This document shows, in pieces, positions 1-64,000 of a stretch of DNA of 64,000 nucleotides. The notes under the pieces were generated by a model. That model saw nothing but the letters and a program-made list of their open reading frames with translations, was not told where the DNA came from and did no database searches. The position numbers were made by a program, and so were the translations under genes. This stretch comes from Candidatus Pelagisphaera phototrophica (GTDB taxonomy: Bacteria > Verrucomicrobiota > Verrucomicrobiia > Opitutales > Opitutaceae). Within the stretch, counting starts at the first letter, position 1. Each line of letters begins with the position of its first letter. The stretch lies in assembly GCF_014529625.1 (NCBI RefSeq), contig NZ_CP076039.1, positions 3,968,001-4,032,000 on the forward strand, given 5' to 3'.

Positions 1-90
1 CGATCTAACATTCTATACTCTTTATTCCCTCCCAGCTCCCGACGAAGACCGAAATATTTCCGACCTCCGATCAGACGCAGTCCGCTACCC

Positions 91-1329
91 ATGGGCACCC
101 TCTCCTCGCTCTTGGCATTGATCTTCGCCAATGCCCTTCCGAATCTGAATGCTGAGGAAGGGGCGGCGACAGCCTATGTTGATCCAATCAATGGGGGGCC
201 CGAGGGGGATGGTTCGTCCAAACGGCCCTGGCGCACACTTGAGGAAGTCATCAAAGCCGGTCTCCTGCCGCGACTCCCACCAGGCACGACTCTCAAGCTC
301 AGGGATGGCTACCACGGTCGCGCGAAGTTCTCCGGCAACAATCCTCGGCCCTTAACCATCGAGGCCGATGAGGGGGCGCGACCCCGGCTTGCCCGATTCG
401 AGATCGAAAAAGGGAGCGGCTGGATCATACGAGGTTTGGTGGTAAGCCCAACCTTTGCGAAAGAGGGGGAGCCTCCCTACAGAGGCACAATCCTGACGGT
501 CGGGGAGCGTGGCCCAGCCCAGAACATCGTAGTCGAGGACTGTTTTGTTCACGATGGACTGGAGTCCAAGGACTGGGGGCCGAAGAAGTGGATGAGCCTC
601 CACAACGGGATGTATCAGGGGAGACACGGGACGAAGCTGACGTTTCGTAATAACTTTGTCCTTAACACTCGCTTCGGAGTCCAACTGGCCTCCACTGAAT
701 CCCTCTTTCAAGGCAACGTGGTCAGCGACTTCTCGGGAGACGGCATACGCGTTATGCGCGATGGGATCACGTTGGAGAACAACGTCATCCGAAACGTCTA
801 TGTGGGCAGCGGTGACGGTGACCAGAACCACGATGATGCGATCCAGTGCTTCCTGTTCAATAAAGGAACCGGAACCGTCCGCAACATTACTTTACGAGGG
901 AACCTCATAGTCAATTGGTCGGACGATCAACAACCGCTCAAAGGTACCTGCCAGGCCATCGGCTTTTTCGACGGGCCCCTCGTGAATTTCCTCGTGGAAG
1001 ACAACGTCTGCCTTGTGAGCCACTACCACGGCGTATCTCTCTACGACGCCCAGAGTTCCAAGATTCTGAACAATGCCGTCATGACTCGGTGGGGAGGGAA
1101 GCTCCAACCCTGGGTCATGCTGGGGCAAAAGAAAAACCAAGCGATGAACAACCAAGTGCATGGTAATCTGGCCCATAGTTTCAATTTCAATGCCGACCCA
1201 AACGCCCGTGTATCGCAGAACAAGAGGGTCACGAAAAAAGCGTTCTATGCTCGCTATGATAAACTAGCCCAAAAGATCATCGAAAAATATGGCCAACACC
1301 ACGCTGCCGCCAACCGGGACCGCCTTTAA
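91..1329 (+). CDS. Secreted right-handed parallel beta-helix protein (pectate-lyase-like fold)
   Basis: The 412-residue product starts with a short hydrophobic leader (about residues 4-21, ending near LNAEE), so it is probably exported. From about residue 70 it shows the spaced N/V/I-rich turns of a right-handed beta-helix, such as NIVVEDCFVHDG, LENNVIRNVYVG, ITLRGNLIVNWS and LVEDNVCLVSH, roughly one coil per 22-28 residues. The N-terminal part (AYVDPINGG, DGSSKRPWRTLEEV) resembles the entry segment of secreted PbH1/parallel beta-helix proteins that bind or cleave polysaccharides. The GDQNHDDAIQ stretch is typical of beta-helix proteins with acidic clusters. No specific lyase or hydrolase family can be named from sequence alone. 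The ATG at 91 is the first in frame and no ribosome-binding site is obvious. The gene stands alone and is followed by a long decayed intergenic stretch. Confidence 0.8.
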   Translation: MGTLSSLLALIFANALPNLNAEEGAATAYVDPINGGPEGDGSSKRPWRTLEEVIKAGLLPRLPPGTTLKLRDGYHGRAKFSGNNPRPLTIEADEGARPRLARFEIEKGSGWIIRGLVVSPTFAKEGEPPYRGTILTVGERGPAQNIVVEDCFVHDGLESKDWGPKKWMSLHNGMYQGRHGTKLTFRNNFVLNTRFGVQLASTESLFQGNVVSDFSGDGIRVMRDGITLENNVIRNVYVGSGDGDQNHDDAIQCFLFNKGTGTVRNITLRGNLIVNWSDDQQPLKGTCQAIGFFDGPLVNFLVEDNVCLVSHYHGVSLYDAQSSKILNNAVMTRWGGKLQPWVMLGQKKNQAMNNQVHGNLAHSFNFNADPNARVSQNKRVTKKAFYARYDKLAQKIIEKYGQHHAAANRDRL

Positions 1330-2458
1330 CCCAGCCCTTTCGGCATTTTGGGATACTGGCGTCGGGGCCTTGAGAGCAGAGGCTGATGTGATTACTCCAA
1401 CTTTCGTCCTTGTTGATTTCCCAAACGGGGGTTTGCAGGCCGCAAAAAAAGCCCAAAAGCAGCAGCCTCGGGCATTTGGAAATAACGAACCCAACGAACT
1501 ACTCAGCAACCACTAGCCGCGGCGAGAGCCCCTTTCTCAACTGGTCCGATCTTGTCCGCAGTAGTGGTACTCATGGGGCTGAGTTCCCATATAAAGCGGT
1601 CACTGAAGTCGTCGATGTCGCTGGTGCATGTGACAATCGAAGTGCAACTTAATGTGCTGATCTAATTCCTGATCACGTCACTGTCGGTCGCTGTGGTGTT
1701 TTTGTCAGCGACTTCCTTGTTGAAGTCTTGATAGTCGATTCCCTTACGCTCGAATTGTACCTCCGGCCGCTTCTTTCATCATCGTCCGGACGATACCCTG
1801 GCACGAATCAGCATTCCATTATGTACTTCACTCATCCAGGCGGGCTGCCTAAGTTTAGTCAAATTGGCTAACGCTGAGACAATGACCCTTCAAACCACTA
1901 TCCCCAAAAGCTTACTAGTGGAAATCAAAATTATGTGGCAAAAAATCTTCGGCGGCTGGGAAGGGATTATTTAATGCAGTTGGAGTGCCATAAAGTGAGC
2001 TCAGGATAGTTGAGGTCTTCCAGCGACTACTGCTTCCACACCTCACTCTTTGCTGTAATTTTCACATTTCAAGATTGGTCGGGGTTCGGATCGAAAATGG
2101 GGTAGTTATTCCGTTCCGGGAATGCAGGGTGGTAATGGCAAATATTCTTGCCAATGCCGGTACTGCTTCCGGGGCTCTACTTTTGATCAGGTTTACGTTT
2201 TCAGAGGGATTAGCCAGGACGTCCACTAACTTCACCCTCTGTTTATTGGGGCAATGGATTTAGCCAATCGAATTGATATAGAGCTCGAACTCCGCTTGCA
2301 CCTTGCGGTCCTCGTTCCAGTTACTGATCCGAACCGCAATGAGGATACCAACGATAATCTATCAACACAATTGAATTTCCTATCAACCTTGCAAAGCCTC
2401 TCGAAATATCAGATAACGAGTATAGCTTTCTACGCAATAACCTCAAACGATCCGCCCT
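1330..2458. other. 1.1 kb gene-poor stretch with decayed minus-strand coding remnants
   Basis: No intact gene is convincing here. On the minus strand one frame between about 1760 and 1503 still reads like protein (QFERKGIDYQDFNKEVADK, then an amber codon, then CTSDIDDFSDRFIWELSP) and ends at TGA 1503-1505, but its family is not recognised. A second minus-strand remnant at 2062-2402 is annotated separately. The plus-strand reading frames here lack any recognisable motif. The stretch is most simply read as gene debris between the beta-helix gene and the glutamate-synthase-like gene. Confidence 0.5.
2062..2402 (-). pseudogene. Decayed DUF6090-like membrane protein remnant
   Basis: Reading the minus strand from about 2402, a degenerate frame gives RLIGNSIVLI. 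After a one-base shift it continues as IIVGILIAVRISNWNEDRK, then VQAEFELYINSIG, and stops at TAA 2260-2262. The core (VGILIAxxIxNWNExRK) is the hallmark N-terminal membrane helix plus NWNE motif of DUF6090 proteins, small single-helix membrane proteins of unknown function in Bacteroidetes and Verrucomicrobia. The same frame continues past the TAA as far as TGA 2062-2064 with protein-like content (KLVDVLANPSENVNLIKS), but this is only a fraction of a normal family member. The indel, the internal stop and the lost start mark it as a pseudogene. The family call rests on one short motif. Confidence 0.5.
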
Positions 2459-3994
2459 ATGCCAATGACTGGCAAACTTGTCGTAAACCTTCACAAGCTT
2501 TCCCGCTTCACCAATCTCGCGATTCCGATTTTGGCCGGACTGTTCTTCTTAGCTGGGCTCAGGATCTCGTTTTATTTTCACTTTCTCACCGTAGCCTTTA
2601 TTTTCCTAAGCTCTCTCAACGCCTTCTATCTGTTTGCCCAAAAAGGGCACGCTATTCTACGCAATTTCGGAATTCTGGGCCAAGGTCGGTATGTCCTTGA
2701 GAGCATTGGACCTGAGCTGAGACAGTATCTATATTTGAGCGACACTGAAGAACGGCCTTTTAACCGAAACGAGCGATCTGAAGTCTACCGCAAAGCCCAA
2801 AATATCAATTCCGCATCTTCTTTCGGGTCACAAAAGGATTTCGACTCCACCGAAGTAAAGATAAGGCACGCGATGTTTCCTATCCGAAAAGCCGAGCTAA
2901 AATCTGCCGGTGTCACCTTTGGGGAAGAACGCGGCTGTACTAATCCCTATACGTTAAAGCGCCCTTTCATTATTAGTGCCATGAGTTTTGGATCTCTCGG
3001 ACAGAGTGCAGTTCGGTCATTTGCTCGCGGGGCCAAGCTAGCAGGAACCTTGATGAATACCGGCGAAGGGGGCTACCCCAAGTACCACCTAGAGGAAGGC
3101 TGTGATCTGATTTTCCAAATGGGGACCGCGAAGTTCGGCGTGCGCACTGAAGATGGGCACCTCGAAGACCAGAAGCTTCGTGATCTCGCCAAAAAAGATT
3201 CAATCAAAATGATCGAAATCAAATTTTCTCAAGGAGCAAAACCGGGCAAGGGAGGTTTGCTGCCTAAAGAAAAGATTACCCCTGAAATCTCTGCCCTAAG
3301 AGGAGTCCCAATGGGAGAGAATGTCGTTTCACCCCCTAGCCATATTGAATGCGTGGATCTGGAAAGCAGCGTTAGGTTCATCCAACAGGTCCAAGAGACC
3401 TCTCAGCTCCCCGTCGGAATCAAGATGTGTATTGGAAACCCAGCCGAGTTTGAAGGACTCGTATCCGAAATGAAACGACAGGACGTATTTCCAGACTGGA
3501 TTACCATTGATGGAGCAGAGGGAGGCACTGGAGCAGCTCCCAAGGCATTTATGGATCGAGTTGGGCTTCCCCTTTTCCCTGCCCTGAAAAAAGTGGATGA
3601 CATCCTGACCGAGCATGATGTCCGCAATCGACTGAAGATCATAGCATCCGGCAAACTGGTGGGGGCCGGGCGCCAACTCATCGCTTTTTGTCTTGGAGCC
3701 GACGTGGTCGCCTCGGCCCGGGGATTCATGCTATCGATCGGCTGTATCCAAGCCATGCAATGCGGCAGCAATACCTGTCCGGTCGGCATCACGACTCATG
3801 ATCCGGAATTGGAGAGGGGTCTCGATATCGATTTAAAATCAAAACGAGTTGCCCACTATGTAGACAATCTGGAGCACGATTTGCAGGAGTTGCTCTGCGC
3901 AACGGGATGCCGTTCGGTTCAGGAACTTTCCTTCGAGCATCTGTACGTGCCCAAAGGCTCTACCCTGAATACCTTCCTTAGCAGCTCGAACTAG
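2459..3994 (+). CDS. Membrane-anchored FMN-binding glutamate synthase-family protein
   Basis: The 511-residue protein has two adjacent hydrophobic segments at the N-terminus (about residues 20-60), followed by a complete glutamate synthase central/FMN domain. Visible family motifs are the MNTGEGG and KFSQGAKPGKGG substrate/FMN loops, IDGAEGGTGAAP, the phosphate-binding ASGKLVGAGR region, and CIQAMQCGSNTCPVG. In that last motif the CX5CX4C spacing matches the cysteines that bind the 3Fe-4S cluster in GltB. No glutaminase domain is present, so this is the short GltS-like family whose physiological reaction is not settled; an FMN/Fe-S redox role at the membrane is an inference. The DoxX-like gene 20 bases downstream is co-directional and probably co-transcribed. 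The ATG at 2459 keeps both membrane segments. Confidence 0.85.
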   Translation: MPMTGKLVVNLHKLSRFTNLAIPILAGLFFLAGLRISFYFHFLTVAFIFLSSLNAFYLFAQKGHAILRNFGILGQGRYVLESIGPELRQYLYLSDTEERPFNRNERSEVYRKAQNINSASSFGSQKDFDSTEVKIRHAMFPIRKAELKSAGVTFGEERGCTNPYTLKRPFIISAMSFGSLGQSAVRSFARGAKLAGTLMNTGEGGYPKYHLEEGCDLIFQMGTAKFGVRTEDGHLEDQKLRDLAKKDSIKMIEIKFSQGAKPGKGGLLPKEKITPEISALRGVPMGENVVSPPSHIECVDLESSVRFIQQVQETSQLPVGIKMCIGNPAEFEGLVSEMKRQDVFPDWITIDGAEGGTGAAPKAFMDRVGLPLFPALKKVDDILTEHDVRNRLKIIASGKLVGAGRQLIAFCLGADVVASARGFMLSIGCIQAMQCGSNTCPVGITTHDPELERGLDIDLKSKRVAHYVDNLEHDLQELLCATGCRSVQELSFEHLYVPKGSTLNTFLSSSN

Positions 3995-4014
3995 CGATCA
4001 ATGCCTAACCTCCA

Positions 4015-4449
4015 ATGACTATCATGAACAATCGGTCTTCCTCTATCGTCTCATGGATCGCTCAAATTGTAGCGGTCATCATTATGGGCCAAACACTCTT
4101 CTTCAAATTCAGCGGCGCCTCTGAATCGGTGCAACTCTTCACAGAACTCGAAATGGAGCCCGAGGGGCGTGTTTTAATCGGCATTCTCGAACTCGTTGCC
4201 TGTATCCTGCTGCTAGTTCCTTCCAGCATTACGTTTGGAGCCATGCTGGGTTCTGGCCTGATGATGGGCGCGATCATCGGCCATTTCACCAAGCTTGGCT
4301 GGGAAGGCGAGCGCTTTCAGTTCGGCATGCTCGCAGTGGTCGTACTTGTCGCCTGTTCAATCATCTTGTTGATCCGAAGGCATACCATTCCCCTGCTCGG
4401 CTACGCACTCTATGAACGAGGATCATCTAACCAGACGGACGGGGATTAG
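4015..4449 (+). CDS. DoxX-like four-helix membrane protein
   Basis: The 144-residue protein has four hydrophobic segments (about residues 11-30, 50-70, 72-92 and 100-121). It carries the DoxX-type layout: a first helix ending in FFKFSGASES, then an E-rich loop with MEPEGR leading into the second helix, then a glycine-rich third helix with GAMLGSGLMMGAIIGH. DoxX-like proteins are integral membrane proteins often next to redox enzymes; their exact activity is unclear. It lies 20 bases after the FMN glutamate-synthase-like gene on the same strand, so the two probably form a small operon. The start at 4015 has an in-frame alternative ATG nine bases later. The C-terminal tail (GSSNQTDGD) is polar and likely cytoplasmic. 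Confidence 0.7.
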   Translation: MTIMNNRSSSIVSWIAQIVAVIIMGQTLFFKFSGASESVQLFTELEMEPEGRVLIGILELVACILLLVPSSITFGAMLGSGLMMGAIIGHFTKLGWEGERFQFGMLAVVVLVACSIILLIRRHTIPLLGYALYERGSSNQTDGD

Positions 4450-4623
4450 TTCTTTTTGTCTGTTTTCTGAAGCATTTCAGGAGACAGTGCCCATTCCGGT
4501 GAGCATAGATTTCACTTCCCATTAGAAATTGAATATCAGGGCCTTACATTTCCATTAAAAGGGTCTCAGCCTCGATTAAAAATACCTTTTTCAGTAAATT
4601 ATAAGAAAATGATGTTTTTTTGA

Positions 4624-5406
4624 ATGCTTCGACCGGAAACGCATCTAATCCCCACGATGCGGAATTCTCGAGGCAACTATACCTTGGACCAGCTTCTAAA
4701 AGTGAAGCGCGCAGAAAATCCGTCTCCTGCTTTCTGGAACCGGTTTGAAAACAATCTCCGAATAAAACAGAGACGGCTTCTCCAACTGCAGCCGGTAGAG
4801 GATCTCGGAGCAGGAGTAAGCGGATGGCCGCGATTTCGGAACTTTGGTCTACTTTGTGGAGCGGCCACATCCTGCGGGGTAGTTGGTTTCTTGGTTATGC
4901 AAATGCTAAACCCAGCATACGTCGCTAATGCGGTTAAAGAACCTTTACCTTCTCAAGAAATCATGGTGGCTGAAATGGAAAGTCCGGCCAATCTCATCGA
5001 GCCTGAAACTCATGGGCCTGTGTTTTTTGAAGTGGCGCGTGCCGAAGTTGCCCTTTCCAACATTCCAGAGAACACCGACACCCCCATTCAAACCACTGCG
5101 TTGGCATACGCAAAATCGATTCCCGCATCACCCCTCCTGGACGCCTATGTTCTTGAAATCGAGACCCCTTACCAATCGATCAATATCGACGATACCATCG
5201 CCTTCAATGCTAATGAAAACATCACTTCTCGTCTAATGGAAAAGTATATACATCCCCTCAGTGACCGGGGCTGGAAATTTACTCAGTTCGCATCCCACCA
5301 GTCCGTTCCGCTCAATCGAGTGTCTGCCATGGCCTTCGATTCAAGGCTTTTTGACAGCGATTCCAGAAGCGATGTCAAATGGAACGCTTTGACCCTTAGG
5401 TTTTAG
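4624..5406 (+). CDS. Hypothetical single-span membrane protein with charged N-terminal domain
   Basis: This 260-residue protein is not assigned to a family. Its first 60 residues contain a pattern seen in verrucomicrobial hypotheticals (YTLDQLLKVKRAENPSPAFW, then NRFENNLRIKQRRLLQ). One membrane segment follows at about residues 78-98 (FGLLCGAATSCGVVGFLVMQ), and the rest is a soluble, presumably periplasmic domain of about 160 residues without recognisable motifs. The layout of a short basic cytoplasmic segment, one helix and a periplasmic domain resembles membrane anti-sigma or FecR-like proteins, but there is no sigma factor gene next door, so that is only a possibility. Two starts are plausible: ATG 4624 and ATG 4657. 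The later one gives an N-terminus closer to the conserved segment. Confidence 0.55.
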   Translation: MLRPETHLIPTMRNSRGNYTLDQLLKVKRAENPSPAFWNRFENNLRIKQRRLLQLQPVEDLGAGVSGWPRFRNFGLLCGAATSCGVVGFLVMQMLNPAYVANAVKEPLPSQEIMVAEMESPANLIEPETHGPVFFEVARAEVALSNIPENTDTPIQTTALAYAKSIPASPLLDAYVLEIETPYQSINIDDTIAFNANENITSRLMEKYIHPLSDRGWKFTQFASHQSVPLNRVSAMAFDSRLFDSDSRSDVKWNALTLRF

Positions 5407-5543
5407 ACGAGCTTCGACTGACAGATGGTGGTTTCAGAAATATTGAGACCACAATAAAAAGGGTTCATTGCTTATTCCGAGTCCGTGGCTCTTTCCCGGC
5501 TTGCGTTCTAGCTCTCGAAATGTCGATTTACTACGCATTCGCC

Positions 5544-6713
5544 ATGAACTTCGCCGCCCGAATCCAAAACCTCAAATCAGAAGGCGCCTATCGAGTGATG
5601 GGACTGGCTCAAGCCCTCGAGAAGGGAGGCCGCGACATCGTTCATCTGGAAATCGGACAACCTGATTTCAGTACCTTCCCGCCAATCGCTGAGGAAGGAA
5701 AGAGAGCCATCGACGCGGGCTTCACCCGATACAACCCTTCCGAAGGATACGCAGACCTGCGAGAGGCGATCGCGAACTACTCGAAAACCAGAGGGATCCA
5801 TGCAAGCCCTTCGCAGGTGGTAGTCGGGCCCGGAGCCAAACCCGTTCTCTTGTTCCCGTTACTTGCGCTTCTCGAAAAAGGGGACGAGGTTCTTTTCCCG
5901 GATCCCGGATTTCCTTCCTACCCTGCCGATATTGAAATAGCCGGTGGAGTACCGGTTTCAGTACCACTGGTAGAGGCCAACAGTTTCTCTTTCGACTTGG
6001 ACGAACTCGAAAGTCGTATCACTGAAAAAACGAAAATTCTGATACTTAATTCTCCCGCCAATCCCACTGGTGGAGTCATCTCGAAGGCCGATTTAATGGC
6101 AATCGCCGCCCTCGCTAAGAAACACGACTTCTGGGTGCTGAGCGATGAAATCTACTCACGCCTTGTCTACAGTGATTCCCCTGCGGACAGTATCTATGCA
6201 CTGGAAGGCATGAGCGAGCGTACCCTAATTGTAGACGGGTTTTCCAAATCCTATGCCATGACCGGATGGCGGCTCGGCTACGCGATCATGCCCGAAGCCC
6301 TCGCGGAAAAAGTGTCGCTTTTGCTTACGCATGCAGTCGGCTGCACGGCTGGATTCACGCAACGAGCGGGCATCGTTGCGATTCAACAGTGCGACGAAGC
6401 GGTATCCGATATCGTGAAGACCTATCAGCAAAGGCGCAATGAATTCGTGCGCGGACTCAATCAGATTGACGGATTTAACTGCCGCCTTCCTGAAGGCGCT
6501 TTCTACGCATTTCCCAACGTTTCCGAAGTTGGAATACCTTCGCCGGTTTTGGCGGAGAGACTGCTAAATGAGGGGGGGGTCGCCTGCGTCTCAGGAACGG
6601 ATTTTGGGATCAATGGCGAAGGCTATCTCCGATTTAGCTACGCCGCGTCTAGAGAACAGCTGGCGAGAGCGGTCGACCGAATTGGGTCATTTGTTTCAAA
6701 ACTGAATAAGTAA
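5544..6713 (+). CDS. PLP-dependent class I/II aminotransferase
   Basis: This is a fold-type I aminotransferase of about 389 residues. Visible landmarks are the LEIGQPDFSTFP substrate/PLP loop, VVGPGAKPVLLF, the NPTGG(V) asparagine that contacts PLP, LSDEIYSRLVY with the cofactor-binding Asp and Tyr, and GFSKSYAMTGWRLGY with the Schiff-base lysine in SKxxxMTGWR. The C-terminus carries YLRFSYAASREQL with the substrate-carboxylate Arg. The closest group is aspartate/aromatic aminotransferase-like enzymes; the substrate cannot be fixed from sequence. ATG 5544 (MNFAARIQNLKSEG) matches the usual family N-terminus, while the upstream in-frame ATG at 5520 adds eight residues. It stands alone, with a minus-strand pseudogene downstream. 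Confidence 0.87.
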   Translation: MNFAARIQNLKSEGAYRVMGLAQALEKGGRDIVHLEIGQPDFSTFPPIAEEGKRAIDAGFTRYNPSEGYADLREAIANYSKTRGIHASPSQVVVGPGAKPVLLFPLLALLEKGDEVLFPDPGFPSYPADIEIAGGVPVSVPLVEANSFSFDLDELESRITEKTKILILNSPANPTGGVISKADLMAIAALAKKHDFWVLSDEIYSRLVYSDSPADSIYALEGMSERTLIVDGFSKSYAMTGWRLGYAIMPEALAEKVSLLLTHAVGCTAGFTQRAGIVAIQQCDEAVSDIVKTYQQRRNEFVRGLNQIDGFNCRLPEGAFYAFPNVSEVGIPSPVLAERLLNEGGVACVSGTDFGINGEGYLRFSYAASREQLARAVDRIGSFVSKLNK

Positions 6714-6724
6714 CCGAATTGGAA

Positions 6725-7426
6725 CTACGCCAAAACCCAAGGAACAGGGTATATCTCAAACAGGCCCACGCCTTTATGATCGGTCACTGTATCCAAAACA
6801 CATGTATAGAGACCTGGTGGTAATACTGCAACCATCGCTGAATCATTCGACCCCAACTTGAGATCGAAAGCACCCACTTGGCTCGATAGATCAATAACCT
6901 CCCCGACCTGGCCACCCATGTCTCATTCGATGCGATCAGAGTTCCCTCAATATTATACAAAGTAATTCTAGGTTTTTCTAAAACCGCTTCCACACCCAGT
7001 TCTTTCAAGCCCGTAGCCGATGATGCTCTAATTTTTCCTCCAACGAGAATAGGGAACCTCATCGCTGTATGACGAACGATCCTTCTCAACTGATATCTAT
7101 TTCCATCAGGGGACCCTTCCGTCCGCCTGCTCGACAAAACCAGTGCATCTTCCCAGCGGCCAACCGCCTTGATTTTGATGGGCATCGCTCGATTCTCGAG
7201 ACAATCCATCGATCTCTGGATTTTGAGTGAGAACCTCGTCTACCGATTCTTGTATGAGACCAAACTTACCCGCCTTATTGTGATCCGTCGTGCTAGACTC
7301 TCGAGTTGATTCACACAGCCAAACGGCTACGATTGCCGCTAACAGAATTCCCGAAATTTTGACTGGCTGACTTGAATTCACTATCGCCCTAGACAATCGA
7401 CGTTTTTCAAAAGATCGAATTGCCAT
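6725..7426 (-). pseudogene. Frameshifted secreted protein with verrucomicrobial C-terminal beta domain
   Basis: Three minus-strand frames join into one degraded gene. Frame one (7426-7106) begins MAIRSFEKRRL with a hydrophobic anchor (KISGILLAAIVAVWL). Frame two (7209-6784) carries KELGVEAVLEKPRITLYN and EGTLIASNETW. Frame three (6919-6725) continues GGQVGEVIDLSSQVGAF, LKLGSNDSAMVAVLPPGLYT and GVGLFEIYPV. Together the last two reproduce the C-terminal repeat domain common in Opitutae secreted proteins (G-x-L-x-x-P-x-x-x-L-Y, IAxNDxW, QVGAFxLxxGSxDAALLxxLxPGxYT, GVxLVEVYEV). The shift between frames two and three falls just after NETW (about 6915). At least two frameshifts make a functional product unlikely. 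It precedes the TPR gene in the reverse direction without a shared operon signal. Confidence 0.68.
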
Positions 7427-7592
7427 CCTATCTATCGGGCTAACGCCGACTAATTTTAGCTAGACTCGCAACAACGACCCTAGGCTTAATGTAAACCCGA
7501 GTAAACGAACCATAAATCGGCCTCCAACTAAATAATGTGCAGCCGCTTGAGGCATAATCTAACGATCGAGGCCTTTACTGCGAAAGTTGAGC

Positions 7593-8753
7593 CTATTCTT
7601 CGTCTCTATCCATTTCATTTAGAATACGCTCCGACGCCTTGAAGGCTTCCGAATTATCCCGACGTTTCACTTTAGCAAATTCCACCCTCGCCTCTCCCCT
7701 TCGACCTAGATGCAGGATCGCATTCGCATACAGCATCTGCGCCCAGGCGCGTAGTTCCTTCTCCGACGGTTCAACGGTTTCCAACAATACGCTTCCCTTC
7801 TCAAGTGCGATCTCCGGCTTTTCCAGTTGAATGGCCACGTTGCCCGAGTGAAGCATCACCCAATCCCGCATTTCCCCTATGTAACTGATTTCGGGAATCG
7901 ACAGGATGTACTGGTACCCTTCGAACGCTTCCTTAAATCGCTCCGTTTTGCGATCCAGATCGGCCCGCATTGCGAGGGCGTCTACGTTTCGAGGAAATCG
8001 CTCAATGAAGCGATCCAGAATTTCTCTAGCCGCCTCTTTATCCTCTAACAACACCCATTGAACGCTAATTTGATAATACAGACTTTCATATCGGGTCAGG
8101 AACCCTTTCGTCTCCGAGTCTTTCAGCTGCTGTAGACCGAGCTCCATGTCGCCGGAAAACCGCAAAAGGGCCGCGAGCGGCTTGAGGTATGAAGGTGTTT
8201 TGTCCAGAAAGCAATTCGCTACACCCAGAGGCATTTTCGCGTCATGGAAATCTGGATGCTCTTTCAGAATCGCTTTCAAATGTCCCAAACCTGAAGTCGC
8301 CTTGAAAAACCCACTGAACCAACGCCGATGGTCAATGTAGTAACGGGCCAAATTGAGCTCGCACATCCCCAGAACATAGCGAGCTTCATGATCCTGAGGG
8401 TTTCGATTATAGTAGTTCTTTGCTGCTTCGATTGCGAGGTCAGACGCCTCTTGAAACTGCTCGGAGATTTCCGTATCAGATCCTTCGGCATAATCGTCGA
8501 GCCGAAAGAGCCGGGCGGCCTTCAAACAGAGTCCCAATGGCGATTCAGGGAAGTCTACAATGATCTGCTCAATCAACTTCGGCGTTCTCAGGTCGAGATT
8601 ATAGCCCAATTCCATTACCTCTTCGACCACCTCTCGGGGAACCCCCAAAAAATCCTCCGCACAAAGTGAACTGGTGAATGAAATGGCTTCCCAGAAAAGG
8701 ATCACCATGAGGCATTGTCTTCCCCTGAACCTCATTTTTCTCAACCGAATCAA
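7593..8753 (-). CDS. Exported tetratricopeptide-repeat protein
   Basis: The 386-residue product starts with basic residues and a hydrophobic stretch ending SSLCAED, a plausible signal peptide of about 32 residues. The remainder is almost all helical. TPR-like pairs are recognisable at HEARYVLGMCELNLARYY, then ESLYYQISVQWVLLEDKEAA, then NVDALAMRADLDRKTERF and ELRAWAQMLYANAILHLGR. This points to a periplasmic or outer-membrane associated scaffold for protein-protein contacts; no enzymatic motif is seen. Its start codon overlaps the stop of the upstream gene (ATGA at 8750-8753), so the two are translationally coupled. The product is otherwise uncharacterised. Confidence 0.72.
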   Translation of the reverse strand: MIRLRKMRFRGRQCLMVILFWEAISFTSSLCAEDFLGVPREVVEEVMELGYNLDLRTPKLIEQIIVDFPESPLGLCLKAARLFRLDDYAEGSDTEISEQFQEASDLAIEAAKNYYNRNPQDHEARYVLGMCELNLARYYIDHRRWFSGFFKATSGLGHLKAILKEHPDFHDAKMPLGVANCFLDKTPSYLKPLAALLRFSGDMELGLQQLKDSETKGFLTRYESLYYQISVQWVLLEDKEAAREILDRFIERFPRNVDALAMRADLDRKTERFKEAFEGYQYILSIPEISYIGEMRDWVMLHSGNVAIQLEKPEIALEKGSVLLETVEPSEKELRAWAQMLYANAILHLGRRGEARVEFAKVKRRDNSEAFKASERILNEMDRDEE

Positions 8754-9166
8754 AAGGAGCCGCCCCCCTTTTGCGCCCTTTCATTCTCCTGGATGAGCCA
8801 CTGTAAGGAAACTGCCTCCATTATGCTATATTCATCTTTCAAGGGCCCATACTTCTCGAAGAGATAAACGATCAGCGAAAGCATCTGAGGTCGATGCACG
8901 ATTATCAACATCTGATTTCCACCTTGGATCGATTCGTCGACCCCATCGCCCATGAACAAATTCACCGCATCGAAGGCAGAACAAGCCGACTTCCCCGCAT
9001 TATCGAAATGATCTTCGTAGCGACAGTGCGGTTCAACGTAGCAGCGAACCAACTCGTGAGGATCGTTGAATATGTCGCTCAGCATACTAATGGAGCCGGA
9101 ATGCTTTCGCTCCGTCTTCAATAGCGCATCCTCCAATGGCCCAAGCCAATCCGATGAGATATACAT
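8750..9166 (-). CDS. Hypothetical protein coupled to the TPR gene
   Basis: The 138-residue soluble protein has no signal peptide or membrane segment. Its most distinctive stretch is acidic and histidine/cysteine bearing (VRCYVEPHCRYEDHFDNAGK), followed by a mixed helical C-terminus (MLIIVHRPQMLSLIVYLFEK). I do not recognise a family. The frame is intact from ATG 9166 and ends in an ATGA overlap with the TPR gene, which is good evidence that it is real and acts with that protein. Both genes run away from the pyrH region. Confidence 0.55.
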   Translation of the reverse strand: MYISSDWLGPLEDALLKTERKHSGSISMLSDIFNDPHELVRCYVEPHCRYEDHFDNAGKSACSAFDAVNLFMGDGVDESIQGGNQMLIIVHRPQMLSLIVYLFEKYGPLKDEYSIMEAVSLQWLIQENERAQKGGGSF

Positions 9167-9350
9167 GTAGGTTCTTCCTGATACTGAGTTTGTCGAGACA
9201 GCCTCTCGAAACCCTGTCTAGTTAAATCTTTCGGCTAATCAAAGAAGAAATGAAACGGTTATGAATTGCGGTTCGATTTCGAAATATTTCGTGATTTAAA
9301 GTGCAAGAATCACCGACCGCGTCCAACCCGCAGAGGTTAGTTCACCGAGC

Positions 9351-9629
9351 TCAGGTCCACACCCTGACAATTCTATACGGATTAGATTTCCAAAGACGCT
9401 TTCTCGCAAACGCTTTGCCAGATTCAGACTTGAGATAGCGTTCGAAATCCAAGGCAATCTCCTTCTTTTCGAACGCTGATTAGAAAATCAACTTCTAGGT
9501 TCGATAGGGTGCAGTGGAAACATTTCTGCCCTGATTGTGATCTGGAAAACGTTGCTTTGAACCTTCCCTAACCCCAGTGTACGATCGATCCGGATATTTG
9601 ACAATCCGAATCCTATAGACGTAAAACAT
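9351..9629 (-). pseudogene. GIY-YIG endonuclease-family gene with two nonsense codons
   Basis: One uninterrupted minus-strand register from ATG 9629 to TGA 9351 spells a small GIY-YIG protein. It has MFYVYRIRIVKYPDRSYTGV (the YVY...YTG signature), then KQRFPDHNQGRNVSTAPYR, then SAFEKKEIALDFERYLKS and GKAFARKRLW. It is complete from start to the characteristic C-terminal KRLW, but codon 45 is TAG where the family has Trp (YRPWKL) and codon 50 is TAA where Tyr is usual. The normal stop after RLW is also lost, adding about 12 codons. Members are standalone 80-95 residue nuclease-fold proteins of uncertain role. The two stops make this a recent pseudogene. Confidence 0.72.
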
Positions 9630-9767
9630 ACTAAAACGTCATCGCCCTAATAGGCTTGTTCAAGCTTCGAAGGGCATCCTTCGCAGACCAATGCGAAACA
9701 CCGCATCGCCCGAAACGTCATTCCCCAGAGGAGAAAAGGCGTGCCATCCGAAACTTCACGCGAAGGA

Positions 9768-9841
9768 TGGCAGCCCGACAGGGGTTCGAACCCCGACCGC
9801 CTGGACCAAAACCAGGTGTGCTACCATTACACCATCAGGCT
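9768..9841 (-). tRNA. tRNA-Gln (anticodon TTG)
   Basis: The minus strand folds into a 74-nt cloverleaf. The acceptor arm AGCCTGA pairs with TCGGGCT (one T-G wobble). The D arm contains the TGGTGTAATGGTAGCA sequence of glutamine tRNAs. The anticodon stem CCTGG/CCAGG closes the loop TTTTGGT, giving anticodon TTG. The T arm has GGTTCGAACCC. The 3' CCA is encoded. The gene lies upstream of pyrH on the opposite strand. Confidence 0.95.
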
Positions 9842-9956
9842 GTTAATGGCCGCATAAGTTGCGAAGACTTCCCTACCTCGTCAAGCGCTGAAATGGACGA
9901 AGTTTACAAAACCCAGCATTGACGACCTTAAGACCTTATGGCTTAACGAGTTTTTA

Positions 9957-10706
9957 ATGTCCTCTGACTCAAACTCCTGCGAAAAACCCAAGTATAAACG
10001 TATCATTCTCAAGCTAAGCGGCGAAGTGCTGCGAAGCCCCGAAACGGGTGATCCGATCGATTGGGATATTCTGAAACGAATCTGCGAGCAGATTAAGGAC
10101 ATTCGCTCTCTGGGGACCGAGGTGTGCATCGTTATTGGAGGCGGGAATATTTTTCGTGGCCTGTCTGGCTCCAAGGACCGAGGAGTCGATCGGACCACTG
10201 GCGACTACATGGGTATGCTCTCAACTGTCATCAACGGCCTCGCGTTCATGGAGTGCCTCGAGAAGATGGGCGTGGTCACACGCGTTCAAACCTCGATACC
10301 CATGAATCAGGTAGCCGAGCCTTTCATCCTTCGTCGGGCCATAAGACACCTGGAAAAAGGGAGGGTCGTCATTTTCGTCGCCGGCACCGGCAATCCCTAC
10401 TTTTCCACTGATACCACCGCGGCCTTGCGAGCGAGCGAGATCCAGGCGGAAGTCATCATGAAAGCGACTAAAGTCGATGGCATTTACGACAAGGATCCGA
10501 TGAAACACGATGACGCCATCCGCTACGACAAGCTCAGCTACATCGACGCTCTCCAGCAGAGACTGAATATACTCGATTCCACCGCATTCTCTCTTTGCAT
10601 GGACAACGAAGTGCCCATTCTCGTGTTCAGCCTCAACGAGGCAGGCAGCATCCGACGAGCGATTCTGGGAGAAAAGGTCGGTACGCTCGTCTGCTCCGAT
10701 GATTAA
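9957..10706 (+). CDS. pyrH: UMP kinase
   Basis: This 249-residue amino-acid-kinase-fold enzyme phosphorylates UMP to UDP with ATP in pyrimidine nucleotide synthesis. The signature order is complete: [10 protein letters not shown] at the N-terminal phosphate loop, [24 protein letters not shown] with the UMP-binding residues, [20 protein letters not shown], and [13 protein letters not shown]. The length fits bacterial PyrH (about 240). The N-terminus has a short extension ([12 protein letters not shown]). frr follows after 57 bases on the same strand, the usual bacterial pyrH-frr pairing. In this window the expected rpsB-tsf genes are not upstream; a tRNA on the other strand lies there instead. 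Confidence 0.95.
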
Positions 10707-10763
10707 ATTTTTGATTTTAAAAGAAGTATAAAACCTCTAACTAAACCTGAAAACGAATACGCT

Positions 10764-11324
10764 ATGGACGAAGATGAAATCTTTTTGAATTTCGAGGAAG
10801 GTGTCGAAAAAGCGACCGAACACGCCGCACATGAGTTCTCAGCCGTAAACACCGGCAAAGCCAATCCTCACATGGTCGAGGGAATCATGGTCGAAGCCTA
10901 TGGCAGCACCATGCCGATTCGAGACATGGCCGCCATTTCAACCCCCGACACTCGAACGATCGCGATCACTCCCTGGGACAAGGGCACGTTGAAAGCCATC
11001 GAGAAGGCTATCCAAACTTCAAATATTGGCATCACCCCTGCAATTATGGGCGACATAATCCGGCTTCCCCTCCCAGAGCTTACCGGAGATCGGAGACAAG
11101 AGCTCGTTAAATTGGTGAGCAAACATGCCGAGGACGCCCGCGTGGGAGTCAGAAAGGCGCGTCACAACGCCATGGATGCCATTAAGAAGCTGCAAAAGGA
11201 TGGAGAGATCTCCGAAGACGATCTCAAGCGTTGCGAAAAGGAAATCCAGACGGGAACGGATAACGGCATCAAAAAGATAAACGATCTCCTCGCGGCCAAG
11301 GAGAAGGACCTCTTGACGGTTTAA
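10764..11324 (+). CDS. frr: Ribosome recycling factor
   Basis: The 186-residue protein has the full RRF layout: an N-terminal helix with the F..EL..VNTGKANPHMVEGI region, the small beta domain with VEAYGSTMPIRDMA and DTRTIAITPWDKG, and the C-terminal helical arm with LPELTGDRRQELVKLV and AEDARVGVRKARHNAMDAIK. With EF-G it splits post-termination ribosomes in the cytoplasm. The family norm is 185 residues. It sits 57 bases behind pyrH and 99 bases ahead of proB, so the three may be co-transcribed. Confidence 0.96.
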   Translation: MDEDEIFLNFEEGVEKATEHAAHEFSAVNTGKANPHMVEGIMVEAYGSTMPIRDMAAISTPDTRTIAITPWDKGTLKAIEKAIQTSNIGITPAIMGDIIRLPLPELTGDRRQELVKLVSKHAEDARVGVRKARHNAMDAIKKLQKDGEISEDDLKRCEKEIQTGTDNGIKKINDLLAAKEKDLLTV

Positions 11325-11423
11325 GCACCCCTTCGCCAAGGTCTAAGCTCATTCGCTTGAAGCCCATTAGTCGATAGCTCGCAAAAAGCTAAGGACTAAC
11401 CCGCTACTTGCTACCAATCTAAA

Positions 11424-12509
11424 ATGCAACGTATCGTCATAAAGCTTGGCACCGGTATTTTAACCAAAGGTATCGGTGAGATTGATACGGTACGCATCCA
11501 GTCCATCTGTAGCCAGATAGCGGAACTGAGAAATCGGAACATTGAAGTCCTAGTCGTCAGCTCCGGAGCCATCGGCATGGGAATGGGCAATCTTAAACTG
11601 AGAAGCCGACCCTCAACCCTCCCCAAGCAGCAGGCCTGCGCTTCCATTGGCCAAAGCCGGCTGATCCAGTGCTGGCAAAACGGTCTGGATCCCTACGATC
11701 TTTTGGTCGGCCAAATTCTGCTTACTCACGAAGGACTCCGCATTCGGAATCGCTATGTCAATGCCAAGGCTACGATCGACCAGCTTCTCAGCTACAACGT
11801 AGTACCCATTATCAACGAGAACGATTCCGTCAGCGCATTCGAAATTAGATTTGGCAACAACGACACACTGGGAGCAATGGTGGCTTCCTTAGCTGAAGCC
11901 AGTCAACTCATGGTCCTTTCGACCGCGCCTGGACTGATCGACATGGACGGAACCGGGGAGATTGTTCCTGTCGTCGAGAACATAGATTCGAAAATAGAGT
12001 CGATGGCCAAGGGTACCAACTCCCCAACCGCGGTAGGCGGGATGATCCCGAAAATCCAAGCCGCGAAGATCGCTACCGCTGCCGGGTGCGAGACCTTCAT
12101 TGCGGATGGATCGGCGGAGAATATAATTTTAAGACTGATCGACGGAGAAAGTATCGGGACTCGCTTTGTGGCCAGCAAGGCCCCATTAGTATCCAAAAAA
12201 CGGTGGCTCGCTTATTTCCAACGCCCCCTCGGCTCGATACAAATCGATACCGGAGCGTGCAATGCTCTCATACGTGAGGAACGCAGCTTACTGGCTGCTG
12301 GTATCACAAAATGCGACGGTAACTTTCATGCGGGTGACGTCATCGATGTCGTTAGTCAGGACGGGGTACCGATTGCCCGAGGGGAATGCTCCTATTCAAG
12401 TCACGAGATTCATCAAATCGCAGGAAAAGCACTTATAGAGATTGAAGCCCTTTTCTCTGACCGGACGCGGTTCGAAGTTATCCATCGCGACGCACTTGTG
12501 CTGCTGTAG
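11424..12509 (+). CDS. proB: Glutamate 5-kinase with C-terminal PUA domain
   Basis: This enzyme makes gamma-glutamyl phosphate, the first step of proline synthesis. The 361-residue chain opens with IVIKLGTGILT, followed by VLVVSSGAIGMGMGNL, the glutamate-binding PIINENDSVSAFEIRFGNND loop and GGMIPKIQAAKIATAAG. A PUA domain of about 80 residues at the end contains GACNALIREERSLLAAGITK and ARGECSYSSHEI. This is the long ProB form. No proA is visible in the window, so the second step must be encoded elsewhere. It follows frr on the same strand. Confidence 0.93.
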   Translation: MQRIVIKLGTGILTKGIGEIDTVRIQSICSQIAELRNRNIEVLVVSSGAIGMGMGNLKLRSRPSTLPKQQACASIGQSRLIQCWQNGLDPYDLLVGQILLTHEGLRIRNRYVNAKATIDQLLSYNVVPIINENDSVSAFEIRFGNNDTLGAMVASLAEASQLMVLSTAPGLIDMDGTGEIVPVVENIDSKIESMAKGTNSPTAVGGMIPKIQAAKIATAAGCETFIADGSAENIILRLIDGESIGTRFVASKAPLVSKKRWLAYFQRPLGSIQIDTGACNALIREERSLLAAGITKCDGNFHAGDVIDVVSQDGVPIARGECSYSSHEIHQIAGKALIEIEALFSDRTRFEVIHRDALVLL

Positions 12510-12634
12510 CCGATTTCCTGTTCGAACGTCTATCTCACCATGGATGGGATTCCGACCAACGGGGAAAAGATAAATTCGGGCGTATAAGAGAAAAGTCTTC
12601 TTCGATCTTCCTTTTTCATTCTTACTTCCCCCAA

Positions 12635-14635
12635 ATGGACTTCAATCTCCCAGCGACTCCCCCCTCGATCGACATTCCTTCGATAGACTTTCGGGGTGAT
12701 CTCAATGATGAGCAGTACGCTGCCGTAACCGCAGAGCCCGGCCCCCTCCTCATTTTAGCAGGTGCCGGTAGTGGTAAGACCCGTACCCTAACCTATCGTG
12801 TCGCCTATCTGCTCTCACAGGGGGTCAGCCCCAATGACATTCTGCTTCTTACGTTCACTAACAAGGCCGCAAAGGAAATGCTCAAGCGGGTCGAGGATCT
12901 GACCGGGTTTGAGCCGCGCCGCTTCTGGGGGGGGACTTTCCACAGCATTGGCCATCGGTTGCTCCGCATACATAGCGAATCTGTTGGTCTAGCCAAGAAT
13001 TTCACCATTCTCGATGCGGGTGAAGCGGAATCCGTTCTGAAAGGGGCGGTCGAAGCCATCGACAATAGTTTCTTCAAGGACAAGACTCGCCCGAAACCGG
13101 GCCCCCTCTCCTCCGTCATCAGCATGGCGCGCAATACGCGAGGCACCATCGAGGAAACCATTATCAACTACTTTCCCCAACACAATGAGTTGGTGGATCA
13201 GATACAGTCCTTTTCCGAAGTCTATGCCAAACGAAAGCAGGAGCAGCAAGTGGTCGACTATGACGACCTGCTGACCAATTGGCTCAAACTCATGGAGGTC
13301 GCTCCTGAGGTAAAAGAATACTACAATCAACGATTTCGTCACACTCTGGTCGATGAGTACCAGGACACTAATACGCTTCAGGCCAAAATCGTCGATACGA
13401 TGGGTGCCAATCACCAAATCATGGCAGTGGGAGACGATGCTCAGTGCATCTATTCCTGGCGAGGCGCGAACTACGAAAACATCATGACTTTCCCGGATCG
13501 CCATCCGGAAACTCGTATTCTTCGAATCGAGACAAACTATCGCAGTACACCGGAGATATTGACCCTAGCGAATTCCGTTATCCAGAACAGGACCACGCAA
13601 GGGTTCGACAAAGAGCTGCGGGCCTTCAAGCCCTCGAGGCAGGTCCCTTACGTGGTTCAGGCAATGGATGGCAAGGAACAAGCCCAGTTTGTCATAACGC
13701 GTATTCAGGGACTTCTCGAAGAGGGGAAAGAGGCTAGCGAGATCGCCGTCCTCTATCGAGCCCACTATCAGTCTCTTGACTTGCAGATGGAGCTCTCCAG
13801 GGCGGGTCTCCCCTATCAAATCACCAGTGGCGTCCGGTTTTTTGAACAGGCTCACATCAAGGATATGGTCGCTCACTTGCGACTGGTCTACAATCCGAGA
13901 GACGTATCCGCTTTTATGCGACTCGCCGTATTGCTTCCCAAAGTTGGCGAGAAAAACGGTCAGAAGCTCTACGCTCTCACCGCAGAGGTGGCCAAGTCAA
14001 AAAGACTCGACTTCATCGACGCCATGAGCGATCCCTCAGTAACCAAAAAAGCTCCCGCCGCGGCGCGGCAAGACTGGGAATCACTCGCCATCAGTCTCCA
14101 GGATATGAAAAAGGCCAACGAGTCCGGTTCTCCCGAAGAAGTCGTGGAGATTGGTCTCGAAGGTTGGTACAGCCTCTACCTTCAGGGAGCGTACGCCAAC
14201 TACGTCAACCGCTTGGATGACCTCAAATCGCTCATCGGATTCGCCGCCCGGTTTGAAGAGATGCAGGAGCTCATCGCTCAAATCACTCTGCTCAATTCCG
14301 AAGTCGCGGACCGCAATATGGAGGATAGCGACCAGTCGATCCGACTCACCACCGTTCATCAAGCCAAAGGTCTCGAATTTGATGTCGTCTTTGTCATCGG
14401 AGCGGCCGATGGGCTTTTCCCCATTCGGAGATCCATTGAGGCGGGAGATACCGAAGAGGAAAGGCGACTCTTCTACGTCGCAGTCACCCGGGCTCGCGAT
14501 GAACTTTACCTACTTTTCCCTAAGATGAATACCAAAGGGGGACCGTCCATGTTCCTCACCCCGAGCCGGTTCCTCCAGGAGATTCCCCATGAGCTCTACG
14601 AGCCGGTTCGTATCCGCCGCAACTATGGCTGGTAA
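12635..14635 (+). CDS. UvrD/Rep/PcrA-type superfamily 1 DNA helicase
   Basis: The 666-residue protein contains the SF1A helicase motifs in order: the Q motif LNDEQYAAV (about residue 23), Walker A LAGAGSGKTRT (about 41), motif Ia LLLTFTNKAAKEM, motif II VDEYQDTN, motif III VGDDAQCIYSWRGA, motif IV RIETNYRST, motif V VHQAKGLEFDVVFV and motif VI FYVAVTRARDELYL. It is a 3'-5' ATP-driven helicase acting in repair or replication restart. The length is closer to Rep (about 670) than UvrD (about 720), and there is no C-terminal extension, so a specific gene name is not given. It is followed closely by a small exported protein and an OGG-like glycosylase. Confidence 0.93.
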   Translation: MDFNLPATPPSIDIPSIDFRGDLNDEQYAAVTAEPGPLLILAGAGSGKTRTLTYRVAYLLSQGVSPNDILLLTFTNKAAKEMLKRVEDLTGFEPRRFWGGTFHSIGHRLLRIHSESVGLAKNFTILDAGEAESVLKGAVEAIDNSFFKDKTRPKPGPLSSVISMARNTRGTIEETIINYFPQHNELVDQIQSFSEVYAKRKQEQQVVDYDDLLTNWLKLMEVAPEVKEYYNQRFRHTLVDEYQDTNTLQAKIVDTMGANHQIMAVGDDAQCIYSWRGANYENIMTFPDRHPETRILRIETNYRSTPEILTLANSVIQNRTTQGFDKELRAFKPSRQVPYVVQAMDGKEQAQFVITRIQGLLEEGKEASEIAVLYRAHYQSLDLQMELSRAGLPYQITSGVRFFEQAHIKDMVAHLRLVYNPRDVSAFMRLAVLLPKVGEKNGQKLYALTAEVAKSKRLDFIDAMSDPSVTKKAPAAARQDWESLAISLQDMKKANESGSPEEVVEIGLEGWYSLYLQGAYANYVNRLDDLKSLIGFAARFEEMQELIAQITLLNSEVADRNMEDSDQSIRLTTVHQAKGLEFDVVFVIGAADGLFPIRRSIEAGDTEEERRLFYVAVTRARDELYLLFPKMNTKGGPSMFLTPSRFLQEIPHELYEPVRIRRNYGW

Positions 14636-14698
14636 TTTTTCGCCTTCTTTCCAATTGTGGAACCCTCAGCATCCCTTTCAGTCTCTTCACCTAAGAAT

Positions 14699-15154
14699 AT
14701 GAAACTCATTCTCTCACTTCTAGTTTTTGCAGCCATCGGAGCCTCGTCCCAGGCCGCTGAGATCATTTTTTCCGATCGGCGCGACGAAGACTCCTTCAAG
14801 CGAATCTCTGAGCACCTCACCGGGAAGGAAAATCCTGGAAGGTATGACATCGCCCGCACCGATCCGTCGCAACGCAACGGATACTATGTTGGCCTAAAAC
14901 TGGATACGAAGGATCAAGCCAGGAATGCTGCATCAATTCGGATCCATTTCGTTCGACCGGGTTCCCAGGATATCGAGACCAAGACAATCGACATTGAGCC
15001 AATCAAGAAAAAGCGGGCACTCGTGGGACTCACCGACGGTATTTGGGGCACTAGCGAAACTACCCCCACGGCTTGGAAAATCGAGATTCTCGATACAAAC
15101 GGAACCACTCTCTCAAGCTCCCAGAGCTTTTTGTGGTCGAGCGTTTCCGCTTAG
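14699..15154 (+). CDS. Small exported hypothetical protein
   Basis: From ATG 14699 the 151-residue product has a clean signal peptide (MKLILSLLVFAAIGASSQAA) and a mature part with beta-rich character (YYVGLKLDTKDQARNAASIR, then IHFVRPGSQDIETKTIDIEP). A GTG at 14657 would add 14 residues in front of the signal peptide and is less likely. I do not recognise a family; the mature domain could be an Ig-like or jelly-roll fold. It lies 63 bases after the helicase gene and is followed after 40 bases by the glycosylase, all on the plus strand. Confidence 0.6.
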   Translation: MKLILSLLVFAAIGASSQAAEIIFSDRRDEDSFKRISEHLTGKENPGRYDIARTDPSQRNGYYVGLKLDTKDQARNAASIRIHFVRPGSQDIETKTIDIEPIKKKRALVGLTDGIWGTSETTPTAWKIEILDTNGTTLSSSQSFLWSSVSA

Positions 15155-15194
15155 TCGTAAGAACTCTCCCAAAAACCTTGGATCGAAATCTCGT

Positions 15195-16067
15195 ATGCGT
15201 TGGACCCACTGGCAAACGCTCATACTCAAAACTCCGTTTTCAGATCTTTCATTTCAAGAGACCCTGATTGGCGGACAAGCGTTCCGGTGGTCTTACAATG
15301 AAATAGACCAATGCTGGCAAGGGATTTGGTCTCAGAGTTTCACCCAGTTAAGACTGAATACAGAAGAATCGATTGAGTGCCGTTTTCCAGAGGAATCAGA
15401 AGCGAACGCAACAGAATCTCTCCACCAATACTTGCTTGTTGATACCGATTGGTCGGACCTCACAGAGCAACTCCCTTGGCGAAGCGACCCAGCGCTAGCT
15501 GACGCTATCTACGCTTTTCGTGGCTTGCGTCTTTTGAACCAGCCTTTTGCTGAGACCTTGCTTTGCTTTCTTTGCTCGGCGACCAAACAGATTCCCCAAA
15601 TTAAAATCATGTGCGAGAACATGGCACGTGAAATTGGGTCCGAGATTATTCCCGGAGGCCCGCACGCCCTTCCAACCTGGGAGCAACTATCCAAAACGAG
15701 CGAGTCAGTCCTTCGGTCACTCGGACTAGGTTTTCGGGCAAAGAATATAAAGCAAACCGCCGATCTCATTGCGGGATCGAACAAGATACTAGAAGAAATC
15801 GAAGGGCTTCCCTATAAAGAGGCGAAAGAGGAACTCATCAAATTTCCTGGTGTAGGTTCGAAGATCGCCGACTGCACCCTCCTTTTCGGAGCCCAGAAAT
15901 ACCAAGCCTTTCCTGTTGATACGTGGATTTTGAAGGTCCTAAAAAACCGCTACAAACTCGAGGGCTGGAGCAAGGACCAGCTTGAGCACTTTGGCAGAGT
16001 GCATCTCGGTCCGCTAGCAGGCTATGCCCAGCAATTCCTATTCGCCTACGAGAGAGCTCAGCGATAA
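15195..16067 (+). CDS. 8-oxoguanine DNA glycosylase-like protein (OGG1/AlkA-type HhH-GPD)
   Basis: Counting from ATG 15195 this is a 290-residue HhH-GPD glycosylase. The N-terminal TBP-like domain shows SFQETLIGGQAFRWS, matching the QxFRW motif of OGG1. The helix-hairpin-helix and catalytic region reads KFPGVGSKIADC, with Lys at the position of the OGG1 nucleophile, followed by AFPVDTWI with the conserved catalytic Asp. It would excise oxidised guanine from DNA. The frame extends upstream to 14925, but that part overlaps the exported-protein gene in another frame and lacks family similarity, so the later start is chosen. Nearest function: bacterial OGG (Clostridium Ogg-like). Confidence 0.83.
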   Translation: MRWTHWQTLILKTPFSDLSFQETLIGGQAFRWSYNEIDQCWQGIWSQSFTQLRLNTEESIECRFPEESEANATESLHQYLLVDTDWSDLTEQLPWRSDPALADAIYAFRGLRLLNQPFAETLLCFLCSATKQIPQIKIMCENMAREIGSEIIPGGPHALPTWEQLSKTSESVLRSLGLGFRAKNIKQTADLIAGSNKILEEIEGLPYKEAKEELIKFPGVGSKIADCTLLFGAQKYQAFPVDTWILKVLKNRYKLEGWSKDQLEHFGRVHLGPLAGYAQQFLFAYERAQR

Positions 16068-16146
16068 GAACGTCAATTCGGGAGACGTGCTTATTGGCCT
16101 TGTCGCTGCCGAACAATAAGCTAAGTTCTTAACGACTCGCTTCTCT

Positions 16147-17241
16147 GTGGACAACCAAGACACAAATCCAAACTTTCTCGTTAAGTCTCTCGGCGAAACA
16201 ATTCAAAAGCAGCGTTCCGGAACTCCTCGAAAGCCTGCCTTCCCGATCAGCGACACGCTTCGCTATTACCTGACAAATTTCAATCGGGAGAACCGCCTTC
16301 CGGTATCTTACAACGACCTCGAGCAGTTTTCGGCTGCTGCTGCCCTTTATGACGATGACGATCAAGATACTCTATGGAAAACGGTCATATACGATCATGT
16401 CCTGATCGCTAAGATTTCCGACGGGCTCAAGCGCGTTTACGCGATTATCAAAGCCGGTGGTGATCTTTCCGTCATTCAACATCTCTACGTCGACCGGATC
16501 GACTACTGCGAGTTCGGTAATTCCAAGCCCTTCCGAATTCGAATCGTCAATTCAAGGAACGACAACCAGGACTACTTCTACGTCAAGAAGGCGGATGCTT
16601 CTCGAATTTACGGCCTCGAACTCGAACACCTCCTTTCTCCGAATCGGATGCACTTCATCACGGACCGTGACACGCTCATCGAAGAGCACATCGTGGGCCT
16701 GCCAGGAGATATGTTTATCGATTCCTGGCTCGACAACAAACAGCTCAAAGCGATCCGAATTGCCAAGGAACTGATAAAGTTTAACGAGCGATGCTTTGTC
16801 CGCCTACTCGGAGACATGCGTCCCTATAACTTCATCGTCGATATCACTCCTGACTTCGAAGGCACGCAAATCCGTATCCGGGCCATGGACTTCGACCAGC
16901 AATCTTATGACGGAAGAAAGAATTTCTATTTGCCACAATTTTTCAAAGAAAACAACCCGCTCGTCGGGTTCTGCGTCAGTCACATCGACGCGGATACCGC
17001 CCATCAATACCAGAGTGAGGAGCAGCATTTGATCGCTCGTAGAATGAAGACAAGCAAGCTGCGCATAAAGGGTCTCCTCGAATCAATGTCAAAAGACACG
17101 CTCGCTCCTATTGAAAATGTCCATCAACTACGTCAAGAGCTAGCCCATCACTACAAGGACGACGACTTCCTCAAAGGGCAGACTATGGGCGGACTCGTAC
17201 GCCAGAGCCTCCAGAGAATATATGAGTCGAAAGGCGTTTAG
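16147..17241 (+). CDS. Uncharacterised protein with a protein-kinase-like core
   Basis: The 364-residue cytoplasmic protein starts with GTG. It is not a recognised family, but several residues fall in kinase order. There is a beta-strand lysine in YFYVKKAD (about residue 147), an acidic hinge-like EEHIVGLPG (about 180-187), then LLGDMRPYNFIVD where Asp223 and Asn228 have the D-x4-N spacing of a kinase catalytic loop, then IRAMDFD where Asp248 could play the metal-binding DFG role. This resembles aminoglycoside-phosphotransferase or lipopolysaccharide-kinase folds. Activity is unproven. The N-terminal 90 residues are polar with an aspartate run (DDDDQD). The gene is followed after 11 bases by the amidohydrolase. 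Confidence 0.6.
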   Translation: MDNQDTNPNFLVKSLGETIQKQRSGTPRKPAFPISDTLRYYLTNFNRENRLPVSYNDLEQFSAAAALYDDDDQDTLWKTVIYDHVLIAKISDGLKRVYAIIKAGGDLSVIQHLYVDRIDYCEFGNSKPFRIRIVNSRNDNQDYFYVKKADASRIYGLELEHLLSPNRMHFITDRDTLIEEHIVGLPGDMFIDSWLDNKQLKAIRIAKELIKFNERCFVRLLGDMRPYNFIVDITPDFEGTQIRIRAMDFDQQSYDGRKNFYLPQFFKENNPLVGFCVSHIDADTAHQYQSEEQHLIARRMKTSKLRIKGLLESMSKDTLAPIENVHQLRQELAHHYKDDDFLKGQTMGGLVRQSLQRIYESKGV

Positions 17242-17252
17242 TAATTCGAGAT

Positions 17253-18149
17253 ATGACGATCGACGCGCATATTCACTTGTATCCAGCTAGCGCTTACGAG
17301 AATACGAGATCCTGGGCAGAGAAGTGGAAAGAGCCCTGTTGGCTCCAATGCGTTTCCCCTAGCTCCGGTCCAAAGCTGCAAGGATGGGCTTCGGTTGATC
17401 AACTACTCAGGGACATGGATGCCGCAGAGATCCAACAGGCGATCATACTTGGCTGGTATTGGGAAAATGCCAACACTTGCTACGAAAACATCTCCTGGCA
17501 AAGGGATTGGATCGCTAGCCATCCGGATCGCCTGATGGCGTTCGCACCTTTCAACGCTAAAGGGCGAGCCGCATCAATCGACGCTTTGAAACAGGCATTT
17601 GAATGCGGGTTTGGCGGGATCGGGGAACTCAATCCCCCCGCTCAAGGCTACACTTACGTAAACGAAACTTTGGATCTAGCAATTGCCCTAGCTGGCGAAT
17701 ACAACGTTCCCGTCAATTTTCACGTTACCGATCCAACAAGCCACGAGTATCCAGGCAAAATAGAAACGCCAATCGATTCCCTTTTAGCGCTGGCAAAGAG
17801 CCACCCGAAAACTACTTTCATCTTTGCCCATCTCGCTGGGATGATGGAGCTGCCCAAGTTGAGGAGCCTCAGCAATGTATATCTCGACACCGCTGCGGTT
17901 CCACTGCTGTACCCACGCGACATTTATCAAACCGCAATCGAATCGATAGGGTGCGATCGCATCCTGTTTGGGAGCGACTATCCCCTTCGGACATTCCCGA
18001 AGACGCAGCGCAAACCGGATTTTAAGACCCATATTGATTCCCTTAAGAGCTCCGGTGTTTCACCGGTTGATTTAGACAATATTTTCGAGAGAAACATTAG
18101 GGAGATTCTCCCGCAGGGCGAGCCTTTCCCCAACGAAGCAACCTCATGA
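17253..18149 (+). CDS. Metal-dependent amidohydrolase (TIM-barrel, amidohydrolase 2 family)
   Basis: The 298-residue enzyme begins MTIDAHIHLYP with the HxH metal motif on strand one. Later signatures are GIGELNPPAQGY, VNFHVTDP with the strand-five histidine, FIFAHLAGMMELPKL, NVYLDTAAVP and RILFGSDYPLR with the final metal-binding aspartate. This is the PF04909 group (decarboxylases and hydrolases such as ACMSD and uronate-lactone hydrolases); the substrate is unknown. It sits 11 bases after the kinase-like gene, and its stop overlaps the start of the next gene (ATGA at 18146-18149), indicating an operon. Confidence 0.83.
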   Translation: MTIDAHIHLYPASAYENTRSWAEKWKEPCWLQCVSPSSGPKLQGWASVDQLLRDMDAAEIQQAIILGWYWENANTCYENISWQRDWIASHPDRLMAFAPFNAKGRAASIDALKQAFECGFGGIGELNPPAQGYTYVNETLDLAIALAGEYNVPVNFHVTDPTSHEYPGKIETPIDSLLALAKSHPKTTFIFAHLAGMMELPKLRSLSNVYLDTAAVPLLYPRDIYQTAIESIGCDRILFGSDYPLRTFPKTQRKPDFKTHIDSLKSSGVSPVDLDNIFERNIREILPQGEPFPNEATS

Positions 18150-18688
18150 CTACCGAAGAACGACTAGAAAAGCACCTTTCCCAAGATCCTGTCATCCCGG
18201 ATACCGCCTACGTTGCCAAGGAAGCTGCTGTGATGGGTGATGTTACCATCGGTGACCAGGCCAGCATATGGCCCGGTTGCGTACTCAGAGGAGACATTAA
18301 CTCAATCAGAGTCGGGGATCGGTCAAATATACAAGACGGTACGATAGTGCACCTTGCGGATGACTATGGCGTGGAAATCGGCAACGACGTAACGATCGGA
18401 CACGCGGCGATAATCCACGCGTGCAGGATTGAGGACGAATGCCTTGTCGGGATGGGTGCAACAGTGATGGATGGTTCCGTGATCGGAAAGAATAGCATCA
18501 TCGGAGCCGGCGCTCTTGTAACGGGTTCAACAAAAGTTCCTCCTGGATCGCTCGTCCTTGGGTCTCCGGCAAAGGTTTTCCGAATACTGACCCCCGAGGA
18601 GCAGTCAGGCATCAAGAACTGGGCCTACAAGTACACCAAAGTAGCCGCGGCTCACAAAAGCAAATACCAGCAAACCAAATCACCCTAA
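18146..18688 (+). CDS. Gamma carbonic anhydrase-like hexapeptide-repeat protein
   Basis: The 180-residue left-handed beta-helix protein shows repeated hexapeptides (GDVTIGDQASIWPGCVLRGD, VGDRSNIQDGTIVHL, IGNDVTIGHAAIIHACRI, VGMGATVMDGSVIGKNSII). His69, His86 and His91 match the three zinc/iron ligands of gamma-class carbonic anhydrases, so the metal site is intact. The C-terminus is the usual helical cap (SLVLGSPAKVFRILTPEEQ). Carbonic anhydrase activity is plausible but many family members are inactive. It is translationally coupled to the amidohydrolase by an ATGA overlap and converges on lnt with a two-base gap. Confidence 0.88.
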   Translation: MTTEERLEKHLSQDPVIPDTAYVAKEAAVMGDVTIGDQASIWPGCVLRGDINSIRVGDRSNIQDGTIVHLADDYGVEIGNDVTIGHAAIIHACRIEDECLVGMGATVMDGSVIGKNSIIGAGALVTGSTKVPPGSLVLGSPAKVFRILTPEEQSGIKNWAYKYTKVAAAHKSKYQQTKSP

Positions 18689-18690
18689 GG

Positions 18691-20289
18691 CTAGTCTTGC
18701 AGAGCACCTTTATAACGAAGGGCGATCAGTCCAGCGATCAATAAAGCGCCCCAGCAAACCGCGACAAACCAATCTCCTTTCTGGGTATAAAAGGTCTCTC
18801 GCCCTTTCCACCGCTTGTCTCGATCGACTTTCCAGGTCGTACCACCAGAAAACCAAATTTTGCCCTCCTCGTCGAGGAGTTCATCCCGTACGTTACCGTA
18901 TTCGTCGATCCACCCGGACCATCCGTCATTTCCTACACGAAACACAACTCTACGGTTTTCGACGGCTCTCAGAACCGAGTGGGCCATATGCTGGAAAGAA
19001 GCGGCGCTCTGACCATACCAGGCGCTGTTTGTGGCAACGAAGAGCATGCCCGCACCTTCAAGCGTGGACTTTCTGGCGAGACTGGGAAAGACGTCTTCAT
19101 AGCAAATGAGCGTTCCAATATTAATGGTTCGGCTCGGCATGGACAAGGGCAACAAGGAGACTCCCTCTCCCTGATACAGATCGCCCTCGATCGGCACTAT
19201 TTTTTCAATCCATGGCCAAACGCTCCGCAAAGGGATGTACTCGCCAAAAGGAACTAAGTGCCTTTTCGCGTAGTATTCTGGATACATTCCCCATTTCGGT
19301 CGAATCAAATACACTCCATTGTACCAAACTTCATCTGATTCTGCAACCAACGCTCCGGCAAAAATGGGGGTATCAATCTGCGTAGCTAATCGCTCGATCC
19401 AAGCCTGCATAATGGTGTCCCCTTTGATCGGATACGGCAAGGTCGCTTCCGGCCAGAAAACCAGATCCGGTTTCATCGGTGCCAGAAGCAGGGTGTTTTT
19501 TTCAATTTGATCCAGTATCTCTCTACTTAGAGAAGCGTCCCATTTTTCGTTTTGGGGAATCGCTGGCTGCATGGCAGCCGCTCTAAAGAGAGGCTCCCTA
19601 TCCTGTCCCGAAATGTGACGTGTCTGCAAGAAGGTCATGCTAACGAAAACAATGAGGGCCAGATAGAACTCTGGGCAAAACGTCTTGGTATCGGTTCGCG
19701 AATAACGGACGATACGCAGCATGTAGGCAGCCACGCCCGCATTGAGCAACGCCAGTCCAAACGAAATCCCCCAAGCACCCCAAAATACGGCGCTCTGCAG
19801 CATGATGGGCCGACTCCATTGACTCGCTGACAACGGTAACCAAGGAAAACCGGTAAAAACCCATCCTCTAATATGTTCGAGAACAACCCACAAAGCGGAG
19901 GTTCCGATCGCGAAGGGAAGGCCCATCCAAGGACCCTTTCCGAGGAGGCGCTTACTCAACCAAAAAGTCCCCACGCACCAGAGCATAAAATGCAGCCCCA
20001 CTACTCCCGAGAGAAGCGCCAAACCCATCCACGTCACATGACTTAGCCAAAAGATAAGGATAAACCACGCCACCCAACCGGCTAAGAGCCCCGTCCAGGC
20101 AACCTGCTTTAAAGTAGGCCCCATACGGAACCAGATCAGAAAGGGAATCAGCACGACAAATCCCGCTTCCGGAAAGTCGTACGGAGGGAACGCTCCGACA
20201 TAGAAAACAATGGTCAATACGAAGGCCGCAACCTGGGCGATCTTACTCCGATTCGCCACCATCCACTTTGCCATTTCGCTGATCCACAT
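18691..20289 (-). CDS. lnt: Apolipoprotein N-acyltransferase
   Basis: The 532-residue inner-membrane enzyme adds the third acyl chain to lipoproteins. The N-terminal half contains about seven hydrophobic helices with an early PPYDFPEAGF motif. The second half is the nitrilase-like domain with catalytic Glu in FWPEATLPYP, Lys in YYAKRHLVPFGEYIPLR and Cys in LICYEDVFP. A last membrane helix lies near the C-terminus (WFVAVCWGALLIAGLIAL). The length is typical of Lnt. The alternative start at 20274 (MAKW) removes five residues. The gene is convergent with the carbonic anhydrase-like gene. Confidence 0.92.
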   Translation of the reverse strand: MWISEMAKWMVANRSKIAQVAAFVLTIVFYVGAFPPYDFPEAGFVVLIPFLIWFRMGPTLKQVAWTGLLAGWVAWFILIFWLSHVTWMGLALLSGVVGLHFMLWCVGTFWLSKRLLGKGPWMGLPFAIGTSALWVVLEHIRGWVFTGFPWLPLSASQWSRPIMLQSAVFWGAWGISFGLALLNAGVAAYMLRIVRYSRTDTKTFCPEFYLALIVFVSMTFLQTRHISGQDREPLFRAAAMQPAIPQNEKWDASLSREILDQIEKNTLLLAPMKPDLVFWPEATLPYPIKGDTIMQAWIERLATQIDTPIFAGALVAESDEVWYNGVYLIRPKWGMYPEYYAKRHLVPFGEYIPLRSVWPWIEKIVPIEGDLYQGEGVSLLPLSMPSRTINIGTLICYEDVFPSLARKSTLEGAGMLFVATNSAWYGQSAASFQHMAHSVLRAVENRRVVFRVGNDGWSGWIDEYGNVRDELLDEEGKIWFSGGTTWKVDRDKRWKGRETFYTQKGDWFVAVCWGALLIAGLIALRYKGALQD

Positions 20290-20379
20290 CGGCGGACAAA
20301 GCAGCCCGAATTCCTTTTCTTAGCAAGAAATTACGCTTCCCGACATTGACGAACCCCTATCGCTACACAAGTTAGAGGC

Positions 20380-20622
20380 ATGGCAACGTACCTCTATGAG
20401 ACAATTCCCGATTCTGACTCCGAAGAACCTGTCCGGTTTGAGTACCAGCAAAGCATGAATGACGCGCCTTTGACAAACCACCCAACCACGGGGGTGCCCG
20501 TAAAACGTGTCATTACAGGCGGATACGGATTCAACGTGACTGGAAGCGTGCAGAGTGCTCTGGTGCCATCCGCTGGAGAGAGCTGTTGCCAGCAGGGTGG
20601 ATGCGGCTGCTCCTACAACTAG
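20380..20622 (+). CDS. FmdB-like small protein without the zinc-ribbon cysteines
   Basis: The 80-residue product follows the FmdB plan MxTYxYE...F...QSMxDxPLTxxPxTxxPVxRVI(T/S)GGYGF. The four cysteines that form the zinc ribbon in ordinary FmdB proteins are absent: the first pair is replaced by IPDSDSEEP and the second by NHPTTG. A new cysteine/glycine-rich tail (CCQQGGCGCSYN) closes the protein and could bind metal. The role of FmdB-like proteins is poorly known. The stop is followed one base later by the GTG start of the glycosyltransferase gene, so they are co-expressed. Confidence 0.7.
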   Translation: MATYLYETIPDSDSEEPVRFEYQQSMNDAPLTNHPTTGVPVKRVITGGYGFNVTGSVQSALVPSAGESCCQQGGCGCSYN

Positions 20623-20623
20623 A

Positions 20624-21781
20624 GTGTCACCACAAAACCAGACTCCTCCCAAGCCATTCAAGATCTGTCTTGTAGAGCCCTTCTTTACCGGATCACACCA
20701 ACGCTGGGCCAACGAATTCGCTAGTCGTTCTAGACATCGGATAGACATTCTCTCCCTGCCTGGGTGCCACTGGAAGTGGCGTATGCATGGAGCCGCCGTA
20801 ACAATGGCGGAAAAATACCGAGCCCATGGAATTCAATACGATGCCATTGTAGCCAGCGATATGCTCGACCTGACCGTGTTTCTCTCCTGTCTAAGGGATG
20901 AAACGGCTCGTACTCCGGTTGCGGTCTATTTCCATGAAAACCAGTTACTCTATCCCTGGTCCCCAAGGGACTCTGATACAAAGAAAGGACGAGACCTCCA
21001 CTACGCGTTTATCAACTATTCCAGTGCCTTGGCAGCAGATGCGACCTACTTCAACTCCAACTATCATCGTACGTCGTTTCTAGACGCCTTACCCAATTTC
21101 CTAAAACGATACCCGGATTTCCAAAACTTGGATACGGTTTCAACTATTCGACACAACGCATCGACCCTTTGGCTAGGTATGGATCTGAAGGCACTCGACT
21201 CATTCCGCTGTCCAAATCGAGGGAAAATGGCAGACAAGCCACTGATCGTTTGGAACCATCGCTGGGAGTACGACAAAAACCCCATCGGCTTCTTTCGAAT
21301 ATTGTACGGTCTTGTCGAACAAGGGATCGATTTTGATTTGGCTTTGCTAGGAGAGGGCTTCGAAGAAGAACCTCCTTATTTCAAGGAAGCAAAAGAAAGG
21401 CTCGGCAACCAAATCGTGCAATATGGGAAAGTTCCTCTCTTCTCGGACTACGCTCGCCTGCTATGGGAGGCGGACATTTCCCTAGTCACGTCTCGACAGG
21501 ACTTCTTCGGCCAAAGCGTGGTGGAGTCAATACACTGCGGGTGCCACCCCATCCTACCCAATCGGCTTGCCTACCCCAATCATCTGGAGCCCAGCCAATG
21601 GTCACAGAACTTCTATGAAACAGAAGACGAAGCGCGACGCTTGACGATAGAACTGATCCAAAGCGGGGCTTGGAAAAAGCCTTTTCAGGGAGCAAGCCTA
21701 GTATCGCACTATGATTGGAGCAATCAGACGCGTATCTACGATTCTTGCCTGGACCAGCTTGCTCAGCTGAGGAAGTCCTAG
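20624..21781 (+). CDS. tRNA-queuosine alpha-mannosyltransferase-like glycosyltransferase
   Basis: Counting from GTG 20624 this is a 385-residue GT-B enzyme. The N-terminal domain (ICLVEPFFTGSHQRWANEF, LPGCHWKWRMHGAAVTMA, YFHENQLLYPW, HYAFINYSSALAAD) is the DUF3524 signature of QTMAN/GTDC1, which mannosylates queuosine in tRNA-Asp. The C-terminal half has the group-1 glycosyltransferase elements (WNHRWEYDKNP, LLGEGF, SRQDFFGQSVVESIHCGC with the sugar-nucleotide Glu). GTG 20624 directly follows the FmdB-like stop codon; the longer open frame from 20555 overlaps that gene and is not needed. No queuosine synthesis genes are in the window. Confidence 0.85.
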   Translation: MSPQNQTPPKPFKICLVEPFFTGSHQRWANEFASRSRHRIDILSLPGCHWKWRMHGAAVTMAEKYRAHGIQYDAIVASDMLDLTVFLSCLRDETARTPVAVYFHENQLLYPWSPRDSDTKKGRDLHYAFINYSSALAADATYFNSNYHRTSFLDALPNFLKRYPDFQNLDTVSTIRHNASTLWLGMDLKALDSFRCPNRGKMADKPLIVWNHRWEYDKNPIGFFRILYGLVEQGIDFDLALLGEGFEEEPPYFKEAKERLGNQIVQYGKVPLFSDYARLLWEADISLVTSRQDFFGQSVVESIHCGCHPILPNRLAYPNHLEPSQWSQNFYETEDEARRLTIELIQSGAWKKPFQGASLVSHYDWSNQTRIYDSCLDQLAQLRKS

Positions 21782-21789
21782 TTTTAAGG

Positions 21790-22401
21790 ACCTGCCCGAT
21801 TCCATTACGAAAGCTCCATATAGGTGCTTTAACATGTAGTTGTGTCGAACGTATCCATACCCGTCTGTACCCCAGTTGACCCCCATATGTTCTTGAATGT
21901 AAAGAGTTACATCTTACAGTCTTCGGTTGGTGCTTCTAAAGCCAACAAGTGTAACCGCATGGCCATAATTTCCCCGAGGGGTTTGACCATCCAGAAAGGC
22001 CGCCCTTCTAATCGACCAAGAAGAGGGCCAGCCCATTCCGACAACGACCGGCCACCGTGGATTCAACGTATGCACGATATTACCCAAAAAGATATTCTTG
22101 TCTCTTCCCGGCATGGCAAACGCCCGGATAACTGAGCGAACACGGGCTTTCTGGATGATCTCGCTCGAAACGATTTGCTAGAACGCTCGATCGTATTCCC
22201 TCATGCTATGTGCGGAGGAAAGCAGCAAGTTCCTTTGCTCAGGATTGAAACTGGTGTCAATAAGCTCATCAAATTCCCGATTGAGCTCCGCAAACATGCG
22301 ATTATGGTTTTCCAACAGGGTATCATCCGAGTTCTCAGAAATTCTCCAACAATGGACCTCACGAGACCGTAGGTGATTCAGTCCTACCTTCGCGAATTGC
22401 C
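21790..22401 (-). pseudogene. Remnant of a papain-like (C1A) cysteine peptidase
   Basis: One minus-strand frame retains protein-like sequence across 600 bases: NRMFAELNREFDELIDTSF, then NLLLSSAHSMREYDRAF, an amber codon, VVVGMGWPSSW, GNYGHAVTLVGFRS with the C1 active-site His, an ochre codon, and GVNWGTDGYGYVRHNYML. The last piece corresponds to the NSWGxxWGxxGYGYxxYxY block of papain-like enzymes, but the catalytic Asn and its SW partner are lost (EHMGVNWG). No cysteine-bearing QGxCxAF block is present upstream, where dgt begins. Two internal stops and missing catalytic residues show a decayed gene, 5'-truncated against dgt. Confidence 0.62.
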
Positions 22402-22415
22402 AAAGGCAAAATGCT

Positions 22416-23699
22416 CTAGTCTAGGTCGATGATCGAAGCGTATTCGGGATCGTAAAGACGCTTGTGAATTCTCAACGCCTGACCATCCGTCAAGCTGGCT
22501 AGGAAGTCCCGAGCGACCAACCGTTGCTTTTCGGGGTCTTCCGTTGCTTGCTTCATCCAAATCGCCTGCTGTTCCGGAAGAATCTTGGATCTCGGCTTTT
22601 CAGACTCCAAATACGAATCCGACAAGGCTCGAAACAAATCCTCCAAAACGCGATCTCCCTTATAGTCCATCTGCTGAAGCGGTGCTGACCTAAAAATAAG
22701 GTCTAGGGCCACTCGCTTGAAGAAGCGGGCCGTTCGTTTTGCCTCCGAATTCACTTCCAAGGAGAACGCATACCGGTTTGTAACTCCCGACAAAGGACTT
22801 TCACGAGGAACGAGACGGCAGGACCGAATAAAGTCGCCTATCTTGACCCCGAAAACCGCTTCGAGCCGGTCTTTTCGGATATCATTAACGAAAGCGTCAA
22901 ACAAGGGTTGCGACTCGGCATCGAGACCTTCTCTTGCCGCCCAACGCTCAAGCCGTTCCAAACTAAGGAAACCGGCTCGGACGCCGTCGACGATATCGTT
23001 GATACAATAAGCAGTATCATCCGCCCAGTCCATTATCTGGCACTCCAGACTAGCCATCTTTCGAAACGCCCCATCCACTTGCGCTCCCTTACGATCAATG
23101 TCTTTCTCGTGTACAAATTCTCGATACACACGTTGAAAGTCGTATATGAAGTGGTTTCGAGGCCGATCCCTTTCTGAAAACGAAGACTTGTATTTCAGAA
23201 TGCCGTCGAGAAATGCCCTCGTAGGAGAAATACCCCTTTGCTTGCCACTTGAATGGTACAGCGTATCCGTGATCAAACGCAAGGTTTGAGCATTCCCTTC
23301 AAATCCGCCAATGTCGTAAAACAAACGGTGGAGCGTTCGCTCACCGCCATGACCAAAAGGCGGATGGCCCAGATCGTGGCTCAAGCAGCAGGCCTCAACC
23401 AAATCCGAATCGATGTAGAAGTCGTCGTTTAAATACTTCGAGTCGCTTTGCAGGAAATGGCAGATCGATCGACCAATCTGGGCAACCTCAATGGAATGGG
23501 TCAGCCGCGTACGGTAAAAATCGTACTCTCCCGAAAGATAGACCTGGGTTTTGGATTGAAGCTTTCTGAAGGCTGATGAATGGATGATCCGGTCCCTATC
23601 AACCTGAAAAGGCGTTCGGTAGTCATCTGGTCGCTTCCCTCCAACGAGTGGCTCAAAATCGTAATCGGAATAGAAGGAGTTTTTCGACATTTCCCTCAA
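22416..23699 (-). CDS. dgt: dGTP triphosphohydrolase-family HD protein
   Basis: The 427-residue HD-domain phosphohydrolase has the dGTPase landmarks: HSSAFRKLQSKTQVYL, RTRLTHSIEVAQIGRSI, CCLSHDLGHPPFGHGGE with the HD pair, then GFEGNAQTLRLI and MDWADDTAYCINDIVDG with the final metal Asp. It would split dGTP (or related dNTPs) to nucleoside and triphosphate and so limit the dNTP pool. A second in-frame ATG at 23690 would drop three residues. It lies 109 bases downstream of glyA on the same strand. Confidence 0.9.
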   Translation of the reverse strand: MREMSKNSFYSDYDFEPLVGGKRPDDYRTPFQVDRDRIIHSSAFRKLQSKTQVYLSGEYDFYRTRLTHSIEVAQIGRSICHFLQSDSKYLNDDFYIDSDLVEACCLSHDLGHPPFGHGGERTLHRLFYDIGGFEGNAQTLRLITDTLYHSSGKQRGISPTRAFLDGILKYKSSFSERDRPRNHFIYDFQRVYREFVHEKDIDRKGAQVDGAFRKMASLECQIMDWADDTAYCINDIVDGVRAGFLSLERLERWAAREGLDAESQPLFDAFVNDIRKDRLEAVFGVKIGDFIRSCRLVPRESPLSGVTNRYAFSLEVNSEAKRTARFFKRVALDLIFRSAPLQQMDYKGDRVLEDLFRALSDSYLESEKPRSKILPEQQAIWMKQATEDPEKQRLVARDFLASLTDGQALRIHKRLYDPEYASIIDLD

Positions 23700-23808
23700 G
23701 TGAAGACTCCGTATTCGTAGGACCTAGCCACCAATCTCAGTGGCAAAAAGGAAGCTCGCTTCCGAAGCCGTTAATATTCTGCTTTGTCGTGCCCATACTT
23801 CTCAATTT

Positions 23809-25338
23809 CTATAGCGAAAAGTGGCTTATCAGGAATTCGACATCCAATTCTGGATACAATACGAATCGGTCTAGAAGGCTTTGCACACGAGCTCTTCCCT
23901 CCTCTACGACAGTTTCAGAGATATCGTATTTCACTTTGCTGGGCTGACCCGCATTTTTACCCTTAGTGAGTATTTTTGGCGTAGTACTTGAGAGTATGAG
24001 CTTAAAAATCGAAGCTATCTCTTTCATCTCCTCGGCTCCCATTCCCAATGATGTGATCGCGGGGGAACCAACTCGCAATCCACTCGTGTAGTGGGGGCCA
24101 TTGGGATCGAAAGGTAACGAGTTTCGGTTCAACGTAACGCCACATTCACGAACGGCGGCTTCCGCCTGTCGTCCGTTGAGACCGAACGGAGTCACGTCGA
24201 TCAGCAAGAGGTGGTTGTCGGTTCCACCCGTGCAGATCTTGAGACCTTCGTCGATCATGGCGTCCGCGATGGCTCGCGAATTATTCACCACGTTCTGCGC
24301 GTACTCTTTAAACTCAGTCTCGTTTGCTTCCTTAAAAGCAACTGCTTTGGCTGCCATAACGTGCGGCAGCGGTCCGCCAATCACGAGAGGACACCCTTTA
24401 TCAATATACTCAGCAAACTCCTTTTTACAAAGGATCACTCCACCACGAGGGCCTCGGAGTGTCTTGTGTGTGGTCGTTGTCACTACATCAGCAAACGGCA
24501 TCGGATTGTAGTCGCCCTCGAAAACACCCCCGGCAACCAGTCCTGAGAAGTGGGCCATATCAACCAACAGAACTGCTCCCACCTTATCAGCTATTTCCTT
24601 CATCCGACGGAAATCTACCTTTCTCGGATAGGCGCTATAACCCGCTAACAGGATCAATGGCTTGATCTCCAGTGCCTGAGCTTCCAGCTCATCGTAGTCG
24701 AGCAACCCGGTCTCCTTGCTGACTGAATAGTTGTAGGCATCAAAAAACTGGGCGGAAATGTTAAATCGATAACCGTGAGTCAAGTGGCCTCCGGAGTAGT
24801 AATCCAGTCCGAGCATTTTCTGATTACCCATCGCCGCGCGCACCTTGTTCCAATCCTCTCGGGACATTTTGGAAGGGTTGGCTTCACCCATTTCCTCGAT
24901 GAGAGGTGTGCCGACTCTAGCCTGCAGGATGGCCCAAAAAGCGATCAGGTTCGCATCCGCCCCCGAGTGAGGCTGCACATAAGCGTGCTCCGCATCAAAA
25001 AGCCGGCAGGCTTGCTCACAGGCTTCGCTCTCGATCGCATCGATGTTGTCGCAACCCGCGTAGTAGCGAGCCCCAGCGAATCCTTCCGCGTACTTGTCCG
25101 TAAGCAAATTGCCCATGGCCGCTTGAGTGTTCAGCGTGGTAAAATTCTCGGACGCAATGAGCTTGAGATTGCTGCGTTGGTCCTGGAGCTCTTTCACAAT
25201 CGATGCGGCGATCGGCGCGTTTACCGAGGCAACTTGTTGCAGGTTCGCAACATAGCTCAGCATGGCGGGATTCACTTCATCCGGCGAGCGGGACGAGAGA
25301 TATTCAGAGACAGGTGACGTCGTAGTCAGATTAGACAT
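23809..25338 (-). CDS. glyA: Serine hydroxymethyltransferase (long form)
   Basis: This PLP enzyme interconverts serine and glycine with tetrahydrofolate. Motifs include LIASENFTTLNTQAAMGN, YAEGFAGARYYAGC, VQPHSGADANLIAF, the TTTTHKTLRGPRGG lysine site and GLRVGSPAITSLGM. At 509 residues it is about 90 longer than the E. coli enzyme. The extra length is an N-terminal extension (about 40 residues), an insertion after GTPLIEEM where MGEANPSKMSREDWNKVRAA appears, and a C-terminal tail. Chlamydiae/Verrucomicrobia GlyA proteins are similarly long, so this is a lineage trait, not a fusion. The upstream 240 bases hold no obvious gene. Confidence 0.94.
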   Translation of the reverse strand: MSNLTTTSPVSEYLSSRSPDEVNPAMLSYVANLQQVASVNAPIAASIVKELQDQRSNLKLIASENFTTLNTQAAMGNLLTDKYAEGFAGARYYAGCDNIDAIESEACEQACRLFDAEHAYVQPHSGADANLIAFWAILQARVGTPLIEEMGEANPSKMSREDWNKVRAAMGNQKMLGLDYYSGGHLTHGYRFNISAQFFDAYNYSVSKETGLLDYDELEAQALEIKPLILLAGYSAYPRKVDFRRMKEIADKVGAVLLVDMAHFSGLVAGGVFEGDYNPMPFADVVTTTTHKTLRGPRGGVILCKKEFAEYIDKGCPLVIGGPLPHVMAAKAVAFKEANETEFKEYAQNVVNNSRAIADAMIDEGLKICTGGTDNHLLLIDVTPFGLNGRQAEAAVRECGVTLNRNSLPFDPNGPHYTSGLRVGSPAITSLGMGAEEMKEIASIFKLILSSTTPKILTKGKNAGQPSKVKYDISETVVEEGRARVQSLLDRFVLYPELDVEFLISHFSL

Positions 25339-25578
25339 GATGGAAGCATTTATAGTTTTAAAAAGTGGCTCTACCCAGGCGCTCGATAGAACCGCGAAGC
25401 TTCCTAGCGGTCAATCCCGCCTTACTCGCCAGTCGCAAAAAATAGGGGAACATCGAATGCAAAACCCGAAGAGGAAGTCAACCCATAGATAAACGCTGGC
25501 CGCGATACCTTTCCGCTCCAGACACACTTTGAGGCAAAAACGTTAGGTCAAACGGTAACAAAAGGACGTCGATTTCTC

Positions 25579-26943
25579 CTACTCAAGACCTACGACTTTC
25601 CGCTCGGTGACGGGCCACCACTGGGCGATCTTGTGGGCCAGCCGAACTACGAGTTTCGGATTCGATGTGGCGAGATTGTTTCTCTCGTGAGGGTCGATAT
25701 TCAAGTCAAACAATAGAGGTGCTGTCTCATCGGGAGGATATTTCATGCGTCCCGGTTGGCCGTCATACCGAAGCAAGAGTTTCTAATCGTCCTCAATTAC
25801 CCAACGATAGAGAAGAGAATCTTCGGGCTTGTGGACGTCTGCAATATCGTGAGCGAAGGCTTCGCCAAATATCGTGTCGCGACGGATTTTCTTTCCACTT
25901 TGGAGCGCGGGTAGCAAATTCATACCCGGCCAGTTATTTGGAACCTCAACGCCAGCGGCCGCGAGGATCGTAGGTGCAATGTCAATACTCGTACACAGTT
26001 CAGGACGATCGGTCGCGTCAATGCGATCCGGCCAGGAAAACAGGATCGGCGTACGCGTCCCCATCCCATAAGGGCTGCGTTTGGAATGAGCCGCGTATCC
26101 ATTCATATCTGTACTCTGAATCCAACCATTGTCACATACGTAAACGACCAGTGTGTTTTCGCGAAGCCCCTAAGCTTCTAGCTTCTCGAGAAGCTGCCCA
26201 CAAGCCTCATCGAACCACTCGCACATTGCATAATACTTGGCGACAAAATCGCCTAGACCCATCGCTTTGTACTTGTCTAACAAGCGCACCGGGGGCGTAT
26301 GGGGGGTGTGCGGCAGAAACGGAGCGTACCATACGAAGAACGGCTTTTCCTTTTCAACTGCCTCATCGATGAAGTCGAAAACCGGTTCCATTCCTTCGCG
26401 GCCAATTGTCAGGCCCGCATCTCCGTGACGACCTCGTGGCTTGGGAAAGCCCGCGGTCATACCATGCGTGAAACCGCCCCGCTGGTAAGAACCCTCCCAC
26501 CATTTGCCGCTCTGGTGACTCAGGTATCCCGCTTCGCCCAACAGTTCGGGAACGGTCGGCAGGTCATCGATGTGGGAAATAATTAGCTCTCGGGAATCCT
26601 TCCCCGTTTCCCTCGCTTGTCTGGCATTGGCTTCGGTTTCCGCCGGGTTATTTCCAGACGTTCGATGTTGGTGCGTATACAGCCCAGTTACTAGAGTCAT
26701 CAAAGACGGCCGACAAAGCGCGGTGGGAACATAGCCTCGCCGGAACCCCGCACTCTCACTCGCCAACCGATCAATGTGGGGCGTGTCAATTTGTTCGTGC
26801 CCCATGAAGCTGTAGTCCGTCCATGCCTGGTCGTCAGAGAGGATCAGCACAATGTTTGGCTTTTCAGCGGCCGCGGCCTCGACGGACCAAGCAGAATCAA
26901 CAATCACAAATGGGAGGGCTAGGATTAAGAATAAACGCATCAT
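25579..26943 (-). pseudogene. Secreted sulfatase interrupted by two in-frame amber codons
   Basis: A single frame from ATG 26943 to the stop at 25579 (455 codons) encodes a sulfatase with signal peptide, KPNIVLILSDDQAWTDY, the formylglycine site ALCRPSLMTLVTG (Cys77), HQSGKWWEG, VVYVCDNGWIQS and PDRIDATDRPELCTSIDIAP. TAG occurs at 26170-26172 (codon 258; LEEKLEA*GLRENTLVVY, where Gln/Lys/Glu is expected) and at 25783-25785 (codon 387; WVIEDD*KLLLRYDG, where Trp is standard). Both fit single transitions (CAG to TAG, TGG to TAG). Everything between is in register. TAG is an ordinary terminator in neighbouring genes, so the product is most likely truncated and inactive. Confidence 0.8.
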
Positions 26944-27205
26944 GTAAAATAACTATTCAAACTGACATCTCGAAGACCAATGATAAACTACCCACTGCTA
27001 ATTTTGTACCAAGTTTAGCACCGATCGTACTAGCAAATTCGGGACTCTTCACGGATAATGCACCCTGAGGGCCTGAATCCGTAAACAGATTTGCGACCGC
27101 ATCGACACCTTGCGGTAGAAGCATCAGCACCCATAATCACCTCGTTTTCAAAATTCTCTGCTGACGATATCCTGCCATTTCACTTTCAAGACCTAATAAA
27201 CCATT

Positions 27206-30200
27206 ATGACGACTCGACCATCGGCACCCGCGTTCCAACGATTCAAAATGGCAACGGCGACCAGCATCGCCCTGCTAGCTGTTTCCGCATTCGCCCAGGA
27301 AAGCTTCGAATCCCTTTTCGACGGCAAAGACCTTTCCGGATGGAAAGGACAGAGTGAGCTCTGGAAAGTCGAAGACGGAGCAATCGTCGGCTCCACACAT
27401 GGAGTCACCTTGGAAGCCAACACATTCCTCATCTGGCAAGGTGAAGACGTCGGCAATTTTCACTTAAAGGCAAAGCTCAAACTCGTCGGGGAAAACAACT
27501 CCGGCATCATGTACCGAGCTCAAGCTATCGAAGGCGTGGCCCATGGGCTATCTGGAAATCAGCTCGATATTCACCCCAAGCCGGAGTATCTTGGCATGTA
27601 CTACAGCGAGAAAACCGGCCGGGGTATCGTAGCTACTCGTGGGCAGAAAGTCCTCGTTACCAAGGCAGTTGATGAAAAAGGGAAATCCAAACCTCAGGTT
27701 ACCGGCGATTTAGGCATGGAACCCAAATTCAAAGTCGACGAGTGGAATGAATACGAAGTGCTGGCAGTAGGTGCCCGTGTCATTCATAAAGTGAATGGAG
27801 TGGTAACTGTAGATGTGGTCGACCGTTTTCCGGATGTACCTCGCAAAGGTGCGATAGGAATTCAACTACACCGTGGCCCTCCAATGGTTGCCTATACAAA
27901 AGACATCCAACTAAAGCGTCTGAATGGGAAAGCGGGTCGTGAGGCCATTGAGGCGTTTGTGGCGAAACCCAAGGAATTTGAAGAAGGAGCGGCCATTAAT
28001 GAAAACCGGGCGACGCCACGCGACCGCATAACGGTCAAAGAAGGTTTCGAGGTCGAGCTGCTCTATTCCGTTCCAAGCGAGACTCAAGGCTCTTGGGTCA
28101 ATCTTTGCCTCGACAATAAGGGCCGTATCATTGCCAGCGACCAATACGGCGCTCTCTATCGTTTCCCAGTTCCCGCCCCCGGGCAAAAGCTCGACCCTGA
28201 AGACGTGGAAAAGGTCCCGGCCAAAATTGAAGCGGTTAATGGGATGCTATGGGCTTTCGACGCTCTCTACGTAGGGGTTAATGAATACCGCGATCCCACC
28301 AAGTCCGGTCTCTACCGCCTCACCGATTCTGATGGGGACGACATGCTAGACAAGGTCGAGCTGCTACGCCAAATTTCCGCGCGTGGAGACCACGGCGTGC
28401 ATGCCATTCGGCTCTCCCCGGATGGTGAGTCGCTGTTTCTGATAACCGGCAACAACACCGAGCCGACCGAATGGAACTCTTCTCGGGTAAATACGAATTG
28501 GGGTGAAGACCACCTGCTTCCCCGTATGCCCGATGGCCGAGGACACAACCGCGACCGCCTCGCTCCTGCGGGAATCATCTACAAAGTCTCTCCCGATGGT
28601 GAGGACTTCGAAATCTACTCTCACGGCTACCGCAATATTTTCGATGCTGACTTTAACGCCGAGGGGGAGCTCTTTACCTACGACGCGGACATGGAGTACG
28701 ACTTTAACACCCCATGGTATCGCCCTACTCGCGTTCTCCACACCGTGAGCGGCTCAGACTATGGCTGGCGTAATGGAACGGGCAAGTGGCCCGAATGGTA
28801 CGTCGACAGCGTACCTGCTGCCGTTAATATTGGCCCCGGTTCACCCACGGGTGTGGCCTTTGGTTACGGAGCCAATTTTCCAGCCAAGTATCAAAATGCT
28901 CTATACATTCTCGATTGGAGCTGGGGAAAGATCTACAGCGTCCACCTACGTCCAGACGGTTCCAGCTATACGGGCGAGAAAGAGGACTTTATTTCCGGTG
29001 CACCGCTTCCCGTTACCGACATCGTTATCAATCCAAGCGACGGTGCCATGTATTTCACCATTGGGGGCCGCAAAGTTCAGTCGGGACTCTATCGCGTTAC
29101 ATACATCGGTGATGAAGACACTTCTCCTTCCATCGTAAAAAACAGCGGACAGAAAGCCAGAAACTTGCGCCATAGTCTCGAGGTGTTTCATGGCGTTGTG
29201 GATACAAGCGCCGTCAATAAGTCGTGGAGGTATTTGAATCACGAGGACCCATTCATTCGATCTGCCGCTCGAATTGCCATAGAAAGCCAGCCTTCCAATA
29301 GCTGGGCCAACCGAGCCTTTAAAGAGAGAATCCCCGAACGCCGTATACCGGCGTTGCTCGCTCTCGCTCGTGTGGCAGGAATTGATCGCTTTCACCGAAA
29401 GGACGGCGATCCACCCGTCAACAAGACTATAGGCAATGACATTATCAATGCTCTCCTAGACATCGACTTCGAAGATCTCGACGAAACAGGACGGTGCGCA
29501 TTAGTTCGAACCTATCAAGTGGTGTTCAACCGATTTGGAGCTCCCAGCCCTGGACTGGCCCTGAGAGCAACCGTTCAACTGGATACTCAGTTCCCAGCGG
29601 AAACGATTGAAATGAACCAGCTCCTTTGCGAGACGCTCGTTTATCTACAGGCCCCCACCGTCGCGAGAAAAGCGATTGGGCTGCTCAAGCAGGCTCCGAC
29701 TCAAGAAGAGCAGCTCGAGTATGCACGGTCGCTCCGCATGCTGAAGGCGGGATGGACCAATCAACTCCGCACGGACTACATCGAGTGGTTTCTCAACGCC
29801 GCGAACTACCGCGGTGGCGCGTCCTTCGAGATCTTCATCGAGAACATTCGCAAGGAAGCGATGGTGACTCTAACCGACAAAGAACGCAGTGATCTTGCGG
29901 CCGTTCTCTCGCGAAAGCCTGAAAAGAAGTCACCCATCGAAGCCCTCACAGCCAATTTCATGAAGGGTCGCAATTTCGTTAAAAACTGGACGATGGACGA
30001 CCTCGCCGCAGAAGCGAACCTGAGTATGGCAAACCGCAATTTTGAAAGAGGCCGTACTATGTTCGCTGGAACCGCCTGCTACTCCTGTCACAGATTCCAG
30101 AATGCCGGTGGCTCCACGGGACCTGACCTTACTGGCTCCGGTGGACGGTACTCTCCAAGCGACTTTCTCGACCAGATCATCAATCCTGGCAAGGAGATCA

Positions 30201-30481
30201 ATGAGCAATTCGTTCCGATCGCCGTGGAGATGCTCAATGGCGAGACTCACTACGGTGTGGTCGTCAATCTCAAGGCCGACAGAGTTACGATAAACACGGA
30301 TCTCACCAATCCCAACCAGCGTACCAACATTGACCGAAAGCAAATCAAGAGCCTCGAACCTTCAACGGTATCGCCTATGCCCCCTGGGCTCATCAATATG
30401 CTGACCAAGGAAGAGATCTTCGACCTCACCGCCTACGTCCTCAGTGGAGGGAATCCGGACGACAAACGGTTCTCGAACTGA
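27206..30481 (+). CDS. DUF1080 / PVC-type heme-binding dehydrogenase fusion, secreted
   Basis: The 1091-residue protein has an N-terminal signal (TATSIALLAVSAFAQ). A DUF1080 (3-keto-disaccharide hydrolase-like) jelly-roll follows at about residues 33-235 (SLFDGKDLSGWKGQ, NNSGIMYRAQ, WNEYEVLAVGARVIHKVNG). Next is a beta-propeller of the PVC membrane-bound dehydrogenase type (about 265-630; HGVHAIRLSPDGESLFLI, GYRNIFDADFNAEGELFTYD), a HEAT-like helical part (about 640-900) and a C-terminal c-type cytochrome motif ACYSCHRF (about 954-959, with PDLTGSGGRYS after). It is probably a periplasmic electron-transferring sugar oxidase coupled to keto-sugar processing. A terminator hairpin follows. The neighbour on the other strand is the broken sulfatase. 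Confidence 0.85.
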   Translation: MTTRPSAPAFQRFKMATATSIALLAVSAFAQESFESLFDGKDLSGWKGQSELWKVEDGAIVGSTHGVTLEANTFLIWQGEDVGNFHLKAKLKLVGENNSGIMYRAQAIEGVAHGLSGNQLDIHPKPEYLGMYYSEKTGRGIVATRGQKVLVTKAVDEKGKSKPQVTGDLGMEPKFKVDEWNEYEVLAVGARVIHKVNGVVTVDVVDRFPDVPRKGAIGIQLHRGPPMVAYTKDIQLKRLNGKAGREAIEAFVAKPKEFEEGAAINENRATPRDRITVKEGFEVELLYSVPSETQGSWVNLCLDNKGRIIASDQYGALYRFPVPAPGQKLDPEDVEKVPAKIEAVNGMLWAFDALYVGVNEYRDPTKSGLYRLTDSDGDDMLDKVELLRQISARGDHGVHAIRLSPDGESLFLITGNNTEPTEWNSSRVNTNWGEDHLLPRMPDGRGHNRDRLAPAGIIYKVSPDGEDFEIYSHGYRNIFDADFNAEGELFTYDADMEYDFNTPWYRPTRVLHTVSGSDYGWRNGTGKWPEWYVDSVPAAVNIGPGSPTGVAFGYGANFPAKYQNALYILDWSWGKIYSVHLRPDGSSYTGEKEDFISGAPLPVTDIVINPSDGAMYFTIGGRKVQSGLYRVTYIGDEDTSPSIVKNSGQKARNLRHSLEVFHGVVDTSAVNKSWRYLNHEDPFIRSAARIAIESQPSNSWANRAFKERIPERRIPALLALARVAGIDRFHRKDGDPPVNKTIGNDIINALLDIDFEDLDETGRCALVRTYQVVFNRFGAPSPGLALRATVQLDTQFPAETIEMNQLLCETLVYLQAPTVARKAIGLLKQAPTQEEQLEYARSLRMLKAGWTNQLRTDYIEWFLNAANYRGGASFEIFIENIRKEAMVTLTDKERSDLAAVLSRKPEKKSPIEALTANFMKGRNFVKNWTMDDLAAEANLSMANRNFERGRTMFAGTACYSCHRFQNAGGSTGPDLTGSGGRYSPSDFLDQIINPGKEINEQFVPIAVEMLNGETHYGVVVNLKADRVTINTDLTNPNQRTNIDRKQIKSLEPSTVSPMPPGLINMLTKEEIFDLTAYVLSGGNPDDKRFSN

Positions 30482-30502
30482 GCAACTCGGACAAACATTT
30501 TG

Positions 30503-30544
30503 TGGGTAGCGGGCACTCTCTGATCACCCGCTACCCATTTTGTT
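30503..30544 (+). terminator. Rho-independent terminator after the DUF1080 fusion gene
   Basis: An 11-bp perfect stem (TGGGTAGCGGG at 30503-30513 with CCCGCTACCCA at 30527-30537) closes a 13-nt loop and is followed by TTTTGTT. It begins 21 bases after the stop codon, as expected for an intrinsic terminator of the preceding gene. Confidence 0.85.
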
Positions 30545-30621
30545 CCCTCTCGTTTCGATGACTTGCTAGTTGGGGGGGGAATTCGTCATGGATTGCTAAA
30601 ATAACAACTCATTCTACCCCG

Positions 30622-30909
30622 ATGAAACTTCACTACTCCTTTCTTTCGTTGGCCATTTGGGCTCGTTCCAGCTTTTGAGCTTAGGCAATCTCTATGTATC
30701 GTAAGGAGGAATACGATGTAACGGGTATAAAAAACGAGTCCGTCATTGTTCGAATCAATAATCGTCTGAGAACAATCAAGGCGGAGCGGATTACCATAGT
30801 TGATGATGCCGCCAACCAATACCCTGCTGTGGTTGCAGATATGGACGATCTCCTCGTCTCTCTAAAATCCAAAGGAACTCGCAGTCTCATAGATGAAGCG
30901 GATATCTAA
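30622..30909 (+). pseudogene. Small secreted protein gene with two stops at the signal-peptide junction
   Basis: One frame from ATG 30622 reads MKLHYSFLSLAIWARSSF, then TGA (codon 19), A, TAG (codon 21), then AISMYRKEEYDVTGIKNESV and about 50 further sensible residues to TAA at 30907-30909 (96 codons in all). The first part is an obvious signal peptide. Restoring the two stops by single changes would give an ordinary AxA-type cleavage region (FGAEA), and the second part looks like a small alpha/beta domain. The downstream part can also start at ATG 30694 (71 residues) without a leader, but then it would not be exported. The family is unknown. The most likely status is recent pseudogene. Confidence 0.5.
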
Positions 30910-32030
30910 GTATCCGCAGACTTAAGTGACTGTTTTCTCGTTATAGTTCCCGGGTCTAGCAATGATGTGAGCACTGTTGTTCGCTCTTTACCCGACCAAC
31001 CCGCCAATCAGTCGTCGAAAGTCTCTTTCACCATCAAAACAGGCAAGCTCACCAAGATGGAGCACTATCGTCTTTGTCTTTTTTCCGAAGGAAAGTCGAA
31101 CTGAATGATTCCCTGACCCTTTTAGATAAGCCGGCGTCAGAAAAAACCCACCAACGATTAGAGCGGCAATCTTGAGGGCAATTCTTGGATTCGTGATTTC
31201 ACGTAGAATATTTTCAAAAGACTTTGGATTCAGAATGAAAAGCCGTCCCCACACGCTAAATAAGAGTAGCGGCCTCGAAATGGACAATGAGCCGCGGTTC
31301 CACTCTAGTTGCCAAGAAATAACCGCGATCCCCTTTCATGGACAACCAAAAAGTTGTTCATTTAAGGGTCTTTTGAGTTAGAACAGGATCATTAGCTGTC
31401 CTACTTATCTTTATGCCTATTTTTAACTCGAATGCGTCCATCTATTGTTGTTCAAGCATCTTATTTAGCCCGAATATTCAATATGAACTATTTTTGAATA
31501 ATTTAAGAAGGTAGATTTAGCCCTGTTTCCCTTGCTAAGGCCGAATTAAACCAGTGTTGTTTAATTTCTGAACTACTTCACAATTTATCTAAGATCTAAT
31601 TAATTCTTTCTAAACTGTTCAAGAAAATGAGTAAAACACTTAGCACAATCTCAATTGGTACAAGCATTGCTAGCTTTCAGTAAACATCGAGACCTTCCAA
31701 GCGTCCATTAATGCGTTGCAGTCTGTTACCGGCTTACATCCTGTGGTCGACAACGTCCTGTCACCCGTAAGTGGTTAACCGAATCCCCAGGCCGGTGCCG
31801 CAAACCTTTGGAAGGAGGCAAGCCGCCACATGTTTAGCACTAAAACTACCCTTCAGTTCGATAGTATAACGATCCTTGCCAATTTACTCCACCAGCATTT
31901 TTCATGATCGGGATTTAACTCATACCTCTCGACTAGACCCAACATGGGATATGAAACCTTTGCTACTCTCCAAAAACATTCTGTAGACAAAACCACTAAA
32001 ACCTAACGATATTATTTATAGCTAATTGAA
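30910..32030. other. 1.1 kb low-coding stretch upstream of the MerR operon
   Basis: No gene is convincing. Plus-strand pieces look faintly coding (SSKVSFTIKTGKLTKMEHYR at about 31010-31075; LQSVTGLHPVVDNVLSPVSG at about 31707-31770, ending in TAA) and may be debris. A minus-strand open frame (31287-30988) has one hydrophobic segment (ALKIAALIVGGFFLTPAYL) but no family resemblance. The part from 31400 to 31680 is AT-rich. The promoter of the downstream operon should lie in the last 150 bases, but no clear consensus could be assigned. Confidence 0.5.
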
Positions 32031-32972
32031 ATGAATATTCAAACTGAAAATCCTTACTTCGAAATAGGTGCCGTATCCAAAATCACTGGACTATCTCCCA
32101 ATACCCTAAGGACTTGGGAACGTCGAAAATTTATTGAAGCTGGGTTTCGCTCCCCCACAGGACGCCGGCGGTATTCCCAAGAGCAAGTAGAACAACTCGC
32201 CCTGATGAAACGCCTGACGAACATGGGCGACTCGATCAGTTCCATTGCGAAACTCAATCTGTCCGAGCTCAGAAGCCGAGTATTAGAGTACGAAACTCGT
32301 CACACCGAGGCTCGGACCAAACGATCCTCATCTGACAAAACCAAAGTTCTCCCCATCGGGAATATCGCTAAAACTTGGTCCGGCAACCTACCGAGCCAAT
32401 TCCTCATAGCAGAAAAAGACGAAGAGCACCCAGACATTCTTATGGTGGATCTCGACGTCTCCGCAATCGAGTGCCGACGACGAGTCAGCGTTGCCGCTAT
32501 CGAATATCCAGACGTTCCGATGGCCTTAGTATATGACTACGCGCCAAGCGAACTGTTAAGACAGTTTTCCAAGGAAGGCCGGTTTCTCATTCGAATACCC
32601 TGCTCTCCTGAACTGCTGACGCACTACCTCAACGCTGCCCTCGCCAATGCGACGCACCAGGCAGATCCCACCGCTCAATCAGAAATTTCTTTAAACTCAG
32701 CGCCTCGTCTTTTCACAGACAAGCAACTGGCTACCATCGCCGCTTCAAATCCCAACATCAAATGCGAGTGCCCACACCATACCTCTGCCCTCGTCGCCAG
32801 TCTTGCCTCATTTGAAAACTACTGCCGACGTTGCGAGATCGAGTCTCCCACCGACAAGGAGGTCCACGAATACCTGGGAACAGAAATAGGAAAAGCGAGG
32901 GCAATCGTTGAAGATGCTCTCTTATACCTTTGCCAGAAAGACGATCTCATCATTCCTCCCGACACGCCGTGA
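32031..32972 (+). CDS. MerR-type transcriptional regulator (light/oxidative stress lipid cluster)
   Basis: The 313-residue protein has an N-terminal MerR winged helix (YFEIGAVSKITGLSPNTLRT, WERR, GRRRYSQEQVEQLALMKRL). The C-terminal domain is not an evident cobalamin-binding domain: the His motifs of CarH/LitR are missing. Instead it carries ECECPHHTSALVASLASFENY and VHEYLGTEIGKARAIVEDAL. That CxCPxH block is seen in MerR proteins that accompany DUF1365/CFA genes in proteobacteria and may bind a metal or cofactor. It is the first gene of the operon and its stop overlaps the next start (GTGA at 32969-32972). It probably controls the operon it heads; the signal is unknown, light or singlet oxygen by analogy. 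Confidence 0.82.
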   Translation: MNIQTENPYFEIGAVSKITGLSPNTLRTWERRKFIEAGFRSPTGRRRYSQEQVEQLALMKRLTNMGDSISSIAKLNLSELRSRVLEYETRHTEARTKRSSSDKTKVLPIGNIAKTWSGNLPSQFLIAEKDEEHPDILMVDLDVSAIECRRRVSVAAIEYPDVPMALVYDYAPSELLRQFSKEGRFLIRIPCSPELLTHYLNAALANATHQADPTAQSEISLNSAPRLFTDKQLATIAASNPNIKCECPHHTSALVASLASFENYCRRCEIESPTDKEVHEYLGTEIGKARAIVEDALLYLCQKDDLIIPPDTP

Positions 32973-34255
32973 AACAAAGAGTCGCAATCATTGGCACCGG
33001 TATCGCCGGGATGGCTGCCGCCTACTACTTGCGGCGCGAATGCGACGTCACACTCGTGGAAAAGAACAATTATGCGGGGGGTCACACCAATACCGTTTCC
33101 GTTTCGCTCGACGGCGACTCTATTCCCGTCGACACGGGTTTTATGGTATACAACGATACGACCTACCCAAACCTCGTCCAACTACTTAAGGAACTTGGGG
33201 TCAGTTCCTATAACACTTCCATGTCTTTTGGAGTGTGCAATGCGAACCGAGATCTTGAGTACGCGTGCTCCGGATTCTCCACATTTTTCGCTCAGAAGAA
33301 AAATCTCCTGAATCCCGTTCATTGGAAATTGTATCGGGACATCTTGAAGTTTTTCAGGGCGGCCGATGCACTGATCGTAGACGAGCCCTCTCCCGAATTC
33401 TCACTAGGCGATTTCGCGGAGCAATACTCGCTCAGCCATCAGGTAATGAATGATTTCGTGCTGCCAATGGCGGGTGCCATTTGGTCCACGCCTGGAGGGG
33501 AAATTTGTAATTTCCCCGCACTTCCGCTTCTGCGATTCATGAAGAATCACCAGATGCTCGGAGTGGGAATTCAGCTCCAATGGAAAACAGTAAAAGGCGG
33601 AAGCAGTCAGTACAAAGAAAAGCTGCTCGCCTCACTCCCTAACAAAACGCTCCTAAGCCAGAATATCAAAGCCATCGGGCAGGACACCGCATGTGCCTAT
33701 TTCTTCGACGAAGCAGGAAACAAGCAAAGCTACGATTTCATCATCGTCGCCACCCACGCGGACCAGGCCCTACGTCTACTAGAGTGTCCGAGCGAACTGC
33801 AGAACCAATTGCTGTCCGCATTTCGGTATAACAAGAACCATGTGAAGCTGCACTCTGACGCTTCAGTAATGCCGCAATCAAAACAAGCGTGGGCTTCTTG
33901 GAACGTTCTTAATCGAACAAGCCCCCTCGGAGAGACCCTTTCCTCTACGCACTACTGGATGAATAGCCTCCAGAATCTCAATACGAAAGAAAATCTTTTC
34001 GTCAGTGTAGACTACCCCGGCTCAATCAATCCTGAAAAGACTTACTGGCAGACACGGTACGAACATCCTCGATTCGATGCCGCTGCCATCTCAGCTCAGC
34101 CACGACTACCCGAGCTCAACGCTTCCGGCCGAATCCGTTTCTGTGGCAGCTACTTTCGAAACGGGTTTCACGAGGACGCCCTTTGGTCAGCTCTCAATGT
34201 AGTCGACGATCTCAGCAACCGCAAAAAACTTCCTCATGAACTCGTGCCTGTATAA
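32969..34255 (+). CDS. FAD-dependent amine-oxidase-like oxidoreductase
   Basis: From GTG 32969 the protein has 428 residues. The dinucleotide fold begins RVAIIGTGIAGMAAAYYL (GxGxxG, residues 9-14), followed by an acidic strand end (VTLVEKNNYAGGHTNTV) and the DTGFMVYND segment. It ends with RIRFCGSYFRNGFHEDALWS, the FAD-contacting C-terminal motif of this NAD(P)/FAD-dependent group. Homologous genes lie beside DUF1365 and CFA-type methyltransferases in many bacteria and belong to the ChrR/sigma-E singlet-oxygen regulon in Rhodobacter. The likely role is a membrane-lipid fatty-acyl redox step. GTG 32969 is chosen because it makes a GTGA overlap with the MerR stop; an upstream open frame from 32930 overlaps the MerR coding region. 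Confidence 0.85.
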   Translation: MKQRVAIIGTGIAGMAAAYYLRRECDVTLVEKNNYAGGHTNTVSVSLDGDSIPVDTGFMVYNDTTYPNLVQLLKELGVSSYNTSMSFGVCNANRDLEYACSGFSTFFAQKKNLLNPVHWKLYRDILKFFRAADALIVDEPSPEFSLGDFAEQYSLSHQVMNDFVLPMAGAIWSTPGGEICNFPALPLLRFMKNHQMLGVGIQLQWKTVKGGSSQYKEKLLASLPNKTLLSQNIKAIGQDTACAYFFDEAGNKQSYDFIIVATHADQALRLLECPSELQNQLLSAFRYNKNHVKLHSDASVMPQSKQAWASWNVLNRTSPLGETLSSTHYWMNSLQNLNTKENLFVSVDYPGSINPEKTYWQTRYEHPRFDAAAISAQPRLPELNASGRIRFCGSYFRNGFHEDALWSALNVVDDLSNRKKLPHELVPV

Positions 34256-35024
34256 GTCCGAGGTCATGCATCGACGGACCGCTCCAAAGCGGCATTCCTT
34301 CAAGTATAGGCTATTTATGTTCTACTTGGACCTCGATGAGATCGAATCGCTAGATCGAAGCTACAATTTTATAGGGCACAACCGTTTCGCCCCGTACGAA
34401 TTTAGAGATGATGATCACTACAATCCCTCGAAGACGGATCTCAAAACGAGCATTCGGAATTATCTTAGAGAGCAAGGTATCGAAGATCCTGTAGGCAAAA
34501 TCCACTTGCTAACTCACTTGAGAACCTGGGGGCACCTATTCAACCCCGTTTCTTTTTACTTTGTCACCGCCCAAAATGGTTCGCCAATCTGCTCAATCGC
34601 TGAAGTGGGAAATACGTTCAACGAGCAAAAGCTCTTCATTGTGAAGTCGCAAACCGATGGCCGCAGCCATACCGACACGATTAAGAACTTCTACGTTTCC
34701 CCATTCAGCGAACTGGACACACAATTTCATTTCAAGATCGCAACTCCTCGCGAGCATATGCGGATCGCCATTAGCCAATCAAAGAATGGCGAGACCTACT
34801 TTAACAGTGTTCTCACAGGCGGGAAAAGCCCCTTGACGGGCAAAAGCTTGCTTATGAGCGCACTGCAATTTCCACTGCTAACCCTTAAAATTGTAGGAGC
34901 GATCCACTGGCAAGCCCTCCGACTTTACCTGAAGGGAGTCCCGTACTTCCGGAAATCCGAAAATCCGCATCTCCAGACCAGCACTCACCCCTACCTCACA
35001 AAGGAAACCTACGAAGAACACTAG
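34236..35024 (+). CDS. DUF1365 family protein
   Basis: The 262-residue protein matches DUF1365: it opens CLYKSEVMHRRTAPKRHSFK with the conserved H-R...H.F.Y block, then LFMFYLDLDEIE, NRFAPYEFRDDDHY, LLTHLRTWGHLFNPVSFYF and VSPFSELDTQFHFKI. Its biochemical function is not established; it is nearly always found between the FAD oxidoreductase and a CFA-type methyltransferase, which suggests a shared fatty-acyl pathway. It overlaps the previous gene by 20 bases and is followed by the methyltransferase after three bases, so translation is tightly coupled. Confidence 0.9.
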   Translation: MNSCLYKSEVMHRRTAPKRHSFKYRLFMFYLDLDEIESLDRSYNFIGHNRFAPYEFRDDDHYNPSKTDLKTSIRNYLREQGIEDPVGKIHLLTHLRTWGHLFNPVSFYFVTAQNGSPICSIAEVGNTFNEQKLFIVKSQTDGRSHTDTIKNFYVSPFSELDTQFHFKIATPREHMRIAISQSKNGETYFNSVLTGGKSPLTGKSLLMSALQFPLLTLKIVGAIHWQALRLYLKGVPYFRKSENPHLQTSTHPYLTKETYEEH

Positions 35025-35027
35025 ATC

Positions 35028-36299
35028 ATGAAGTCCTTGTACAAAAAAGTCATCATTAAGAGCCTGAAAAAAGCTCGTCTCGGACAACTCAACCTTTCAC
35101 TGACCGACGGCGACAGCATCGTTTGCGGACAGCCCGACGGAAAAAAGATCCAAAATCTCTATGTTCATAGCGACGCATTTTTTAACGAATTGGCCCACAA
35201 GGGAGGAATAGGTTTGGGAGAGGCTTACCAAGAGAGGTATTGGAGTTCCGATGATCTTACAGGCACCTTGGAGTGGCTTCTCATCAACAGCAAGTACATT
35301 GCTCCGAGCACCAGCCCCTACTTCGCCTCCTTAATTCGAAAGGTGAATTCCATCGCGACCGGATTGCTTCACCACAGAAATCGTAACAACGTCGAGGGCA
35401 GTCGCAATAATATCCACGCCCACTACGACCTTGGCAACCGCTTCTACCAGACTTTTCTCGACCCGAGTCTCACCTATTCTTCAGGTTACTTCGAGAGTTC
35501 CGAGACCCAATTGGAGGAAGCCCAAGCAGAGAAGTACGATCGACTATGCCGCAAGCTAGGGATCGATTCCACGAGCCATATCCTTGAAATTGGCTGCGGC
35601 TGGGGTGGCTTCGCCATTTACGCGGCTAAACACTACGACTGCTGTATCACGGGTACCACCATCTCCAAAGAGCAGTTCGACCGAGCTACTCAAAGGGTGA
35701 AAGACGAAGGACTGGAGCATCGTATCGACATAACGATGACAGACTACCGAAAGCTCCAGGGAACCTACGATCGTATTGTTTCTATCGAGATGCTGGAAGC
35801 GGTTGGTCAGGAATTTCTGGGCGAATATTTCAAACAGATCGAGGCCCTGCTAGAACCCAATGGTCTCGCCGGAATTCAAGTTATCACCTGTCCCAACCCT
35901 CTTTACGAGGCATACAAGGACCGAGTAGACTGGATTCAAAAGCATATTTTCCCGGGTTCCCATCTCCCTTCAACTCATGCGCTGTTAGAAAATGCCGAAA
36001 AAAGCGGGCAACTAGATTTGTACCACATGGAAAGCTTTGGGCTCCATTACGCTCGCACATTGAGAGAGTGGCGTAACCGTTTTCTCGATCAATGGGATGA
36101 AATCGAGAAAATGGGATTTGATGATTTTTTCAAACGGAAATGGGAATACTACCTTGCCTACTGCGAAGCGGGCTTTCTCCAACGGCATGTCAATGTATGC
36201 CAGCTGGTCTTTGGACGGGCAGATGAAACCGCCTATCAGTTCGAGCAGAAGCAAAATACCTCCCGCTTAGAGCGCCCTGAATTAACCCAAGCCATTTAG
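35028..36299 (+). CDS. Cyclopropane-fatty-acyl-phospholipid synthase-type methyltransferase
   Basis: The 423-residue enzyme has the CFA synthase layout: an N-terminal lipid-binding region (GLGEAYQERYWSSDDLTGTL, NIHAHYDLGNRFYQTFLDP), the SAM motif LEIGCGWGGFAIYAA, the VSIEMLEAVG segment, and the active-site-side sequence KHIFPGSHLPS followed by MESFGLHYARTLREW. It transfers a methylene or methyl from SAM to the double bond of a phospholipid acyl chain. It lies three bases after DUF1365. A second, more divergent relative follows six bases downstream, so two different methyl-transfer products are possible. Length agrees with the family (380-430). Confidence 0.9.
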   Translation: MKSLYKKVIIKSLKKARLGQLNLSLTDGDSIVCGQPDGKKIQNLYVHSDAFFNELAHKGGIGLGEAYQERYWSSDDLTGTLEWLLINSKYIAPSTSPYFASLIRKVNSIATGLLHHRNRNNVEGSRNNIHAHYDLGNRFYQTFLDPSLTYSSGYFESSETQLEEAQAEKYDRLCRKLGIDSTSHILEIGCGWGGFAIYAAKHYDCCITGTTISKEQFDRATQRVKDEGLEHRIDITMTDYRKLQGTYDRIVSIEMLEAVGQEFLGEYFKQIEALLEPNGLAGIQVITCPNPLYEAYKDRVDWIQKHIFPGSHLPSTHALLENAEKSGQLDLYHMESFGLHYARTLREWRNRFLDQWDEIEKMGFDDFFKRKWEYYLAYCEAGFLQRHVNVCQLVFGRADETAYQFEQKQNTSRLERPELTQAI

Positions 36300-36305
36300 T
36301 ACATT

Positions 36306-37325
36306 ATGAACGCAATAACATTCGCTGAAAATGGACACCTTCCCTACTGGCTCCTTCGATTTGGCATCCGCCAGCGCGTAGGCAAAAAGCTGTCCATCGA
36401 AACTTCCAAAACAACTGAAGAGCGCCACGCCTTCCTGGAGCGGCTAAGAGAGAGCCCCATTGCCCAGGATACCGAGAAGGCGAACGAGCAGCACTACGAA
36501 GTGCCGGCCGCTTTCTACAAACTTGTTCTCGGTCCCAATTTGAAATACAGCTGCTCGTACTGGCCCCGCGACTGCGAATCCTTGGCAGCGGCTGAGGAGG
36601 CCGCTTTGAAGCAGATCGAAGACCGCGCCCAACTGACGGACCACCAGAAAGTCCTCGACCTCGGTTGCGGCTGGGGATCGTTTTCCCTTTGGGCCGCGCC
36701 TCGATACCCGAACTCCAACTTTCTCGCCGTCTCAAATTCACACAGCCAAGCGACGCACATTCGGGAACAAGCAACATCGAGAGGGATCGACAACCTCAAA
36801 GTGTTTACCTGCGATGTGAACGAGTTCAGCCCCGACATGGTTTTTGATCGAATCGTCTCCGTCGAGATGCTGGAACACGCTCGCAACTACGAAAAGCTTT
36901 TCCAACGGATCAGCTCCTGGATGCAAGACGATGCCAAAATGTTTATACATGTGTTCTCGCATCGGCGATACGCGTACGACTACGACTCCAACAACCCTAA
37001 AGAGTGGATGGCACGCCAGTTCTTTACCGGTGGCATTATGCCTTCGCACGACTTGCTCCCTAGTTTCGATCAGCACTTGAAGCAGGATGCTTCATGGCTG
37101 TTAGATGGGACCAACTATCAGAAGACAGCGGAAGCCTGGCTTGACAACATGAACCAGAATGAGGCCGAGGTAAAAAGCGTCTTCGACGCCGTTTACGGTC
37201 CGAAGGAGAGCAAACAATGGATGTGGCGATGGCGTTTATTTTTCTTGGCTTGCTCTGAGCTCTTCGGCTACAAGGATGGTTCCGAATGGGGCGTGTCTCA
37301 CTACGTCTTGAGTAAGCGAATTTAG
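36306..37325 (+). CDS. Second, divergent CFA-like SAM methyltransferase
   Basis: The 339-residue protein shares the SAM motif VLDLGCGWGSFSLWAA and the VSVEMLEHARNYEKLFQRIS segment. Its N-terminus is shorter (NEQHYEVPAAFYKLVLGPN) and its C-terminus, GYKDGSEWGVSHYVLSKR, differs from typical Cfa. This shorter group occurs in the same clusters and has been linked in proteobacteria to methylation steps that lead to methyl-branched or furan fatty acids; here that is an inference. It is separated from the first methyltransferase by six bases. Substrate order between the two enzymes cannot be told from sequence. Confidence 0.85.
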   Translation: MNAITFAENGHLPYWLLRFGIRQRVGKKLSIETSKTTEERHAFLERLRESPIAQDTEKANEQHYEVPAAFYKLVLGPNLKYSCSYWPRDCESLAAAEEAALKQIEDRAQLTDHQKVLDLGCGWGSFSLWAAPRYPNSNFLAVSNSHSQATHIREQATSRGIDNLKVFTCDVNEFSPDMVFDRIVSVEMLEHARNYEKLFQRISSWMQDDAKMFIHVFSHRRYAYDYDSNNPKEWMARQFFTGGIMPSHDLLPSFDQHLKQDASWLLDGTNYQKTAEAWLDNMNQNEAEVKSVFDAVYGPKESKQWMWRWRLFFLACSELFGYKDGSEWGVSHYVLSKRI

Positions 37326-37358
37326 GTTAACGGATATTTTGCGAACAAAGGAACTGGC

Positions 37359-38084
37359 ATGCTGATCATTATCGGTTTTTTCGTGGCTCACTGGTACGCG
37401 AGCGTTTTCGCTCAGAGTTTCTTCCTGCATCGCTACATGGCGCACAGGATGTTTCTGATGAATCCGTTTTGGGAACGGTTTTTTTACCTGTTCACTTTCA
37501 TCACACAGGGATCCTCATTTCTCCATCCGAAATCCTATGCTCAACTCCATCTAGAACACCACAAGCACAGCGACACCGAGCACGACCCTCATTCGCCTCA
37601 CTTTTTGAAGGATGTGATTTCGATGATGATCAACACCGCTCGCATCTACCTTGAGTTCAAAAACGGTAAACGAGCATCCAGCTCTCCCTATATTCAAGGG
37701 CTACCCACTTGGGATCGGATCGACCGGATCGGCAACAGCCACTGGGTTCGGCTAGTCTTTTGTGGAGCATACATCGCTCTCTACCTGTGGGTTAGCCCTC
37801 CGCTTTGGATGTACGCCTTGCTACCCGTCCATTTCCTTATGGGCCCCATACATGGAGCTTTTGTGAACTGGTGTGGACACAAGTATGGATACCGGAACTA
37901 CGACACGAGTGACCAATCTCGTAACACGTTTATTTGGGATGTCTTTTTTGTGGGCGAGACCTTTCAAAACAACCACCATAAGTATCCCAACCGACTCAAC
38001 TTTGCCACTCGCTGGTATGAGCTCGACTTGGGCTATCCCGTCATTTGGTTGCTCAGCAAATTGGGAATCGTAGTCCCACGTTGA
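37359..38084 (+). CDS. Small membrane fatty acid desaturase
   Basis: The 241-residue integral membrane protein carries the three histidine boxes of acyl desaturases: FFLHRYMAHRMF (HxxxxH), HLEHHKHSDTEHD (HxxHH) and FQNNHHKYPN (HH). Hydrophobic segments lie between the first two boxes and again at WVRLVFCGAYIALYLWV. This is the short stearoyl-CoA-desaturase-like group with a diiron site. It is the last intact gene of the operon, 33 bases after the second methyltransferase. It would supply or modify the double bond used by the methyltransferases. The stop overlaps the start of a decayed CHI-like fragment. Confidence 0.87.
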   Translation: MLIIIGFFVAHWYASVFAQSFFLHRYMAHRMFLMNPFWERFFYLFTFITQGSSFLHPKSYAQLHLEHHKHSDTEHDPHSPHFLKDVISMMINTARIYLEFKNGKRASSSPYIQGLPTWDRIDRIGNSHWVRLVFCGAYIALYLWVSPPLWMYALLPVHFLMGPIHGAFVNWCGHKYGYRNYDTSDQSRNTFIWDVFFVGETFQNNHHKYPNRLNFATRWYELDLGYPVIWLLSKLGIVVPR

Positions 38085-38268
38085 AGAACTGAACGCCGCT
38101 TACCGCGATGTCCGGCGCGGTGGCCGATACACACTTCGCTACGATCCCGGCAAGGGTACATCCCTTCTATTAAACGGCGACGTCCTCCAAGAAGTTCCAA
38201 GTGAAGATTTTCACCGCATCTACTCTTCGATCTTGCTTGGTCCAGAATCACCTTTTCGACTTGAGACC
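38074..38268 (+). pseudogene. C-terminal fragment of a chalcone-isomerase-like gene
   Basis: The plus-strand frame between stop TAG 38071-38073 and about 38268 gives ELNAAYRDVRRGGRYTLRYD, then PGKGTSLLLNGDVLQEV, then EDFHRIYSSILLGPESPF. This is the C-terminal third of CHI-like (chalcone isomerase superfamily, Chalcone_3) proteins: GDRYTLxYxPGKGTxLxLNG followed by DFxxxYxxIWLGxEP. The first two thirds and a start codon are missing. CHI-like genes commonly accompany DUF1365/CFA clusters in proteobacteria, so the gene probably once belonged to this operon. The far end runs into the convergent sulfatase gene. Confidence 0.62.
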
Positions 38269-38274
38269 TCAGTC

Positions 38275-39747
38275 CTAGTCGTAGGTTTTCTGGACACCTC
38301 TATCGCTAGAATCTGGAAGGGTGAAGTCTAGCCCAATTGGCCGAGCGGTCGCATCTGCAATCCGGCCCTTCAGCGCTTTGAGCAAGTACTCAAGCTCCTG
38401 CTTGTACTCCAGATTTCGGGCGACGTTTCGCATTTCCTCGGGGTCCCTCCTTCGGTCATACAACTCCAGATTGTCCGGATCATCGATTTTCCATTGCGTA
38501 ATCCGGAAATTATCGGTCCGTAGCGTGTATCCGTTTATCAACTGTGTGAAGGCATTGGAGCGGACCGTGTTTGAAACATCCCTGAGGACAGGCTGCAGGC
38601 TGATTCCCTTCACGTAGTCCGGCGGTGGCGGCAGACCTACTAAATCACTTAAGGTACGGTAGAAGTCAATCATCTCAGCAAACCCTTGGGCCCGCCCACC
38701 CGATTGCGTGACCCCCGGAGCAGAAATTATCAAGGGCACTCTATCCGCATTCTCAAAAAGCGTGTTCTTTTGGTAGTGCCCATGTTCACCCATGTGGTAG
38801 CCATGGTCTGAGCTAAAGAGCACAATGGCATCCTCTTTTAAGCCTAGATCTTCGAGGGCGTCCATGACTCGTCCGATCTGAGCATCTACAAAGGAGATCG
38901 TCGCGTAGTAGGCATGAATCGCCTTACGAGCCATTTCCTCTGGCAGGTCGATTTGGGGTTTAAACGCAGTAACCGATTTCCGGGCGGGTTCTGGAAGGGT
39001 ATCCAAATAACCCTCTGGAATCCGTGGGACGGTGATTTCAGACAAGTCATACAAATCGAAATACTTCTTTGGAGCGACGTAAGGAGTATGCGGTTTATAG
39101 AATCCAACCGCGAGAAAAAAGGGTTCTTCCGCAACCGCATACTGGCGTAATAACCGGATGGATTCTGTCGCCACGATTCCATCTGTCTGTTCTTCATCCT
39201 CCCCTTCCGCTGCAAGCCAACTCAATGTGGCCCCAAAACTTCCGGGTCGTAGCGAAAAGATCTTTTCCTCCTCTTCCTTGTCGCGTCCACGTGGGTTTAT
39301 CTTCGTATCCCACGAAGCCGGATCGTCGTGCCCATCCGTGCCAATGCCTCTCGGATTATCGTAGTGATAGATCTTCCCAACCCGAGCCGCCGTGTATCCA
39401 TTCGCCATGAAATGCTGCGAAAGCGTCACCGCATCTGGAACATAGTCCCGAAACATCCTTCGCAACACGGTCACGCCATTTTGCTCTGGATATAAGCCCG
39501 TCATAAAGCTGGCTCTGGAGGGGCCACAAACGGGATAGTTACAGTAGGCATTCTCGAAAAGAACTCCCTCCTCAGCTAGCCGATCAATATTGGGAGACTG
39601 AACCAACGGGTGACCATAGCTGCCCAGATCACAGTTTAGATCATCCGTCATGATGAATACCACGTTGGGTTTAGCGACAGAACTTGCCATGCTAGCAACG
39701 AAAAAACCAAGCGTGATGCCAACTCTAAAAACAAATCTAGGCTTCAT
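38275..39747 (-). CDS. Secreted sulfatase, iduronate-2-sulfatase-like (S1 family)
   Basis: From ATG 39747 the 490-residue protein has a signal peptide (RVGITLGFFVASMASSVA) and the alkaline-phosphatase-fold sulfatase core: KPNVVFIMTDDLNCDLGSYG with metal Asps, the formylglycine site NYPVCGPSRASFMTGLYP (Cys74 in CxPSR), AVGFYKPHTPYVAP, and LFSSDHGYHMGEHGHYQKNT. This pattern (KPHxP, GEHG) is that of iduronate-2-sulfatase-like enzymes acting on sulfated sugars; the true substrate is unknown. The open frame runs 15 residues further upstream but without a signal-like start. It converges with the CHI-like fragment and is 162 bases downstream of another sulfatase, likely within one cluster. Confidence 0.88.
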   Translation of the reverse strand: MKPRFVFRVGITLGFFVASMASSVAKPNVVFIMTDDLNCDLGSYGHPLVQSPNIDRLAEEGVLFENAYCNYPVCGPSRASFMTGLYPEQNGVTVLRRMFRDYVPDAVTLSQHFMANGYTAARVGKIYHYDNPRGIGTDGHDDPASWDTKINPRGRDKEEEEKIFSLRPGSFGATLSWLAAEGEDEEQTDGIVATESIRLLRQYAVAEEPFFLAVGFYKPHTPYVAPKKYFDLYDLSEITVPRIPEGYLDTLPEPARKSVTAFKPQIDLPEEMARKAIHAYYATISFVDAQIGRVMDALEDLGLKEDAIVLFSSDHGYHMGEHGHYQKNTLFENADRVPLIISAPGVTQSGGRAQGFAEMIDFYRTLSDLVGLPPPPDYVKGISLQPVLRDVSNTVRSNAFTQLINGYTLRTDNFRITQWKIDDPDNLELYDRRRDPEEMRNVARNLEYKQELEYLLKALKGRIADATARPIGLDFTLPDSSDRGVQKTYD

Positions 39748-39909
39748 ACGAAGAAGTACTACGGCACATCTCGAGGCTTTACAAGCAGCCATACAATCGG
39801 CGACAGAAATTACTACCGACAGATTGTAGTCATCTATGATTTGGGTATCAGTTTCTTAAAGGACCGCAAAGATCCCGAAGGATGGGACGGGCTGGATACC
39901 CGCCCACAA

Positions 39910-41421
39910 TCAATCCCCCAGCTGCTTAATCTTGAAGCGTTCTAAAACCGCGGGTTCGCGTTCGCTCTCCATGATCGCTTCTATCTTAGCAACAACTTCA
40001 GGATAGGCGGCGGAAACATCGAACTGCTCCCTTGGGTCAGTCTTTAGATTGTACAGCTCCAGATCCATGTTTCCTTTGAAAATCCCTTTTCGCAGGGCTT
40101 TCCAATCTCCCATGCGAACCGCTTGCTGTCCCTCGTAGGCGGGAAATTCCCAATACAGGAATTCATGAGGTTCTTGCGGTTCTCCCAGAAGATTCGGGAC
40201 AAAACTGAGTCCATCTACATCCGAAGGAACTAGGGCACCGGAAAGCTCGCACAGTGTAGGGAGCACGTCCCAAAAGGCGGAGACATGCTGAGAAGTTCGC
40301 CCCCCCTTGATCATGCCCTCCCAACTGGCAATCATCGGTACTCGAATACCCCCTTCCGTTGAAAAACCTTTAGCCCAACCATATTCACTTTTGAAAGGCG
40401 AAGCACTTTCAAAATAATTGGAATCGCTACCGCCATTATAGGTGGGGCCATTGTCGCTGGAAAACAGAATCAATGTGTTTTCGTAAAGTCCGAGCTTTTT
40501 CAGTTCGCTGACAATGTCGCCTACTTGCTCATCCAAATAGGATACCATTGCCGCATAGGTCGCTCGGGGGGTCCTATTGGGGAAATATCCCTTGTTCCCA
40601 AGGTAGGGATCTTCAGGTCCCAGTTTTTTCTGGTAATATTCAACCCAACTCTCTGGAGCCTGCAGCGGAACATGGGGAATGGGCGAAGCGAAATATAAAA
40701 AGAAGGGGCTTTCCTTGTTCTCCCTCACAAATTCCAAGGCCTCCCCGAGCATGAGCTCTGGCGCATATTCGCTTAACCGGTATTTCGAATAGCTCGCAGG
40801 ATCGTTTGGATCTGCTCCTTCTGCCAGCTTCGTCCCCGGAACGACTAGCTCGTTATCGAGCCAATCCTTTTCTTCGTTTTTCCAAAGGTGTTTGGGATAG
40901 AAAGTGTGTGCCTGACGCTGGCAGTTGTATCCGTAGAAAAAGTCAAACCCCATCTTGGTCGGGATACTGTTTGTAAGGGGGGCACCCAGTCCCCATTTAC
41001 CGACAATGGCCGTTTTGTATCCAACTCCCTGTAGCAACGTACCAATCGTTTTAGTCCCTACTGGAAGCGGGCGCTGACCCTCCAGATTTGGATCTTCGAC
41101 CGCCTTTGCGAAATTCCAAGTGTCTCCACGTTCCCTCCACTCGTCATTACCACGAATGTAGGCATGGCCTGTGTGTTTCCCTGTCATGAGAACACAGCGT
41201 GATGGAGCGCAAACCGGGGAACCTGAGTAATGTTGAGTAAACCGAATACCACTCGCCGCCAAGGCGTCTATGTTTGGCGTTTCAATTGTGTCCTGTCCAT
41301 AGCAGCCAAGTTCATTGTAGCCTAAATCGTCCGCGAGAATATAGACGATATTTGGCTTCTCTGAATAGACTGAGTGTAATTGCAGGATCGTTACGACCGA
41401 AATTAAGAGAATCGATTTCAT
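39910..41421 (-). CDS. Secreted arylsulfatase (S1 family)
   Basis: The 503-residue enzyme starts with a signal peptide (SILLISVVTILQLHSVYS). Core motifs are EKPNIVYILADDLGYNELGC, the formylglycine site GSPVCAPSRCVLMTGKHTGH (Cys71 in CxPSR), AIVGKWGLGAP, PHVPLQAPESW and LFSSDNGPTYNGGSD. It removes sulfate esters from an extracellular or periplasmic substrate after Cys-to-formylglycine maturation; no maturase gene is visible in the window. A 24-bp-arm inverted repeat lies between its start and the upstream GH109-like gene. Strand and spacing suggest membership in the minus-strand cluster extending to 49.5 kb. Confidence 0.9.
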   Translation of the reverse strand: MKSILLISVVTILQLHSVYSEKPNIVYILADDLGYNELGCYGQDTIETPNIDALAASGIRFTQHYSGSPVCAPSRCVLMTGKHTGHAYIRGNDEWRERGDTWNFAKAVEDPNLEGQRPLPVGTKTIGTLLQGVGYKTAIVGKWGLGAPLTNSIPTKMGFDFFYGYNCQRQAHTFYPKHLWKNEEKDWLDNELVVPGTKLAEGADPNDPASYSKYRLSEYAPELMLGEALEFVRENKESPFFLYFASPIPHVPLQAPESWVEYYQKKLGPEDPYLGNKGYFPNRTPRATYAAMVSYLDEQVGDIVSELKKLGLYENTLILFSSDNGPTYNGGSDSNYFESASPFKSEYGWAKGFSTEGGIRVPMIASWEGMIKGGRTSQHVSAFWDVLPTLCELSGALVPSDVDGLSFVPNLLGEPQEPHEFLYWEFPAYEGQQAVRMGDWKALRKGIFKGNMDLELYNLKTDPREQFDVSAAYPEVVAKIEAIMESEREPAVLERFKIKQLGD

Positions 41422-41441
41422 AATTAGTCTGTTTTTTATCC

Positions 41442-41513
41442 GTAGCTCTGTGCTTCAGCCTGAGCCATTTTTCTTTCTCAATCTTTCCTGCTCAGGCTGA
41501 AGCACTGAGCTAC
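41442..41513. repeat. Long imperfect inverted repeat (REP-like palindrome)
   Basis: Two 24-base arms, 41442-41465 and 41490-41513, are reverse complements with one mismatch and are separated by a 24-base T/C-rich loop. Each arm contains GCTTCAGCCTGAG or its complement. The element fills the gap between the GH109-like stop codon and the start of the sulfatase. It could fold in RNA as a strong hairpin that protects or attenuates the message, or be a dispersed palindromic repeat. No long T run follows, so a simple terminator is less likely. Confidence 0.75.
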
Positions 41514-41517
41514 TTTA

Positions 41518-42918
41518 TTACGCGACAATATCTAAAGGCTTCGTATGCTTCCACTCTCCTCGCGTAAAATCGGGAAACACCTGAGGGGCCCCATCTTCCG
41601 CAACCGATTTTTCGCTGAGCGGTGATACTGCACTCCAAAACGCGCCTTCATAAACATTCTGATCAAGAGGCTGCCCGAGGCGCAGACACTCAATCATACG
41701 GTAGCGCATGATAAAGTCCATTCCCCCATGGCCTCCCATCTTTTTAGCAAGTTCTCCGAGGCGCTTGTATAGAGGATGTTCATACTTTGCAAAAATCGCT
41801 TCCAATTGCTCTCCTTCCGCCCACTTGTGGTGGTTGTCGGTCGCCCCGTCTACTCCTCCTTCTAAAGCCACTCGAGTGGGAAACCCCGCTAGCGTCCCCT
41901 TCGTCCCTTGTACCAAATTGTGACGAGAGTAGGGTCGAGGACTGGTTTCGTCCCATTGAACCATTACGGTTCGTCCCAAATTCGTTTTGATGATCGACGT
42001 ATTGAGGTCACCCCCTTTGAAATCGATCTTATTCCACTTGTGATCGGCCGGAAAGTTCTCTTTCGCGTACAGACTGCGTCCTCGCCCAAGGGTTGAATAC
42101 GAAACCAGTCTCCCAAAATTGTCATCTCCACGAGCCAGATTCATGTATTGCGCCACTGGGCCAAGGCCATGGGTGGGATACAAGTTCCCATCACGATTTG
42201 CGTAATGGTAGGTTCTCCAAGAGCCGGTACTGCGCTCACTGTTCATTTGGCCACGCAGCTCGTGAATGTATGAGGCTTCGGCATGCAGCAATTCGCCAAT
42301 CACCCCTTGGCGGCACATATTAAGATAGATCAACTCTTCGCGCCCATAGTTGACATTCTCCATCATCATACAGTGCCTGCCGGTTGATTCCGATGTATCC
42401 ACGATATCCCACATTTCCTTATTGGTCAGCGCCAAGGGAACTTCGACAAACGCGTGCACTCCTGCCTTCATGGCCTCGATTGCCATCGGAGCGTGCAACT
42501 TCCATGGAGTAGCGATGACTACCATGTCAGGCTTTCGCTCGCGAAGCATTTGCTTCCAGCTATCACCATTTTCGTAGTACAGTTTAATGTTTTGATGCCG
42601 CTCTCCCTTGCCCGCCGCAACGCTCTTGCTTTGGGCCTTTTTTGCTAGATCTTCGTGCAGGTCGCTGATTCCAACCACTTCAGTGCCTTCGATTTCCGCT
42701 ATCTGACTATTGTGCCCACTCCCTCGTGCTCCCACACCGATAAAGGCGCAACGCACAGTATCGAGTTTAGGAGCGATAAAGTCGCCCATATACTTGGCGC
42801 TAGCTCTCCGCGAAGGCGTTTCACTCTTCTTTGCGATCGTGCAACCGGCCACGATTCCAGTCGCCGAAGCCCCTATAATTTTTACGAATTTGCGGCGCGA
42901 ACTATCTTCACTTTTCAT
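41518..42918 (-). CDS. GH109-like Gfo/Idh/MocA oxidoreductase with twin-arginine leader
   Basis: The 466-residue protein begins with a twin-arginine signal (SRRKFVKIIGASATG) and a possible lipobox cysteine at Cys26, so it is exported folded. The NAD site is RCAFIGVGARGSGH (about 56-69), followed by GISDLHEDLA, VVIATPWKLHAPMAIEAMKA and the EVPLALT segment. The GH109 hallmark NLYPTHGLGPVAQYMNLARG is present, as in NAD-dependent alpha-N-acetylgalactosaminidases (GH109) of Elizabethkingia and Akkermansia. Substrate is therefore likely an alpha-GalNAc-type glycoside, but Gfo/Idh proteins vary and this is family-level evidence. It lies between the sulfatase and the symporter on the minus strand. 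Confidence 0.82.
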   Translation of the reverse strand: MKSEDSSRRKFVKIIGASATGIVAGCTIAKKSETPSRRASAKYMGDFIAPKLDTVRCAFIGVGARGSGHNSQIAEIEGTEVVGISDLHEDLAKKAQSKSVAAGKGERHQNIKLYYENGDSWKQMLRERKPDMVVIATPWKLHAPMAIEAMKAGVHAFVEVPLALTNKEMWDIVDTSESTGRHCMMMENVNYGREELIYLNMCRQGVIGELLHAEASYIHELRGQMNSERSTGSWRTYHYANRDGNLYPTHGLGPVAQYMNLARGDDNFGRLVSYSTLGRGRSLYAKENFPADHKWNKIDFKGGDLNTSIIKTNLGRTVMVQWDETSPRPYSRHNLVQGTKGTLAGFPTRVALEGGVDGATDNHHKWAEGEQLEAIFAKYEHPLYKRLGELAKKMGGHGGMDFIMRYRMIECLRLGQPLDQNVYEGAFWSAVSPLSEKSVAEDGAPQVFPDFTRGEWKHTKPLDIVA

Positions 42919-42957
42919 ATTAGCTGAAAGCTTTCTGTTTTATTCTGTATCCAAATG

Positions 42958-44763
42958 TTATGTGTCAAACATGCTTCTTGATCCGCCGCCCACATTTTTT
43001 GAGGTGATTAGTTTCACCGCCAAACCGATCGCGATCACTAGGAGAATTAGACCTATTCCATATTCCCCATAAATCAGTTTTCCGATTCCAAAAAGAAAAC
43101 CGTATACGGAAACGATGCCCATAAGGGCTTGGGCAATCTGCGGCCACAGGGCCTCGGGTCTGGGGAGGAAAGTCTTGGATTGTTCACGCACGGGATTCCA
43201 CCCGTTACCTCCAGGGCTGACCCGCTTGTAGAACATGAGCAAATTCTTCATGTCGCTCGGAGGCGTAAGAAGAGTGACCGTTACCCAAATGACTGTTGTC
43301 ATTCCAATACCACTGATGAGCTCTACCCACCAAGCCCATCCGGGATCCACCACCTTGAATGTAACCGCGATAATGAAGGAAGCAATCATCGCCGCCAACT
43401 CGCTGAAGGCATTGATTCGCCACCAGAACCAGCGAAGGATGAAAAGAAGTCCCGTACCCGCACCGACCTGAAGCAAAATTTGAAACGTATCAAGAGCACT
43501 CTTCAAATTAAGCGCCAGCCAGCCAGCAAACACCATTAGCACCGCGGTTGATATCCGGCCAACCAATACCAGTTCCTTGCCACTGGCTTTCGGCTTAACG
43601 AAACGCTTATAAAAATCGTGCGCTACGTACGAGGAGCCCCAATTTAGATGCGTCGATATCGTCGACATGTAAGCGGCTACCAACGACGCGAGTACGAGAC
43701 CCATCCAACCACTTGGTAGAAAGGTCAGCATCGCCGGATAGGCAAGATCGTGACCTAAAACGCTTGGATCTACATCGGGAAACGCCACCTGGATGCTTTC
43801 TAGAGTCGGGAAGACGACCAGCGACGCAAGCGCAACTAGAATCCAAGGCCAAGGACGGAGCCCATAGTGGGCGAAATTGAAAAACAGAACCGCACCCGTT
43901 GCCTGTCGCTCATTTTTCGCCGCCAGCATACGCTGAGCAATGTAACCGCCACCGCCTGGCTCCGCGCCCGGATACCAGACACTCCACCACTGGACGACTA
44001 ACGGGATCACCAACAATGTCATCCAGAGGTTTAGGTTCTCATCCGTCAACGTCCCCGAAGCGTCACGCTCCACCGTCGGAAAAAATCCAATCTTGTCCGC
44101 GACGTTTGGGTGCTCCAGCAAGGCTCCCAACGACCCAATATCCGCATGCCCAATAGCGAAAAAAGCAGCCCCCACAGAGCCGATCATGGCCACAATAAAC
44201 AACAGGAAGTCCGTGAAAACAACTCCCCTAAATCCTCCCAAGGACGAGAATACCACCGTAACCGCCGAGGCCCACAAGATACATTGCAGAGGACTGAATC
44301 CTAGCATGACGCCCCCAATCTTGATCGCAGCGAGAGAGACCGACGCCATAATCATGATATTGAAAAAGACCCCGAGATAGAGAGCTCTGAAGCCACGCAA
44401 AAACGCGGCACTCTTTCCGGTATATCGAACTTCATAGAACTCGATGTCCGTCAATACGTCCATACGCCTCCACAGCTTGGCGTAGAGAAATACCGTCACC
44501 ATACCGGTGACCAGAAAAGCCCACCAAACCCAGTTCCCCGCCACTCCGTTTTGCCGCACAATATCCGTGACGAGATTCGGAGTATCCGTTGAGAACGTTG
44601 TCGCTACCATCGATACTCCCAGTAGCCACCAGGGCATCTCTCTTCCCCCAAGGAAAAAGTTCCAGGCATTTTTACCAGCTATCTTTGCGACTACGACGCC
44701 GATCAATACCACTGCGAGAAAGTAGACGCCAATTATGATCCAATCGAGATTTGTGAGTTGCAT
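42958..44763 (-). CDS. Sodium:solute symporter (SSS family)
   Basis: The 601-residue protein has about 13-14 hydrophobic helices. SSS features include an early LDWIIIGVYFLAVVLIG helix, GGREMPWWLLGVSMVATTFS with the Na-site region, GYIAQRMLAAKNERQAT, and the SLVAAYMSTISTHLNWGSSY helix corresponding to the conserved S/T Na2 site. It would import a small polar solute, probably a sugar or sugar derivative, with sodium across the inner membrane. It is 39 bases upstream of the GH109-like gene and 13 bases downstream of the TIM-barrel gene, so it is firmly in the operon. Confidence 0.9.
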   Translation of the reverse strand: MQLTNLDWIIIGVYFLAVVLIGVVVAKIAGKNAWNFFLGGREMPWWLLGVSMVATTFSTDTPNLVTDIVRQNGVAGNWVWWAFLVTGMVTVFLYAKLWRRMDVLTDIEFYEVRYTGKSAAFLRGFRALYLGVFFNIMIMASVSLAAIKIGGVMLGFSPLQCILWASAVTVVFSSLGGFRGVVFTDFLLFIVAMIGSVGAAFFAIGHADIGSLGALLEHPNVADKIGFFPTVERDASGTLTDENLNLWMTLLVIPLVVQWWSVWYPGAEPGGGGYIAQRMLAAKNERQATGAVLFFNFAHYGLRPWPWILVALASLVVFPTLESIQVAFPDVDPSVLGHDLAYPAMLTFLPSGWMGLVLASLVAAYMSTISTHLNWGSSYVAHDFYKRFVKPKASGKELVLVGRISTAVLMVFAGWLALNLKSALDTFQILLQVGAGTGLLFILRWFWWRINAFSELAAMIASFIIAVTFKVVDPGWAWWVELISGIGMTTVIWVTVTLLTPPSDMKNLLMFYKRVSPGGNGWNPVREQSKTFLPRPEALWPQIAQALMGIVSVYGFLFGIGKLIYGEYGIGLILLVIAIGLAVKLITSKNVGGGSRSMFDT

Positions 44764-44776
44764 AGTGGGGAGGGGC

Positions 44777-45640
44777 TTAATCGGAGGGCCAAGCGAGACC
44801 GAATATACTGTCCATGGCCCGAGAGGTATTGTCGATCAAAGTCTCAGGAGCATACTTATAAAAGGGAACAGGAGGAATCATTTCCGCCGCCACCCAACCG
44901 GAATAACCGATCGATTTAAGTGACTGGACCACCTCTGGCCAATTGACGTCCCCTGAGAGCAGATCGACAAATCCGTCCACCGAACCCACTGCCCTTCGAT
45001 AGTCTTTCACGTGAACCCGACGAATCCGATCCTTCAGAATCCGAATCCAGTGCTCGGGATAGCCCGTGGCGAGTACGTTCCCCACATCGAAATAGCTCCC
45101 GACGTGCGCATCATCAAACTGATCAATGAATCGAGCCATTTCCAGAGGGCTCAGCAGGAATTTATTCCACACGTTTTCAATACCGATATCTACTCCCAAC
45201 TCTTTCGCTAAAGGAAGTGCGTTCGATATGAATTCAGTCGCCCGATCCCAAACTTTATCATAGGATAGCTCCTCACAGCCCGGAATAAAGTCGGCTCCAA
45301 CGGAGCCAGGGACAACGAGGACCGCACCGATCCCCAATTGGGATGCCACGCGAATTTGCTTTTCCAATACTACTTTAGCTTGAGCCCGCGATTCGGCATT
45401 CTCGCTGGCAGGATTGAATTCCCAGTACATCCCCGTAGCTAAGCCGCTTAAGGTAAGCCCAGAATCCGCTGCCAGTGATCCGATCGCGGCGATCGCGTCC
45501 TCATCACTATCCAAAGTAATGGGCCCATCCCCACTGACATCGAGCTCGATACCTTCAAATCCCGCATCCTTGGCGAGCTTCATTTTATCCTTTAAAGACC
45601 AGTCCCCATAAAAGGACCAGATGCTGATAGATTTTTTCAT
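44777..45640 (-). CDS. Sugar phosphate isomerase/epimerase-type TIM-barrel protein
   Basis: From ATG 45640 (MKKSISIWSFYGDW) the 287-residue protein has the AP-endonuclease-2/xylose-isomerase-like barrel: AGFEGIELDVSG, LTLSGLATGMYWEFN, LGVDIGIENVWNKFLLSP with the metal Glu, HVGSYFDVGNVLATGYPEHW, and RRVHVKDYR. Such proteins isomerise or epimerise sugars, or act as lyases on 3-keto sugars in association with Gfo/Idh enzymes. The Glu, Asp, His and final Glu (WVAAEM) metal ligands are visible. It is downstream of the Gfo/Idh gene in the same operon. The open frame extends to 45682 through a GTG, but the ATG fits the family better. Confidence 0.85.
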   Translation of the reverse strand: MKKSISIWSFYGDWSLKDKMKLAKDAGFEGIELDVSGDGPITLDSDEDAIAAIGSLAADSGLTLSGLATGMYWEFNPASENAESRAQAKVVLEKQIRVASQLGIGAVLVVPGSVGADFIPGCEELSYDKVWDRATEFISNALPLAKELGVDIGIENVWNKFLLSPLEMARFIDQFDDAHVGSYFDVGNVLATGYPEHWIRILKDRIRRVHVKDYRRAVGSVDGFVDLLSGDVNWPEVVQSLKSIGYSGWVAAEMIPPVPFYKYAPETLIDNTSRAMDSIFGLAWPSD

Positions 45641-45701
45641 GAGATTTTTTGTATTTTGATGTAAGGCTGGCACTGGCACCATGCCCTACGAATTCAGATG
45701 A

Positions 45702-46730
45702 TTACTCTTTTCCTTCCCCCAATTCAATCTCCTTGAGCGTTAAGGCCAACGATTCACGAGCATCCTCCAAAGTCGCAATAGCCGGAGGATTTCCTTCACT
45801 GAGGCAATTCACAAAATACTTCAACTCGTTCAGGTAGCCACCCAAGTCCGAGACATTGCCCTCGCCACTTTGGGATTCGCCCGCATCCGTTTGAACGACA
45901 TCCAAAGGGGTGGGAGCTTCCTCGCCTTGGCATATCGTCAGACCTTTCCCGTTAGCTGAATCGAAATCGAGAACGGCATTCTCGTAGATCGCATGAAACG
46001 CCATCTGGAACCCCCAGTTCTTCGGATAGTTCCAACCGCCTTCCGAACACACAGTCAACGAATCATACTCCATCAAACTGAACACGTGAACCGGACCACT
46101 AAAGTCACGCGTCACGCTGCTCTTGACAGAATGCGGCTGTCCCAACAAAGCCAGTACGAAATCCGTATCGTGAATGTGCAGATCCAATGCCGCACCTCCG
46201 GATTTCGATTCGTCGTTCAGCCAGTTCTCTATTCCGTAATCTGGGCGACCCGCCCGCCTGGCTAGACTCAGGCTCAACAACTTCCCTCCGTCACCGCTTT
46301 TATGATACTCCATAAAGCGCATGTACTCTGGCCAGAAGCGAAGGCAATGTCCGACTTGGGCAAACGTCCCATTCGCCTTCGCCGCACTTATAATCGCATC
46401 TGCTTCTTTCACCGACAAAGCGAGCGGCTTTTCACAAAAAAGAGCCTTTCCCGCTTCGGCTGCCTCGATCGCGTATTTCTTGTGCAAAAACGTTGGCATG
46501 CACACATCGACGAAATCGCTATCGGCCGCCGCCAAGGCCTCGCTCAATTCTGCGAATACCGGAGCGGGACAACCCAGTTTATCCAGTTTCTCCTTTGACG
46601 CCTCAACCCGGTCGTCAACCGCTGCCACGAGCTCTACGTTCGGCAAGCTCTTGTAAATTTGAGCGTGCATACCGCCCATAAAACCGCATCCGACGAGGAT
46701 GCCCTTTAAATTGTCTCTTTCGCTACTCAT
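45702..46730 (-). CDS. Cytoplasmic Gfo/Idh/MocA-family sugar dehydrogenase
   Basis: The 342-residue protein has no leader. The Rossmann fold shows GILVGCGFMGGMHAQIYKSL, then VAAVDDRVEASKEKL. The catalytic segment CEKPLALSVKEAD holds the conserved Lys of the EKP motif, followed by VGHCLRFWPEYMRF and DLHIHDTDFVLALLG with the DxxxHD residues. It is an NAD(P)-dependent oxidoreductase of sugars or inositols. Its start codon overlaps the stop of the PIG-L gene by one base (TAATG at 46728-46732), showing tight coupling. With the TIM-barrel gene it could form an oxidise-then-eliminate or epimerise module. Confidence 0.87.
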   Translation of the reverse strand: MSSERDNLKGILVGCGFMGGMHAQIYKSLPNVELVAAVDDRVEASKEKLDKLGCPAPVFAELSEALAAADSDFVDVCMPTFLHKKYAIEAAEAGKALFCEKPLALSVKEADAIISAAKANGTFAQVGHCLRFWPEYMRFMEYHKSGDGGKLLSLSLARRAGRPDYGIENWLNDESKSGGAALDLHIHDTDFVLALLGQPHSVKSSVTRDFSGPVHVFSLMEYDSLTVCSEGGWNYPKNWGFQMAFHAIYENAVLDFDSANGKGLTICQGEEAPTPLDVVQTDAGESQSGEGNVSDLGGYLNELKYFVNCLSEGNPPAIATLEDARESLALTLKEIELGEGKE

Positions 46731-47581
46731 TAGGAATATTTCTGAACCCGATCTTTTACATCTTGGGACAACCGCCCGATTTCTTCTAGGATAAAGGCTT
46801 CAATGGAAAGGTCCGGATTCACTACGAGCGGTTTCAAATCGATTCCCCAGGCTACCGATTGATAGATGTCCGATCCATGCGAGTCAAACATGGTAGCATT
46901 GGCTCGCCTTCGACCTTCAACCGCCAAATCATACCGTTTTCCACCCGCAATCTGGGATTCGAAAACCGCATACAGTTTAGCTGACAAATTTGGATACGCA
47001 TCGCAAACCATCGCAACCTTCTCCGAATCATCCAGCCAATCCAGGCTCCTCCAGACTTCGCAGCCGATCACTCGTTCAGGAACGTGAGTTACAGCCGTCT
47101 GGCGCAAGGCTTCAATGCTGCATCCTAAAACTGCAATGTGACTATCATGCTTGTCAGCCGGCTGATGTAGATAAACCACATTCGGTCGGGATTTCTTCAA
47201 TACAGCAAGGATGTCCGCGGTCACATTAGACCGTCCTTCACCTTTGAGTTCCGAACTCGGATAGTCCAACTGGAACTGGGCCGTATACTCGCCAATCTCG
47301 GCCGCGTCGCGCTGCTCTTTGCGGCGGACGTTTCGAATCTCTTCATCACTGTAACTCGCAAACGGACCCGTTCGAGAGCTCCCTCTGCCATCGGTTACCG
47401 TAATGCCCGCGAACCACTGGTCCTGCTTTTCGTAGCAAGACGCGATCCCTTCGTAGGCCATAAACTCCAAATCGTCCTGATGGGCCCCGATCCCCAAATG
47501 CGTCGCTCGGGCGAGCGCAGAGTCTACCGTCAGGCTGTCCCGCAGCCAAATATCCGCACCTTCATTGTGGAAAATTGACAC
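46730..47581 (-). CDS. PIG-L family deacetylase
   Basis: The 283-residue enzyme has the PIG-L/LmbE zinc site: THLGIGAHQDDLEFMAYEG (HxDD) near the N-terminus and HQPADKHDSHIAVL with the third histidine. It would deacetylate an N-acetylated sugar, which suits the amino-sugar context. The start is GTG 47581: an AAAGGA box lies seven bases ahead of it, and the longer open frame further upstream overlaps the 3' end of the NagB gene and encodes low-complexity Arg/Gly-rich sequence. It lies 20 bases after nagB and overlaps the Gfo/Idh start by one base. Confidence 0.85.
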   Translation of the reverse strand: MSIFHNEGADIWLRDSLTVDSALARATHLGIGAHQDDLEFMAYEGIASCYEKQDQWFAGITVTDGRGSSRTGPFASYSDEEIRNVRRKEQRDAAEIGEYTAQFQLDYPSSELKGEGRSNVTADILAVLKKSRPNVVYLHQPADKHDSHIAVLGCSIEALRQTAVTHVPERVIGCEVWRSLDWLDDSEKVAMVCDAYPNLSAKLYAVFESQIAGGKRYDLAVEGRRRANATMFDSHGSDIYQSVAWGIDLKPLVVNPDLSIEAFILEEIGRLSQDVKDRVQKYS

Positions 47582-47601
47582 TAGATTATCCTTTCTCGCT
47601 T

Positions 47602-49533
47602 TTAGGAATCTAGCAATGCCGCAAGTTCGATTCCCTTGAAAGACTCTATCGCTTCGTATTCCGCCATGCCTACCGCATCGTAGGCCTCGGCCGTCGAACG
47701 GTTGATCTCGTCGGTCTCCTGCCAAATTTCGCGATGGCTTGCCGCCCGAAACGGGTACTGACTCCGCTGGGATCGGTACTGAAAGCTGGCTTCGATCTTC
47801 GAGGCCAATTCACCGGGGCTCAAAGGAACCGCCATATCGATTTCGAATAGCGGCCATTCCTGGCCGACCCCCCGATAGCTCCAAACCCGGCAGTCTTTCA
47901 CCCAGCCCAATCGCTTGACGCGCCGTATGGCTTCGCAGAACAGGCGATAACAAACCCCAGCTACTGAACCCGGATCAGCTAGGCCGCCGCTGATGTAGAT
48001 CTGGTGCGGCTTTTCTTTTTCAAGTAACTTAGCCAAAGCGTCCACATCTTCATCACTGGCAACGAAGTTCCGGTAACGCCCTTTTTCGTAAAAGGGGAGA
48101 TCGAGAAAGGCTTGGGAATCCGTATCGATATTCAGAATCCTCGCGGCATCCCGGGCTTCGTTTCTTCTCACAAACCCTTTGATCCTCCGAGTAGACTCAG
48201 AATCTGCCTCCGAATCCTTTTTCTCCTCAATACTCTTGAGTATAACCTCGGCAAATTGACCTAAGCTGGGTCCATCCCCCTTGGTAAACGCCATCTCGTC
48301 TTCCAACTCCGTCATCAGAGCCAGCGTTTGCTTAGCCAAATTGTCCGGAACGGCTAAATTGCCCGAAGTCATGTAAGCCAGAGTGACCTCGGAACCCTGG
48401 TCCTTCAGCCGATGGGCCGTCCCCCCCATACAAAGAATATCTTCGTGCGGCTCAGCGCTCAAAACGAGCACGCGCTTTGGGAAGGGTTTCGCCCGCTCAG
48501 GACGGTGGCTATCGTCCGCATCGGGTTTCCCGCCGGGCCAGCCTGTAATTGTATGCTGCGTCTGATTGAAAACGATGATGTTGAGATCATAAGCTGGCCC
48601 AGAGTGTATGAGAAGATCCCCTAGGCCGTTTTCATTGTAGTCGGACTCTTGGAGTTTCAAGATTGGCTTTTTGACGGTATTCGAAAGCCAAAGCACCGCC
48701 TTGCGTATCGTCCGGGGATCCCATTCTACCGTTCCGACCAGCCATGGCAATTTCACTCGAATGAGCTCCTCCGCTGCCGTGCCATCCACAAAAAACCTGA
48801 CATCCGGGTGTCCTTGCAAAAGACTCGCTGGCAAATTTTCGTTGGGTTTTCCCTCAACCGCAGCCTGTACCACCGACGCCTTTGACTGTCCCCAAGCCAT
48901 CAATACCAGCTTCCTCGCTTTTAGGATTGTCCCCACTCCCATGGTGATCGCGTACAGCGGAACATTCGCCTCTCCGAGAAAGTCTCTCGCCGCGTCCAAT
49001 CGAGTCAGCGAGTCCAACGTAACCAATCGCGTTATTGAATCGCGGGTTGAACCTGGTTCATTAAATCCAATATGTCCTGTCCGCCCGATTCCCAAAATCT
49101 GGTAGTCGAGTCCTCCCGCGTCTTCGATCGCCTTCTCATAGGATTCGCAAAACGCGTATACTTCTGAACGGGACAAGGTACCAGAGGGCACATGCACGTT
49201 GTCCTTGGGAATGTCGACATGCTTGAACAACCGCTCCCACATGAACTGATGGTAGCTTTCGGGATGATCGTCGGACAGACCGAAATACTCATCGAGGTTG
49301 AATGTGATGACATTGCGAAAACTCAGCCCCATATCCTTGTGGAGTCTCACCAGTTCACGGTAAACGGGCAGCGGAGTGGATCCCGTCGCTAAACCCAGTA
49401 CCACATTGCGTCCAGCTTTCGCCCTCTCATGGATCAACGCCGCTATCTCACCCGCCACTGTAGAGGCGGCTTCTTCCGAATTTCGACAAATATGCGTGGG
49501 GATCCGCTCAAATTGTTCTTCTTCTCGAGCCAT
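47602..49533 (-). CDS. nagB: Glucosamine-6-phosphate deaminase with C-terminal PIG-L-like domain
   Basis: The 643-residue fusion converts glucosamine-6-phosphate to fructose-6-phosphate and ammonia through its N-terminal NagB domain (residues 1-290): LGLATGSTPLPVYRELVR, VITFNLDEYFGL (Asp81), GIGRTGHIGFNEPGS. The second acidic residue (E. coli Asp141) is Thr152 here, as in other long NagB proteins. The C-terminal half (from about 345) is PIG-L-like: FPKRVLVLSAEPHEDILCM, GGTAHRLKDQG, and a WSYRGVGQEWPLFEIDMAVP tail. The usual HPDD zinc motif is changed to HEDI, so this half may be inactive or altered. It is the first gene of the minus-strand operon, facing the AraC gene. Confidence 0.9.
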   Translation of the reverse strand: MAREEEQFERIPTHICRNSEEAASTVAGEIAALIHERAKAGRNVVLGLATGSTPLPVYRELVRLHKDMGLSFRNVITFNLDEYFGLSDDHPESYHQFMWERLFKHVDIPKDNVHVPSGTLSRSEVYAFCESYEKAIEDAGGLDYQILGIGRTGHIGFNEPGSTRDSITRLVTLDSLTRLDAARDFLGEANVPLYAITMGVGTILKARKLVLMAWGQSKASVVQAAVEGKPNENLPASLLQGHPDVRFFVDGTAAEELIRVKLPWLVGTVEWDPRTIRKAVLWLSNTVKKPILKLQESDYNENGLGDLLIHSGPAYDLNIIVFNQTQHTITGWPGGKPDADDSHRPERAKPFPKRVLVLSAEPHEDILCMGGTAHRLKDQGSEVTLAYMTSGNLAVPDNLAKQTLALMTELEDEMAFTKGDGPSLGQFAEVILKSIEEKKDSEADSESTRRIKGFVRRNEARDAARILNIDTDSQAFLDLPFYEKGRYRNFVASDEDVDALAKLLEKEKPHQIYISGGLADPGSVAGVCYRLFCEAIRRVKRLGWVKDCRVWSYRGVGQEWPLFEIDMAVPLSPGELASKIEASFQYRSQRSQYPFRAASHREIWQETDEINRSTAEAYDAVGMAEYEAIESFKGIELAALLDS

Positions 49534-49617
49534 ATTTCAAGTTAGCCATTTACAATATCATTGTTCAGATAGCAAAAACTTTCCATTATTTGCTCATTAC
49601 TTTGCAGTTTTGTCAGA

Positions 49618-50508
49618 ATGCGTCTCCCTTTGATACAGAATTCCCTCGAACTGGGGCCCCCGGACGACTATTTTAATGGCCGATCCTCGGCGGACATTTG
49701 CATCCCGAGTAATATCATCCTATTTTCTCGACGCTCGTCGCAAGAACTGCAACGCCGGAGCTTCGATGCCTATCCCCATCATCGATTTGTCCTCATCTTT
49801 AACCTGATGACTGAGGGAAGCGTTACGGTTGACGGGATTCAATGGCGGATCCGCCCCGACCAAGGATTTCTGATTTTCCCCTACCAGTTCCACTACTATT
49901 CCGATATCTCCGAGTCGAATATCGTATGGCTTATCCTCACGTTTGAATTGCAGAACCCTGTGGTGATGGAGTCGTTTCGTAACCAGCTCATCAACCTGGA
50001 TTCAGACGCGATCGAACAGTTGAATCTGATCCTTCAAGATTACCGCGAACCGGACACCCCACAGACCAATCGCCGTCTGATCATCAAATCGGCTGCCCTC
50101 ATCAACCACCTCCGAGAGCGCCTCCAAGGCGGGCCCAAAGTCGCGATTGCCCAGCAATCAACCGCAAGACGCGCATCGACCGAATTGATAAACTCAATAC
50201 AGGAGTTCCTCACTAAAAACTCCGACACGTTGCAGAGCGTTTCGGACATTGCTCGGGCCTTGCATATGTCCGAAAGCAACCTCCGAGCACACTTTCGACA
50301 GCACTTCAATGTTAGCCTGGGCGCCTACTTGAAAAACTACCGGGCCCATCAAGCCATCCTCTACCTGCAAAACCCGAATCTCAGCCTTACAGAGATCGCC
50401 TTCGAACTCGGCTTCACTACCTTATCCGCGTTCTCCCGTTTTTTCAGCAATTCCATCGGCGAATCCCCTCGGATATACCGCAAGCGATTTACACGACCAA
50501 ACAAATGA
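49618..50508 (+). CDS. AraC-family transcriptional regulator
   Basis: The 296-residue protein has an N-terminal cupin-like sensing part (VLIFNLMTEGSVTVDGIQWR, PDQGFLIFPYQFHYYSD) and a C-terminal AraC double helix-turn-helix: SVSDIARALHMSESNLRAHF and SLTEIAFELGFTTLSAFSRF, ending GESPRIYRKRF. It is divergent from nagB with 84 bases between the start codons, so it probably regulates the amino-sugar operon and perhaps the TonB receptor. The effector is likely a sugar. Length and domain order are standard for the family. Confidence 0.9.
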   Translation: MRLPLIQNSLELGPPDDYFNGRSSADICIPSNIILFSRRSSQELQRRSFDAYPHHRFVLIFNLMTEGSVTVDGIQWRIRPDQGFLIFPYQFHYYSDISESNIVWLILTFELQNPVVMESFRNQLINLDSDAIEQLNLILQDYREPDTPQTNRRLIIKSAALINHLRERLQGGPKVAIAQQSTARRASTELINSIQEFLTKNSDTLQSVSDIARALHMSESNLRAHFRQHFNVSLGAYLKNYRAHQAILYLQNPNLSLTEIAFELGFTTLSAFSRFFSNSIGESPRIYRKRFTRPNK

Positions 50509-50708
50509 CAATGAAGTATCTCTGCAAGCCGCGGAGCGACGCCAAATTCGCAAAAGATTAAGGAATCTGGGCAGAGGATTTTGATCACGGATTTCACAGA
50601 GGACAGGGATTATCTTGAAACAGGTCATTCGCATGGGCCTCTAATCATCCATATGTGCCAGACGATACCAACCAATTGCAGCACAGACAGAATGCCTGTA
50701 CTAAAATA

Positions 50709-50740
50709 CAAAAAAGACCCTCGCGGTTAAACGAGGGTCT
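50709..50740 (-). terminator. Rho-independent terminator of the TonB receptor gene
   Basis: Read on the minus strand, a 9-bp perfect stem (AGACCCTCG with CGAGGGTCT at 50740-50732 and 50723-50715) encloses an 8-nt loop and is followed by a run of six T. It begins 26 bases after the stop codon of the TonB-dependent receptor gene, as an intrinsic terminator should. Confidence 0.9.
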
Positions 50741-50766
50741 CGAAAGTTAGACTTAATTTTATCCGA

Positions 50767-53700
50767 CTAGAAGCGGAAGGTATTCGTCAGGAACCACTGC
50801 TGCTCCACTGGGATCCGCACGTAGGTAACAGCTCCATCCGGGTTGAACTCGATTGGAATATCCTCGGATCCGTTTTTGCGGTAGAGGTTACGAGCGTTCA
50901 ACTGGATGCTCCAGTCTACTTTGCCGTCCATGATCGGACGGCTGTAGCGGAAGAAGATGTCACCGTTAATGTCGTCTGGACCGAACCAAGGATTAGCCAC
51001 ATCGGGAATGACGTCGCCATCTGCGTTGAGCAAGTTCGGGTAACCGCCGGCCACTACGTCTTGGTAACGAAGGCTACCTCCAAATTGAACACCCTTGAGT
51101 GCTCCGTCTAGGATGTCGTAACGGCCTGTGACGTTAATGCGCCATTCGCGCTGCTCTGGTAGTTGCGTGCCATCGAGCGCCTTCGCCAAGGTAATTGGGC
51201 GGAGCACTTGATTATTGAAGCGCTCACCGATCTGGTCAGACTCACGTTGGAAGGGTGAACCACGCAGATCCCAAAGGCTGTATCCAAACGGGCCAATTGG
51301 TCGCTGCAGGCGTGCCGCTTGCTCGAGTGCGAGTGCTCCTGCAATCGGACCAGTATTCGAAGTAACGGACGTCTGCTGGGCCACATTGGCCGACAGTGTC
51401 AGGTTCTTCGTAACTTGCCCAACAATGTCTATTTCCTTGCCCTTAGAAACGAAGTCGCGGGTGGAGTTCAAACCCGGTTGCGGGTCGACTAGGTCCACAC
51501 GCTCGCCGCTTTCGAGCGTTTCAACTCGATGATTACGCAGGGCTTGCAGCTCTGGAAGCACCGCATCAACGATCGCATCATAATATTCTTCGAAAGAGGT
51601 TGCTCCAATAAGGTCTGCCCCCGTGCCACTGAGTCGCTGACGATTGTCCGGAGACGTGTCAGGCTTTTTGGCCGCATCGTTATCCAAGATACTACCGGGA
51701 GTTGAGTAATTACCCGGGTTAGCGAAGAAATCCGCGTAATCTCCAGTCACGTTTGGATCGGGAGAGTATCCGTCGGGGAACAGGAGCGTAGACGGATCGT
51801 TCTCAGCCGATGTAATACGGTCTAGGTAGAACCCAATACGACCTCCTATCTGGGAGAGACCACCATTCAGGTTTGTCCGGTCGTTTTGGAGAGCCGTTTC
51901 GAACTCGTTGTAGCGGACCGAGAGGCGACCTTCTAGGAACGTCATCTGAATTCCCTTCTCTTCCGTGACGCCCAATGGAGGAGGCAACGGCTGGTTAAGG
52001 ATGTTCACCGATACACCTGCAGGCTGAAAGCTGTCTGCCTCGTAATAGTGAGCCTGCAAGTCCATTCCGAAAGGAAGCTCGAAGAGGTATTCCTCGGGGA
52101 ACTTTACGACCAAGCTCTTCGTGCTCGTGTCTCCCGAATTAATGCTATCAGGCACCATCGGGAAGTAGAGCAGGTCCGTGTTGTAGCTCCCGTCAACTTC
52201 GTTGACGCCTGGCAAGTCGAGTCGGGTCGCTCCATCAGGACCCGCAGCACCGTAACCGCCAGGGTTCGGAGCAAGGTAAGCATCCTGTGTATCCGAGCGC
52301 TCTGCGTAGAGAGCGACAATGTTACCGCCAAGGAAGGAGCTCTGTAAGCTCCACGCTTCCGACTCCAACTGGCTCTTGTTGTAGGTGGCATTGCCTTCAT
52401 TCTCAATGATGCGCCAGATCGCCTGCGTGTCCGCCTTATCACGGTTGTTAAAGTACCAAATACCGTACTCGTCCCCAACCTTTGGGAAGGGGGTTTGAAG
52501 ATAACCCGATATACGAACGTCGTCCGCACTAGTGAAGTTGCGAGCATCCGGTCCTAGGTAAACCTGTGTCTTGACGATACGACGGAAATTGTCGCTAAGA
52601 CCGTTGGAGATAAAAGCTTCACCAGGCCAATCACTGTTGTCAGCCCACCAAGATCCACGGACTTGCCGCGTCAGGTTGATGTTTTCGCGATCCTCGTAGA
52701 GCCCCGTGAAGGTATGCTTGCCCAAGATCTTCGCCAAACCATCGTTCTGCATGAAGTTCTGAAAGTCAACTGACGCAAAAGCGGTCGCACGGAAGGTATC
52801 CTGCTCGTTGACCCGAGTGCGCGAGAAGTTGTCGTTCCAGCGGATAACCGGACGGCCCAAGTTCTCGTTGAACAAGCGGTCTGCTACTCCGTCGAAATCG
52901 GAATCCCCGGGAGAGAGATTCTGGGAGAGATCCAATTGGATCGCCTTCCGGTCTCCTTGGTCGAACGGAGTGAACTCGAACTGGTCGCGTGACTGCGAAT
53001 CGAACGCCACTTCGATACCGGCGGCGCCATTGAAGAACTCCTGCACTAGGAACACCTGGTTCATGTCGAACTCCGTCACGATGCTATTTGTCGTTCCCAT
53101 GAACAAATTATTGTGATAGTCAAAAACATCCCGATTCCGGAGCGACTTGGACGAGAAACCGGTTCCTCCCGTTGCCGATCTAGACCAACGCACGTCCTGC
53201 GTCGCAAAGCCTCTCGGACGCCAACGGCCCATGATTCCCTGGATACCAAATCCTCCCAGTGCTTCGCTCAATAGTGGATCATTATCCCAACCGGGAACTT
53301 GGTCAGCTGGCGAATTGAAGTTGATCGCAGGGAAAAGGAAGTACGGAGTTCCGTTGCTACTACTCAACCGTCCGCCTTGCGTAGGGTCGTTTTGGAACGG
53401 GTCGCCTCGCTTGAACCGATCAACCGTCGTGCGAGGCACAAACATACCTTCCTGAGCGATAAACTCTTCCCGAGTCCCTGTAAAATTGTCCGGAATTGTT
53501 TCTATCCCAGAGTCCAGCAGAGCCGCCACATTGGCTTGCGTCAGAGTACCGTTGTCGACGTCAGCGAGGTCGGTTCCGGGTACTGAGAAAATACTATTGA
53601 TTTCTTCCTGAGTGCCGAGACCGTTCCACCAAGATGAAAAAGAGTCCGTTGGAGGAATGACGTCAGGCGGGTTCGCGTCTATCTTGCCACTCTCGTAACT

Positions 53701-54483
53701 GCCGCGAACCGATGTGCGGCCCAGCCAGTTCGAATTCTCATTCTTAAAAATCGTCGCTTCCCAAGCCATATACACGCGAGTATCGTCTGTGAAAGCCGGG
53801 TCCTGCTTGTACTTCTGCGCTTCGGTCAATCCGGCGATGCGGATTGCTAAGCGATCATCGACCAGCGTACGAGCCAAGTCGAAAGTGCCACGCATTGAGC
53901 CGCGATGATCAAACCGGAACGCCACCTCTGAGGTATCCTGCCCGATGTAGGCACGCTTCAAGTTGTTGTTGATTACTCCACCAGGGGAGCCCAGTCCGAA
54001 CAGAATAGAGTTCGGTCCGCGGTTCACCACCACACGCGATGTGTTGTAGGAGTCAAACGGGATGTCCGTCTGAAAGTAGTCACGAGTCAAGTTCGCACTA
54101 ACCAAACCGCGGACACGCTGTCCACGCTGGGGATTAACGCGGGACTCGACTGTGCCGTTGCTACCATCGGAGTTGGAGTAGTTACCCAGAACCCCGCCAA
54201 CTTCCATGTTGCCCACAAACTGGAGCAACGACTCGCCGTCGGTCGCTCCGGTGTCCTGCATGAACTCTTCGGTGATGACCGCGATGGACGCACCCAGGTC
54301 GCCAATGTTAGAACGAACTCGCGAACCCGCAAGGGTTGTTGTGGCACGATAGCCGACGTCCTCAGCGGCGTCGACCGCGAAGGGGGACAACTCGATGACA
54401 TCGTCGTCGTCCTGGGCTTGCACAAGCAGACCCGTAGTTAAAAAGCCAGCTAATGCTAGCCTAGTCATATTCATTTTCATCAT
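50767..54483 (-). CDS. Very large TonB-dependent outer-membrane receptor
   Basis: The 1238-residue protein has a signal peptide (LALAGFLTTGLLVQAQ), an acidic linker and the Opitutae-type VIELSPFAV segment before the plug. The plug is visible as LAGSRVRSNIGDLGASIAVI, EFMQDTGATDGESLLQFVG and VNRGPNSILFGLGSPGGVIN (beta-barrel entry). Many amphipathic strands follow, and the chain ends EQQWFLTNTFRF with a terminal Phe expected for BAM insertion. At about 1240 residues it is larger than typical 700-900 residue receptors but normal for verrucomicrobial SusC-like proteins; no SusD neighbour exists. It presumably imports a large oligosaccharide or glycan fragment. Its own strong terminator follows. 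Confidence 0.9.
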   Translation of the reverse strand: MMKMNMTRLALAGFLTTGLLVQAQDDDDVIELSPFAVDAAEDVGYRATTTLAGSRVRSNIGDLGASIAVITEEFMQDTGATDGESLLQFVGNMEVGGVLGNYSNSDGSNGTVESRVNPQRGQRVRGLVSANLTRDYFQTDIPFDSYNTSRVVVNRGPNSILFGLGSPGGVINNNLKRAYIGQDTSEVAFRFDHRGSMRGTFDLARTLVDDRLAIRIAGLTEAQKYKQDPAFTDDTRVYMAWEATIFKNENSNWLGRTSVRGSYESGKIDANPPDVIPPTDSFSSWWNGLGTQEEINSIFSVPGTDLADVDNGTLTQANVAALLDSGIETIPDNFTGTREEFIAQEGMFVPRTTVDRFKRGDPFQNDPTQGGRLSSSNGTPYFLFPAINFNSPADQVPGWDNDPLLSEALGGFGIQGIMGRWRPRGFATQDVRWSRSATGGTGFSSKSLRNRDVFDYHNNLFMGTTNSIVTEFDMNQVFLVQEFFNGAAGIEVAFDSQSRDQFEFTPFDQGDRKAIQLDLSQNLSPGDSDFDGVADRLFNENLGRPVIRWNDNFSRTRVNEQDTFRATAFASVDFQNFMQNDGLAKILGKHTFTGLYEDRENINLTRQVRGSWWADNSDWPGEAFISNGLSDNFRRIVKTQVYLGPDARNFTSADDVRISGYLQTPFPKVGDEYGIWYFNNRDKADTQAIWRIIENEGNATYNKSQLESEAWSLQSSFLGGNIVALYAERSDTQDAYLAPNPGGYGAAGPDGATRLDLPGVNEVDGSYNTDLLYFPMVPDSINSGDTSTKSLVVKFPEEYLFELPFGMDLQAHYYEADSFQPAGVSVNILNQPLPPPLGVTEEKGIQMTFLEGRLSVRYNEFETALQNDRTNLNGGLSQIGGRIGFYLDRITSAENDPSTLLFPDGYSPDPNVTGDYADFFANPGNYSTPGSILDNDAAKKPDTSPDNRQRLSGTGADLIGATSFEEYYDAIVDAVLPELQALRNHRVETLESGERVDLVDPQPGLNSTRDFVSKGKEIDIVGQVTKNLTLSANVAQQTSVTSNTGPIAGALALEQAARLQRPIGPFGYSLWDLRGSPFQRESDQIGERFNNQVLRPITLAKALDGTQLPEQREWRINVTGRYDILDGALKGVQFGGSLRYQDVVAGGYPNLLNADGDVIPDVANPWFGPDDINGDIFFRYSRPIMDGKVDWSIQLNARNLYRKNGSEDIPIEFNPDGAVTYVRIPVEQQWFLTNTFRF

Positions 54484-55112
54484 ACTGTGTTGATTTCTAG
54501 GTTGGTTTGAAATGAAACTCAGCCCCTCCTAAGTGGGGTCGAGTACGAAGCCAGCCTGCGCCAGCTACTTCACTCTTATAATTGCGAAAGAGCTCTAGAG
54601 GTGTGGGCTCTAGATGTGTGGGCTCTTATCAGGGGTGTGGGTACTAGGTTAGTTAAAAAAATACATCGACCTCCCCTAGAAAACGCAAATCAACAATGAT
54701 CATTCAGATCAGGGGTCGTTAAAATTTACGAAGGGAAAGGCGGATAAAAGGAAATAGATTAAATAGGGGTTGTTAGTGTAGTTTAAAAACCTTTGAACGT
54801 GAGCTTTTCACATATTGGTTTTCTTAGCTTTTTCGACTGAGAATTGGTTAGTTTGTATCGGATACTGCCTCCAGCTTCTTTAACTGAAAACGAAGTTTGA
54901 ACTTTAATCCGTCAGAATCTGTCAGCGGATCTAGAACGGTCAAGTTTTAAAGTGCTAACCAAACGAATTCGATCACGCATGAACGGACACATCAGCGTCC
55001 TAACCCCCGCACTTTCAGCTAATAGTCTAAGATTAAAGAAAAGCGATAGATCCTAGCCTTAACGCTGAAGAGCACGGTCTATTCCGTACTTCCATCGGGG
55101 TTTTGTATTGTA
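54484..55112. other. Divergent promoter region between the TonB receptor and the broken regulator
   Basis: No gene is seen in these 629 bases. The stretch is AT-rich, especially 54640-54830, and separates divergent genes, so it should carry promoters for both. The only evident structure is a set of three GTGTGGG-containing repeats (listed separately) about 115-165 bases upstream of the receptor start. No ribosomal or small-RNA gene and no tRNA-like fold is visible. Confidence 0.5.
54601..54647. repeat. Three tandem GTGTGGG repeats, possible regulator sites
   Basis: Three related copies start at 54601, 54616 and 54635: GTGTGGGCTCTAGAT, GTGTGGGCTCTTAT and GTGTGGGTACTAGG. Spacing is 15 then 19 bases. 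They sit upstream of the TonB receptor gene (start 54483), in a region that should hold its promoter. Repeated short direct copies are typical of operator sites for AraC or GntR proteins, but no binding is shown. Confidence 0.45.
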
Positions 55113-56255
55113 ATGATAACAACCATCCATATCGAACTGTCATTCTGTCAGCTGACATCTAACCTAATGGGCATCAATCCAGAAGATCTTCCGCTCCTGG
55201 GAGCACCTTCTCAGCGAGAACAAGCGAAGGAGCGAATGAAAAGCCTCATTCAAAGAGGTAAGCTTTCAAGTCAAGGATACCTTCCCTCTATTAGGGAAGC
55301 TGCTAATTTAATTGGCTTTAACCGCGACGCTGTTTGGAGAGCCTACATCGCTCTCGAGAAAGAAGGCTACATAGAAACTACCCCCAACAAACGATACATA
55401 ATCCATCCGGCTGTCAGAAACTCTCGCCTCCGCACCCTCGATGTTCGGCTCATAACCGTCGGCGAAGACTAGATACGATTTTCAGGTTTGCAGCGATTTC
55501 ACAAAACCCTCGTCGAAAACGAATCCCTTTACGGCATTTGCACTCATTTGAAGTGCATTGTTGACGCCAATCAGATCAAGGCCGAATGGCTCGAAGGAAT
55601 GGATGGCCTCATTTTAGGAGGCTACTTCGAGCATTCAAAAGCATTGGAAACGCTAACCAAAGGTATCCCGCGAATCGGAGTAATCACGTCTCAAGATTGG
55701 ACTCCCGATTTCGCAATCGATACTGACAACCGACTGGCTGGCGAGTTAGCAGCCATCCGTCTAATTGAAGCGGGAGCCAAATCGCCTTGTTTAGTCGCCT
55801 ACGCAGAACACGACTCCCGGCACACTCTACGCAAACTTGGCTTTCAAGCTAAATGGGTCGAAAGCGGTCGATCGCTTGAAAAAATAAAGGAGTATTGGAT
55901 AAACCCTTCCAATGCCTACCAGCGAGTCGTGGAGCTCGAGCGCGAAGCACGAACCATGCAAGGTTGCGACTCAGTATTCTGCCTGGAAAAGGAAAGTGCC
56001 ATCGACCTTCTCGATATTCTGGAGCATCAAAGCGTAAAAGTCCCGGATTCCATGAAAGTGATAAGCGTAGATGGCACCTTCAAGGGTCTCAAAACAAAGC
56101 CGAATCTCACCTACGTTAAGCAAATGTTCAAAGACATGGCATCCATCGTAGCCGAAAAGATGCGTCTACTTTGCACTTCTGACGAAAAGGACCCGAAATC
56201 GAAAACAAAAAAAGTCCTCGTCGCTCCTCATCTGATCGTGCGACAATCCGCATAA
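55113..56255 (+). pseudogene. GntR/LacI-type sugar regulator interrupted by an amber codon
   Basis: One frame of 381 codons encodes a regulator. Its N-terminal GntR-like winged helix reads KERMKSLIQRGKLSSQGYLP, REAANLIGFNRDAVWRAYIAL and KEGYIETTPNKRYIIHP. The C-terminal LacI/periplasmic-binding-like domain reads LEGMDGLILGGYFEHSKALE, GVITSQDWTPDFAIDTDN, ELAAIRLIEAG and VPDSMKVISVDG. TAG at 55470-55472 (codon 120, after ITVGED) separates the two. The downstream part has a TTG at 55488 that could begin a truncated effector domain without DNA-binding function. The frame is otherwise clean. Fusions of GntR heads and LacI cores are typical regulators of sugar utilisation; here the intact form would control the neighbouring sulfatase and receptor genes. 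Confidence 0.72.
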
Positions 56256-56382
56256 GACCCGACCACTCGAAACGCCCTCCAGCATATTTTCGCATCCCAA
56301 GCTGTCCAAACCCCTTTTATGAATCAGGAATGACATAAATAATTTCAGCCATGGTTCCATATCCAACGGCCTCTAAAATCCA

Positions 56383-58251
56383 ATGAAAACGACTACCTTT
56401 CTCAAATCCCTCCTACTTCTCCTAATCGGCTCCAGCGCCCTTTTCGCCGCAGATCGCCCCAATATCCTTTGGATAACGAGCGAAGACAATAGCCCGGATT
56501 ACCTGGGATGCTACGGCGACCCACATGGGAAGACACCGACCATCGACGGTCTCGCGGCTAAGGGGATTCTGTACAAGCACGCCTACGCTAACGGAGCCGT
56601 TTGCGGCCCCGCTCGTACGGTACTCATCACAGGAATGTATCCACCCACGTTCGGCGGGGAGCACATGCGTAGCCAAGCAGCGCTTCCCTCGCATGTGAAG
56701 ATCTATCCGCAATATCTGAAAGACGCGGGGTACTATGTCACCAACAACAGCAAGCAGGACTATAACATAGACCAAAATACGCCGGGGTGGGACGAGAGCA
56801 GCCGCAATGCCCACTGGAAAAACCGGCCAAAAGGGAAGCCCTTTTTTGCCATTTTCAATACCAACCTGACTCACGAGAGCTCGCTCCACCCATCTCGCAA
56901 TACGTTGAAACCCGGAATCCCACTGGACCAAGTTCGCGTCCCCGCCTACCTTCCGGATACGGAAACGGTGCGCGATCGAATCGCTTCGTATTACACGCGG
57001 ATTCAGGAGATGGATAGTTTCGTCGCCAAGCAGCTCAAGGATCTGGAGAACGCCGGTCTTGCGGAAGATACCATCGTGTTCTACTATTCAGATCATGGCG
57101 GTATCATGCCTCGTAGCAAACGCTTCGTCTACGACAGTGGCACGCATGTGCCCCTCATCGTACGGTTCCCCAAAAAATGGGCTCACCTTTCGCCTCATAA
57201 ACCCGGCACCCAAACCGATGAACGGGTAGGGTTTGTCGACTTCGCGCCTACCCTGCTCAGCCTGATAGGAGCAGACATTCCCGTCCACATGCAGGGCCGG
57301 GCGTTTCTCGGAGAAAAAACGTCCCCAGCACCTAAATACGCCCACACATTTCGAGCCCGAGCCGACGAGAGAATCGATTTCAAACGCGGTGTGACCGATG
57401 GTCGCTACAACTACATCCGCAACTACCTCGCCTACCTTCCAACAGGACAGCACGTCAACTACCTCTGGGACAACCCTGCCACCGGAGAATGGGAAGCATT
57501 GTTCAAACAGGGTAAAACCACAGCCGCCCAAAGCGCGTTCTTTCTGCCGGCTCCAATCGAGGAGCTATTCGACCTCGAAGCCGACCCCGACGAGGTCAAC
57601 AACCTCGCCAATGACCCCAAGCATCGCGAAGTCCTGCTACGCATGCGAAAGGCCAACCGCGACCATCTTCTCAAGACTCGCGACACGGGATTTATCCCTG
57701 AAGCGCTACTCGTTGAATGGAGTCGAGGCTCTGGAAAGACACCCTATGACATCGCCCGGGACGACGTGCAATACCCTCTCGCGGAAGTAATGGACGCCGC
57801 CGAAGCCCTGCTCGATCGAGGAGAAAAAGCCCTTCCCAAACTAACCCGCTTGCTCGGGGATAAGAATCCAGTTGTCCAATACTGGGCCTTAATCAACTGC
57901 ATGGTTTTGAAAACGGAAGACGAGAGAGCAACAAGGCGCATACAGGCGTTGACTCGGAGCCCGATCGCCTCCACCCGAATCGCCGCGGCCGAGCACTTGG
58001 CTCGACTCGGGAAAAAAGATCCTCGTCCGGTTCTGAACGAAGTCTTGCTTAACAATTCCAACGTCATGGCTCGCCTCCAGGCCATCAACGCCCTGGACCA
58101 CGTAAGCGAAGCCTATCCCTACGATCAAAGTGTATTCAAAAAGTCAGCTGCTATCTGGCCTTCGGACGCCAAGAGCTTGACTTCAGCGGGCTGGATGGGC
58201 CGCTACAAAGCCTACGACGTCCGGGTGATGGAGTTCCTGGAATCGAAGTAG
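56383..58251 (+). CDS. Secreted sulfatase with C-terminal HEAT-like extension
   Basis: The 622-residue enzyme has a signal peptide (LKSLLLLLIGSSALFAA) and the sulfatase core: RPNILWITSEDNSPDYLGCY, the formylglycine site NGAVCGPARTVLITGMYPP (Cys74 in CxPxR), FAIFNTNLTHESSLHP and FYYSDHGGIMPRSKRFVYDS. It resembles heparan N-sulfatase-like (S1_8) sulfatases. After about residue 480 a helical repeat part follows (VMDAAEALLDRGEKALPKLT, NPVVQYWALINCMVL, STRIAAAEHLARLG), as in planctomycetal/verrucomicrobial sulfatases with HEAT tails. It lies 127 bases after the interrupted regulator and is followed by short palindromes. Confidence 0.88.
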   Translation: MKTTTFLKSLLLLLIGSSALFAADRPNILWITSEDNSPDYLGCYGDPHGKTPTIDGLAAKGILYKHAYANGAVCGPARTVLITGMYPPTFGGEHMRSQAALPSHVKIYPQYLKDAGYYVTNNSKQDYNIDQNTPGWDESSRNAHWKNRPKGKPFFAIFNTNLTHESSLHPSRNTLKPGIPLDQVRVPAYLPDTETVRDRIASYYTRIQEMDSFVAKQLKDLENAGLAEDTIVFYYSDHGGIMPRSKRFVYDSGTHVPLIVRFPKKWAHLSPHKPGTQTDERVGFVDFAPTLLSLIGADIPVHMQGRAFLGEKTSPAPKYAHTFRARADERIDFKRGVTDGRYNYIRNYLAYLPTGQHVNYLWDNPATGEWEALFKQGKTTAAQSAFFLPAPIEELFDLEADPDEVNNLANDPKHREVLLRMRKANRDHLLKTRDTGFIPEALLVEWSRGSGKTPYDIARDDVQYPLAEVMDAAEALLDRGEKALPKLTRLLGDKNPVVQYWALINCMVLKTEDERATRRIQALTRSPIASTRIAAAEHLARLGKKDPRPVLNEVLLNNSNVMARLQAINALDHVSEAYPYDQSVFKKSAAIWPSDAKSLTSAGWMGRYKAYDVRVMEFLESK

Positions 58252-58260
58252 GGGTTTGGG

Positions 58261-58460
58261 CAGCGGGCGATCCCCGAGCGCCCGCAACCAGATTCGACAT
58301 CGAACCAAGCTCCAACGGATCTACCCAAAGAAAATAATGGTTCGAAAGTAGGGCTCGACGGCCCGGTAAGCCGCGTTGTCCTGATCTTCTTACACAACGA
58401 ACTGGGATAGTGTTTATGGTATTAGACTTTGGGGCGGACTCGGGAAAGTCTCGCCCTACC
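58261..58460. repeat. Cluster of short GC-rich palindromes (REP-like)
   Basis: The intergenic space after the sulfatase contains several hairpin-forming elements. GCGGGCG at 58263-58269 pairs with CGCCCGC at 58279-58285. A GGGC...GCCC element with the sequence CTCGACG lies near 58350-58364. GGGCGGACT at 58432-58440 pairs imperfectly with AGTCTCGCCC at 58447-58456. They lie between two convergent genes. Bidirectional termination or dispersed REP-like repeats are possible; repetition elsewhere in the genome cannot be tested here. Confidence 0.5.
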
Positions 58461-58483
58461 ATTTAAGCGGAATTCAAGGCACC

Positions 58484-59959
58484 CTATGTCAGAATATCGC
58501 CCACAACCCGAGCCTCTTCCACGCCTGTTAGGCGCTGGTTGAGACCTCTGAACTTGTAGGTGAAACGCTCGTGATCGATTCCCATACATTTCAAAATGGT
58601 CGCATTAAGGTCGCGAATGTGCACTCCATCCTCCACGACGTTGTAGGCCCAGTCATCGGTCAATCCGTATTCAAAGCCTCTTTTCACACCGCCGCCCGCC
58701 ATCCAAATGGAAAAACAGCGCCCATGGTGGTCTCGGCCTGCTCTCGCATCGCCCAGCTTCCCTTGACTGTAGGCCGTACGGCCAAACTCGCCTCCCCATA
58801 TGACTAAGGTTTCGTCTAGGAGCCCGCGCTGCTTGAGGTCCTTAATCAAAGCCGCCGATGGCTGGTCCACGTCGCGGCACTGCTTGGGTAATTGTGTCGC
58901 GAGTTTCTTGTGCTGATCCCAGCCCCGGTGAAACAGCTGCACAAACCGAACTCCTTTTTCCGCCATACGACGCGCCAGAAGACAGTTAGCCGCAAAGCTT
59001 CCAGGCCTGCGCGATTCCTCTCCAAAAAGTTCGAACGTAGACTCGGGTTCATCGCTCAAATCCATCAAATCCGGAACCGACGTCTGCATGCGATAAGCCA
59101 TTTCATAGGCGTCGATGCGGGCGTGAATTTCCGGATCTCCCACCTGCCTAGAGTGGGCTCGGTTAAGGGTTTCTAAACGATCCAACGCCTTTCGCCGCTG
59201 CCCGCGATCCACTCCGGGAGGATTTTGCAGAAAGTAAACGGGGTCCGTACCGGACCCCAGCTTGACGCCTTGGAAACTAGATGGCAGATAGCCATTCCCC
59301 CATAAACGGGAAAAAAGCGGCTGACCGGGGTTCTTACCCGACCCCTGCGACAACAATACCATATACGCCGGAAGATCCTGATTATCACTACCCAATCCGT
59401 AACTGAGCCAGGACCCCAAACTCGCATGACCCATTTGTTGCGATCCCGTATTGATGTAGGTTACCGCAGGATCATGGTTGATCGCTTCCGTATTCATTCC
59501 GCGGATAATGGTGATATCGTCCGCCACCTTTTGAGTGTAAGGAAGAAGATCGCTGATCCAGGCTCCATTTTTGCCGCACCGTTTGAAATCCCAATGGGGC
59601 GCCACAAACGGATAACTCGACTGATTCTGAGTCATGCCTGTTACCCGCTGGTTTCCACGCACTGAGTCGGGAAGCTCAACCCCATGCAGATCCCGCATGC
59701 TTGGCTTGTAGTCGAATAGATCGATGTGAGAAGGTCCACCCGACTGAAACAGGTAAATCACTCGCTTCGCCTTCGGGGCAAAGTGTGGCAAATTTCTCAG
59801 CAATGACGAATCACCCCCCTCCGACTGATCCAGTTCCCTGCCTCTCAGAAGCCGTGGTAGAAGTAAAGACCCCAACGCCATGCCACCCAGACCTCTTCCC
59901 ATTTGGCCAAAGAGCGAACGTCGCGTTAGCTTACGATGAAAGTCGATGAATGGGTCCAT
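58484..59959 (-). CDS. DUF1501 domain-containing protein (Tat-exported)
   Basis: The 491-residue protein has a twin-arginine-like leader ([20 protein letters not shown]) and the DUF1501 body: [80 protein letters not shown], and [23 protein letters not shown]1501 proteins share the alkaline phosphatase/sulfatase fold but their activity is unknown; they are nearly always paired with a DUF1549/DUF1553 protein in Planctomycetes and Verrucomicrobia. Here the partner is 66 bases upstream on the same strand, so the pair is an operon. Confidence 0.9.
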
Positions 59960-60025
59960 GTTATTCGTGGGCTAATGCTTGCGGTTGCCAAATATCGATC
60001 GATTCGAGAGTAAAGTCCATCATGG

Positions 60026-63000
60026 TCATCCCTTTGTCACGGCCTCGCTTAGATTGAAAATCAGATTGGCGATCACGGAAAAGGCCGCGTGATCGGCTAC
60101 ATCTATGCGGCCGTTACGCATCGCTTCTCCCACTCCAAGAACGGCCAGGGCCGCTTCCTCGTTTCGCTCGAAATAGACCCGCTGCTCTTCTAGCGCTTTG
60201 ACCAATTCCTCCAGTTCATCATTGCGTGGCAACCGACTGGTTACGGTTTCGAAGGCCAAGGAAACGCGATCCCTATCCGCAGCGTCAACCAGCTCTTGCA
60301 ATATCCGCTCTGCGAATACGCGCCCCGCTTCCACAAATTGCGGGTCGTTTAACAGAGTCAGCGCTTGCAGAGGGGTATTTGTCGTCTCACGTTGCATGAC
60401 GCAAAGCTCCCGATTCGGGGCATCAAACGCCATCATTGATGGCGAAGGACTGGTTCGTTTCCACAAGGTGTAGAGACTTCTTCGGTACAAATTACGACCC
60501 TGATCTTGGACAAATACCTGAGTTAAATCTTTGACAGAACCGTAGTGGCTGATTTCGCGCCATATCCCTCTAGGTTGGTACGGTTTAACGCTAGACCCTC
60601 CAATCCAATCATTGAGAAGCCCGCTAGCCTTTAGGGCGGTGTCGCGAATAAATTCACCATGCAGTCGAAAACGGGGCCCTCTCGACAACAAGCGATTCTC
60701 AGGATCAATGGATCTTTGCTCCTCGGTAACTTCTGATCGCTGTCGATACGTTTGCGACATAACAATCTGCTTAACGAGGGCCTTTACACTCCAGCCGTTT
60801 TCAATGAAGTCAACTGCAAGGTAATCGAGCAACTCTGGATGGCTCGGCCATTCTCCCTGGGCCCCAAAGTCAGCAGAGGTGGACACGAACCCATTGCCGA
60901 AAAAGAGTTGCCAAATCCGATTTGCTGCTACTCGACTCGTCAGGGGATGACTGGGGTCGGTGAACCAATCGGCGAGCGCGCGACGATCGCCGGGGGCGGC
61001 TTCAGGTAAAGGAGGAAGAAAAGCAGGTACGCCCGGCTCGACTTCTCGACCCGGCTGATCATAACTACCACGATTTAAAATATACGTCTTTCTGGGATTC
61101 TTAGCCGTATCCATTACTTGGACAGGATACGCCTCGGTCATCTCACCGAGACGTCTACGATAGGTGGCAATATCGGTATTCAAACTCTCTAGCTCAGGAT
61201 CATGTAGTTCGTGATAATTTGCGATCTCCACGATCTCACTTTGGGTTCGCTCCTTGGTAGGTTTGTTCAATATACGCTGAATCGGGGAAGGGATATTCGT
61301 TCCATCGTCCTTGCCCGTCATCGCCATCATTTTAAAATACCCCGCATTGGCGATCTGCTGAAAGTTTACCATAATGGAGAAATAGGGAGCCTCTCTTGGG
61401 TCTACCGGCTTTTCAAACGTGAGGGTTAAATGCTGCGACTTTCTGACCTGTCCTAGGGGCGACCACGCCGTGGGCCATCGGGGGTCCAGTATTGCCCGGG
61501 CCGGATAGTCTTCATGGGAGTAGCTCGCGGTCGCATCCTTGAGAGCAACCTCGCTATTCAGGTCGAAGTCCGCAACGGGCACCTTCCCTGCCGAGACGGA
61601 AACGGCAGAAACTCCAAACGCTCCCAATTCGTCTTCCTTGCCATAACCCAAGGATCCTTCGTTTACCTCGGGATGCGGCAAGAATTCGATGCGAAGACCC
61701 GTTATCAGAGAATCCGGATCTTCTTTTAGCGAACAGGCAAATGAATAAAAAGTGCCTCCCGGCGCGATCGATTGCTGCTTCAGAAACACGGCCACTTCTT
61801 CTTGAAACTCCACCATAGAAGGGGGGATATTCGGATTATTGACCATTAAAGGCTTAAATTCATGGAATGCCAGATCCTGACCGAGTTGCTCCAAGCTCTC
61901 TCGCTCCCTAGATTCCCAGTCGCTCCGCAATCTCGACGCTCGCTTCTGCCTTTCCAATTTCAGGAACTCAATCGTATCCCGTACCGTATCCACATTTTTA
62001 TGATGTAACGGAGACTTCGCATGGATAATCGGTTCCGCATTCTTGCCACCCGCGCCATCAATCCCCTTATCGCTGAGAGTATTGAAGTAAGCGAACATAC
62101 GGTAAAAGTCTTCCTGCGAGATCGGATCGTACTTGTGATCGTGGCACTGCGCGCAGGCCATCGTCAGCCCAAGGAACGCTTCCGAAGTCGTCTTCACTCG
62201 GTCCACCGCATAGTTGGTCAAATTCTCCAGCTTTATAGTGCCACCCTCCGCGGTGATCATATGATTGCGATTGAACCCAGTAGCCACGATCTGTCCTTGA
62301 GTCGCATCCGGAAGCAAGTCTCCCGCTAGCTGTTCCCGCAAAAAGACGTCATAGGGCTTATCCTCATTATAGGCCTGAATCACCCAGTCCCGCCAAACCC
62401 ACATTGTGCGTGCGCCATCCCGGGAATAGCCATTCGTATCCGCATATCGGGCCTGATCCAGCCAGGCGAGTGCCATCCGCTCGCCATAGTGAGGCGAATC
62501 GAGAAGCCGATCTACCAGAAGCTCATACGCATCTGGACGGTCATCATCCAGAAACTGATACAACTCTTCCAGGCTTGGCGGCAAGCCCGTCAAATCATAG
62601 GACAAACGGCGAATCAGCGTCCGCTTGTCCGCTGGCTCGCTCGGAGAGAGCCCTTCCGATTTCAGTCGAGCCAGGACAAATCGGTCGATCGCGAATCGAT
62701 CCCAACCAGCTCTATCTGCGACCGGAGGCGCCGCCTTTCGAGGGGTCTCAAACGCCCAATGGTCCTGGTACTTAGCGCCAGACTCAATCCATCTTTTGAT
62801 CGTTCCTTTTTGGGTTTCGCTCAGATTGAAATGGGAATCCGGGGGCGGCATGATAAGATCGGGGTCGTCGCTCACAATCCGCTTCCACGCTTCGCTTTTC
62901 TCAGGAGAACCCGCAACTAAGGCAAACACTCCCCCATCGCGCTCAGAGAAAGCGCTTTCAGGCAAATCAAACCGCAGCTCCGCTTCGCGAGAGTGCTCAT

Positions 63001-63175
63001 CGGGCCCATGGCAATTGAAACAAGTCTCCGAAAACAGGGGGCGGATATCGCGATTGAATTGAACCTCTCCCTGAGCAAATTCCACCGTCCCGGGACTATC
63101 CTCACGTTGAAGCAAGACGATCGCGCCTGAAACCAGGACGAGCATTAGAATCAATCCAGCTAGCTTACTTTTCAT
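60026..63175 (-). CDS. PSCyt1-DUF1549-DUF1553 planctomycete-type cytochrome protein
   Basis: The 1049-residue protein has an N-terminal membrane anchor/leader (GLILMLVLVSGAIVLL). A PSCyt1 heme motif follows at residues 52-56 (CFNCH, in ETCFNCHGPDE), then DUF1549 (WDRFAIDRFVLARLKSEGLS, LIRRLSYDLTGLPP, YGERMALAWLDQARYADTNG, ACAQCHDHKYDPIS). A central beta-rich region and DUF1553 (TSRVAANRIWQLFFGNGFVS, FRLHGEFIRDTALKASGLL, FDAPNRELCVMQRETTNTPL) complete it. A second CxxCH (ACAQCHDHK) lies in DUF1549. Such proteins are periplasmic, linked to polysaccharide utilisation and sulfatases in PVC bacteria; the reaction is not known. It is 66 bases upstream of the DUF1501 gene. Confidence 0.9.
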   Translation of the reverse strand: MKSKLAGLILMLVLVSGAIVLLQREDSPGTVEFAQGEVQFNRDIRPLFSETCFNCHGPDEHSREAELRFDLPESAFSERDGGVFALVAGSPEKSEAWKRIVSDDPDLIMPPPDSHFNLSETQKGTIKRWIESGAKYQDHWAFETPRKAAPPVADRAGWDRFAIDRFVLARLKSEGLSPSEPADKRTLIRRLSYDLTGLPPSLEELYQFLDDDRPDAYELLVDRLLDSPHYGERMALAWLDQARYADTNGYSRDGARTMWVWRDWVIQAYNEDKPYDVFLREQLAGDLLPDATQGQIVATGFNRNHMITAEGGTIKLENLTNYAVDRVKTTSEAFLGLTMACAQCHDHKYDPISQEDFYRMFAYFNTLSDKGIDGAGGKNAEPIIHAKSPLHHKNVDTVRDTIEFLKLERQKRASRLRSDWESRERESLEQLGQDLAFHEFKPLMVNNPNIPPSMVEFQEEVAVFLKQQSIAPGGTFYSFACSLKEDPDSLITGLRIEFLPHPEVNEGSLGYGKEDELGAFGVSAVSVSAGKVPVADFDLNSEVALKDATASYSHEDYPARAILDPRWPTAWSPLGQVRKSQHLTLTFEKPVDPREAPYFSIMVNFQQIANAGYFKMMAMTGKDDGTNIPSPIQRILNKPTKERTQSEIVEIANYHELHDPELESLNTDIATYRRRLGEMTEAYPVQVMDTAKNPRKTYILNRGSYDQPGREVEPGVPAFLPPLPEAAPGDRRALADWFTDPSHPLTSRVAANRIWQLFFGNGFVSTSADFGAQGEWPSHPELLDYLAVDFIENGWSVKALVKQIVMSQTYRQRSEVTEEQRSIDPENRLLSRGPRFRLHGEFIRDTALKASGLLNDWIGGSSVKPYQPRGIWREISHYGSVKDLTQVFVQDQGRNLYRRSLYTLWKRTSPSPSMMAFDAPNRELCVMQRETTNTPLQALTLLNDPQFVEAGRVFAERILQELVDAADRDRVSLAFETVTSRLPRNDELEELVKALEEQRVYFERNEEAALAVLGVGEAMRNGRIDVADHAAFSVIANLIFNLSEAVTKG

Positions 63176-63329
63176 CGGGTATCGAAAAAGAAACCGCTTA
63201 CCCGCTTTACAGGCAAGTCAATTGGACCGCACCGAGCGGATTGCCCGCCATTCAATATTGACCCTCGACCAAGCTATTCTAACGTAACCCCTCTTTCAAT
63301 CTCATCGATAATCTAGCTTAACCCCGAAT

Positions 63330-64000
63330 ATGAACCGCCAACTCATTTGCTGCGTACTTTGCCTCACTTCGATACTTGGAGTCGTTTCTTTGAGTGCCAA
63401 GGTCTCAACCCCGTCAATTTTCGGCGATCATATGGTTCTCCAGCGCAACCACGACAATCCGGTTTGGGGCTGGGCAGACGCGGGCGAGAAGGTAACCATC
63501 TCGATCGGCGGCCAAGCACACACGACTAAAGCGGATCGAGATGGCAACTGGAAAGTGACCCTAAAGCCAATTCCTGCCGGCGGGCCGCACCGCTTGACGA
63601 TCAAGGGCAAAAACACGATCACTTTCGATGATGTACTGGTAGGGGAGGTCTGGATATGCTCAGGGCAGTCCAATATGGCTTGGCAGGTGCAGAATTCATA
63701 TGACGGAGACTTAGTAGCCCTGACCGCAAACCACCCCGAGATTCGACTGATTTCCGTTCCGCAAGTGGGAACTCAAGAACCGCAGAAGGACTTCGATGGC
63801 GAGTGGGCCCACGCTGCTCCCGATACCGTGAAGGACTTTTCCGCTGTCGGCTATCGCTTCGGCCTACAACTGCATCAGGCATTGGGGGTCCCAGTTGGAC
63901 TTATCGACAATGCTTGGGGAGGCTCCGCCGCCGAAGCCTGGATACGACGCGATGTCCTTAGCAAAGACAAACGCTACTCTGAATTGCTTGACAGGTGGAA
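63330..64000 (+). CDS. Sialate O-acetylesterase-like SGNH esterase (3' end outside the window)
   Basis: From ATG 63330 the first 223 codons are open to the window end. The product begins with a signal peptide (LICCVLCLTSILGVVSLSA), then the N-terminal beta domain of SASA-type esterases (FGDHMVLQRNHDNPVWGWAD) and VGEVWICSGQSNMAWQV with the SGQSNM nucleophile serine, then GYRFGLQLHQALGVPVGLID and NAWGGSAAEAWI. These enzymes remove O-acetyl groups from sialic acids or acetylated polysaccharides. Its position at the end of a sulfatase cluster fits side-chain trimming. The gene is truncated only by the window edge, not by a stop. Confidence 0.85.
   Translation, partial: MNRQLICCVLCLTSILGVVSLSAKVSTPSIFGDHMVLQRNHDNPVWGWADAGEKVTISIGGQAHTTKADRDGNWKVTLKPIPAGGPHRLTIKGKNTITFDDVLVGEVWICSGQSNMAWQVQNSYDGDLVALTANHPEIRLISVPQVGTQEPQKDFDGEWAHAAPDTVKDFSAVGYRFGLQLHQALGVPVGLIDNAWGGSAAEAWIRRDVLSKDKRYSELLDRW

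Follow-up and report, generated by a model that had tools for sequence, protein, structure and literature searches.

Known furan fatty acid systems

Furan fatty acids (FuFAs) are thought to protect against light-generated reactive oxygen. In Rhodobacter and Rhodopseudomonas, UfaM, UfaD and UfaO (with DUF1365) yield monomethyl FuFA, which FufM converts to dimethyl FuFA, and deletion of chrR in R. sphaeroides led to more 9M5-FuFA (PMC7380195). The R. sphaeroides genes are ufaM (RSP2144) and, located away from it (PMC12089945), ufaD-ufaO (RSP1091-1090), while those of R. palustris run D-O-M by locus number (RPA2571-2570-2569), with fufM (RPA0924) located away from the other three. In Halomonas sp. 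YLGW01, ufaD-ufaO-ufaM are consecutive, and its UfaM produced 11-methyloctadec-12-enoate in Escherichia coli (PMC12089945). Pseudomonas ufaM is light-induced and occurs with a class II LitR (PMC9758184). The singlet-oxygen, SAK1-dependent genes of Chlamydomonas include CFA1, a DUF1365 gene and Cre09.g398700, which is named CFA2 and also CPLD27, a "coclaurine N-methyltransferase" (PMC4067076).

A six-gene operon with proposed counterparts of all four enzymes

Within the window, the 64,000-nucleotide stretch of the Candidatus Pelagisphaera phototrophica genome analyzed here, six ORFs lie on the plus strand, and the coordinates listed for them in a first-pass annotation were all confirmed. Their Pfam matches, in gene order, are MerR_1, Amino_oxidase, DUF1365, CMAS, CMAS and FA_desaturase; the two CMAS proteins are here called CFA1 and CFA2. 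The features are:

32031..32972, + strand: MerR-family regulator, 313 aa, with HTH (residues 11-76), receiver-like domain (residues 102-206) and C-terminal Cys/His domain
32334..32648, + strand: receiver-like (CheY-fold) middle domain of the MerR protein, from an AlphaFold2 model
32763..32933, + strand: C-terminal CxCPxH...C domain of the MerR protein, C245 to C301, candidate metal/cofactor site
32969..34255, + strand: UfaD-like FAD oxidoreductase (Amino_oxidase family), 428 aa, from GTG 32969
34236..35024, + strand: UfaO-like DUF1365 protein, 262 aa, proposed furan-ring-forming oxygenase (PF07103, 1.2e-72)
35028..36299, + strand: UfaM-like CMAS methyltransferase (CFA1), 423 aa (Pfam CMAS, 8.2e-84)
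36306..37325, + strand: FufM/coclaurine-N-methyltransferase-type enzyme (CFA2), 339 aa (Pfam CMAS, 1.6e-40)
37359..38084, + strand: small membrane fatty acid desaturase, 241 aa (PF00487, 1.1e-15)

The FAD ORF had been listed from TTG 32930; a start at GTG 32969 is likelier and forms a GTGA overlap with the MerR stop. The six genes are one operon for lipid modification. The first-pass annotation had described them as overlapping or at most 33 bases apart and acting together, and this is supported both by the junctions (5' to 3', overlaps of 4 and 20 nt and gaps of 3, 6 and 33 nt) and by the identical six-gene order in seven of 11 genomes from the genus, that of the window among them (G000, G002, G003, G004, G006, G009 and G010). 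Genus genome G008 has the same gene order with a broken CFA2, and a full CFA2 match was absent from three of the 11 (G001, G005 and G007). Apart from a DUF1295 gene inserted between the methyltransferases, G022, G029, G047, L173 and L175 keep this order too. Among named records, the nearest were Opitutaceae/Opitutales MAGs, in agreement with the lineage given for the genome.

Judged by sequence, the locus is best read as a FuFA operon comprising MerR, UfaD-like, UfaO-like, UfaM-like, FufM-like and acyl desaturase genes, and it probably makes FuFAs in membrane phospholipids under the control of its own MerR-type regulator. Equal functions are proposed for the four enzymes (FAD oxidase, DUF1365 protein, CMAS methyltransferase and second methyltransferase) and those of R. 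sphaeroides and R. palustris, the likeness to R. sphaeroides UfaM/UfaD/UfaO and R. palustris FufM being drawn via family, proxies and published identities. The window trio has the D-O-M order of R. palustris and Halomonas; unlike the two dispersed systems, however, the window holds all four enzyme genes, the fufM-like one included, in one operon, alongside genes for a desaturase and a MerR regulator. The Halomonas account, in the part consulted, mentions neither a FufM-like gene nor a desaturase or MerR regulator (PMC12089945). Genes of the five enzyme kinds of the operon form a plasmid cluster in Acinetobacter sp. WY4 (L170; desaturase-FAD-DUF1365-CFA-DUF1295-CFA2). The window operon lacks the DUF1295 of that cluster, as well as the photolyase of the Salinivibrio kushneri cluster (L304; MerR-photolyase-...-FAD-DUF1365-CFA).

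The FAD and DUF1365 proteins are 36% and 30% identical, respectively, to an adjacent Rhodobacterales pair, which adjoins a sigma factor and ChrR. As in the Ufa pathway, the UfaO counterpart is a DUF1365 protein and the UfaD-like FAD gene adjoins it. The proposed kinship of the FAD, DUF1365 and CFA genes with proteobacterial light/singlet-oxygen regulons and furan fatty acid chemistry was borne out. The suggestion that the pathway is undescribed for this lineage also held to the extent of one full-text literature search, which gave no related paper, judged by title. The kind of pathway is already known; what is new is a FuFA pathway outside Proteobacteria that is contained in one operon and linked to a MerR gene, by which a defense known biochemically from a few proteobacteria would extend to a distant lineage.

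Gene neighborhoods across phyla

Neighborhoods were counted within 8 kb of DUF1365 (88 loci) or of CFA2 (80 named loci), some of them on cut contigs. DUF1365 was present in 88 of 387 Verrucomicrobiota genomes, accompanied by FAD in 82, CFA1 in 72, CFA2 in 53 and the desaturase in 45; in 15 of the 88, DUF1365 and CFA1 share one frame. CFA2 was not seen within this distance of DUF1365 in 35 of the 88 loci, some contigs being cut. Around CFA2, in named loci from many phyla, we found DUF1365 (60 of 80), FAD (57), CFA1 (64) and the desaturase (39). The second methyltransferase and desaturase had been described as additions here; given these counts for DUF1365 and desaturase, they are no local addition. 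The membrane defense would thereby reach Verrucomicrobia and, by gene neighborhood, Planctomycetes, Acidobacteria, Bacteroidetes, Marinimicrobia, Omnitrophota and others. DUF1295, an uncharacterized player to which these clusters point, is found no more than 300 nt from CFA2 in 54 of the 80 named loci, and in a Shinella locus it precedes CFA2 (sigma factor-ChrR-DUF1295-CFA2). The genome studied here has one copy, outside the operon.

CFA1 has the residue pattern of a UfaM-like enzyme

Both methyltransferases match the CMAS Pfam family, and annotated relatives carry the name cyclopropane synthase, which would fit an ordinary membrane-stress operon: both enzymes would be CFA synthases producing cyclopropane fatty acids, and the remaining genes would serve lipid functions unconnected with this. 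We consider this very improbable. Neither protein reached the NCBIfam CFA synthase cut-offs, and in a tree of 90 rows CFA1 fell on a branch separate from Cfa (support 100/98) and CFA2 in a clade of its own (100/100). At E. coli Cfa positions 139/240/266, CFA1 has Ser/Ala/Gln. Ala240 and Gln266 occur together in all 153 CFA1 cluster rows (149 distinct, that is, 148 distinct relatives and the window protein), Roseicitreum and Paracoccus proteins show CFA1's pattern, and all five reference Cfa proteins have His240 and His266. R. sphaeroides belongs to the Paracoccaceae, the family of both these genera. In every row examined, the residue pair separates UfaM-like enzymes from the cyclopropane synthases whose name they bear.

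The bicarbonate of E. coli CFAS is bound by Glu239, His266 and Tyr317 (PMC11387697). CFA1 retains the Glu and Tyr but has Gln for His266, and does not have the full ligand set of a cyclopropane fatty acid synthase. Gln266 by itself is no proof of UfaM type: it also occurs, with His240 and Cys139, in one of four Cfa-like proteins from outside the clusters (L271, G049), the carrier being L271. By tree and residues together, judged against proxies, CFA1 is nevertheless of UfaM rather than Cfa type, and with Ala and Gln in place of His240 and the bicarbonate ligand His266 it is predicted to yield a methyl-branched olefin and not a cyclopropane. E. coli overexpressing Halomonas UfaM contained cyclic acids besides 11-methyloctadec-12-enoate; this host has its own cfa (PMC12089945).

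CFA2 is related to coclaurine N-methyltransferases

CFA2 retains all three bicarbonate-ligand positions, which would favor a second CFA synthase. Its separate clade led us to reject a Cfa-type assignment despite this. The best match among solved structures was coclaurine N-methyltransferase (2e-60, against 4.9e-24 for E. coli Cfa), with residues 8-336 aligning to 6gkv, the EMLEH/ELFEH motif included. Identity between FufM and Arabidopsis AT4G33110/LIME1 is 37.87% (PMC10940516). CFA2 is thus coclaurine-N-methyltransferase kin by sequence and FufM is LIME1-like by literature (PMC10940516). What had been called a second, divergent CFA-like enzyme is therefore probably of the FufM/coclaurine-N-methyltransferase kind rather than a CFA synthase variant, and a role for FufM is already published. 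LIME1, the published FufM homolog, presumably falls in the coclaurine N-methyltransferase family, and FufM-type enzymes are in this way tied to the family of plant alkaloid N-methyltransferases. Where the plant enzyme N-methylates an alkaloid, CFA2 is predicted to C-methylate a furan lipid, converting monomethyl to dimethyl FuFA.

Since the closest solved relatives are N-methyltransferases, CFA2 could instead act on a phospholipid head group or other amine, as its plant relatives do on alkaloids, leaving the operon to produce methyl-branched, conjugated or monomethyl furan lipids. DUF1365 was indeed not seen within 8 kb in 20 of the 80 named CFA2 loci, some on cut contigs. This alternative is unlikely, however: FufM, for all its identity to AT4G33110, methylates 9M5-FuFA (PMC10940516, PMC7380195), CFA2 accompanies UfaD/O/M-type genes across phyla, and the Chlamydomonas "coclaurine N-methyltransferase" gene is singlet-oxygen-induced alongside CFA1 and a DUF1365 gene (PMC4067076).

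The desaturase and the predicted pathway

The desaturase contains three histidine boxes (HRYMAH, HLEHH and QNNHH), as do all 26 rows of its type, the window's counted, and its best PDB match was the acyl-CoA desaturase 4ymk (2.5e-7); it is a membrane fatty acid desaturase. The genome encodes a second desaturase besides this one.

The desaturation, methylation and oxidation of acyl chains envisaged in the first-pass annotation is a likely pathway. By analogy with characterized proteobacterial homologs, the desaturase would supply or enrich a cis-monounsaturated acyl chain. CFA1 would use SAM to methylate its double bond and, because the bicarbonate-binding His of CFA synthase is missing, would release a methyl-branched trans-olefin rather than close a cyclopropane ring. 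The FAD enzyme would then abstract a further pair of hydrogens, leaving a conjugated diene with its methyl branch; the DUF1365 protein would close the furan ring with an oxygen taken from O2, and CFA2 would attach the second methyl, so that this compact set of five enzyme genes might yield dimethyl FuFAs in one host. Should 18:1 delta-9 be the substrate, as suggested by the 18:1w9c reported for Coraliomargarita of the same class, we predict 7M7/7D7-type products, in contrast to the 9M5/9D5 acids of Rhodobacter/Rhodopseudomonas; to our knowledge, no 7M7/7D7-type acids have been found in bacteria. For three Coraliomargarita strains, the tabulated fatty acids, in the part of the source consulted, include no methyl-branched monoene or furan acid, which would count against the reading only if these strains carry the operon (PMC10288369).

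A MerR regulator with a Cys/His C-terminal domain

The regulator shares its MerR HTH with LitR/CarH-type proteins (classes I-V) but differs in its other domains. No B12-binding family was found in it by Pfam at E<=0.1, and the NCBIfam CarH model covers residues 9-76 only, so that the B12-binding domain of CarH and class I LitR is not recognizable here. The protein has instead a receiver-like middle domain (VIA-align Z 11.6, 104 residues, rmsd 2.4, from an AlphaFold2 model of modest quality) and a C-terminal domain with C245, C247, H250, C265, C268 and C301. Where a phospho-acceptor Asp would be expected in the middle domain, the residue is not conserved and varies across the alignment. In family alignments C245, C247, H250 and C268 are invariant, and C265 and C301 are missing in some members. 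Among the 14,544 ORFs in the fetched loci, 19 carry the motif C.CP.H, and every one of these is a MerR protein of this family.

The CECPxH...C pattern is common to the window protein and MerR proteins of Burkholderia, Caballeronia and Methylomagnum. The window MerR is co-linear over its full length, at 26% identity, with a B. anthina (Burkholderia) MerR whose cluster holds photolyase, GTP cyclohydrolase and FuFA genes. This resemblance is the regulator's tie to light and suggests that it may sense light or singlet-oxygen/oxidant stress through the Cys/His domain, directly or via a partner, and so switch the operon. Such Burkholderia proteins may be the published class III LitR.

The same FuFA enzymes could, however, run without light or singlet-oxygen control, with a metal, a fatty acid or a thiol-reactive compound as the signal for MerR, a possibility that overlaps with the preferred reading and that we regard as serious though somewhat doubtful. 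The lack of a B12-binding family, a conserved CxCPxH...C site able to bind metal or react with electrophiles, and the finding by Pfam of no photoreceptor among the six genes all fit it; the resemblance to the Burkholderia protein argues against it, as do 12 other MerR proteins that lack the C.CP.H motif and lie, in the fetched loci, at most 5 kb from CFA2 or DUF1365. The S. kushneri MerR, unlike that of the window, also lacks this motif. An operator search gave no genome-wide signal, and regulators of the window's type accompany only 4 of the 88 Verrucomicrobiota DUF1365 loci.

A bolder conjecture, to which we give little credence, is that the MerR is an undescribed sensor type (HTH, pseudo-receiver and CxCPxH...C cofactor site) that directly senses light or singlet oxygen and switches on a self-sufficient dimethyl-FuFA operon in which the ring position, and with it the formation of 7M7/7D7-type acids, is determined by the desaturase, and also that plant benzylisoquinoline-alkaloid N-methyltransferases arose from the bacterial FufM-type enzymes encoded in such operons. 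The operon points in any case to the Cys/His MerR protein as an uncharacterized player.

Layout and Conservation of the Operon

Six open reading frames lie head to tail on the plus strand, and their Pfam families agree with the six gene assignments, bearing out the six-gene operon described in the first-pass annotation.

32031 to 38084 (+): operon encoding, in order, a MerR regulator, an FAD enzyme (UfaD-like), a DUF1365 protein (UfaO-like), the methyltransferases CFA1 (UfaM-like) and CFA2 (FufM-like), and a desaturase
32969 (+): likely GTG start of the FAD reading frame, judged from the sequence, overlapping the MerR stop codon

Both flanks are unrelated, with a protein containing 3-keto-disaccharide hydrolase and cytochrome c domains on the 5′ side and sulfatases on the opposite strand on the 3′ side. 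The genome is a single 4.09-Mb contig, and the nearest named records among the matches listed were Opitutaceae/Opitutales MAGs. The six genes occur in the same order in 7 of 11 genomes of the genus (the window's own counted); an eighth, G008, retains the order with a split CFA2, and the other three have no full CFA2 match. At the G008 locus (L155), the CFA2 region at 8126-9059 (−) is broken into two frames and contains an internal stop; the remaining operon is whole and relatives have intact copies, and the split copy is either a pseudogene or an assembly error. The window order with a DUF1295 gene inserted between CFA1 and CFA2 was found in genomes G022, G029 and G047 and at loci L173 and L175. 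No MerR gene was seen in the stretches examined of G018 and L176, and four Candidatus Neomarinimicrobiota loci (L184, L190, L192 and L226, the desaturase of the last interrupted by a contig end) show the window order without MerR. The operon had been interpreted as a possible light-stress lipid pathway. Our analyses uphold the direction of that proposal, but not its identification of the second methyltransferase, its local novelty or the strength of its light claim.

The Two Methyltransferases as Probable UfaM- and FufM-Like Enzymes

CFA1 is 33% identical to Escherichia coli Cfa over 370 columns and forms a branch separate from Cfa (support 100/98) in a tree that carries a long-branch warning for the Lactiplantibacillus Cfa and L275. 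In every one of the 153 cluster CFA1 rows (of which 149 are distinct, the window's counted), Cfa positions 240 and 266 are occupied by Ala and Gln, respectively; the five reference Cfa proteins all have His at both. In E. coli CFAS, bicarbonate, the presumed acceptor of a proton from the intermediate, is described as held by Glu239, His266 and Tyr317 (PMC11387697). With one bicarbonate ligand missing, ring closure by CFA1 should be hindered, as expected of a UfaM. Among seven CMAS proteins from outside the clusters, those of G011, G046 and G056 have Ala240/Gln266 and group with CFA1, and are probably detached ufaM genes. The remaining four are Cfa-like with His240; one of these, L271, has Gln266, which counts against this residue as a one-residue test. 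The CFA1 pattern is also present in Roseicitreum and Paracoccus proteins (Paracoccaceae), and Roseovarius and Sulfitobacter proteins have the Cfa pattern.

CFA2 had been regarded as a divergent CFA-like enzyme. It shares 28% identity with E. coli Cfa over 223 columns, but its residues 8-336 align with coclaurine N-methyltransferase (2e-60). LIME1 is presumably a coclaurine-N-methyltransferase-like protein. FufM is reported to be 37.87% identical to AT4G33110/LIME1 (PMC10940516). In Chlamydomonas, Cre09.g398700, CFA1 and a DUF1365 gene are described as singlet-oxygen-induced and SAK1-dependent, and one table lists Cre09.g398700 as "CFA2," another as CPLD27, "coclaurine N-methyltransferase" (PMC4067076). 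Because of the coclaurine N-methyltransferase alignment, the FufM–LIME1 identity and the coinduced Chlamydomonas genes, CFA2 is assigned as probably FufM-like. From solved relatives, the residue pattern and the tree, we rejected CFA1 and CFA2 as CFA synthases. No other CMAS match in this genome extends over more than about half of the model, and thus the operon holds its only full-length CMAS enzymes.

Predicted Furan Fatty Acid Pathway

As described by Lemke et al. (2020, PMC7380195), UfaM, UfaD and the DUF1365-containing UfaO convert cis-vaccenate to a monomethyl furan fatty acid (FuFA), to which FufM adds the second methyl group; O2 is given there as the source of UfaO's oxygen, so the pathway should need air. 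An adjacent FAD–DUF1365 pair in Qingshengfaniella (Rhodobacterales), 36% and 30% identical to the window's proteins, respectively, adjoins a sigma factor and ChrR. The AlphaFold2 model of the UfaO-like protein is good (pLDDT 89.5), and its best structural matches are beta-barrels (a designed barrel, spirocyclases, nitrobindin and Ycf58; Z 6-7). Foldseek gave no match to the model at E ≤0.001, nor did the sequence match the PDB at E ≤1.

All three histidine boxes are present in the desaturase and across its type (26 of 26 rows). Outside the operon, the genome has one further PF00487 match and four FabA/FabZ-type matches. The fatty acid data reported for Coraliomargarita strains give 15.5–22.6% 18:1ω9c and list no furan or methyl-branched monoene (PMC10288369). 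If 18:1 Δ9 is also present in the window's organism, its furan acids would be of the 7M7/7D7 type. A full-text search of one paper library for furan fatty acids in Verrucomicrobia returned only papers unrelated by title.

FuFA-Type Clusters Recur across Phyla

DUF1365 was found in 88 of 387 Verrucomicrobiota genomes and in 1 of 14 control genomes (Caulobacter only). Within 8 kb of DUF1365, at least 82 of these 88 loci have FAD, 72 CFA1, 53 CFA2, 46 DUF1295, 45 the desaturase and four a window-type MerR; these 8-kb counts, like those for CFA2 below, are lower bounds, with contig ends interrupting some stretches. FAD is 5′ of DUF1365 at 81 of the 88 loci, and FAD, DUF1365 and CFA1 follow in succession at 61 (same strand and gaps ≤2 kb in both cases; 65 by a looser count). 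In 15 of the 88 genomes, DUF1365 and CFA1, the UfaO and UfaM types, share one reading frame, at the following loci.

L075, L076, L078, L092, L099, L100, L123, L124
L127, L128, L130, L134, L138, L143, L145

We also examined the best 80 named CFA2 loci, chosen by CFA2 alone, among which R. sphaeroides and R. palustris do not figure. Within 8 kb of CFA2, at least 60 have DUF1365, 57 FAD, 64 CFA1, 61 DUF1295, 39 the desaturase and 24 DUF2878. Their sources include Gammaproteobacteria, Planctomycetes, Acidobacteria, Bacteroidetes, Gemmatimonadales, Marinimicrobia, Omnitrophota and Verrucomicrobia, among others; an Acinetobacter WY4 plasmid has the order desaturase-FAD-DUF1365-CFA-DUF1295-CFA2. CFA2 and the desaturase, which had been taken for local additions, thus both recur beside FuFA-type genes in many phyla, and we rejected the desaturase as a lineage-specific addition.

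Outside the window's genus, 33 genomes of family f1 were examined (e.g., L125, L146 and L160). In 18, the cluster includes DUF1295 and a desaturase of the acyl-CoA type; 12 lack any desaturase within the stretch examined, two (G022 and G029) have MerR with the small desaturase type, and one (G018) has the small desaturase alone. In the tree, CFA1 of the window's genus groups with Pelagicoccus and not with the sampled acyl-CoA-type-desaturase/DUF1295 clusters of f1, which suggests that the genus may have obtained the operon separately.

A Possible DUF1295 Satellite Locus

The DUF1295 gene is reductase-like, matching PF06966 and, more weakly, steroid dehydrogenase. Among the best 80 named CFA2 loci, 54 have it no more than 300 nt from CFA2; it separates CFA1 from CFA2 in 22, that is, not in most. 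The window operon lacks it, and the genome has one copy, at 2.63 Mb. Among the matches listed, this copy shares about 28-42% identity with most of the cluster copies, 54% with that directly 3′ of CFA2 in L209, and 58% with those close to the operon in G004 and G018. The gene is divergent from a pair encoding an MFS_2 transporter and a Lipocalin_2 protein (L267, G000:C1:2626000-2639000, 6103-9174), both of them kinds found alongside furan-fatty-acid genes in proteobacteria as well. Given this pair, and an MFS gene 3′ of FAD-DUF1365 in two Rhodobacterales records, the locus may be a satellite of the FuFA system.

The MerR Regulator and Possible Light Control

The helix-turn-helix of the MerR protein comprises residues 11-76. 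No B12-binding family was found in it, and we rejected its reading as a B12-dependent CarH. Its AlphaFold2 model is weak (pLDDT 72, pTM 0.40, six sequences); residues 102-206, the only domain used from this modest model, appear receiver-like (Z 11.6), and the Asp expected as phospho-acceptor varies in the alignment. The C terminus carries CECPxH...C, invariant in five distant members; C265 and C301 are retained in near relatives, not in all members. Among 14,544 ORFs at the loci examined (three genomes counted twice), 19 contain the C.CP.H motif, all within this MerR family; the motif is absent from 12 other MerR proteins ≤5 kb from CFA2 or DUF1365 (one interrupted by a contig end).

A Burkholderia anthina MerR is co-linear with the window's (26% identity, 1e-25), and its cluster includes a photolyase, GTP cyclohydrolase I, sigma factors and FuFA genes. 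Pseudomonas class II LitR, held not to bind B12, is reported to govern light-inducible genes including ufaM, and Burkholderia class III LitR to have an unexplained light-dependent spectrum (PMC9758184). The blue-light response of Vibrio cholerae is described as requiring a MerR protein and ChrR (PMC5241685). By analogy with these systems, light or singlet-oxygen control of the operon is a plausible prediction, a weaker link than originally claimed.

TGAAC-N6-TGAAC repeats, looked for after the upstream sequences had been viewed, lie 5′ of MerR in L151/L174 (one genome), L152, L153, L155 and L173, and not in L061, L064, L082, L149, L150, L156, L175 or the window. A related T..ACA repeat is found in the promoter of DUF1295 in the same genome, as well as 5′ of L061. 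CarH-type repeats are 11 bp. Genome-wide, TNAACA-N5-TNAACA occurs six times, vs. four for the reversed control, leaving a regulon link, and with it a shared regulator of the DUF1295 locus and the operon, unsupported by this test.

Other Features

Elsewhere in the genome are two DNA_photolyase (PF00875) matches, at G000:C1:155513-155977 and 1282519-1282905. Within the window, a riboswitch match lies 5′ of a serine hydroxymethyltransferase gene, a usual folate-linked setting of ZMP/ZTP riboswitches.

25366 to 25446 (−): ZMP/ZTP riboswitch match, 40.3 bits vs. a gathering score of 39
23809 to 25338 (−): serine hydroxymethyltransferase ORF (PF00464, 9.7e-122)
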